Below, piece by piece: positions 1 to 31,288 of a stretch of DNA of 31,288 nt; positions within the stretch are counted from its first letter, which is position 1; every line of letters begins with the position of its first letter. The stretch covers positions 1 through 31,288 of IMG/VR virus record IMGVR_UViG_3300028168_000239; one strand, given 5' to 3'. A program made the translations under genes and the position numbers. The notes under the pieces were generated by a model. That model saw only the letters and a program-made list of their open reading frames with translations, was not told where the DNA came from and ran no database searches. The stretch comes from a virus.

Positions 1-327
1 TCAAGTGTTGTCATTTTCTTTTCCTCCTAAGTGTTTATAGATATTGACATGCGAATCTTCCAATCTGGATACCCGATGTTCTAAAACATTGACATCCTTT
101 TTTAATGTTTTGATATCTTGTGAATGTAATTCAAGCAGGTTAATCATTTTTACATTTTGCTTTTCGATTCTTTGTAAATTAACCATGATTTCATCATTAT
201 TTGATTTATTGTTTTTGTCTTGTTTGTTAAATTGTTTGATAGTGGTTAGAATGACTACTACCATAGTCACAACCCAATAAATTAAGTTTTCCATTCTAAA
301 TAAATGTAAAAGATTATCCCAGTCCAT
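1..327 (-). CDS. Holin-like membrane-anchored coiled-coil protein
   Basis: 108 aa. One hydrophobic segment lies near the N-terminus (about residues 14-32, YWVVTMVVVILTT), followed by a lysine- and asparagine-rich linker and a heptad-like coiled coil (about 48-95). This layout resembles BhlA/XhlA-type small phage lysis proteins, which insert in the inner membrane and help release the endolysin. It is the last gene in the window after the tail-fibre genes, where a holin is expected; the endolysin would lie beyond the left edge. The start overlaps the upstream gene by 14 nt. A second Met at residue 12 has no better ribosome site. A membrane-anchored structural or superinfection protein is the alternative. 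Confidence 0.6.
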   Translation of the reverse strand: MDWDNLLHLFRMENLIYWVVTMVVVILTTIKQFNKQDKNNKSNNDEIMVNLQRIEKQNVKMINLLELHSQDIKTLKKDVNVLEHRVSRLEDSHVNIYKHLGGKENDNT

Positions 328-952
328 TTTGTATCATCTCGTTTCGATAATTTTCAAGATAGTCCAGTTGATCTTTTATCTCCTCTATGTAATTTTGTGC
401 AATTTCGTTATCCCAGTTATTCTTAAAATCCATCATTTTAGTAAACCAGGGCTCTTCGACAACAAGTTCATACTTTCCGGTTTTTTCGTAATGATCAACC
501 ATACCTCTTATCCTAAATACATGATAATGCGATTTGAAATTTGTATTCACATCAAAACGCATACGCCCATAGTCCAGTTCAGCAGCGATATGATTTAACA
601 TAAACTCTTTATCATCATAGATTAAGAGTTGGTCGAGTGTTTCTTGGAATGATGGATTGATATAAACAAGTGTTCTTTCAATGCTCATGACATTGTCAGC
701 TGCTGCTCTATGATATGCAATAATTGATTCATCAAACTGCTGTCTTTGAATAAAGCGGTCTTTAGCAAAAACAAATAGATCGTATTCTCCCAATGTAATG
801 TGCAAATTACCTCTAAATCCATCAAGCACAACCGTGACATCTTTATCACTTGAATGATTATCTAATCCATATGCAATGGATCCACCGTAATAAATAAGGA
901 GTATCTCCGTATTTGGAAACACTCCTTCAATCATCTTATATAAATCACTCAA
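314..952 (-). CDS. Nucleotidyltransferase-fold protein (Pol beta superfamily), probable moron
   Basis: 212 aa. The N-terminal part carries the three signatures of the nucleotidyltransferase fold: GGS at residues 23-25, the metal-binding pair D36/D38 in SSDKDVTVV, and a third acid D58 in EYDLFVF. The C-terminal 100 residues are helical and charged. Such proteins transfer a nucleotide to a protein, RNA or small molecule; the substrate cannot be read from the sequence. The best-supported start is TTG at 952, with AGGAGGT about 9 nt upstream; an in-frame ATG at 934 lacks such a site. It overlaps the upstream gene by 8 nt and the holin-like gene by 14 nt, so it is transcribed with the late tail genes. 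That is an odd place for an enzyme and suggests a lysogenic-conversion or anti-defence cargo gene (inference). Confidence 0.65.
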   Translation of the reverse strand: MSDLYKMIEGVFPNTEILLIYYGGSIAYGLDNHSSDKDVTVVLDGFRGNLHITLGEYDLFVFAKDRFIQRQQFDESIIAYHRAAADNVMSIERTLVYINPSFQETLDQLLIYDDKEFMLNHIAAELDYGRMRFDVNTNFKSHYHVFRIRGMVDHYEKTGKYELVVEEPWFTKMMDFKNNWDNEIAQNYIEEIKDQLDYLENYRNEMIQNGLG

Positions 953-1283
953 TTGGATCTACCTCCTCTACGGGCGCAGGTAGTGGTGGTTCAAAGACAT
1001 CAAAATCATCAATGGCATTTTCAAAACCTACAACATTTTGTTTTAACCACTCATACCCTTGAACGATAGGATTGACATCCAAAAACGAAGTGAAATCTTC
1101 AAATGGAATTGAGATATCTAATTCTTCTATTGGTTCATTTTTATTTACTCTTGCTTCCTTAGATAAATATGATGCAACACAAATTGTTATCTTCTTACTT
1201 GAGTAACTGATATTGAAAGCTGTAATTCGATGATAGGATGCCCCTATTCCAAATTTCGTGTTTAATTCTTTTATAATTGCCAT
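945..1283 (-). CDS. Small tail-region protein
   Basis: 112 aa. Not assigned to a named family with confidence. It begins MAIIKEL, is soluble with no membrane segment, and ends in a proline- and acid-rich tail (residues 97-112). It lies directly after the tail-fibre genes, 8 nt downstream of one and overlapping the nucleotidyltransferase gene, so it is translated within the tail-fibre/lysis operon. Small proteins of this kind after fibre genes of Firmicutes siphophages are usually fibre-associated or of unknown role. The location supports a structural or fibre-assembly role, which is inference. Confidence 0.55.
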   Translation of the reverse strand: MAIIKELNTKFGIGASYHRITAFNISYSSKKITICVASYLSKEARVNKNEPIEELDISIPFEDFTSFLDVNPIVQGYEWLKQNVVGFENAIDDFDVFEPPLPAPVEEVDPIE

Positions 1284-1291
1284 ATCATTAC

Positions 1292-1972
1292 CTACTTTCT
1301 TTTCATTCTGTAAATTGTTACTGCGATGCTATCAGGAGAACCAATTGACATTCCAGGATTAATATAGAGCGCTCCGAGTGATCCATAGACTGAATGTGCA
1401 AAATCCACCATTTTGATTAATGCATCTCCTTGTCCAGATAACGTAGTGACTTCTTTCCCATACGCTACCCATTGCTGTACATCTGCTAAAGACGAACGGA
1501 ATGTTGGTGAGATTTCAAAATCGATTACCTTAGTGATTCCACTTGTGATTGTTGTTCCAGATACAAAACTATCTTCAATATATTGTATGGAAGTGTTCTT
1601 TGTTGAACTAACACTATGAACAGTATCTTCAGTGTTCACATGATGACTGATATAAGATCCATATAATGTCGCTTGCGCAGAGGTGCGGTAATAAATATAT
1701 GTATCTGAAGTATCAATTGATGAACCATAGGTTGATGCAATCACATGAACTTTGTAAATAAAATCAGGGTCAAATGGATATACCAAGCTATGATAATAAC
1801 TATATCCTTCATAACTATAAACCTTTTCAAGTTCTCCACCTATCTTAATAACTGATGATACTCCTCTGGCATACAAAGCTTCGTTACTATAATCAAACGC
1901 TAGCTCACCAAGATAGGACATATTAGATGTTGTCGGCGTTGTAGTTCCTCGTTTGACTCTAATGATTGCCAT
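1292..1972 (-). CDS. Phage tail fibre / receptor-binding protein (short)
   Basis: 226 aa. The N-terminal 45 residues (IIRVKRGTTTP, then LGELAFDYSNEALYARG) match the small attachment domain that starts many phage fibres. The neighbouring 283-aa protein has the same pattern (IQIKRRTTAGTGP, GEPQVDFTGEHLYIAK), so the two share a fibre-type N-terminus. The rest is Tyr/Ser/Thr-rich with predicted beta structure and no enzyme motif. It would act at the tail tip in host recognition. Its ATG overlaps the stop of the upstream fibre gene by one base (TAATG), indicating coupled translation. Confidence 0.7.
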   Translation of the reverse strand: MAIIRVKRGTTTPTTSNMSYLGELAFDYSNEALYARGVSSVIKIGGELEKVYSYEGYSYYHSLVYPFDPDFIYKVHVIASTYGSSIDTSDTYIYYRTSAQATLYGSYISHHVNTEDTVHSVSSTKNTSIQYIEDSFVSGTTITSGITKVIDFEISPTFRSSLADVQQWVAYGKEVTTLSGQGDALIKMVDFAHSVYGSLGALYINPGMSIGSPDSIAVTIYRMKRK

Positions 1973-2823
1973 TAATAAGTACCACCATCAATAATTGATG
2001 AAGGTTGTAATACTTTACTCAGATCAATACCTAGTTTGTATGTTATTTTTGTTGGCGTATATCCTGTATCAACATATGGGTAATAGATAAGTCCGTCAAT
2101 AATAACTGAGTTTGCATAAGCCGTTTCTGTAGAAGCTAGTGCGATTCCAGTTGTATCAGAAATCTCAGCAATTTTCACATTGTCAAGAATTGTTCTTTGT
2201 TCTGTAGTTAAATGTAGATTAGATGCAACATGGGTATTATAAGTTGATGATGCAACTCCACCTAAACCTGCAAGTGAAATCGTTACAGCACCAGTTGAAC
2301 CATTAACACTTGATACTGCATCAGTTGGCGTTAAAAGTTCTTGCCAGTTAGCGAGGGTTGAGTAAGGTGCAGCCTTTAGAATAAAGGTTTTATTTAAATC
2401 CGTTCTAACCGCAACGTCACCTTCTTGTGCGTTGGATAATGCAAGCATTGCAGTTTGACTTGCGACAACATAAGTATTTGTCATTGCAATCTTTGGAACG
2501 ACACTGTCTGCTAGTTTTCCACTTGCATCTAATATTGGAACATTTCCACTTCCTGTTCCTGTGTTTTTGGTTGAAGCAGTTCCAAGATTTAGTGCAGTGA
2601 TCTTTGTATCAATTTGAGTATCAACTTTTGCAACTCCAGGAATCTTAAGGTAATCCGCTTCCGCGAGTGGTACAGATACACTTGCGACTTTATCAGTTTT
2701 TGCAATATATAAATGCTCACCAGTAAAATCAACTTGTGGTTCTCCAGCTTTTATAGTTCCAACCGTTCCAACGAGTGGTCCCGTTCCAGCTGTAGTTCTT
2801 CTTTTAATTTGAATTGTTGCCAT
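1972..2823 (-). CDS. Phage tail fibre protein
   Basis: 283 aa. The N-terminal domain (IQIKRRTTAGTGP...GEHLYIAK, residues 4-42) is the same attachment type as in the following gene. The middle part is Ala/Thr/Ser-rich and repetitive, as in trimeric fibre shafts, and includes a VNGSTGAVTISLAGLGG segment (about residues 174-190), a stretch seen often in phage fibres. The C-terminal part is probably the tip domain. It acts in receptor binding at the baseplate. It is 11 nt downstream of a baseplate gene and has an AGGAGG-like site. No enzymatic motif is visible. Confidence 0.75.
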   Translation of the reverse strand: MATIQIKRRTTAGTGPLVGTVGTIKAGEPQVDFTGEHLYIAKTDKVASVSVPLAEADYLKIPGVAKVDTQIDTKITALNLGTASTKNTGTGSGNVPILDASGKLADSVVPKIAMTNTYVVASQTAMLALSNAQEGDVAVRTDLNKTFILKAAPYSTLANWQELLTPTDAVSSVNGSTGAVTISLAGLGGVASSTYNTHVASNLHLTTEQRTILDNVKIAEISDTTGIALASTETAYANSVIIDGLIYYPYVDTGYTPTKITYKLGIDLSKVLQPSSIIDGGTY

Positions 2824-2834
2824 TTCATTTCCTC

Positions 2835-3608
2835 CTATTTTTTCATAAACACACTGGTAATATTGTGTGTGGTATTTCCAGTTGTTAATGTGACAATTCC
2901 ATTCTCATAAACAACACTTAATGAATAGTCTCCTGATGCATATCTGTATGAAACTGATGTATTAGATCCAACGAATAAGAACATCTGCTCTCCAGGAAAT
3001 GTCACGACAACATGATTGTTAATTGTTACATATAGAATTGATTGCCTTAATTCATCCGAACTTGTTCCTGAAAAACGATACGTTCCAGGTGATACAAGTG
3101 TCAAAGATTTTCTAACCGGTAAATAATGATTGAATATCTCATTGTCTAATGCATCTACTCGTCCTTTATCGTTACTGATCAGCTTTCTTGAATAACTTGT
3201 CAGCGTAACTGAGGTTGTCGTCTTGGTGTATGCACATAAAACAAGTTCATAAAGCCCATCGGTTACTAATAGATTTGTAGTTGTTAAAGATGGATAACTA
3301 CCTACTTGCTCTTTTAAATATAGACTTATGCTATTATCTGAAGTGTTTACACCAAGTACAACATATCCATATTTACTTGAATCTGGTGTCACACCTATTG
3401 TTGTTTGATTTTCAAGATAGATGATTCGACCGTATACTGAAATGTACCCATCACTAAATGTAATGGTGTTATTGGCTAATGTAAAACCACACTCGCTTTT
3501 AAGTCCTTTTAATATGCCTACATCACTTGAAAAAAGAAAATGGTATAAATCAGAATCAATCTTTGATGTTACATTCCCACCTTCAAATGTTATTTTTTGT
3601 AATCCCAT
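2835..3608 (-). CDS. Baseplate / tail-tip structural protein
   Basis: 257 aa. The N-terminus (MGLQKITFEGGNVTSKIDSD) and the following beta-rich region resemble baseplate proteins that sit between the tail hub and the fibres of Firmicutes siphophages. There is no signal peptide or catalytic motif. Its start shares one base with the stop of the upstream hub-like gene (TGATG), so translation is coupled. Family identity is inferred from order (tape measure, distal tail protein, hub, this gene, fibres) more than from motifs. Confidence 0.6.
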   Translation of the reverse strand: MGLQKITFEGGNVTSKIDSDLYHFLFSSDVGILKGLKSECGFTLANNTITFSDGYISVYGRIIYLENQTTIGVTPDSSKYGYVVLGVNTSDNSISLYLKEQVGSYPSLTTTNLLVTDGLYELVLCAYTKTTTSVTLTSYSRKLISNDKGRVDALDNEIFNHYLPVRKSLTLVSPGTYRFSGTSSDELRQSILYVTINNHVVVTFPGEQMFLFVGSNTSVSYRYASGDYSLSVVYENGIVTLTTGNTTHNITSVFMKK

Positions 3609-4726
3609 CAGAACTCACCTCCATCGATGTCTGTATTGGTAATTGTTATATTGCTTGTTGAACCACTACTTGTATTTTTACTGAGTAGTTGTATCTTTTC
3701 TGTTAATTTCACTCGATATTCTCCTAATGTAATCACTGCATAATTCATTGAATCTTTGAATGTTATGCCTGTGATCACTGATTCATAGGTTTTTCCTTTG
3801 TGGATGAATGACACATAATCACCGAGATAAATGTTGCTAAAAGGAATGAACACCTTATTTTTCATATCGATCATAAAAGTAATATTATGATCTAGTTTGG
3901 ATGTTACCATTTCACTTCTTGCTTTGGTTTCAAGTGTCTCATAATCATTATCCGTATAGATATAACTTTTGGCCATAACACTCGTATACCGATATTCAGA
4001 TGTACTATCTTCGGTAATTTCACCAGTTGTAAGCAGATAATAAATTTTATTATTGTGATAAATCTGATTATCACTTCTAGGATAAAAGACAACTTTATTA
4101 ACAAGTTGACTTGTTGAATCATTGGTCTCCACATTTAAGATAGATGAGAAATCACTCTTAATCACCATACCTTGATTGACATTCACAATACGAAAGATAA
4201 TACCTGTAATTCGTCCTCTAAGATAAGTAACATCAGTATCAAAACTAATGCCATAACCTTTTGAAACGAGTTCAAATATCTTTGACATATTGATGATATT
4301 ATCCGATTCAAAGCTAAGACTTCCAGACACGCTCGTTTCTTTGCTAATGGTTAAGTATGATAAATTTTGTTTTTCATCTGAGTTATTTTTAAAGTAACTT
4401 GTGATGATTTGATCTAAATAATCTGCTAAATCCCCACTAAAAGTTATTGCTGGTATATCCAAATTAAAAATCTCCCTAAAATCGAGAGATTTGATGTTTG
4501 TCGTAAAATCATCCAAGAGTTCTATACTCTCAAGAATACCGATGTACGAATAGATATCACTTTTCAAAACTACGATATCACCAATAGTACAATTGATATT
4601 TGTCTTGTTTACCTTGAACGTCGAACGCTTGATAAGGACCATATCCAAAGCAAGTTCATATTGATTGCTAACATAGGCATTATCTTTATACTGCAGTGTA
4701 CTTCGATCTAGAAATAGTAGTTTCAT
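3608..4726 (-). CDS. Baseplate hub / tail-associated protein
   Basis: 372 aa. It stands directly after the distal tail protein, the slot of the siphovirus hub (Tal/Gp37-like). The N-terminal 150 residues are beta-rich with short strands (VLIKRSTFKVN, IGDIVVLKSD), consistent with the gp27-like hub fold. The C-terminal part (about 280-345) again has barrel-like strands (YLGDYVSFIHKGKTYESVI). No lysozyme or peptidase motif is visible, so it is a short hub without an obvious cell-wall-degrading domain. A gap of 2 nt separates it from the distal tail gene. Assignment rests mainly on synteny. Confidence 0.6.
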   Translation of the reverse strand: MKLLFLDRSTLQYKDNAYVSNQYELALDMVLIKRSTFKVNKTNINCTIGDIVVLKSDIYSYIGILESIELLDDFTTNIKSLDFREIFNLDIPAITFSGDLADYLDQIITSYFKNNSDEKQNLSYLTISKETSVSGSLSFESDNIINMSKIFELVSKGYGISFDTDVTYLRGRITGIIFRIVNVNQGMVIKSDFSSILNVETNDSTSQLVNKVVFYPRSDNQIYHNNKIYYLLTTGEITEDSTSEYRYTSVMAKSYIYTDNDYETLETKARSEMVTSKLDHNITFMIDMKNKVFIPFSNIYLGDYVSFIHKGKTYESVITGITFKDSMNYAVITLGEYRVKLTEKIQLLSKNTSSGSTSNITITNTDIDGGEF

Positions 4727-4728
4727 AT

Positions 4729-5559
4729 TTATATTCCTAAATAGCCTTCAAGTACAGTTACTCTACAAATTGATTCTGTAGCGACACCTGGTTTAAACTC
4801 AATTTCATAATCCCCATGATCCAAAAAAATAAAGTTATCTTCTTCAAAGTCCTGGAATCCATATATGTCAGAAACCACTCCAGATTCATCCATTAACATT
4901 TCTTGTTTGCTTGGAATCGAATTTATCGTGATTGTTATATCTTCTGCAGTTAAATATAAACGTAATGTCGATACCACTTCTCCATTTTTCTTAATTAAAA
5001 CTTCTGGATCAATCACACTTCCCATCATCTCAATCACTAAAGGTGCATCATTTAAACCTTCATTTTTAATAAAGAGTTTTCCTTCATATGAACTTGAATA
5101 ATAGTATGGATATGTATATGGATAGACTTTACCACTTGATGAACCGTTGGCGATGATTTCATAGGTCTTTTCTTTTAACCATAGTGATAGTTTCTTAAAT
5201 ATGATATTGCTTTGAATGGTACTGGCCACCAGTTCTGCTTTTGATAAACTTGCGACATCAACATAACAGTATGCCTTAAACGCATCATTTTGGTAATGTA
5301 ATTTATATGCTTTGTTGCTTTTGCTAATAAAATCAACAAATGCTTTATACCCTATATATCCTCTTAAAAAGATTAATGTTTCACTAATTTCAGATAAAGG
5401 GATATTGTATTCTGAACGAGAATAAAAACGGTTATATTCTAAATACTTCATATCTAATGAAAAACCAAGACCACTCACTTGAGAGATAATGGTCTGGTTT
5501 TTATGATTGAAATAATAGATATCACCGTATTCATTTTCTAAATAAAATTGTCTAATCAA
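4729..5559 (-). CDS. Distal tail protein (Dit, siphovirus tail component)
   Basis: 276 aa. The N-terminal pattern (FYLENEYGDIYYFN, then GLGFSLDMKYLEYNRFY) is that of the Sipho_tail/Dit family, which forms the hexameric ring joining the tail tube to the baseplate. It follows the tape-measure gene with a 4-nt overlap (ATGA), the standard place of dit. The C-terminal half resembles the galectin-like extension often present in this family. Length is close to the usual 230-300 aa. Confidence 0.8.
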   Translation of the reverse strand: MIRQFYLENEYGDIYYFNHKNQTIISQVSGLGFSLDMKYLEYNRFYSRSEYNIPLSEISETLIFLRGYIGYKAFVDFISKSNKAYKLHYQNDAFKAYCYVDVASLSKAELVASTIQSNIIFKKLSLWLKEKTYEIIANGSSSGKVYPYTYPYYYSSSYEGKLFIKNEGLNDAPLVIEMMGSVIDPEVLIKKNGEVVSTLRLYLTAEDITITINSIPSKQEMLMDESGVVSDIYGFQDFEEDNFIFLDHGDYEIEFKPGVATESICRVTVLEGYLGI

Positions 5560-7565
5560 ATCACATTACCTCCTAATGCCTTGTTAATTGAGTCAATATC
5601 AAAGGTTGGTGATGTTGTATTGATTGTGATGTTGTTTGTATTACTTGATGATGAGCTTGAGTTCGAGTTATTTACTGTGCTAGATCCTTTCAAGTTGAAT
5701 GTATCGGATAAGAAGCCTCCAATACCTCCAAAGAATCCGCTGACTTTATTTGCAGCATTTGATGCAAAATCACTAATACCATCGGTTACTTTATTAGCAA
5801 TATCAGATATGCCATCAGTTACACTTGAAAAAGTATCTTTTACTTTGCCTCCAAAGTCACCTATCTTTTTAGGTAGTTCACCAATCCATTCAAATATCTT
5901 CTGAATGAATTCTACAATTTTTTGAACGATATTGAGTACCGGTTCAAGTACAAACATCAATATTTTAATTGCTGGAACTAAGATTGCATTTAACACTTCA
6001 CCAACAACTGTAATAAGTGGTGCTAAAGCTTCTAATATGCCAGCAAACATACCAATTTGCATAATCAAGGGCATAAGTATGATATCTAAGATAGGAACAA
6101 GTAAATCAATCAGCATTACTACTAAATTGATGATCACATCTAATATAGGCTGTAATGCTGTCATCAGACTATCTACAATTAAGAGTATGGGTGGTAAGAG
6201 CTGCATGAATGTTTCCATCAGCCTACCAAGTAGTGCTCTAAATTCCTCGCTTTGAAATAACGCCATCGCTAAAATCGCGATTAGAGCCCCTATACCAAGC
6301 GTGGCAAAGTTTATACCTGCACCAGCAAAAAGCCCCGCAGAACCGACACCTTTAAGCGTCATGGCCACAATATTGAGTAGTGGTCCAACTTTACCAACAA
6401 TTGCTAAAACAGGACCGATAGCAGCAACTAATCCAATGAGCGTTGCAACCATCTTCTTAGTATCTGAATCTAGATTGTTCCATCTAAAAACCCAGTCTTT
6501 TACAACTGGGATCATCTCGTCTCTTACTTTGATGATTAATGATTGAAGGATTGGCATCATCGTTGTGGCAATATCTACACCTAAACTAGACAAAGCCTGT
6601 TTAGTTCTATCGAGTGCATCAGTAAACTCACCCGCTTGAGCAGCCTGTTCATTGGTAACAATCCCAAGATCTCTTGCTTCTTGTCTTAAATCTCTAATCG
6701 TAGAAATTTCACTTGATAAAATTGGAATAAGCTCAGTGCCGATCTTCTCTCCGAAGAATTCATTGGCCACTCCAACTCTTAAGGCTTCATCTTCTACCTT
6801 ACTTAATGCTTCACTAATAATTTCAAATGCCTCATCAGCATTCTTACCTTTTAAATCGTCGACTGATAATCCAATCAAGTCTAAACTATCAGCTACTTTA
6901 TCAGCGTTTCCAGTTGCAATATCACCTAAGATACCATTGACTTTAATAAATGCTTTATTTAGGCTTTCGGTAGATGTTCCCATGATCGTAGCAACATGAT
7001 TCCATTCTTGAAATGCTTCTGCAGTTAAACCTATTTTTTGTGCGGTATCACCAATAGTATCAGCTGTATAGGCTGCTTTGACTGAAAAGGCTGTTAAAGC
7101 AGAAACGGCTCCTAAAATAGGAACCGTCAAAGATTTTGTGAGCGTTGATCCAAGTTTGCCAATCTTGTCAAATTTAGCATTACTTAATTCTCTAATTTTG
7201 TCATTGGTTTTACCTAGTTCATTATTTAGTTTAGATAACTCCGCTTCGGTATATTGGACATTGCGTTTGAGCTTATTAAACTCATCAGTACTCATATCAC
7301 CAATTTGAACTGCTTTTTTTGCTTTAGTAAGTTCTTGATTCTGTGTTTCTAGCTTCTTCTTTGTTTGAGTTAAGACATCATTAAGTTTGCCTTGTTTTGA
7401 TTTCCATAGGTCTAAGTTAGATGAATCATAACGAAGATTCGTATTAATAGCTTTAAGGTCTTTGTTTTGTTCTTTTAAATCTTTCTTAATGCCATTGAGT
7501 TCATTTTCTAAATCTTTACCATCAAGGGTTAATTTTATGTTTAATCCTTTGACTGTTTCTGCCAC
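5556..7565 (-). CDS. Tail tape measure protein
   Basis: 669 aa. An N-terminal coiled coil (about residues 15-130, rich in Lys, Glu and Leu) is followed by alternating hydrophobic segments (for example 145-165, 370-430, 440-530) and a Gly/Ser/Asn-rich C-terminus, the typical composition of tape measure proteins. It sets tail length and enters the host envelope during DNA ejection. From the general relation of about 1.5 angstroms per residue, the tail would be near 100 nm. The start is GTG at 7565, preceded by AGGAGGTGAG. It is the largest gene in the window and follows the tail chaperone genes, as expected. Confidence 0.92.
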   Translation of the reverse strand: MAETVKGLNIKLTLDGKDLENELNGIKKDLKEQNKDLKAINTNLRYDSSNLDLWKSKQGKLNDVLTQTKKKLETQNQELTKAKKAVQIGDMSTDEFNKLKRNVQYTEAELSKLNNELGKTNDKIRELSNAKFDKIGKLGSTLTKSLTVPILGAVSALTAFSVKAAYTADTIGDTAQKIGLTAEAFQEWNHVATIMGTSTESLNKAFIKVNGILGDIATGNADKVADSLDLIGLSVDDLKGKNADEAFEIISEALSKVEDEALRVGVANEFFGEKIGTELIPILSSEISTIRDLRQEARDLGIVTNEQAAQAGEFTDALDRTKQALSSLGVDIATTMMPILQSLIIKVRDEMIPVVKDWVFRWNNLDSDTKKMVATLIGLVAAIGPVLAIVGKVGPLLNIVAMTLKGVGSAGLFAGAGINFATLGIGALIAILAMALFQSEEFRALLGRLMETFMQLLPPILLIVDSLMTALQPILDVIINLVVMLIDLLVPILDIILMPLIMQIGMFAGILEALAPLITVVGEVLNAILVPAIKILMFVLEPVLNIVQKIVEFIQKIFEWIGELPKKIGDFGGKVKDTFSSVTDGISDIANKVTDGISDFASNAANKVSGFFGGIGGFLSDTFNLKGSSTVNNSNSSSSSSNTNNITINTTSPTFDIDSINKALGGNVI

Positions 7566-7578
7566 TAAAACTCACCTC

Positions 7579-7809
7579 CTAAAGTAGAAATCTATCAATA
7601 TCACTCTGTGTTGCTCTTTTATTTGATTGTTTGCCATTATTTACATTCATTTCAAGCTCTACAATATCGAAGTAAGTTGCTAGATCAAAGTTTTTTGTGT
7701 CTTCAATAGAAATATTTAAATGAGCGAGATTGAATATAATGTTTGCTGTTATGTTTACATCATCATTTTTTTGTGGGTTGCTTGGGTGTGGGTCTTTTCT
7801 GAAATGTAC
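7579..7809 (-). other. Out-of-frame extension of the tail chaperone (recoding product)
   Basis: An open frame without a usable early start codon fills the gap between the tail chaperone and the tape measure gene. Read from the end of the chaperone it gives about 62 residues (starting NDDVNITANIIFNLAHL, ending SDIDRFLL) before a TAG at 7579-7581. The frame is shifted by +1 (equivalently -2) relative to the chaperone and is open back to 7809, so it overlaps the last 15 codons of that gene. A run of seven A (minus strand, 7766-7772) sits just before the chaperone stop TGA. Programmed frameshifting producing a longer chaperone is well known in siphophages (lambda gpG/gpGT type). The exact slip site is inference. 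Confidence 0.7.
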
Positions 7810-8116
7810 CTAGCATTTCACCTATCGCATTCGTCAGATTTTCTAATTCATCTTGATTGCTTAATAAAGAAAAATCCAATGACATTAAAAAGTCATTGTA
7901 AGATTGTTTGCTGAAAGGTCTGTTTAACACATAGATGATTCGAAAGATGGTATCAATTACTGTTGATAGATCATCTTCCTTTTTTATGCTTGATTTTTCT
8001 ATTTTTTTTATATCGCTGAACAATTCTGTAGAAAATACGTTACGATAATCAATGATCGTAAATAGTGACGAATGAAGGCGATAATCTTTATCACCTAGTT
8101 TAAGTGTTCTTTCCAT
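7763..8116 (-). CDS. Tail assembly chaperone (gpG-like)
   Basis: 117 aa. It lies between the major tail protein and the tape measure gene, the constant place of the tail assembly chaperone, which coats the tape measure before the tube polymerises. The sequence is helical, with an ordered core (about residues 10-100) and a basic, proline-rich C-terminus (KRPTPKQPTKK) that reaches the probable frameshift site. The final codons ACA AAA AAA are followed by TGA. Family membership follows from size, position and the out-of-frame extension rather than a sharp motif. Confidence 0.75.
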   Translation of the reverse strand: MERTLKLGDKDYRLHSSLFTIIDYRNVFSTELFSDIKKIEKSSIKKEDDLSTVIDTIFRIIYVLNRPFSKQSYNDFLMSLDFSLLSNQDELENLTNAIGEMLGTFQKRPTPKQPTKK

Positions 8117-8125
8117 GTTCTCTCC

Positions 8126-8692
8126 TTAAATGAATGTTGGTAATCCTGGTGTAGTCGTAAGAAAAGATGGATAGTTTGTATCCCCTACGCCTGCAATAAC
8201 TCTGAGAATCAAATTATTTCCGGATTCAATTGGTCTAGCTGTAATGTTTAGTGTGATTGAGTTTGCCTCAATGGAATCCGCTTTAGATTTACTTGCATCA
8301 CCTGATGGCGTCGCTGTACATAAAAAATACCAAATGCGTCTAGCTTTGATATCACCTTGAATTTCATATCCTAAAGCAAATGTCTTTGTTTCACTATTTA
8401 CTACCTCTACTAGGTTTCCATTAACATCTTCTAATACACCAAAGATGTCCTTTTTAAATACATCATCGATTTCTGTAAATTTTAGTGTGACTGTTGTACC
8501 TGAATTTGATACTAAGGTTGCAATGACTTTATCATCCGCATACACTTGTGTGCTACCACCGATTGCTTCAGTCGTAATCTCTTGTGCTCCTTCTAAGCGT
8601 TTAGGTGTTGCAAATGTCCAACTACCGTCTTCTGCTTGTGATGCTAATGCATAATGCACATTGGTTAAACCAAATGTGACTTTATTACTCAT
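8126..8692 (-). CDS. Major tail tube protein
   Basis: 188 aa. The N-terminus (VTFGLTNVHYALASQ...WTFATPKRLEGAQEI) and the C-terminal GDTNYPSFLT/PGLPTFI region fit the phi13-type major tail proteins of Firmicutes siphophages. These polymerise as hexameric rings to form the tail tube. It has a strong ribosome site (AGGAGG) directly before the ATG and follows the tail-terminator-like gene without a gap. Length is in the family range (about 180-200 aa). Confidence 0.85.
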   Translation of the reverse strand: MSNKVTFGLTNVHYALASQAEDGSWTFATPKRLEGAQEITTEAIGGSTQVYADDKVIATLVSNSGTTVTLKFTEIDDVFKKDIFGVLEDVNGNLVEVVNSETKTFALGYEIQGDIKARRIWYFLCTATPSGDASKSKADSIEANSITLNITARPIESGNNLILRVIAGVGDTNYPSFLTTTPGLPTFI

Positions 8693-9028
8693 TTAAAAAA
8701 CCTCCTGTTTGATTTCATATACTCTGTTGACTGAACTGTCTTCATTGACGAATTCAGATAACAATTCAAATTCATATCCCATAAAATATAGGGACGCTTC
8801 TAATTGTTCCTCTAAAACTAAATTCTTCTTTTCAGTGATTAAACTGACTTGAAAGGTTGCGACCTTCGCAACCGCTCGATCATCTGCATAAACAATTGCT
8901 CGATTACTTAATTCTTGATAGATGATGTAGTTTGGATCTTCTTCTAATCCTTCTCTAGTTCCATAAGATACCTTTCCAGGTAGAACGGAATTCAAAGTAT
9001 CAAATAAAGCTTCTAATTTCCCCTGCAT
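8693..9028 (-). CDS. Tail terminator / tail completion protein
   Basis: 111 aa. A small alpha/beta protein in the position of the tail terminator, between the HK97 gp10-like gene and the major tail protein. It begins with a helix (KLEALFDTLNSVLP), then strands including VAKVATFQVSLITEKKN, a layout common among tail completion proteins that cap the tube. The start shares one base with the stop of the previous gene. The assignment rests mainly on gene order. Confidence 0.65.
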   Translation of the reverse strand: MQGKLEALFDTLNSVLPGKVSYGTREGLEEDPNYIIYQELSNRAIVYADDRAVAKVATFQVSLITEKKNLVLEEQLEASLYFMGYEFELLSEFVNEDSSVNRVYEIKQEVF

Positions 9029-9420
9029 TAAATATCACCTTTTTCAATAATCCTTTTTATATCTTCTAACATTTTAGGCGTTAGTAAATCATAAGCTGGC
9101 CGCATAAATGGTCTGGGTCCTACATATTTACCACTGCGATGTGTAAAACCAAATTCAAGTAAGTGTGTCAGTTTTCCTTTTTTATTAGAAAAAATAATAA
9201 TTATCTTATTGATTCCGCTACCTTGAGGTTCTGCAATAAAAGAATCAGCAAATGGTTTTGAACCACCACTTCTTGGCGCGTGAGTTCTAATGTACTTCAC
9301 AATTTCCTGTGCTGTTTCATCAAGTCGTTTTTCGAGTTTCACAATAATTTCTTGTGCATATTCATCTACCATACTAGATATAGCAGCCCCTAAATCATCA
9401 AGCGTAACCAATGACATCAC
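9028..9420 (-). CDS. HK97 gp10-family head-tail joining protein
   Basis: 130 aa. It matches the HK97 gp10-like family: an N-terminal helix (residues 10-43), the APRSGG segment about residue 48, a strand/turn with ThrHisLeuLeuGluPheGly (LTHLLEFGFTHR) and PRPFMRPAY near the C-terminus. The LLEFG...RPFMRPA pair is characteristic. Members join the capsid to the tail. Two starts are possible, GTG at 9420 and ATG at 9417; neither has a clear ribosome site, and both overlap the upstream gene, suggesting translational coupling. Confidence 0.85.
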   Translation of the reverse strand: MMSLVTLDDLGAAISSMVDEYAQEIIVKLEKRLDETAQEIVKYIRTHAPRSGGSKPFADSFIAEPQGSGINKIIIIFSNKKGKLTHLLEFGFTHRSGKYVGPRPFMRPAYDLLTPKMLEDIKRIIEKGDI

Positions 9421-9733
9421 TCTTTCTGATTTTTGTTTTATTCAAGTAAAGTTCAATAAACTGTCCTATTTGATAGGTTCGTTCAATCTTGTATATCACA
9501 CCAGAAATATCTGCATATTTACTGTTGTCATATAAGAAACTTTGGATTTTGAGTGCAATATCAATCTTGATGTTTGATCGCTTGCTCTCATAATATTCGT
9601 TTGATGTAATGCTGAAATTGATACCTATCACTTCTTTCGAATGTTGGAGCTGATAAGTAGATGAACCGATAGAATTTTGAACCAAATCCATGGTTAGCAA
9701 TTTTAATCTGATGTTTGGTGAATTAGGATACAT
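9398..9733 (-). CDS. Head-tail adaptor / head closure protein
   Basis: 111 aa. A small beta-rich protein with the strand pattern of head closure proteins (SPP1 gp16/HK97-type): EVIGINFSITSNEYYESK, then KYADISGVIYKIERTYQ and a final IELYLNKTK strand. It stands second after the capsid gene, between the gp6-like connector and the gp10-like gene, the usual location. It overlaps both neighbours (11 and 23 nt). Confidence 0.75.
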   Translation of the reverse strand: MYPNSPNIRLKLLTMDLVQNSIGSSTYQLQHSKEVIGINFSITSNEYYESKRSNIKIDIALKIQSFLYDNSKYADISGVIYKIERTYQIGQFIELYLNKTKIRKSDVIGYA

Positions 9734-10019
9734 TTTCTATGACTCCCTTTGTTAATGCAATTTGACCGACCAACATATCAAATGTCTTTGGTAGTTCTTT
9801 TGCACTTCCATCATTTTTGAAGCCAAAAAATGTTTTCACATAAATAATAATCACCGTACTAACCATTGGATTCGAATCGTCATTTATATAAGAAGGATCA
9901 ATCCCACAACTCGTCAGATATGCTTTGCAGCTACTAATGTGAGTTGATAACTCATCGTCAGCATACGATTCTGATAGGGGGATGAGTAGTGCTTTTTTTA
10001 CAATGTCTAATATTGCCAT
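9723..10019 (-). CDS. Head-tail connector (gp6-like)
   Basis: 98 aa. An all-helical small protein beginning MAILDIVKKALLIP, with a DDELSTHISSCKAYLTSCGID helix pair and a buried helix near VSTVIIIYVKTFFG. This is the profile of the phage gp6-like connector that docks below the portal. It directly follows the major capsid gene by 40 nt and has an AAAGGA ribosome site. Synteny and fold pattern agree. Confidence 0.8.
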   Translation of the reverse strand: MAILDIVKKALLIPLSESYADDELSTHISSCKAYLTSCGIDPSYINDDSNPMVSTVIIIYVKTFFGFKNDGSAKELPKTFDMLVGQIALTKGVIENVS

Positions 10020-10059
10020 GAGATCAATCCTTTCTTATCCAATCAATAAGTTTTAGCTA

Positions 10060-11193
10060 TTAAGCTGCAGCTTTCTTTTTGATACGTAGGAATCCGTTAT
10101 AGCCCACTACGTTACCACCCGTAAATACGGATGCTTTGTAGCTGATGATTCCATCTTTAAATTTGTAATCTGTTGATTTACCAATTTCAACTGATGAGAA
10201 CACAGGCACTTCATAGTTCTTAAGTGCACCATAAGCAATAACATATTCACCAGCAACTGTATTGCTGTCAGAGACCGCTTTACAATGTGAGTTGATGATA
10301 TAAGGGATTCCATCGATTGTCTTGTTGACATAATCGATTGTATGAACTTTGCGACCTTCTTGTGTTTTAAGACCAGCAAATGCTCTTAAGTCATTCTTAT
10401 TTAAAATAAGAACTGCACCACCTTCGATTTCTTCATCTCCACCATAGGCAAAGACAATGTCATCAAGTGTTTGATCAGTGATTGCTTCAATTTCAAGTGC
10501 TGCTTTATCTGCAAGTGCAACGGCTGCATCACTAAAGATTCCAGTGAATGTATTGGTTGTTCCTGCACCACGTAAGATTTGTTCACTGATTTTCTTTTTG
10601 AGTGAAATATTGATATTACGTAATACTTCTGCTTGGTAAGGAATAGAAGGCAGTTTTTCTAACTCTTCAGTAATTTCTGTATAAGCAGTAATCTTCACTT
10701 TAGAAATCGTTAAATAGCCAAATGCAGGTTCAGTTTCACTATAAGGTTGTCCTTCAAGTGTCGTTCCAGCAATGCCATTACTTTTAACAAATGATTTCTT
10801 GTAAGTTTCTCCACCATTTAGGTTGATCACATTGACGCGATCCACAAGCGTTGATACTTGAGCAAATGGAATAGGTGCCAGTCCTGAAGCTGTGTGTTCG
10901 GTTAATAAAATCTCTTCACTTGATACTTGGATAACACGATTTTCACGTAAACTAGCCCCACGCTGTTCTAGTTTCTCTTTATCGATTTTATTTCTGTTAT
11001 CGATTACAATCGGTTTAATTTCTGTTTTGGTTGCGATTGCCATTTTCTTATCAATCACACTACGTTCTTCTTGAAGCTCAGTTGTTTCAGTTTCTAGTGT
11101 TTCAAGTTTGCTAATCTCTGTCTCGTTATCAACAAGACCTCTGATTTCAGTCAGTCTTGATTCGATTTCTTTTCTTCTCAATTCTAAATTCAT
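10060..11193 (-). CDS. HK97-family major capsid protein
   Basis: 377 aa. The first 65 residues form a charged coiled coil, as in the scaffolding delta domain that the protease removes. The HK97-fold body follows, with EGQPYSETEPAFGYLTISKVKI and the spine-helix region EITEELEKLPSIPYQAEV (about 150-195), and IINSHCKAVSDSN and FSSVEIGKSTDYKFKDG near the end. It assembles the icosahedral shell. The ribosome site GAGGAG lies 8-13 nt before the ATG. In the phage without the IS110 element, the protease gene would end about 55 nt upstream; that gap now also holds the insertion. Confidence 0.93.
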   Translation of the reverse strand: MNLELRRKEIESRLTEIRGLVDNETEISKLETLETETTELQEERSVIDKKMAIATKTEIKPIVIDNRNKIDKEKLEQRGASLRENRVIQVSSEEILLTEHTASGLAPIPFAQVSTLVDRVNVINLNGGETYKKSFVKSNGIAGTTLEGQPYSETEPAFGYLTISKVKITAYTEITEELEKLPSIPYQAEVLRNINISLKKKISEQILRGAGTTNTFTGIFSDAAVALADKAALEIEAITDQTLDDIVFAYGGDEEIEGGAVLILNKNDLRAFAGLKTQEGRKVHTIDYVNKTIDGIPYIINSHCKAVSDSNTVAGEYVIAYGALKNYEVPVFSSVEIGKSTDYKFKDGIISYKASVFTGGNVVGYNGFLRIKKKAAA

Positions 11194-11213
11194 CGTTATT
11201 CTCCTCGTATAAT

Positions 11214-11250
11214 ATGTAGTGTAGATTTGAGCTTTGAGAGCTCACTACAT
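11214..11250. repeat. Dyad upstream of the capsid gene, spanning the proposed IS left junction
   Basis: ATGTAGT (11214-11220) pairs with ACTACAT (11244-11250), and inside it GAGCT (11229-11233) pairs with AGCTC (11239-11243), leaving an 8-nt bulge and a 5-nt loop. It lies about 20 nt upstream of the capsid start on the minus strand. If the IS110 boundary is at 11245-11246, half of one arm belongs to the element and the dyad is fortuitous. If it is a true phage leader hairpin, the boundary must be further right. Confidence 0.5.
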
Positions 11251-11253
11251 AAT
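11248..11253 (+). promoter_or_regulatory. -10 half of the IS110 circle-junction promoter
   Basis: CATAAT, 5 of 6 bases to TATAAT, starts 2 nt inside the proposed left end. In a circular intermediate with core CT it would stand 16 nt after the TTGACA at 12845-12850, making a complete sigma-70 promoter facing the RNA and transposase. In the integrated form it has no matching -35. The pairing depends on the proposed ends. Confidence 0.45.
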
Positions 11254-11279
11254 TATTTTATAAGTTGAAGTCCTAGTGT

Positions 11280-11285
11280 TATAAT
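11280..11285 (+). promoter_or_regulatory. -10 box for the bridge RNA
   Basis: A perfect TATAAT lies 7 nt upstream of about 11292, where the first stem-loop of the candidate bridge RNA begins. The -35 position (17-nt spacing, TTTATA at 11257-11262) is a weak match, 4 of 6. It would drive the RNA in the integrated element. Confidence 0.5.
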
Positions 11286-11288
11286 TAA

Positions 11289-11484
11289 GCCAAGGTATAA
11301 CCGAGGAATGTGCTATTTCTCCTTGCGGCTTGTCCGCTATAAAAGCTTGCAAACCTGCTTGTTTGGCTTATCCGCTCACCGGTTGTTGTTCAATGGACAT
11401 GCACTCAACGTTGATCCAAGCTTGTCCAAATGTTCTTATGTGGCGAGGTTGCGGTTGTCTTCCAAGACTAGGACTTCTCTTATA
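11289..11484 (+). ncRNA. Candidate IS110 bridge RNA
   Basis: Structured non-coding RNA between a TATAAT box and the transposase start. Visible parts: a 5' stem-loop (11289-11329; GCCAAG pairs with CTT/GGC around GAGGAA/TTTCTC); a second hairpin with CAAAC (11350-11354) and GTTTG (11361-11365); then an internal loop closed by CCG/CTC (11372-11377) with GAG (11445-11447) and CGG (11452-11454), capped by TGGACATGC/GCTTGTCCA (11394-11402, 11420-11428). On its 5' side ACCGGTTGTT (11378-11387) matches the right end of the element (ACCGGTTGCT, 12856-12865). On its 3' side TTATGTGG (11436-11443) pairs with CTACATAA at the left end with one G-T wobble. These are the expected left and right donor guides. 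The target-binding loop should lie around 11339-11366 but its guides were not resolved. The 3' end is uncertain. Confidence 0.7.
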
Positions 11485-11511
11485 TCTTATTTTCTTGAAA
11501 GTGGTGATTTC

Positions 11512-12747
11512 ATGAATGATTTGTTACAGTATTTATTTGTTGGTATTGATGTTTCTAAGGAAAATAACCAAGTCTATGCTATGAACTTTTCCCAAGAAAA
11601 ACTAGCGTCTTTTTCAACTCCTAATCATCAGTCTGGAGCGAACTTATTAGAAGAGAAACTGCTTGATATTTTAGATAGACATCATCTATCTAAAATCATC
11701 ATTGCGATGGAATCAACCGGAATCTATTCCGCTCATATCGCAACCTATTTATCAGCTTCTAAATTTCTCTTTCCTTTTGAAGTGAAGGTATACGTTTTGA
11801 ATCCAAAAATATCTAGAAACTATCGCCATAGTTTTTCGGACATGGACAAAACGGATCCTAAAGATGCTTTTATTCTCGCTGACCTTGCTAGAGTGGGTCG
11901 TTGTGAGAAACTGACTCCGTTTAAAGGTCCTCAAAAAATTGCGCTTCAACGTCTTACAAGGCATCGTCATCACATTGCTGAACTGCTTGCCAAAGAGAAG
12001 GTTTATGCCCTAAACAACGTCTTTTTAAAGTTTTCTGAGTTTAAAGGAATCTTATCAAATGATTTCTCTAAAACGGCCGTCGAACTATTGCTTAATTTTA
12101 AATCTGTAGATGAAATTATCAATGTTCCTTTAGAGGAATTAGTTGAATTTGTTATGACTTCTTCCAAAAATCGCTTCGCTGATTCAAACCAAATTGCTCT
12201 CACATTGAAGGCTGCGGCCAGAAACTCTTATCGCTTGGATAAAATGGCTTATGAACCCATTAATCTTTCTTTGGCTGCCAGTTTCAACTGTATTTCTACT
12301 TATCAAACTGAACTCAAATCAATCGATTTGGCTATTCTAAAACAAGTCAAAGGACTCAATCAAAATCATTATCTTTCTTTGATTTCCATTCCTGGTATCG
12401 GTCCTGTTTATGCTTCTGGTATTCTTGCTGAAATTGGTCAAATCGATCAGTTCGATAGCGATGATGCGTTAGCTAAATATGCTGGTATTACTTGGCGTAA
12501 ATCTCAATCTGGTACCTTTGATGCTGAAGACACGAGAATGACCAAAACCGGTAATGTTTATTTGCGTTATTTTATTACCGAAGCTGCCAATTTGGCTCGC
12601 ATTCATAACCCTGTTTTTAAAGAGTTTTATCAAAAGAAATTTGATGAGGTTAAAACCCATCGACACAAACGTGCACTCGCCCTCACCGCCAGAAAACTTA
12701 TTCGTTTGATCTATGGATTGTTGAGTACAGATCGACTTTATAAGTAA
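11512..12747 (+). CDS. IS110-family transposase (DEDD recombinase)
   Basis: 411 aa from the ATG at 11512. The frame is open 68 codons further upstream, but that part overlaps the guide RNA and reads as Cys/Leu/Ser-rich noise, while the family N-terminus begins here. The RuvC-like domain holds the DEDD residues D13 (FVGIDVSKE), E67 (AMESTG), D115 and D118 (KTDPKDAF). A coiled-coil linker follows (about 140-200). The C-terminal Tnp domain has SIPGIGPVYASGILAEIG (292-309) and ITWRKSQSGTF (326-336) with the candidate catalytic serine S331 or S333. All key residues are present, so it is probably active. It uses the bridge RNA to join element ends and target. The ribosome site (GAAAGTGGTGA) is modest. 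Confidence 0.93.
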   Translation: MNDLLQYLFVGIDVSKENNQVYAMNFSQEKLASFSTPNHQSGANLLEEKLLDILDRHHLSKIIIAMESTGIYSAHIATYLSASKFLFPFEVKVYVLNPKISRNYRHSFSDMDKTDPKDAFILADLARVGRCEKLTPFKGPQKIALQRLTRHRHHIAELLAKEKVYALNNVFLKFSEFKGILSNDFSKTAVELLLNFKSVDEIINVPLEELVEFVMTSSKNRFADSNQIALTLKAAARNSYRLDKMAYEPINLSLAASFNCISTYQTELKSIDLAILKQVKGLNQNHYLSLISIPGIGPVYASGILAEIGQIDQFDSDDALAKYAGITWRKSQSGTFDAEDTRMTKTGNVYLRYFITEAANLARIHNPVFKEFYQKKFDEVKTHRHKRALALTARKLIRLIYGLLSTDRLYK

Positions 12748-12800
12748 TTAAATCACTTAGTCTTGTTTTACCGTTTTCTTTTTTTAGTATGCTTTGTTTT

Positions 12801-12820
12801 AGACCTTTTGGTCTTTTTTT
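12801..12820 (+). terminator. Rho-independent terminator of the transposase
   Basis: AGACC (12801-12805), loop TTTT, GGTCT (12810-12814), then a run of T to 12820, about 55 nt after the transposase stop and inside the element. On the opposite strand no U-run follows, so phage late transcripts moving left should pass. Confidence 0.75.
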
Positions 12821-12844
12821 TATGATTTTTTTATAATTTATCTC

Positions 12845-12863
12845 TTGACATCGTTACCGGTTG
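12845..12863 (+). promoter_or_regulatory. IS110 right end with outward -35 box and donor sequence
   Basis: A perfect TTGACA (12845-12850) is followed by 13 nt that end in ACCGGTTG, the sequence repeated in the RNA guide, and then the core CT. Placing a -35 at the right end so that circularisation completes a promoter is a known property of IS110 elements. In the present insertion the box points into the 3' end of the phage protease gene. Confidence 0.6.
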
Positions 12864-12867
12864 CTTT

Positions 12868-13461
12868 TTAAATTCGTGTTTTAATTTTAATACGTTTTTT
12901 GATAATAATTGATTTTTTCTCTTGCTCTTCTAACTCCATAGCCTTTAGTTCTAATTCCATAGATTCTAAAGAACGAGCATATATACTAGTTGCATCATAT
13001 GCCGGGGTATCCACAACCGACACATCATACAAGCGGTCTATCTTCGTAATAGTCCTTTTTGGTATTCTACCTTCACGATTCCACACTTGTTCATCAACCG
13101 TAAAAGCAAAACTCATTTTATCTAACAAACCACTTCTGACCATCTTGTAGATGTCTTGATTTGTATTGGTGTCTAGTAACTCAGCACGAACTTTTAAACC
13201 AATATTATCTACGGTTAGCGATAAGGATTGGTTCTTGGTTCTGGCAATAATTAAAAAGGAGTCCATATGATTGTATTTCATAGGAACATCCTTCATTTTA
13301 GTTTCTGATAGTGATCTTGAATCAATCTCTTCAATGAAACCATATTCTTCATCACCGATGAGAGTTTCGTTATTAAAGACTAGTGCATAACCTTCCAAGA
13401 TCATTTTGTCATCTTCCTCATGAAGGGTAACATCTGCGAGTCTAGTTTCCTTGATCATCAT
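12868..13461 (-). CDS. HK97-family prohead protease
   Basis: 197 aa. The fold and motifs of the HK97 prohead protease are clear: EGYALVFN (23-30), the catalytic H65 in YNHMDSFLIIAR, S117 in GLLDKMSFAF, and DVSVVDTPAYDATSIYAR (146-163). It cleaves the capsid delta domain and itself during maturation. The order portal, small protein, protease, capsid is conserved. Its start overlaps the preceding small gene by 20 nt. The stop is 2 nt from the IS110 core, so the C-terminus (KRIKIKTRI) appears intact. Confidence 0.92.
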   Translation of the reverse strand: MMIKETRLADVTLHEEDDKMILEGYALVFNNETLIGDEEYGFIEEIDSRSLSETKMKDVPMKYNHMDSFLIIARTKNQSLSLTVDNIGLKVRAELLDTNTNQDIYKMVRSGLLDKMSFAFTVDEQVWNREGRIPKRTITKIDRLYDVSVVDTPAYDATSIYARSLESMELELKAMELEEQEKKSIIIKKRIKIKTRI

Positions 13462-13666
13462 TTCTGACCTCTACTTTCTTAGGTTTTGGTGCTGTTTGTT
13501 TATCAGTCTTTTGATATTCATATTCAAGCTCTGAATCCTTATAGAACAAAGACTCTAACTTTTCCTTTTTACAATAATCATCAATGATGATTGTCTTTTG
13601 TTTTTGTGTTTCTAAGACGACCTTAAGTGCATCTTCTGATATCTTTCCATTAACTGTTATTTTCAT
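13442..13666 (-). CDS. Small protein between portal and protease
   Basis: 74 aa, with a predicted strand-helix N-terminus (MKITVNGKISEDALKVVLE) and a charged, Lys/Pro-rich C-terminus. It overlaps the portal gene by 17 nt and the protease gene by 20 nt, so it is certainly translated as part of the head operon. Small genes in this place occur in several Firmicutes siphophages; their function is not known to me. Nothing in the sequence suggests an enzyme. Confidence 0.65.
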   Translation of the reverse strand: MKITVNGKISEDALKVVLETQKQKTIIIDDYCKKEKLESLFYKDSELEYEYQKTDKQTAPKPKKVEVRNDDQGN

Positions 13667-14867
13667 CTTTAGGTTCCTCCGTTCCTACTTGATATTGATT
13701 TGCTTTATCGGCATCGACAAAGTTTAGTGATTGAAGTCGTTTGTTTCCGCCTTCAATTGGTTCTAATCCTAATAACGATCTTGATTCATTTAAGGACATG
13801 ATCCCTAAGCTCATCAGTTTTTCGATTGCAGTGACTTTCGTATTCCATGAAGCGTATTGCAACCTTTCACTATAAAAGATGATCTCTTCTCCACGTTCCA
13901 ATTGTTTATCGGTAAGCAACCCTATAGAAAAAGCCTCGCTAAGCTGAATAGCTAAAGGCTCAATGGTTGACTCGTAAAACGAGTTATATTCATCTTCTGT
14001 GTACTTGCTTGTAAATATAGGGACAGATACTCCAAAGTAATCGAGTATCTTTGACTGCAAGAATTCTAGTGTATCTTTATCAATCAATTTAGGATCTACA
14101 TCTAAGGGGATGTATTCACTCTTTAAATCAATAGGAATGATAGAACTTCCCTTCGTATGAACTGAGTCTGACAAAGCACTATCAAAAAGTTCTCTTTGTT
14201 TTTTCTTATCAGCTTCTGATAACATCCCATTCATCTTAACAATCCCTTTAATCTGCATGGATGACTTAATCGCATTATCAATACCTTGTAGCAAACTATC
14301 ATTAATTGAGATTGTTTTAAGAATGGCTTCAGGATCACCACTTGATCCATTACCACCAAAGATGTCGTTTTGTCCATAGTGCTTTCTTAAATGAATGATA
14401 TTCTCATAAGGTAAGATATAGGATTCTCCATTATCAAATAGCAGCTTAATGAAATAGGTATCAGTGCTATCAACAATCATTTCAACTGTAATCGGTCTTA
14501 ATGGATAGATGCCTTTGAGCTCACCTGAATCCTTATCGAACTTTGGATAAACAAATGCATTATCATTCAACAAGAGTAATGTGATTGTTTTATAGATAAA
14601 ATCATAAGGTGTCATTATCTCATTTGGCTTATACTTCAAAAGAAAAGACAGTCGACCTTTTTTCTCGGTCACTGTCTTATCGTTTTCGGTTTTAATAAAT
14701 CTTGGTTTGAGTTTCGCACATTGACTAGCGACTCGATCAATACAAATTTTTACAACATCACTTTTTGAAATGTTAGTTCCAAATGGTGTGTAAAAAGTGT
14801 TTAAATTACTTATTAACTGGAGTGCATCAAATGATCCAGTTTTGCTTTTTCTTTTAATGAGACCCAT
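13650..14867 (-). CDS. HK97-family portal protein
   Basis: 405 aa from the ATG at 14867. A GTG two codons upstream touches the AGGAGG ribosome site, whereas the ATG is spaced 5 nt from it. Family features: ISKSDVVKICIDRVASQCAKL near the N-terminus, PYDFIYKTITLLLLNDNAFVYP (about 81-102), and KILDYFGVSVPIFTSKYTEDEYNSFYE with TIEPLAIQLSEA (about 285-330), the wing and stem helices. The dodecameric portal is the DNA entry point of the head and binds TerL. The gene is 9 nt after terL and overlaps the next small gene. Confidence 0.92.
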   Translation of the reverse strand: MGLIKRKSKTGSFDALQLISNLNTFYTPFGTNISKSDVVKICIDRVASQCAKLKPRFIKTENDKTVTEKKGRLSFLLKYKPNEIMTPYDFIYKTITLLLLNDNAFVYPKFDKDSGELKGIYPLRPITVEMIVDSTDTYFIKLLFDNGESYILPYENIIHLRKHYGQNDIFGGNGSSGDPEAILKTISINDSLLQGIDNAIKSSMQIKGIVKMNGMLSEADKKKQRELFDSALSDSVHTKGSSIIPIDLKSEYIPLDVDPKLIDKDTLEFLQSKILDYFGVSVPIFTSKYTEDEYNSFYESTIEPLAIQLSEAFSIGLLTDKQLERGEEIIFYSERLQYASWNTKVTAIEKLMSLGIMSLNESRSLLGLEPIEGGNKRLQSLNFVDADKANQYQVGTEEPKDENNS

Positions 14868-14876
14868 GTGCACCTC

Positions 14877-16520
14877 CTAGATCATATTTTCATAATCTGT
14901 TTTGTATCGGTTTAAAATTACGTACGCAATGATTAAAGCTACAGTTCCATCGATTCTTTTATATTTTGAGTTTAACTTAGATGGTTGTATGTTTCCATTC
15001 AAATCAACCTTAGCTTGAGTGTTTGATAGACACCATTTCATGATTGGATTGTTATTGTAATTCACCAGGTTATTCTTTAGATCGGCTTCCAGGATTTTCA
15101 TGGGTTCAGATAATGAAAAGATACCTTGTCTAACTTTATCCATGTTAAATCCTAGGTCTTCCATTTCTTTTATCCAATACTGTGAGTTCCAGGGGTCATA
15201 GCCAACCCACAAAGGTCGTATGCCATATGTTTGTATCATTTTCATGAACCACTGAGTTACTAAGCTAAAATCGTTTTGATTTCCTTCAGTTAAAGTTACA
15301 AAACCTTTCTTTATCCAAATATCATATGGAACATTATCTTCTTTGATTCGTTTCTCAACAACTTCACTTGGCATAAAGAAATGTGGTATTATAAACTTCT
15401 TGCTGGAGTTCTTTTTCTGAATTACAAGAACTGCAGCCGTAAGGTCTGTTGTTGAAGATAGATCTACACCACCTATAGCATATGAATCTCTTAGATCATC
15501 TATTAAATAATTATCTTCGTTATTCAAATCATCAAATGATAACCATGAACCTGAATCTGCTTGTTTAACATTAAAATCCTTGCATAACATTGTTACTCTT
15601 GTTGATAAATCATATTTTGATTTATTCATGACATCTTCTAAATATGATGCTGTTTTAACAACTCCTAGACTAGGATTTGACTTTTGCCATGTCGATGTAT
15701 CTTCATAGATTTCTTTTGTTGAATCCTGAGTATATAGCCATGCAAGTACTCTTGCGTCTTCAATTTCACCTTTGATAATCTTTCTAGCATAATCTAGTTT
15801 GTTATCTAAAAAACCACCGATGGTTGTTCCTTCAGTGGTTATGATAAATATAAGTGGTTCTTTTTTAGTTGATTGTGATTGTTTGATTGCATCATAGACT
15901 TTTGAATCGGTCATTTCATGGACTTCATCAATACAACCAACTTCAATATTGTATCCATCTTTGTTTCTTGACTGAGCCGATAGCTTCTTAATCTTGTTTT
16001 TTGTTTTAGGTGAATAAATATGAAAGATGTTCTTTTTACTTCTTGTATCTTTGGAAAGCGATGGAGACTGTTCTCTCATGTTATTGATCTCTTCAAATAA
16101 GATATTTGCTTGCTCTGTTGTATTTGATGCACAAACAATATCTACTCCACCACTTGATAAAAAGAATTCCGCTAAATCAATACCAGCAACAAATGTTGTC
16201 TTTCCGTTTTTTCGAGCAATCAACAAGATTACTTCATTAAATCTACGCAACCCTGAATCAACCATTTTAAATCCATAGGCGGTTTGAAGTAGTGCTTTCT
16301 CCCATAACTCTAATATAAAGGGCAGTCCATTAAATGGTGATTTGGTATGCTTACAAAAAGTCTCAATGAAATCGATTCTCAACTTGCCTGGTTTCTCATC
16401 AAAAATATAAGTTTGATTATCTAAGTCTTTGATGAGTTGATCTAACTGAGCTTTGAGTTCTTCTCCAACTATGATATTACCATCTTTAATTTCATTGTAA
16501 TATTCGATTAAGTAGTTCAT
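14877..16520 (-). CDS. terL: Terminase large subunit
   Basis: 547 aa. The ATPase domain has a Walker A variant IARKNGKT (101-108) and Walker B VGCIDEVHEM (194-203), followed by a coupling segment IFIITTEGTT (224-233). The C-terminal RNase H-like nuclease begins at IGGVDLSSTTDLTAAV (349-364) with D353 as a metal ligand; further acids lie near WVGYDPWNS. It pumps DNA into the head and cuts concatemers. The start overlaps terS by 4 nt. This family is generally found with HNH nucleases in cos-type phages, in agreement with the HNH gene at 17548. Confidence 0.95.
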   Translation of the reverse strand: MNYLIEYYNEIKDGNIIVGEELKAQLDQLIKDLDNQTYIFDEKPGKLRIDFIETFCKHTKSPFNGLPFILELWEKALLQTAYGFKMVDSGLRRFNEVILLIARKNGKTTFVAGIDLAEFFLSSGGVDIVCASNTTEQANILFEEINNMREQSPSLSKDTRSKKNIFHIYSPKTKNKIKKLSAQSRNKDGYNIEVGCIDEVHEMTDSKVYDAIKQSQSTKKEPLIFIITTEGTTIGGFLDNKLDYARKIIKGEIEDARVLAWLYTQDSTKEIYEDTSTWQKSNPSLGVVKTASYLEDVMNKSKYDLSTRVTMLCKDFNVKQADSGSWLSFDDLNNEDNYLIDDLRDSYAIGGVDLSSTTDLTAAVLVIQKKNSSKKFIIPHFFMPSEVVEKRIKEDNVPYDIWIKKGFVTLTEGNQNDFSLVTQWFMKMIQTYGIRPLWVGYDPWNSQYWIKEMEDLGFNMDKVRQGIFSLSEPMKILEADLKNNLVNYNNNPIMKWCLSNTQAKVDLNGNIQPSKLNSKYKRIDGTVALIIAYVILNRYKTDYENMI

Positions 16521-16837
16521 TCATTTGCTCGCTTAAGAAATTCATCAAACGCATCATCTCCATCATCTACTTGCGTTCCAAGAATTGTATTTAATGTTTT
16601 AATAACCGTTCCATAAGAATTCACAAGTTTTGTATAATATTTAGCAGCTTCAGTTTGACGTTGTGTTCCTTTACTAGATATTTGGATAGCGCCATGTTTT
16701 TTTATTTGTTCTTGTAACTTATCAAGTTCCACTTTCATAAACGCAGCTTGATGGATTAAATTATCTACTAATTCTGTCTTTGATTCATCGACCAAAGAAA
16801 AAAGCGACTTTAATCGCTTGTATTCAATATTTATCAT
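16517..16837 (-). CDS. terS: Terminase small subunit (P27 family)
   Basis: 106 aa. A helical protein with LVDNLIHQAAFMKVELDKLQEQIKKHGAI and a C-terminal KYYTKLVNSYGTVIKTLNTILGT helix, the profile of P27-type small terminases, which recognise the packaging site. The acidic C-terminus (DDGDDAFDEF) is typical. It overlaps terL by 4 nt and lies next to a GC-rich non-coding block that may be its DNA target. Confidence 0.85.
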   Translation of the reverse strand: MINIEYKRLKSLFSLVDESKTELVDNLIHQAAFMKVELDKLQEQIKKHGAIQISSKGTQRQTEAAKYYTKLVNSYGTVIKTLNTILGTQVDDGDDAFDEFLKRANE

Positions 16838-16947
16838 TTATATTGAAAACCTCTTTTCTGATTTTCAAAAAATCTGCCTTGTGTTTTTTAATTGCCCCCT
16901 ACGCGGTACCCTTCACATAAAATTAATAGAGATTGGGGGCGGGGTGT
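16838..16947. other. Candidate cos / packaging recognition region
   Basis: A 110-nt gap beside terS with GC-rich blocks in an AT-rich surrounding: GCCCCC (16894-16899) and its inverse GGGGGC (16935-16940), separated by 35 nt, with GCGGTACC between them. Position between an HNH nuclease region and terS is where cos sites of HNH-dependent phages are found. The cut site itself cannot be read from the sequence. Confidence 0.45.
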
Positions 16948-17493
16948 TTAGTCTCCATTATTGTTGATATATTTGTTAAATCTAATATACAAATCCGCAA
17001 TTTTGCGACTATTCATTTGAAATCTAGGATTCATATTTTTTGCATTTGCATTTTTATAAGAATCCGCAATTTTCAAGTTCTTAATTAACAACTTTGATGC
17101 GAGGTATAGATTTTTGTACATAAGATGTTTTGTTGTTTTCAACATCTTTTTAGAATACTTCATATAAGCTTTTAGTTCTGATATGTCTTCAATTTCAAGG
17201 AAAGCTTCAATATCGCTAATCACCTTATTTGTTACTTCTTTCATAATTCTATCAATTTCTTGTTCTCTCTTTTCCACTTCATTAGAAATTTTTACAAAAT
17301 CATTAAAAGAAATCTTATCATACCTTTTATTGTTGAGATCCATTTGATTCATTCTATACTCGTATTTCTCTTTTTCATTCTGATTCAGCAATTCAAAGCA
17401 TTCATCATATTGTTTTTTAGCATTCGTATATTCGCCAATATAGATATAGTAATCAATGTAGAGAACTCTAATTGCCTGCTTAAAATCTCTCAC
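16948..17493 (-). CDS. Unknown protein between cos region and HNH gene (probable moron)
   Basis: 181 aa from the GTG at 17493, which has AGGGGTGA at good spacing. An ATG at 17517 in the same frame lies within a TATAAT box and upstream of the expected transcript start, so it is unlikely to be used. The product is helical, Lys/Asn/Tyr-rich and soluble: an N-terminal TPR-like pair (DYYIYIGEYTNAKKQYDECF), a coiled coil (about 70-105) and a basic C-terminus (NSRKIADLYIRFNKYIN). No enzyme motif is seen. It separates terS from the HNH gene, which are usually adjacent, and has its own promoter, both marks of a late-added gene. Function unknown. Confidence 0.65.
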   Translation of the reverse strand: MRDFKQAIRVLYIDYYIYIGEYTNAKKQYDECFELLNQNEKEKYEYRMNQMDLNNKRYDKISFNDFVKISNEVEKREQEIDRIMKEVTNKVISDIEAFLEIEDISELKAYMKYSKKMLKTTKHLMYKNLYLASKLLIKNLKIADSYKNANAKNMNPRFQMNSRKIADLYIRFNKYINNNGD

Positions 17494-17515
17494 AAAATCA
17501 CCCCTTTTTATAACC

Positions 17516-17521
17516 ATTATA
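17516..17521 (-). promoter_or_regulatory. -10 box of the gene at 16948-17493
   Basis: A perfect TATAAT on the minus strand about 22 nt before the preferred GTG start. The -35 position (TCGTTT at 17-nt spacing) is a poor match, so activity may depend on an activator or be weak. Confidence 0.5.
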
Positions 17522-17547
17522 TCAAATATGAATTATAAAAACGAGGT

Positions 17548-17832
17548 TTATCGTGAAATCAAATTACCGTCTTTATCAAATTGTTGTGAATTCGAGAAAC
17601 GTTTGTGTTCTTCATTATGACATTTCTTACACAATAACTCGAGATTATCTTGATTTAAACTAATCATTGGATCTGTGATATTTTGAACTGTAATCCTTTT
17701 GATATGATGTACTTCTTCACCCAAAGCACCACAACGTTCACACTTCCCATTAGCTTCTCTTATCTTAATTTCTCTTGCTACTTTCCATGCCACAGACTTA
17801 TAAAATCGATGGAGTTCTTTAGGCTTTCTCAT
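17548..17832 (-). CDS. HNH endonuclease
   Basis: 94 aa. A compact HNH nuclease: zinc ligands CERCG (33-37) and CKKCH (69-73), the catalytic EVHHIKR (about 40-46), NQDNLELLC (61-69) and the final HNEEH. Phage HNH proteins of this kind work with the terminase at cos sites, and the gene is near terS/terL here. It overlaps metK by 14 nt, so it is translated in the same unit. The full set of HNH residues is present. Confidence 0.9.
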   Translation of the reverse strand: MRKPKELHRFYKSVAWKVAREIKIREANGKCERCGALGEEVHHIKRITVQNITDPMISLNQDNLELLCKKCHNEEHKRFSNSQQFDKDGNLISR

Positions 17833-18949
17833 ACATCTTTCTCAATTCGATCATCTTATCATCTGCATGTTCCCATCGAACATTTAAATCTTCACGACCG
17901 AAATGACCATACTTAGCTAATTCCTGGAACTTAACTTTATCTAACTCAAGTTCTTTTTTAATGTGTTCTGGTCTGAAATCAAATGATTGAGTTATCAGAT
18001 CCTGTATTTTCTCATCACTTATTACTCCAGTACCAAATGTATTCACATATACACTTACAGGCTTTGCTATACCAATTGCATAGCTTAGTTGCAACTCGCA
18101 ACGTGTCGCAAGATTTGCCCCTACAACGGCCTTTGAAACATATCTGGCATAATAAGCCGCACTGCGATCAACCTTGCTTACGTCTTTACCTGAGAATGCT
18201 CCTCCACCATGCTTAGCATAACCACCATAGGTATCAACGATTATCTTACGCCCAGTTAATCCTGAATCTGCATATGGACCACCGATGATAAACTCTCCTG
18301 TTGGATTGATGAGTATTTTTGCTTCTTTGATTGTCTTATAATCAAATACTTTTGGTAAGATTTCATTGATAATGATATCCTCATAAAGCTCTCTTCTAAT
18401 CCATGATTTCGTTTGTGCTGAAATTATGATAGTTTGCACTTTCTTTGGTTTGCCATTTTCGTAACCAACTGACACCTGACATTTACCATCTGGTCCAAAG
18501 ATATGTGAATATTGCTGTTTACGCGATTTATCAATCTCTTTTGACAATTTGTTAGCTAGCATAATTGGAAGTGGCATCAACTCTTTTGTTTCGTTACACG
18601 CATAACCAAACATAATCCCTTGATCACCTGCACCTTGTTCATGTGATTCACTTGAATCAACTCCAAGTGCAATATCCGGAGACTGCTTGCTAATCTTTTC
18701 CATGACTACAAAACTATCTTCATAGCCAATGTCATAGAGTTTTCTTTTTGTGATATCTTTATAATCTACTTTTGCAGTTGTGGTGACTTCACCAAAAACA
18801 AATACTAAATCATCCTTAATTGCCGTCTCAACTGCTACTCGAGCATTTTTATCTTGTTCTAAAATTGCATCTAGTATCGCATCACTGATTTGATCACAGA
18901 CTTTATCAGGATGTCCGCTAAATACAGATTCACTTGTTATTACTTGCAT
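17819..18949 (-). CDS. metK: S-adenosylmethionine synthetase (phage-borne)
   Basis: 376 aa, near the usual bacterial length of about 384. The family signatures are intact: SGHPDKVCDQISDAILD (11-27) with the ATP-binding histidine, GAGDQGIMFGYA (106-117) and GGGAFSGKDVSKVDRSAAY (248-266). It makes S-adenosylmethionine from methionine and ATP in the cytoplasm. The gene lies between phage genes in the same direction, with a good ribosome site (AAAGGAG), overlapping the HNH gene. Two to four kb upstream is a phage DNA methyltransferase that uses the same product, so a role in supplying methyl donor during phage replication is likely (inference). No truncation is seen. Confidence 0.95.
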   Translation of the reverse strand: MQVITSESVFSGHPDKVCDQISDAILDAILEQDKNARVAVETAIKDDLVFVFGEVTTTAKVDYKDITKRKLYDIGYEDSFVVMEKISKQSPDIALGVDSSESHEQGAGDQGIMFGYACNETKELMPLPIMLANKLSKEIDKSRKQQYSHIFGPDGKCQVSVGYENGKPKKVQTIIISAQTKSWIRRELYEDIIINEILPKVFDYKTIKEAKILINPTGEFIIGGPYADSGLTGRKIIVDTYGGYAKHGGGAFSGKDVSKVDRSAAYYARYVSKAVVGANLATRCELQLSYAIGIAKPVSVYVNTFGTGVISDEKIQDLITQSFDFRPEHIKKELELDKVKFQELAKYGHFGREDLNVRWEHADDKMIELRKMYEKA

Positions 18950-18976
18950 TAAACTTCATCTCCTTTATAAACGAGT

Positions 18977-18999
18977 AAAAAAGGAGCCTATTCGCTCCT
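18977..18999 (-). terminator. Terminator overlapping the end of the small gene at 18988
   Basis: On the minus strand AGGAGC (18999-18994), loop of 6, GCTCCT (18987-18982), then a run of U (to 18977). The TAG stop of the gene at 18988-19290 lies in the loop. It would end or reduce transcription coming from the methyltransferase genes before metK. Confidence 0.7.
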
Positions 19000-19290
19000 A
19001 AGTACTGATTTTGGTAAGTATGCTGTGTATCTTGCGTAATGGTATCCTTCACTTTCAACAAGGATTCCTAAATCATGTTCTTTACTTGTTACTAAAATAC
19101 AATGGAACACATCATCTTTATCGCAATACATCACATCAATGTTTTCTTTTATAAACTCATAATCATCAAGTGGATCGTGTATGAATGTCTCAAACAAATC
19201 TGAATCAATGATTATCTCTTTTTCAATGATGAACTCATCTTGTGGAAGAAGTTCTTCCGGTGTTGCTTTTCTAATAAAGTTTACTTTCAT
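18988..19290 (-). CDS. Small acidic phage protein
   Basis: 100 aa from the ATG at 19290, which overlaps the stop of the upstream gene (ATGA) and has GGGAG upstream; an upstream in-frame start would extend deep into that gene. The sequence is acidic with an N-terminal strand (MKVNFIRKATPEELLPQDEF), a central DDYEFIKENIDVMYCDKDDVFHC and a C-terminal GYHYARYTAYLPK. It looks like a short, single-domain protein of the type often found in Firmicutes phages near methyltransferase genes. Function not known. Confidence 0.65.
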   Translation of the reverse strand: MKVNFIRKATPEELLPQDEFIIEKEIIIDSDLFETFIHDPLDDYEFIKENIDVMYCDKDDVFHCILVTSKEHDLGILVESEGYHYARYTAYLPKSVLRSE

Positions 19291-19667
19291 TTTGCTATCT
19301 CCCATGCTGTATAAACTGAACGGTATGAACAATCCCAAGTATCAAGAATCACTCCATCAATGCAAACTGTAATGTGTCCTGCCATTTTTAAGATGTATGT
19401 ACCTTTAGGATGTAACTCGGTAAAATCACTACCTTTGATTCTAGGTTCACCTTTTACTGCTTTGAATATCAGTCTTGGATAACCTTTCAGATAATCATAT
19501 AAGAACTTCGTATCTTTGTAACTTGAATACCCTAACTCTCGTTTTGCTTGATTTAGTTCTCTTCTGCATTCAAGATAGTCTTTCTTTGTAGCTGTTACGA
19601 TTGCTCTAACAACACAATCTCCTGTTTTGATGCCTTTTGGATGTGCATTAAATTCTTTATACATCAT
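19287..19667 (-). CDS. Papain-like cysteine peptidase-fold protein (putative)
   Basis: 126 aa from the ATG at 19667, which has AAAGGA 8 nt upstream and shares a base with the stop of the preceding gene. A Cys in GDCVVRAI near the N-terminus, a His in AGHITVCIDG and an Asp in ILDTWDCSYR follow the order of a papain/NlpC-like catalytic triad, and the hydrophobic residues after the Cys and His fit the fold. This could be a small peptidase or deubiquitinase-like enzyme, or a non-catalytic relative. It is transcribed with the methyltransferase gene and has no signal peptide, so it should act inside the cell. The function is inference from three residues. Confidence 0.55.
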   Translation of the reverse strand: MMYKEFNAHPKGIKTGDCVVRAIVTATKKDYLECRRELNQAKRELGYSSYKDTKFLYDYLKGYPRLIFKAVKGEPRIKGSDFTELHPKGTYILKMAGHITVCIDGVILDTWDCSYRSVYTAWEIAK

Positions 19668-20092
19668 TAAGCCCATCCTTTATTAAGCCATTTAACAAGT
19701 TCTCTAGATGAGTTTGTTTTAAATGCAGGTTTATCAAATCCATCAAGTCTTTCATAAACTGTGTATTTTGAATCGTTCCATGCACAATCAATTTGAATAA
19801 CAAGCAGGTTGTTATTGGTTTCCATGTCTGCAATTCTAAAATCATCATAGAGTGGACCGTTCAGTGGACAGTTATTCTTGAACCAAACATAACTTGTCTC
19901 AAGGTCAACCTTGCCACCCGCTTTGATTTGCTTGATGATGTTTCCCATCTTTTTTGTTTTGTTCCCTAAGCTTGTGTCTCTGCAAAACCAATCGAACCAT
20001 CCTGCATTGATTTGAGTTGTTCTATCTGGGCTATCAAACTCACAAGCCTTGAATCTTTCAATCCATTCAGATAATTTAATCTGCTCTTCCAT
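19667..20092 (-). CDS. Hypothetical phage protein
   Basis: 141 aa. Not assigned to a named family. It is rich in aromatic residues (GWFDWFCRD, ETSYVWFKNNCPLNGPLYDDFRI), with a final basic helix (SRELVKWLNKGWA). No membrane segment or nucleotide-binding motif is visible. It starts at an ATG with a GGAG ribosome site and is coupled to the peptidase-like gene through a TAATG overlap. Its place after the methyltransferase gene suggests a role in DNA metabolism or modification, but nothing in the sequence proves this. Confidence 0.65.
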   Translation of the reverse strand: MEEQIKLSEWIERFKACEFDSPDRTTQINAGWFDWFCRDTSLGNKTKKMGNIIKQIKAGGKVDLETSYVWFKNNCPLNGPLYDDFRIADMETNNNLLVIQIDCAWNDSKYTVYERLDGFDKPAFKTNSSRELVKWLNKGWA

Positions 20093-20168
20093 AATCGTAG
20101 TCTCCTTATAATTTTTTGGTTACTACATATATCACTCTAAAGGGACTAAATAGCAAGTTCTTTTTTTA

Positions 20169-21380
20169 CTATAGTGACTTATTTTCAAAGTAATCAAAAT
20201 CGCTTAGTGGAGACTTTTTCCCGTTTCTGATTAAATAGCATGCTTCATTTGACGCTTTATGTTTGATATAGCGTTTCACAATAACATCGATAAACTTTTC
20301 ATCAAGTTCCATCAGAAATGATTTACGATCCAATTGATCGGCAGCAATCATGGTTGAACCTGAACCGCCAAATAAATCTAAGATAGATTCATGACGTCTT
20401 GATGAATTGCTGATAGCTTTTCCAACCAACTCCAAAGGTTTCATGGTCGGATGCTCTTCACTCTTTCTTGGTTTGTTATATTCCCAGATGGTATCTTGCG
20501 TACGGTCGTCAACAAAGTAATGAGCTGCACCTTCTTTCCATCCATATAAAATGGGTTCATGTCTCCAGTGATAGTCTTGTCTTCCAAGTACTAAAGCATT
20601 CTTAACCCAGACTAGACATTCGGCCAGTTTATATCCTGCGTTCTTATATGCATTTCTAAAGTTGAGTCCTTCAGTATCAGCATGGCAAACATAAATTGCT
20701 CCACCTGGTTTTGTATGTTTGAACATATTTTGAAATGCACTATATAAAAAGAGATAGAAGGTATTATCTTCCATCTTATCGTTTTTGATTTTTCCTGCAG
20801 TACCTTCATAGTCAACATTGTAAGGCGGATCAGTAAACAACATATCTACGAGATGACCATCAAGTAATATTTCTACTTGTTTTTCATCGGTTGAATCACC
20901 ACACATGAGTCGGTGTGGTCCTAGTTCATAAATGTCACCAGGTTGTGAAAAAGGTTCTTCTGGCATCTCATCATCGATATCAAAATCATCATCAGATGCA
21001 TTATCAGGAAGTAAGTCTTCCATTTCCTCAAATCCAAACTGAAGCATGTCCATGTCAATATCAGCTAACTCTGCTTCAAGTCTTGATAAATCCCAGGTCG
21101 CAAGTTCTGCTGTTTTATTATCCGCTAAGCGAAATGCTTTGATTTGCGCGTCATTTAAATCATCTGCGATAATACACGGCACTTTTACTAACCCAAGCGA
21201 CACAGAGGCTTTTAAGCGTGTGTGTCCGGCTATAATGACATTATCACTTGTAATGACGATTGGAACTTTAAAACCAAATTCCTTAATCGAGTTAGCAACT
21301 GCTTTTATTGCTTCTTCATTGTTTCTTGGATTGTTTTCGTACTCTTGGAGTAATGATACTTGCTTCATCACGATATTCAT
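20169..21380 (-). CDS. ParB domain-DNA methyltransferase fusion (beta-class, adenine/cytosine-N)
   Basis: 403 aa from the ATG at 21380, chosen because AGGAGG lies 9 nt upstream; a start 7 codons earlier would contain that site. Residues 1-95 form a ParB/Srx-type domain (LLQEYENNPRNNEEA, IIAGHTRLKA). The C-terminal part is an N6-adenine or N4-cytosine methyltransferase with motif IV DPPYNVDY (184-191) before motif I DLFGGSGSTMIA (335-346), the beta-class order, and HPTMKPLELV between. It transfers a methyl group from S-adenosylmethionine to DNA. No restriction nuclease is adjacent, so it is probably an orphan enzyme protecting phage DNA. metK lies 1.2 kb downstream. It overlaps the upstream HTH gene by 65 nt. 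Confidence 0.92.
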   Translation of the reverse strand: MNIVMKQVSLLQEYENNPRNNEEAIKAVANSIKEFGFKVPIVITSDNVIIAGHTRLKASVSLGLVKVPCIIADDLNDAQIKAFRLADNKTAELATWDLSRLEAELADIDMDMLQFGFEEMEDLLPDNASDDDFDIDDEMPEEPFSQPGDIYELGPHRLMCGDSTDEKQVEILLDGHLVDMLFTDPPYNVDYEGTAGKIKNDKMEDNTFYLFLYSAFQNMFKHTKPGGAIYVCHADTEGLNFRNAYKNAGYKLAECLVWVKNALVLGRQDYHWRHEPILYGWKEGAAHYFVDDRTQDTIWEYNKPRKSEEHPTMKPLELVGKAISNSSRRHESILDLFGGSGSTMIAADQLDRKSFLMELDEKFIDVIVKRYIKHKASNEACYLIRNGKKSPLSDFDYFENKSL

Positions 21381-21828
21381 TGATCCAAACCTCCTCGCCA
21401 TTTTCTATGCGCTTAGCCATAAGCTCAATTTCTGCTTTCTTTTCGTTATACTCAATTCCAAATTTTGTAATGAGTAAGTATTTAATTGCTGTGATATCTG
21501 GAAGCGACTGTTTCTTGTATTTCGTAATACGTTTTTTAGTTCCTGTCTTCGTTTCTTCAATCACAGTCTGTGTTTCTTCATATTCAAACCCAATTGCACG
21601 CTTATAAATAGCGTCAACTAGTTTTTGTTTTAATTCCTCATCACCAAATTGAAAAGCATCATCTAATCTTTGATGCACTTTTCTCAATTTGATAATCGTT
21701 TTTTCAGTAACACCTAAATATTCAGCAACTTGTCTTTGAGTAGCTCTTTTTGAAATCATTTCTGATATTGCTTTTAATTTCGTCTCTAGATGTCCAGATT
21801 CTTTCCAGCGCTCATATGTATCAAGCAT
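21316..21828 (-). CDS. HTH DNA-binding protein, small-terminase-like
   Basis: 170 aa from the ATG at 21828 (AAAGGA upstream; a GTG 4 codons earlier has no site). An N-terminal helix-turn-helix (about 28-50, RATQRQVAEYLGVTEKTIIK) is followed by a helical region and the segment AIGFEYEETQTVIEE...PDITAIKYLL, a pattern shared with small terminase-like and DNA-packaging proteins. A P27-type TerS is present elsewhere, so this may be a second packaging factor or a late-gene regulator. It is the first gene after the late promoter. Confidence 0.7.
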   Translation of the reverse strand: MLDTYERWKESGHLETKLKAISEMISKRATQRQVAEYLGVTEKTIIKLRKVHQRLDDAFQFGDEELKQKLVDAIYKRAIGFEYEETQTVIEETKTGTKKRITKYKKQSLPDITAIKYLLITKFGIEYNEKKAEIELMAKRIENGEEVWINEYRDEASIITPRVRKQSKKQ

Positions 21829-21858
21829 TTTTCCTTTCACTTCAAATCACTCCAACTG

Positions 21859-21887
21859 TTTATAAACTAAAATAATCCACAGTTGAA
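21859..21887 (-). promoter_or_regulatory. Late-region promoter with flanking dyad
   Basis: On the minus strand TTCAAC (21887-21882), 17 nt, TATAAA (21864-21859), about 30 nt before the HTH gene. A 7-bp inverted repeat, CAACTGT (21853-21859) and ACAGTTG (21879-21885), encloses the promoter and could bind the DUF1492/ArpU-type protein encoded just upstream. Confidence 0.6.
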
Positions 21888-21910
21888 ATACTACAAGTAT
21901 CTCTGCAAAA

Positions 21911-21939
21911 ACAAAAAAGAACCCATTTCAATGAATTCT
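21911..21939 (-). terminator. Terminator between early/regulatory and late genes
   Basis: Minus strand: an 11-bp stem, AAGAATTCATT pairing with AATGGGTTCTT (two G-U pairs), followed by UUUUUUG. It lies between the late-regulator gene and the late promoter and would isolate the two transcription units. Confidence 0.75.
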
Positions 21940-22042
21940 TCTTGTTTCTAGGCTGGTCTTATAGCCAGTATTCCATATGTTTACACTTTTCTTATTATAA
22001 TACTATCACACCCTTGACAGTTTCACAATTTGTCATCCCTGC

Positions 22043-22468
22043 TCAATCTTGCCTTTTTTTAGGAAGAACGATTTGTGCTAGTGCTTTTACATGCCATCGC
22101 CTTACTGTCGCTGATGAGTAGACCAGGTTTTTTGCAATTTCACTCCAGCTTAACCAATCAATATACCGATAGATTAGAAGCATTTTCAATTTTGAATCTT
22201 CAAGTTGATCAATTACACAAATGATCTCTCCTTTAATGTTTGGAAGCTTTCTTTTCATTTGTGTAATCAGTTGTTCGTTTTCCAATGTTTTTTGTATCCA
22301 TTTTTCAAATGGTGCCTTTAAACTTTTTGTACCATCTACACGTATCTGATCAAAGCTTATTCCAGGAATCGAGTTTGCTAACCGTATGAATTCCTCTGTT
22401 TCTTCTTGCATCAGTTTAATCTTTTGTTTTGTGTAGTAGTATCTGCTCAGGTAATCTCTTACTTGCAT
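22043..22468 (-). CDS. Late transcription regulator, sigma-region-4-like (DUF1492/ArpU type)
   Basis: 141 aa. The N-terminal half is a helical coil (MQVRDYLSRYYYTKQKIKLM). The C-terminal half has the sigma-70 region 4-like helix-turn-helix (KMLLIYRYIDWLSWSEIAKNL, then SSATVRRWHVKAL). Such proteins (RinA, ArpU, DUF1492) switch on late genes in Firmicutes phages. The position directly before the terminator and late promoter fits this role. The ribosome site is AAGGAGAAA. A probable promoter lies about 40 nt upstream (TTTACT, 16 nt, TATATA). Confidence 0.8.
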   Translation of the reverse strand: MQVRDYLSRYYYTKQKIKLMQEETEEFIRLANSIPGISFDQIRVDGTKSLKAPFEKWIQKTLENEQLITQMKRKLPNIKGEIICVIDQLEDSKLKMLLIYRYIDWLSWSEIAKNLVYSSATVRRWHVKALAQIVLPKKRQD

Positions 22469-22746
22469 CTCTATTTCTCCTTGATTTTTACTAAAACATT
22501 AATTTATATAACCATTCTACAAGGCAAGTAAAAACTGTAATTGTTTACCAGTTTAAATCTAAGTTTCTATGGATATCAGTTTTAACTCACTTTTTATAGG
22601 GTGGTATTATACTCTTCATGAAATCCTTGTTTTCTCATTAAAATGCTTGTTCAACGCCATGCACTAAGGTATACGTTATCGCATGGTTATTACTATGAAA
22701 TATCTTGCATATCACTGACATTCACATCTATTAGTGACACCACCGT
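22469..22746. other. Non-coding gap between replication and regulator genes
   Basis: No convincing gene on either strand. It holds an inverted repeat CCATGC (22657-22662) / GCATGG (22681-22686), a TCACT/AGTGA dyad near 22715-22737, and on the minus strand the presumed promoter of the late-regulator gene. Location after a replisome-organizer-like gene is compatible with a replication origin, but no iterated binding sites were seen. Confidence 0.4.
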
Positions 22747-23538
22747 TTATGAATTCAGTAGCGCATTGAATAGTTCTTCTAAAGATGTGTTAATATGTTG
22801 TTTTGTTAAGATTTCTAAATTATTGGTTATTGACGTTTCAAAAAATTTATAACGATCATCAATCTTCGTATTTGATCTTGATGCATAATTGCACAAGTAC
22901 CTAACTGCCCTATATAACAAATCCCCATCATAACTATGTAGTAGGTCTTCAAAGAGTTCATTATATTTATAAATGTCTAAAGAGTACTCATTAATATAAC
23001 GGTATTCAATTAAACAACTCGTGAGGTAATGTTTTTTAGGCGCATGTTCATTGATGTCTTTAATCCTTCGCTCTTGAATCTTTTGTTTCTTTGGTTTCTT
23101 CTGTTGGTCTTTTTTTACTTCTTCAATGATTTCATTGTGAGTTTCTGGTTCACCTATTAACCAATACTTCGATAAATCTTGATTTTTACGACTTCTTGTC
23201 GCTACTAGGAACCTCTTTTGGATGCCTTTGGAAGTAATGATTTTTTGATTCAACAAATCCTTATCAATTAAATCAATGTAAGCTAAATATAAAATGATTT
23301 CTTGTAGTTTATTTTTTCCATTGATGTATTTTCCACCAATACCATTAAGAAGAATATAAGATAGATCAGTTGTGGATGCTTCCAGGTAATATCCATTCAT
23401 AAAAACATTGGTGAGTACAAGCAAATAAGACATAAATCCAAGCGGTCCATAACGATGCATCAGTTTAATGATTTTTGCATCACTAAAGATATTGACATCT
23501 AGATTGAAGAAATCTAATCCTAGACTACTTTTTGACAT
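22747..23538 (-). CDS. Replisome organizer-like protein (DUF4373/Lin1244-Lin1753 type)
   Basis: 263 aa. The N-terminal domain (GLDFFNLDVNIFSDAKIIKLM, RYGPLGFMSYLLVLTNVFMNGYYLEAS) is the DUF4373-type winged helix of phage replication initiators. A Lys-rich linker (about 139-170) leads to a C-terminal domain (YNELFEDLLHSYD, YRAVRYLCNYA) that resembles primosome/DnaD-like regions. It would bind the phage origin and recruit host helicase. It is the only replication gene in the window. It overlaps the excisionase-like gene by 14 nt. Confidence 0.8.
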   Translation of the reverse strand: MSKSSLGLDFFNLDVNIFSDAKIIKLMHRYGPLGFMSYLLVLTNVFMNGYYLEASTTDLSYILLNGIGGKYINGKNKLQEIILYLAYIDLIDKDLLNQKIITSKGIQKRFLVATRSRKNQDLSKYWLIGEPETHNEIIEEVKKDQQKKPKKQKIQERRIKDINEHAPKKHYLTSCLIEYRYINEYSLDIYKYNELFEDLLHSYDGDLLYRAVRYLCNYASRSNTKIDDRYKFFETSITNNLEILTKQHINTSLEELFNALLNS

Positions 23539-23731
23539 AACGTGGGTACTCCACTTCTGATAGTTGTTTTAAGAAATCATCAATTTGTTTTTTTGAGAAA
23601 CGCCATTTATTAGCAATTTTGACTCCTTTAAGTTTCCCTATACTAATGTAGGTGTAAATTGTTCTTGGTGTGACACGTAAACTAATAGCAACCTCATTAA
23701 TTGTATAATGCGTGATATCTTCTTTTATCAT
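23525..23731 (-). CDS. Excisionase-family HTH protein
   Basis: 68 aa. A single MerR/excisionase-type winged helix: YTINEVAISLRVTPRTIYTYIS (9-30), then KLKGVKIANKWRFSKKQIDDFL (33-54). Such proteins bend DNA in excision complexes or act as small regulators. It overlaps the tyrosine recombinase gene by 4 nt (ATGA), so the pair could be an integrase with its directionality factor. The transcription order (integrase before this gene) fits co-expression. Confidence 0.8.
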   Translation of the reverse strand: MIKEDITHYTINEVAISLRVTPRTIYTYISIGKLKGVKIANKWRFSKKQIDDFLKQLSEVEYPRYVKK

Positions 23732-24675
23732 TTGTTTTCCTCCTCTTCATTAAACAGGTAATTATTGATGCGAAACTCTGAATCATCGTTAATGCGGTTA
23801 ATGTTATGTGCATAAATAAGTGTCGTTTCGATATTTTTGTGCCTTAGTAATTGTTGAGTGGATTCTAGTGTTCCACCAGCTTGTAGATTTAAATAAGCCG
23901 TTGTATGTCTTAAAGAATGTGGTGTATGTTTTGCATTATAGATACCAGCATTTTTCATCAGAATCGTAATGGATCTTCTTAATGCATTCGATGATAATTG
24001 CTGGCAACTTGATGTTTCTCCATGAGTTACAAACAAATACCTGGAATTATCTCTTCTACGGTTTAGATAATCATTTAAAGCATCGGTCACTTCTGTAGAT
24101 AACTTTACAAATGTATCTGCGCCATCTTTTCCTTTACCGTGAACATATAGAATCGAAAACTTAAATAGCTTTGATAAGTCTGCTTTAGTCGCTCTTACAA
24201 CTTCGATGGAACGAACACCTGTAATAATCATCAAAAGAATAATAGCATAATTACGATAGCCTCTAATATCGGTTTTACTTTGCTTGGCCACTTCAATCAG
24301 TTTAAGGGCTTGTTCTTTATTGAGTGGTTCTTTCTTGTAATTACGATCAATCTTTGCGCCTTTTATTTTCTCTGCAATATTAAACTGATAGACATCCTCA
24401 AATTCAAACTGTCTTTGATTGACTTTTAACCATTGATAAAAATTACGAATGACTACGATTTGTTTTTGAATCGTATTAGCTCTTAATCCTTCTTCCCACA
24501 TTTGTTCTCTGTAATCAATGATGTCAGAACGCTTAGCGTATTGGATGTTATGTCTTTTTAAATAGCGAACGTAACGTAACAGCAAAGCCTTATAGCTATT
24601 GACACTATTCTTCTTAATATCTAGGTTTTCACAAAACAGTTCGATCAACGGTTCTAAAGGATGGGCTTTAATCAT
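23728..24675 (-). CDS. Tyrosine recombinase / integrase (XerC/D-like)
   Basis: 315 aa from the ATG at 24675 (GAGGA 8 nt upstream; a TTG 5 codons earlier is less likely). The N-terminal SAM-like core-binding domain covers about residues 5-105. The catalytic domain has R155 (ITGVRSIEVV), the Lys of HGKGKD (about 181), H253 and R256 (HSLRHT), H279 (LLRHKNIETT) and the nucleophile Y288 (LIYAH), so all active residues are present. There is no arm-binding domain of the lambda type, which makes it Xer-like. It may integrate, resolve or circularise the phage genome, although serine recombinases are also present. Confidence 0.9.
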   Translation of the reverse strand: MIKAHPLEPLIELFCENLDIKKNSVNSYKALLLRYVRYLKRHNIQYAKRSDIIDYREQMWEEGLRANTIQKQIVVIRNFYQWLKVNQRQFEFEDVYQFNIAEKIKGAKIDRNYKKEPLNKEQALKLIEVAKQSKTDIRGYRNYAIILLMIITGVRSIEVVRATKADLSKLFKFSILYVHGKGKDGADTFVKLSTEVTDALNDYLNRRRDNSRYLFVTHGETSSCQQLSSNALRRSITILMKNAGIYNAKHTPHSLRHTTAYLNLQAGGTLESTQQLLRHKNIETTLIYAHNINRINDDSEFRINNYLFNEEEENK

Positions 24676-24937
24676 GTAATTGGTCCTCAAGATATTTTTC
24701 TTCTAAATTGTACAAATCTTGTAGTTCAATTGATAATAAGGTCGCTAACTTATACGCAGTCTTTAAGGATAACCGTTGTCCCTTTCTACCGTTTTCAATC
24801 ATTTCATAATAATTTCTGCTCATTTCAATCATCTCAGACACTTGTAACATCGTGTATTGATTTTTTTTCCTGAAATCATACAAATATTTTCTTTGCGTTG
24901 AACTGTGGTGAAATGCTTTTATCTTTTCTTTATCCAT
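24668..24937 (-). CDS. XRE-family helix-turn-helix regulator
   Basis: 89 aa. A small Cro/CI-type domain: the helix-turn-helix spans about residues 28-52 (YTMLQVSEMIEMSRNYYEMIENGRKG), followed by LSLKTAYKLATLL. It is the first gene of the leftward early operon and faces the repressor gene across the control region, so it is the probable Cro counterpart or an early regulator. The ribosome site is GGGAAGTGAAG. It overlaps the recombinase gene by 8 nt. Confidence 0.85.
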   Translation of the reverse strand: MDKEKIKAFHHSSTQRKYLYDFRKKNQYTMLQVSEMIEMSRNYYEMIENGRKGQRLSLKTAYKLATLLSIELQDLYNLEEKYLEDQLHD

Positions 24938-24980
24938 TTATCTTTTACTTCACTTCCCTTTACTTTATAGATTTTTAGCT

Positions 24981-25000
24981 TCAAAATTGGCCGATTTTGA
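24981..25000. promoter_or_regulatory. Operator-like dyad
   Basis: A perfect 7-bp inverted repeat, TCAAAAT and ATTTTGA, around TGGCCG, 44 nt upstream of the XRE gene start. Symmetric sites of this size in front of a Cro/CI-type gene are typical repressor operators. Confidence 0.5.
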
Positions 25001-25016
25001 TAGGTGTAACAAACAC

Positions 25017-25038
25017 AAAAAGTTGATTTTCATCAACT
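25017..25038 (-). terminator. Leader hairpin with U-run (attenuator-like)
   Basis: On the minus strand AGTTGAT (25038-25032), a GAAA tetraloop, ATCAACT (25027-25021), then UUUUUG. It lies between the leftward promoter and the first early gene and would act as a transcription attenuator; its arms also repeat the GTTGAT half-site of the promoter dyad. Confidence 0.6.
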
Positions 25039-25083
25039 CGTTCTTAGCGATTGGGAATTGTTTACGCCATATCAAACTTATTG

Positions 25084-25120
25084 TTGATGATATATAAACA
25101 CCATCAAACACAACCTTGAA
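25084..25120 (-). promoter_or_regulatory. Leftward early promoter with overlapping operator
   Basis: Minus strand: TTCAAG (25120-25115), 18 nt, TATATA (25096-25091). The -10 lies inside a dyad TTGATG (25084-25089) / CATCAA (25102-25107), so a bound repressor would block it. Confidence 0.5.
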
Positions 25121-25155
25121 CACAGTATGTGACATTCCACACACGGGACGTATTT

Positions 25156-25184
25156 TTGGTGAAAATCGTCTTGGTGAAATATCG
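25156..25184 (+). repeat. Two direct TTGGTGAAA repeats
   Basis: TTGGTGAAAATCG (25156-25168) and TTGGTGAAATATCG (25171-25184) stand 15 bp apart. The 13-mer recurs exactly at 26332-26344 and its inverse core (TTTTCACCAA) at 26482-26491, covering the start of the first serine recombinase. They may be binding sites for the repressor or a recombinase. Confidence 0.5.
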
Positions 25185-25527
25185 AAGTATTTTATAAGTT
25201 TGATTGGATTTCTCCAACCTCATAGCACGAGCATGACTCTTTGCATAAGCCAATTCTATCAATACATTTATAATTTTCTTCGAGAAAATATTTATCCCAA
25301 AATCATGCTACATATGGCAAAGTGCAGTCAACATGGTTTCGACCTATAAATTTTACAATTTTCATAACTATGCATATGCAATTCATAAGAACAACCTATT
25401 CTATTCACTGCGAATTTGTTACATGATGAATTTGATAAATTTAAAATAAATAGCTTTTTTCAATCCATATGTAATGATTATTAAATTATTTGAGAAATAT
25501 TATTAGCTAAATCATTAATATTTAATG

Positions 25528-25533
25528 TATAAT
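25528..25533 (+). promoter_or_regulatory. Repressor gene -10 box
   Basis: A perfect TATAAT 35 nt before the repressor start, in a very AT-rich tract; the -35 position is poor, which would allow a weak or self-regulated promoter. Confidence 0.5.
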
Positions 25534-25567
25534 ATTTTTATCTTTGCCATCTAAGGGAGGTAAAATA

Positions 25568-26314
25568 ATGAAAAATAAATATCCTAAAATCGGAAGACTA
25601 ATGAGAGAAAGAGCTGGTTATACCCAAAGTTACTTAGCTACACTACTAGAAAATGAATATAGTGTCTCATCGATCCGTAATTATGAGATTGGAGAGCGAG
25701 ACGCTCCCGTATCTTATCTACTAGATTTATCAAACTTGTATCGCTGTACATTACCTGATTTGTTTGATGAAGAAAAAAGATATTATATGTATTCAAATAT
25801 TGATATGCTGAACTATTCTTATATAAATCATGAATCAAAGATTGAAAAGCCGGATATCAAATTTGCCTATAGTTATGATCGTAATATTCATACAGATAAA
25901 TACTATTATCTTTACTATCTACTTACAGCAGATGATGTAACTCTAAACCTTCCTATAGGAACGCGCTTGCTTGTTCAAATGAAAGGCAAAGAAATGATTG
26001 ATGTGAATTACAATGAAAGAATATATTTAATCTCCGTCGATAAAGAAACGCATCCTGATTATGACCAAGAGAAATATTTCCATAGCAATCCGCACTTCAA
26101 AACAACTGAAACAAAACAATTTTTCACTAAAGCAAAGCTTGTTAAAGACCTACCAAACAAAACCGTCATGTATTATGATGGTAAAATAGTACGCTGTATG
26201 AACTATCGAAAATTTAAAAATATGATTGATGGTGTTGTACACAAATATATTTTTGATGAAAATATTGATGAATTTGCATTAATGCCATCTAAGGATGGTT
26301 TTATTCTTCAATAA
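25568..26314 (+). CDS. cI-like phage repressor (XRE N-terminus)
   Basis: 248 aa from the ATG at 25568, with AAGGGAGGT 8 nt upstream; an upstream TTG in frame overlaps that site. The N-terminal helix-turn-helix covers about residues 6-62 (GRLMRERAGYTQSYLATLL, SSIRNYEIGERDAP, then LSNLYRCTLPDLF). The C-terminal 150 residues include a strand-rich part (LPIGTRLLVQMKGKEMIDVN) recalling the LexA/S24 fold, but no convincing Ser-Lys catalytic pair is seen, so self-cleavage is doubtful. It is divergent from the early operon, as a lysogeny repressor would be, and ends at a strong terminator. Confidence 0.8.
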   Translation: MKNKYPKIGRLMRERAGYTQSYLATLLENEYSVSSIRNYEIGERDAPVSYLLDLSNLYRCTLPDLFDEEKRYYMYSNIDMLNYSYINHESKIEKPDIKFAYSYDRNIHTDKYYYLYYLLTADDVTLNLPIGTRLLVQMKGKEMIDVNYNERIYLISVDKETHPDYDQEKYFHSNPHFKTTETKQFFTKAKLVKDLPNKTVMYYDGKIVRCMNYRKFKNMIDGVVHKYIFDENIDEFALMPSKDGFILQ

Positions 26315-26331
26315 GCTATGATATACTAACG

Positions 26332-26344
26332 TTGGTGAAAATCG
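26332..26344 (+). repeat. Third copy of TTGGTGAAAATCG
   Basis: Exact copy of the 13-mer at 25156, on the other side of the repressor gene, followed at once by the repressor terminator. Its inverse occurs 140 nt downstream at the recombinase start. Confidence 0.5.
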
Positions 26345-26394
26345 AAAACGGGACATGTTCTCTCTTAATTTAGAGGACATATCTCGTTTTTTTT
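26345..26394 (+). terminator. Rho-independent terminator of the repressor gene
   Basis: A 19-bp stem (26345-26363 with 26372-26390) closed by an 8-nt loop, with three G-U pairs in the + strand transcript, and a run of eight T at the end. It should isolate the recombinase genes from the repressor transcript. Confidence 0.85.
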
Positions 26395-26434
26395 GTATTT
26401 ATTGAAATTGGTCCCTTTAGATTGGACTATAGAC

Positions 26435-26462
26435 TTGATAAATAACTTCTTAGAGGTAATAT
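26435..26462 (+). promoter_or_regulatory. Serine recombinase promoter
   Basis: TTGATA (26435-26440), 16 nt, TAATAT (26457-26462), about 28 nt upstream of the recombinase start. The inverted TTTTCACCAA at 26482-26491 lies between it and the coding region and could be an operator. Confidence 0.55.
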
Positions 26463-26490
26463 ACACAGTAACAAAAGGAGGTTTTCACCA

Positions 26491-28188
26491 ATGAACACAT
26501 ATGTAGAAGTCATTGAACCAAAAATTCAGTATAAAGATGAAAAAACAAATGAAATAAACGTCAAACGAAAAGTCGCAGCTTACGCTCGTGTATCGACTGA
26601 TGAAACTGATCAGTTAAACAGTTATCAAGTCCAAATCAAAGAATTCACAGAACGGATTAAAAACAATCCGGAATGGGAATTCGCAGGCATGTTTTCTGAT
26701 GAAGGCATAACAGGAACTAATATGAAGAAGCGGATTGGCATGCAAAAAATGCTAGATGCTGCGAGAAACGGTGACATTGATATGATTATCACCAAATCAA
26801 TATCACGCCTTGCGAGAAACACAGTAGATATGCTTACCGTGATTAAAGAAATGCGAGAAATCAAAGTTGAGATCTATTTTGAAAAAGAAAACATCAGTAG
26901 TGCTGATCCAAAGATTGATTTCATCTTAACCATCATGTCTTCGATTGCCCAGGAGGAATCCAGAAACATCAGCGAGAATACCAAATGGGGATTTCAAAAA
27001 CGCTTTGCACAAGGTCAATTAATGATGACCACGACCCATTTTTTAGGGTATGACAAAGATGATGAAGGTCAATTAATCATTAACCAGGAACAAGCAATAA
27101 CCGTTAAATACATCTTCAATCAATATTTAAATGGTATGGGTATTAGCAAACTTGCTAAACATTTAACCGAAAAAGGATATAAAAATGGTCGTGGTGTAGT
27201 CGTTTGGTATGCCGATACCGTAAAAGATATTTTACGAAATGAAAAATATGCTGGAGATCTAATGCTTCAAAAAACAGTAACGGTTGATTATCTTTCTCAT
27301 AAAACAATAGCCAATGATGGCCATGCAACAAAATACTATATCAAAGACAATCATGATGCCATCATTGACAGAGAAACTTTTGATATCGTGCAAACGATGA
27401 TTCATGCAAGAGATATCATCTTAGCCAATGATAACAAGGAACGATTCAAGCATCTCGCCCAAAAACCAATCAAAGGCCTTGTCTACTGTAGTAGATGCAA
27501 ACGCATGTACCGTTCTAAAATGCACAACTCAGGTACTACATTTAAAAAAAGCATGCTGAAATGTCATACCGATAGAAACAATCCGCATAACTGTGATAAT
27601 CCTTCTATTCATGAACCATTAGTAGAACGAGCAACTCTTCATCTCATCAAAGAGCTAACCAAGACAGAAGAGATGCAACAATCGCTTTTTGCTTTTATGG
27701 AAAAATCCTTAGAACAAATTAATTCTCATGAACCACTGAAAAAACTCAAAGAAAAAAGCATTGATCTAGCCAATGAACTCAAAAAACACGTCAGAAGCAA
27801 AATTCGTTCAGGAATGTCTGATGAGGAATACGACAGAATCTATATTGAAATCGAAGGTGAACTAGAACAATGTGAAATTGACATCGTAAATCTTAGAAAT
27901 GAAATCAACCGAGAACTACTCACTAGAAGACGCTTATATGCGTTGACAAACTTTATTGAATCCAACTATGAAGATAAACGCATCATCAAGAGTTTCTTTG
28001 GAATGATTCTTGTCGATGGCAAAAATCACCTAAAGTATATCTTAGATGACACGTTTTCAATTATCGATGATTTACATGAAAAAATCGATATTATTAAAAA
28101 ATGCAAGCCTTTCTTAAAGGGCAAATATTATGATGAGGCAACAAGTAATACAGTAACCTATGAGGTAATTAAATATGAAGGACATTAA
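26491..28188 (+). CDS. Large serine recombinase (first of a pair)
   Basis: 565 aa. Resolvase-type catalytic domain (about 25-170) with nucleophile S35 in AAYARVSTDE, TKSISRLARN (101-110) and EGITGTNMKKR (71-81). A recombinase domain follows (about 180-310). The zinc ribbon has Cys at 333, 336, 358 and 368 (CSRCKRMY, LKCHTDRNNPHNC), and then a long coiled coil (about 395-480) that in this family controls direction. It catalyses strand exchange between short attP/attB sites. AAAAGGAGG precedes the ATG. The next gene overlaps it by 14 nt. Being next to the right junction, it is the likely integrase of this prophage. Confidence 0.93.
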   Translation: MNTYVEVIEPKIQYKDEKTNEINVKRKVAAYARVSTDETDQLNSYQVQIKEFTERIKNNPEWEFAGMFSDEGITGTNMKKRIGMQKMLDAARNGDIDMIITKSISRLARNTVDMLTVIKEMREIKVEIYFEKENISSADPKIDFILTIMSSIAQEESRNISENTKWGFQKRFAQGQLMMTTTHFLGYDKDDEGQLIINQEQAITVKYIFNQYLNGMGISKLAKHLTEKGYKNGRGVVVWYADTVKDILRNEKYAGDLMLQKTVTVDYLSHKTIANDGHATKYYIKDNHDAIIDRETFDIVQTMIHARDIILANDNKERFKHLAQKPIKGLVYCSRCKRMYRSKMHNSGTTFKKSMLKCHTDRNNPHNCDNPSIHEPLVERATLHLIKELTKTEEMQQSLFAFMEKSLEQINSHEPLKKLKEKSIDLANELKKHVRSKIRSGMSDEEYDRIYIEIEGELEQCEIDIVNLRNEINRELLTRRRLYALTNFIESNYEDKRIIKSFFGMILVDGKNHLKYILDDTFSIIDDLHEKIDIIKKCKPFLKGKYYDEATSNTVTYEVIKYEGH

Positions 28189-29812
28189 AGTTATTGAATC
28201 CAATCAATCAAGAGGACATAAGCATATTATCAAGCGAGTCGCAGCGTATGCCCGAGTATCCACCAAACAAGAAATGCAAGAATCATCTTTAGATCTTCAA
28301 GTTAGGCATTATGCTAAAGAAATCATATTCAACCCAGATTATATTTTTGCTGGGATTTATTATGACCATGGAAAAAGTGGGACATCAATGATTAAACGAG
28401 ATGGATTACAAGCGTTGTTAAAAAAAGCATATGCTGGACATATTGATCTTGTGTTGGTTAAATCGTTATCACGCTTTGCGAGAAATACGATTGATGCGTT
28501 AAATGTTATTAGGGAAACAAGAAAACTAGGCGTAGAGTTCTTCTTTGAAAAAGAAAACCTATATTCATCAGATAGTACCATTGATATGATTCTAACCATG
28601 ATGGCAGGACTTGCTGAAGCTGAGTCTCAACAAATATCATCGAATATACGCTGGGGACACCGTAGTCGTGCAAAAAATGGAAAAGTTCATATATACCCTA
28701 CATTTGGATACGACATCACCAAAGATAGAAAATTCGTTATTAATGAAACTCAAGCAAAAGCTGTTCGAAGTATCTATCAAATGTATCTTGAAGGTAAAAA
28801 AATAAATGAAATACTTATTTATTTACAATACCAGGGTTTTAAAACAAGTAAGGATAAGAGATTCGATAATTCTCAACAAATACGAAATATCTTATGCAAT
28901 GAAAAATACATTGGTAAAGTAACCTATGGTAAAAGCTTTACTAAAATCGATGGACGAGAAAAAAAGGTTGTTATCAACAATGGAGAACAACCAAAATACA
29001 TTATTAATAATCACCATGAACCTATCATTGATATAGAAACCTATAATAAAGTCCAATCAATGTTTAAACAGCAAAAAGAAAAAAGGGCAAAGACTCAAAA
29101 AGCAGACTACAGTAATTATGAAAAGTTTGCATATTCTGTTCGACACGAAGCTTTCCTGCAACGCAAACAAAAAGGAGTGGTAGATGATGAAGGTAGTGAA
29201 CCTACACCTTATTTCTGTAAATCACAGGTACCCGGTTTTTATGTCAAACACGCATCGAAGGTCCTCTTCCGTTCTTTAAACGCACTGTCGCGAAAATTTG
29301 ACCGTATAGAAGCATTATTTGACGCCCAGGTTGATGATATACTCTCTAAACAGAAACTGTCAAAGAAACTAAGTAAACAAGAAAAAATACTTGAAGATTA
29401 TACGAGACAATATTATAAGTTGGAACGTAAAACATCAAAAGATAAAAAGGATCGAATGATGCTTTATGAGTTAGAAACGCTTATCATTCAGGAAAGTATG
29501 AATTATACGGTATTAGAAGATGAGTATAACTCTATTGAAGAACATTTTAGCCATGCACAAAACATAAAAAAACATATCAAAGAACTCAAATATCCAACTG
29601 AAGCTTTAACGCCAGAGAACGTAAATGATATCTTTGAAGGGTTCCTCATTGAAGATTATGGTAGATACATTGCATTCATTAATATATCTAATAAAGAACT
29701 CACTCCAGAAGCAATGAAAAATGCAGTAACGAATCCGCCACTGCACACAGGTGCTTATAAATCCACTGGTCGACATGATGCAGAAATAAAGTGGAGCATC
29801 ATTCTAATGTAA
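28175..29812 (+). CDS. Large serine recombinase (second of a pair, no zinc ribbon)
   Basis: 545 aa. The catalytic domain is intact: S29 in AAYARVSTKQ, KSLSRFARNT, and HGKSGTSMIKRDG. The recombinase domain is present (about 175-300), but the paired cysteines of the zinc ribbon are missing; only isolated Cys occur (LCNEK, YFCKSQ). A coiled coil (about 390-470) follows. Its ATG lies inside the end of the first recombinase gene (14-nt overlap, GAGGT upstream), so the two are made together. It may act as a partner subunit, as with the CcrA/CcrB pair of SCC elements, or have a different site preference. It ends 170 nt from the junction with the epimerase gene. Confidence 0.92.
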   Translation: MKDIKVIESNQSRGHKHIIKRVAAYARVSTKQEMQESSLDLQVRHYAKEIIFNPDYIFAGIYYDHGKSGTSMIKRDGLQALLKKAYAGHIDLVLVKSLSRFARNTIDALNVIRETRKLGVEFFFEKENLYSSDSTIDMILTMMAGLAEAESQQISSNIRWGHRSRAKNGKVHIYPTFGYDITKDRKFVINETQAKAVRSIYQMYLEGKKINEILIYLQYQGFKTSKDKRFDNSQQIRNILCNEKYIGKVTYGKSFTKIDGREKKVVINNGEQPKYIINNHHEPIIDIETYNKVQSMFKQQKEKRAKTQKADYSNYEKFAYSVRHEAFLQRKQKGVVDDEGSEPTPYFCKSQVPGFYVKHASKVLFRSLNALSRKFDRIEALFDAQVDDILSKQKLSKKLSKQEKILEDYTRQYYKLERKTSKDKKDRMMLYELETLIIQESMNYTVLEDEYNSIEEHFSHAQNIKKHIKELKYPTEALTPENVNDIFEGFLIEDYGRYIAFINISNKELTPEAMKNAVTNPPLHTGAYKSTGRHDAEIKWSIILM

Positions 29813-29868
29813 ACATAAGAAATAAAAAAGCTTACACGACAAACAATAAAAAAACTCATATTTAAGCT

Positions 29869-29897
29869 AAAGGGTAGGAATTTTTCCTACCCTTTTT
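29869..29897 (+). terminator. Terminator after the recombinase genes
   Basis: AAAGGGTAGGAA (29869-29880), loop TTT, TTCCTACCCTTT (29884-29895), then T to 29897: a perfect 12-bp stem. Because the stem begins with A's it may also work leftwards on transcripts from the interrupted epimerase gene. Confidence 0.85.
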
Positions 29898-29979
29898 GCT
29901 GCATATAAGTAAAAATACATCCTTGATTTCATAACGTTTCATAGCCATGACTATGCAACCGACAGTCCAAACTAATGGG

Positions 29980-30228
29980 TCACCGTGTGCCGGTTTTTCC
30001 AGAAAACAAATAAATCAAATCGCAATCGTATATGTCTTTTGAAAACGAAGTGTAATCCATAAGATTAAAAGTATGATAATTATCCGCGCCATCAAAATGT
30101 ACATCTTGATAGTCATATAGAAGCAAATCAAAACGATTTTGATAAAAATGGTTTATATAATGTATCATATTCCTCGCGATAAAACTATTCGAACCAAGAA
30201 TTGCAATTTTTATTTTTATATTATCCAT
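29980..30228 (-). pseudogene. Sugar-nucleotide epimerase/dehydratase, 5' fragment
   Basis: 82 codons from the ATG at 30228 (GAAGGA upstream), against about 300 for the family. It begins with the Rossmann dinucleotide-binding motif of SDR-type epimerases (IKIAILGSNSFIARNMIHYI) and continues normally to DLIYLFSGKTGT; then one Arg codon and a TGA, read from prophage DNA, end the frame. SGKTGT is a conserved stretch of NAD-dependent epimerases in polysaccharide clusters, where the intact protein continues. The gene is 10 nt after rmlB, in the same operon. The rest should lie beyond the left prophage end. The cut peptide would lack the substrate domain and be inactive. Confidence 0.75.
29982..29994. 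other. Proposed right attachment junction (attR core region)
   Basis: Homology of the interrupted epimerase ends near 29986 and prophage DNA begins. The point falls in a small dyad, ACCG (29982-29985) and CGGT (29991-29994) around TGTGC, a size and symmetry compatible with a serine recombinase core (often a GT or similar central dinucleotide). The matching left site is outside the window, so the exact crossover cannot be fixed. Confidence 0.5.
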
Positions 30229-30238
30229 ATTTTTTCCT

Positions 30239-31288
30239 TCATTCATACATATCGTTATAATAATTCTGATATTCGCCACTAATAATATTTTTAATCCAGT
30301 CAGTATTTTCCAAATACCAATTAACAGTTTTTTTTAGCCCTTCTTCAAATGAGTATTTTGGAACCCATTCGAGTTCTGATGTTATTTTTGTATTATCAAT
30401 AGCATATCGCTTATCATGCCCCGGTCGATCGGGTACAAATTGGATTAATGAATTGTCTTTTCCCAAAATATGAATTATCGATTTGATAATTTCAATATTA
30501 GCTTTTTCGTTATTTCCGCCAACATTGTAAATTTCTCCAGTTCGGCCATTGTTTAGAATGGCTTCTATTGCAGAACAATGGTCTTCAACATATAACCAGT
30601 CTCGAATTTGTTTTCCATCCCCATATACAGGTATTTTTATATTAGTCAAACAATTATTTATTATAAGAGGCATTAGTTTTTCCGGAAATTGAAATGGGCC
30701 ATAATTGTTTGAACAACGAGAAATCAAAGTAGGTAATCCAAATGTATTGTGGTAGGATCTCACAATTAAATCTGCAGATGCTTTTGATGCAGAATATGGA
30801 CTGTTGGGTAATAACGGCATCGATTCCACAAATAATCCTTCCGCGCCGAGCGCACCATATACTTCGTCTGTTGATACTTGGAGAAATTTAACATTAGACT
30901 TATATTCAACACTATATTTATCGTTCGGAAAAATTTTCCATTTTTTTTTTGCAACATCGAGCAATATTTGTGTGCCAAGAATATTTGTTGTTACAAACGT
31001 TTCCGGATCTATAATACTTCTATCAACATGTGACTCCGCTGCAAAATTGACAACAGTGTCTATTTCCCATTCATTAAATACTGTTTCTATTTGTTTCCTA
31101 TCACAGATATCACATTTGATAAATATATAGTTACTTTTCAATGAAACAGAAGCAAGATTATTCAAATTTCCAGCATATGTTAATGAATCTACATTTATAA
31201 AACGGCAAATAGGATATCGATCAATCATATATCTTATAAAATTACTTCCTATAAATCCCGCTCCTCCAGTAACAAGAATATTTTTCAT
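30239..31288 (-). CDS. rmlB: dTDP-glucose 4,6-dehydratase
   Basis: 349 aa, full length. Signatures: the NAD-binding TGGAGFIGSNF (7-17), NFAAESHVDRS (81-91), the catalytic STDEVYG, the YSASKAS (YxxxK) pair, and NNYGPFQFPEKLMPL with RDWLYVEDH further on. It converts dTDP-glucose to dTDP-4-keto-6-deoxyglucose, the second step of dTDP-rhamnose and related deoxysugar synthesis, for cell-surface polysaccharides. The ATG is the last codon of the window, so its promoter and upstream genes are not visible. The interrupted epimerase is the next gene of the operon. Confidence 0.95.
   Translation of the reverse strand: MKNILVTGGAGFIGSNFIRYMIDRYPICRFINVDSLTYAGNLNNLASVSLKSNYIFIKCDICDRKQIETVFNEWEIDTVVNFAAESHVDRSIIDPETFVTTNILGTQILLDVAKKKWKIFPNDKYSVEYKSNVKFLQVSTDEVYGALGAEGLFVESMPLLPNSPYSASKASADLIVRSYHNTFGLPTLISRCSNNYGPFQFPEKLMPLIINNCLTNIKIPVYGDGKQIRDWLYVEDHCSAIEAILNNGRTGEIYNVGGNNEKANIEIIKSIIHILGKDNSLIQFVPDRPGHDKRYAIDNTKITSELEWVPKYSFEEGLKKTVNWYLENTDWIKNIISGEYQNYYNDMYE

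What the first reader, a model, noticed from the sequence alone, without database searches (positions are those of the whole stretch)
11289..11484. Bridge RNA with readable donor guides in a prophage-borne IS110 element
Seen: a non-coding block between TATAAT (11280) and the transposase folds into a 5' stem-loop, a second hairpin and an internal loop. The 5' strand of that loop (ACCGGTTGTT, 11378) repeats the right end of the element (ACCGGTTGCT, 12856) at 9 of 10 positions. The 3' strand (TTATGTGG, 11436) is complementary to the proposed left end (CTACATAA, 11245) with one wobble. Known: IS110 bridge RNAs bind donor DNA in this orientation, with one guide on each side of a loop. Inference: this is the donor-binding loop of an unstudied bridge RNA.
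Basis: partly seen in the sequence, partly recalled or inferred. Interest (0 to 1): 0.8.

Follow-up and report, generated by a model that had tools for sequence, protein, structure and literature searches.

The report
Bridge RNA aimed at ribosome-binding sites

Summary
The core claim holds: 11206-12865 is a 1,660-bp IS110-group element whose left non-coding end encodes a bridge RNA. Fifteen relatives support one structure (37 pairs, 16 with compensatory change, 0/500 shuffles). The left donor guide ACCGGTTG-TT (11378) matches the right end ACCGGTTG-CT (12856), and this match covaries across the family.

Three details are wrong. The left end is 11206 (CT|CGTATAATATG), not 11245: 76 phage contigs span the uninterrupted site. 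The right donor guide is CGAG (11444-11447), pairing with core plus left end CTCG; the proposed CTACATAA:TTATGTGG pairing does not covary. TATAAT at 11280 lies in a conserved RNA stem-loop; the likely promoter is the circle junction TTGACA-N17-TATAAT.

Its left guide UUCUCCU (11317-11323) matches TTCTCCT, the complement of the capsid gene's Shine-Dalgarno sequence, where the element sits. In 30 of 41 insertions across Bacillota/Mycoplasmatota an ATG opening a reading frame lies 12-14 nt from the left end (null 0.9%). One Clostridium lineage carries a changed guide (CAUUUGUCCU) and sits in matching TTTGTCCT repeats. The mechanism is known; this target class was not found in the papers held.

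The parts
11206..12865 (+). whole IS110 element, 1,660 bp, counting one CT core (right copy)
   Evidence: empty site in 76 phage contigs; same ends in relatives; length
11193..11205 (+). left target flank TCGTTATTCTCCT; CTCCT is the complement of the capsid gene's Shine-Dalgarno AGGAG; 11204-11205 is the CT core
11208..11213 (+). TATAAT, -10 half of the circle-junction promoter
   Evidence: 17 nt from TTGACA once the ends are joined, same spacing in relatives
   Evidence: 5 pairs with change on both sides, 0/500 shuffles reach it
11267..11277 (+). 5' arm of the basal helix (GAAGTCCTAGT)
   Evidence: pairs with 11467-11477; 100% of cells paired, 4 pairs with compensatory change
   Evidence: 100% of cells paired, one pair UA to CG on both sides
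11314..11323 (+). left target guide, UAUUUCUCCU; UUCUCCU (11317-11323) matches the left target
   Evidence: covaries with the left flank in relatives, p = 5e-5
11324..11337 (+). apical hairpin of the target-binding loop (GCGG...CCGC)
   Evidence: 3 of 4 pairs with compensatory change
11338..11345 (+). right target guide, UAUAAAAG; AAAAG pairs with CTTTT at the right flank
   Evidence: covaries with the right flank, p = 0.001
11357..11375 (+). 5' arm of the donor-loop closing stem
   Evidence: pairs with 11449-11466; compensatory changes in three helices
11378..11387 (+). left donor guide ACCGGUUGUU
   Evidence: matches the right end; covaries across the family
11444..11447 (+). right donor guide CGAG; UUAU at 11436-11439 may add broken pairing with the -10 box
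   Evidence: CGAG present in every complete relative examined, opposite an invariant CTCG; the UUAU part is inference
11467..11477 (+). 3' arm of the basal helix (ACTAGGACTTC)
11512..12747 (+). IS110 recombinase, 411 aa; DEDD = D13, E67, D115, D118; serine S333
   Evidence: PF01548 and PF02371; aligned to IS621, PDB 8wt6
12845..12850 (+). TTGACA, -35 half of the circle-junction promoter
12856..12865 (+). left-donor sequence at the right end, ACCGGTTG plus CT core
12866..12876 (+). right target flank TTTTAAATTCG
   Evidence: empty site

Best explanation
This is an IS110-group insertion sequence with a bispecific bridge RNA of the IS621 type. After excision as a circle, the joined ends (TTGACA-N13-CT-CG-TATAAT) form a promoter that makes an RNA of about 260 nt. 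Its donor-binding loop recognises the circle junction: left guide ACCGGUUGUU for the right-end side, right guide CGAG for CTCG at the left-end side. Its target-binding loop recognises DNA at a Shine-Dalgarno sequence: left guide UUCUCCU pairs with the strand that bears AGGAG, right guide AAAAG with CTTTT. The recombinase joins the two at the shared CT core without target duplication. In this element and in a wide clade of relatives in Bacillota and Mycoplasmatota the left target guide resembles the anti-Shine-Dalgarno tail of 16S rRNA, so the elements land directly upstream of ribosome-binding sites, 12-14 bp from the start codon, with the left end facing the gene. Shown by sequence: ends, scarless empty site, covarying RNA structure, guide/end and guide/target covariation, position at Shine-Dalgarno sequences. 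Inferred: transcription from the junction, RNA-protein binding, catalysis.
For: Recombinase domains and catalytic residues. Empty sites. Same ends and 17-nt junction spacing in relatives. RNA structure: 97.7% of cells paired, 16 pairs with double change, 0/500 shuffles. Donor guide covariation p = 5e-5. Target guide covariation p = 5e-5 (left) and 0.001 (right). ATG opening a frame 12-14 nt from the left end in 30 of 41 insertions, null 0.86%. Annotated start codons 13-14 nt away in eight plasmid records. Retargeted lineage G556 with changed guide and changed site. Guide rules as in IS621 (PMC11208160).
Against: No RNA or protein data. No circle junction found in assemblies. The internal TATAAT is also a good extended -10 site, so an internal transcript start is possible. 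A few elements match their target poorly (L004, L036, L052). Relatedness of sequences is not fully removed by the permutations. Selection against insertion inside genes could account for part of the Shine-Dalgarno position: 26% of all CTCCT sites in G033 are such sites.
Confidence: 0.88

Rival explanations
1. One reading: left end at 11245, right donor guide UUAUGUGG pairing with CTACATAA, bridge RNA started by TATAAT at 11280.
For: 8-nt complementarity with one wobble is present; TATAAT at 11280 with TTTATA 17 nt upstream scores 10 of 12 plus extended -10.
Against: Empty sites and relatives fix the end at 11206. No covariation of the proposed pairing. The TATAAT is an arm of a conserved stem-loop and the basal helix starts upstream of it.
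Confidence: 0.03
2. The bridge RNA guides only to a short CTCCT-type core; the concentration at Shine-Dalgarno sites is mostly the result of selection against insertions inside genes, not of an evolved anti-Shine-Dalgarno guide.
For: CTCCT sites are often Shine-Dalgarno sites anyway (26% in G033).
Against: 8 of 8 G033 copies sit at such sites (about 2e-5 at a 26% rate, counting GTG/TTG starts and one short frame). Guides match beyond CTCCT, e.g. CACUCCU, UCAUCUCC. The same class of target recurs with different guides over many genera.
Confidence: 0.3
3. The structured leader mainly regulates recombinase translation or transcription, as an attenuator, and its matches to the ends are incidental.
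For: ISPpu9 transposase is regulated by small RNAs and 5'-UTR structure (abstract of PMC8450116); the basal helix ends about 35 nt before the recombinase start codon.
Against: Guides covary with both donor and target, in the loop positions and strands known for IS621.
Confidence: 0.03

Closest known systems
IS621 and its bridge RNA (IS110 group; PMC11208160, PMC11208158)
   Same: DEDD/serine recombinase; RNA in the left end; 5' stem-loop, then target loop, then donor loop; left guides match top strand and right guides match bottom strand, all including the CT core; junction promoter; no target duplication.
   Different: Longer left end (306 nt before the start codon against 191 nt in IS621), an extra 5' hairpin and a long basal helix around the RNA; target is a Shine-Dalgarno sequence instead of REP elements; short, invariant right donor guide.
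ISEc21 and ISEc11 with seekRNAs (PMC11187229)
   Same: RNA-guided choice of target and donor ends; circle with promoter; no duplication; natural retargeting between close relatives.
   Different: Targets differ (for ISEc21 a conserved region in IS3-family transposase genes); ISEc11 is of the IS1111 type with the RNA on the other side of the gene.
IS110 elements of Priestia, Alicyclobacillus, Bacillus, Anoxybacillus, Enterococcus, Lactococcus and Streptococcus phage phiD12 (L137-L142, L148-L152, L155-L159)
   Same: Recombinase 36-46% identical; CT|CGTA left end; CGAG guide; most with a start codon 12-14 nt from the left end.
   Different: Other donor guides, each matching its own right end; -10 hexamer varies.

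Membership tests
IS110 family, IS110 group | DEDD RuvC-like N-terminal domain and C-terminal domain with conserved serine | tested here: met
   PF01548 and PF02371; D13, E67, D115, D118, S333 align with IS621 D11, E60, D102, D105, S241
IS110 family, IS110 group | long left end, short right end, RNA in the left end | tested here: met
   left end 306 nt, right end 118 nt; covarying RNA in the left end
IS110 family, IS110 group | no target duplication; shared core dinucleotide | tested here: met
   76 spanning empty sites, CT at both ends
IS110 family, IS110 group | circular intermediate with junction promoter | tested here: inconclusive
   promoter geometry conserved; the junction itself was not found in assemblies
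Bridge RNA | donor-binding loop with left and right donor guides matching the element ends | tested here: met
   left guide covaries; right guide CGAG invariant with CTCG, so covariation cannot be shown for it
Bridge RNA | target-binding loop with guides matching the flanks | tested here: met
   including the retargeted lineage G556
Bridge RNA | RNA is transcribed and bound by the recombinase; needed for recombination | not testable with these tools
   needs RNA sequencing, binding and recombination assays
IS1111 group | RNA on the right side of the gene, long right end | tested here: not met
   right end is 118 nt and the structured RNA lies in the left end

The most novel reading that the evidence does not exclude
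A wide clade of IS110 elements in Bacillota and Mycoplasmatota uses a bridge RNA whose target guide mimics the anti-Shine-Dalgarno tail of 16S rRNA. It thereby treats the many ribosome-binding sites of a genome as landing sites, inserting between promoter and Shine-Dalgarno while leaving the gene and its Shine-Dalgarno intact: a general rather than single-site strategy for an RNA-guided element, with occasional retargeting (Clostridium G556).
Probability: 0.7. Interest if true: 0.7.

Novelty: new member of a known kind. Interest (0 to 1): 0.6.

Why it matters
The best-studied bridge-RNA elements seek particular repeats. A clade that carries an anti-Shine-Dalgarno guide would explain how an RNA-guided element finds a conserved, gene-proximal and abundant target in many hosts, including phage genomes and enterococcal plasmids. 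It would separate genes from their promoters at a predictable point, and it supplies dozens of natural guide/target pairs for learning which mismatches bridge recombinases tolerate.

Tried and rejected
Rfam gave no match in the window. First searches with a wrong recombinase frame failed. One guide-extraction script failed on a regular expression. One structure string had the wrong length. The circle junction was not found in ten genomes or in viral contigs. A pattern search for the left end in viral contigs found only the one relative already known. Considered: that L002 and the window share one ancestral insertion. Recombinases are 67% identical while capsid, protease and portal proteins are 84-87%, which favours separate insertions at the same site but does not prove it. 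No covariance model was built, because pair counts already answered the question. No structure prediction was run, because the recombinase family is clear by sequence.

Full report
WHAT WAS CHECKED. The window is a virus record of 31,288 bases. The element lies between a major capsid gene (PF05065, 10060-11193, minus strand) and a prohead protease gene (PF04586, 12868-13461, minus strand). The recombinase is 411 aa from 11512. The 479-aa ORF from 11308 reads through the RNA and is an artefact.

ENDS. Relatives were found in a viral contig, in Acholeplasmataceae, other Mycoplasmatota/Bacilli and Clostridium, and in plasmids and phages. In the close relatives the left end is CT|CGTATAAT and the right end TTGAC-N14-CT. 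Seventy-six of the fetched phage contigs, with capsid proteins 79-96% identical, align without a break across the flanks joined at the CT. The element is therefore 11206-12865, with no target duplication.

JUNCTION PROMOTER. Joining the ends gives TTGACA-17 nt-TATAAT. The 17-nt spacing holds in all relatives with both ends, although the -10 hexamer varies in the distant ones. A junction promoter is described for IS621 (PMC11208160). Expression here is inferred.

RNA STRUCTURE. An alignment of 15 left ends gives 37 consensus pairs: a basal helix (11267-11277 with 11467-11477), a stem-loop (11278-11301), a target loop with its own apical hairpin, and a donor loop with a multi-part closing stem. 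97.7% of cells pair, against 89.3 +/- 0.7% in shuffles. Sixteen pairs have compensatory changes. Sliding by one column drops pairing to 33-43%. A further hairpin at 11215-11250 also shows compensatory change. It also scores as an extended -10 site, so an additional internal start cannot be excluded. An RNA starting there lacks the 5' arm of the basal helix and folds no better than shuffles (z +0.39, against -3.67 for 11219-11484).

DONOR GUIDES. In relatives both change together: CCAGTCG in Clostridium, CCGTTGG in Alicyclobacillus, CGCAGG in Priestia and Cytobacillus, and CACAAG, CACATG, CATTAG or CACTAG in Enterococcus, Bacillus velezensis and Lactococcus (p = 5e-5). For the right guide, every complete relative examined has CGAG, complementary to the core plus left end CTCG. 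Being invariant, this pairing cannot be proved by covariation. The upstream UUAU may pair with the ATAA of the -10 box in a broken manner, as the IS621 right guide pairs discontinuously (PMC11208160; PMC11208158); this part is inference.

TARGET GUIDES. The left target guide covaries with the left flank (4.79 of 7 positions against 3.44 +/- 0.24 permuted, p = 5e-5, and still so without the G556 elements). The right target guide covaries with the right flank (3.33 of 6 against 2.60 +/- 0.22, p = 0.001). Examples: L008 guide UCAUCUCC in a TCATCTCC site; G033 guide CACUCCU in seven CACTCCT sites; G556 guide CAUUUGUCCU in TTTGTCCT repeats.

WHAT THE TARGET IS. CTCCT on the element's top strand is the complement of AGGAG. 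In the window it is the Shine-Dalgarno of the capsid gene, and the start codon is 12 nt from the left end. In 30 of 41 insertions an ATG opening a frame of at least 40 codons (or running to the contig end) lies 12-14 nt away, against 0.86% of random positions (p about 3e-53, although related insertions are not fully independent). In eight plasmid records the annotated start codon of a neighbouring gene is 13 or 14 nt away; two of these share one site. The Bacillus velezensis guide shares AUCACCUCCU with the 16S rRNA 3' tail sequence GGATCACCTCCTTTCT, which is present in genomes G031 and G033; that this string is the 16S tail is established knowledge. Of all CTCCT sites in 300 kb of G033, 26% are such sites, so selection against intragenic insertions may add to the effect.

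CONSEQUENCE FOR THE PHAGE. The capsid gene keeps its Shine-Dalgarno but is cut off from upstream DNA by 1.66 kb in opposite orientation. Whether late transcripts read through is unknown. Of the loci examined only this window and L002 carry an insertion there. L002's recombinase is more diverged (67% identical) than its phage proteins (84-87%), which suggests separate insertions at one site.

NOVELTY. Mechanism and anatomy are those of IS110 bridge RNAs. In the held literature no paper was found that ties IS110 elements to Shine-Dalgarno targets. The seekRNA target survey does not mention it in the text read here. The library lacks most subscription papers and all bioRxiv preprints, and figures and supplementary logos could not be read, so this is absence of evidence only.

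Noticed in passing
L050, L053-L055 (genome G556, genus Clostridium): Four copies with a changed left target guide CAUUUGUCCU, sitting in TTTGTCATTTGTCCTTTG-type repeats instead of Shine-Dalgarno sites: a natural retargeting.
   Followed up: partly
L149-L151, L155 (Enterococcus plasmids): Enterococcal IS110 elements about 37-40% identical to this recombinase show the same CCTCCT or CCTCT-type left flank, most with a start codon 13-14 nt away; L149 lies about 300 nt from the start of vanR.
   Followed up: partly
L153 (Enterococcus faecium, recombinase 32% identical): A more distant IS110 element with a different non-coding region and no CT|CGTA left end; probably outside the Shine-Dalgarno group.
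   Followed up: no
L002 / IMGVR_UViG_3300038652_000435: A related phage carries a diverged copy of the element at the same site ahead of the capsid gene, probably a separate insertion.
   Followed up: partly
17819-18949 (-) and 20169-21401 (-): The phage carries an S-adenosylmethionine synthetase gene and, nearby, a ParB-domain DNA methylase gene.
   Followed up: no
26491-28188, 28175-29812 (+) and 23728-24690 (-): Two overlapping large serine recombinases in tandem plus a tyrosine recombinase in one prophage.
   Followed up: no
30239-31288 (-): Nucleotide-sugar dehydratase gene at the right edge, probably host DNA, so the prophage boundary is likely near 29.9 kb.
   Followed up: no
11215-11250: A covarying hairpin directly at the left end, with a comparable one in Clostridium (GTTTTGTAGTTAG...CTAACTACAAAA in L011); role unknown.
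   Followed up: partly
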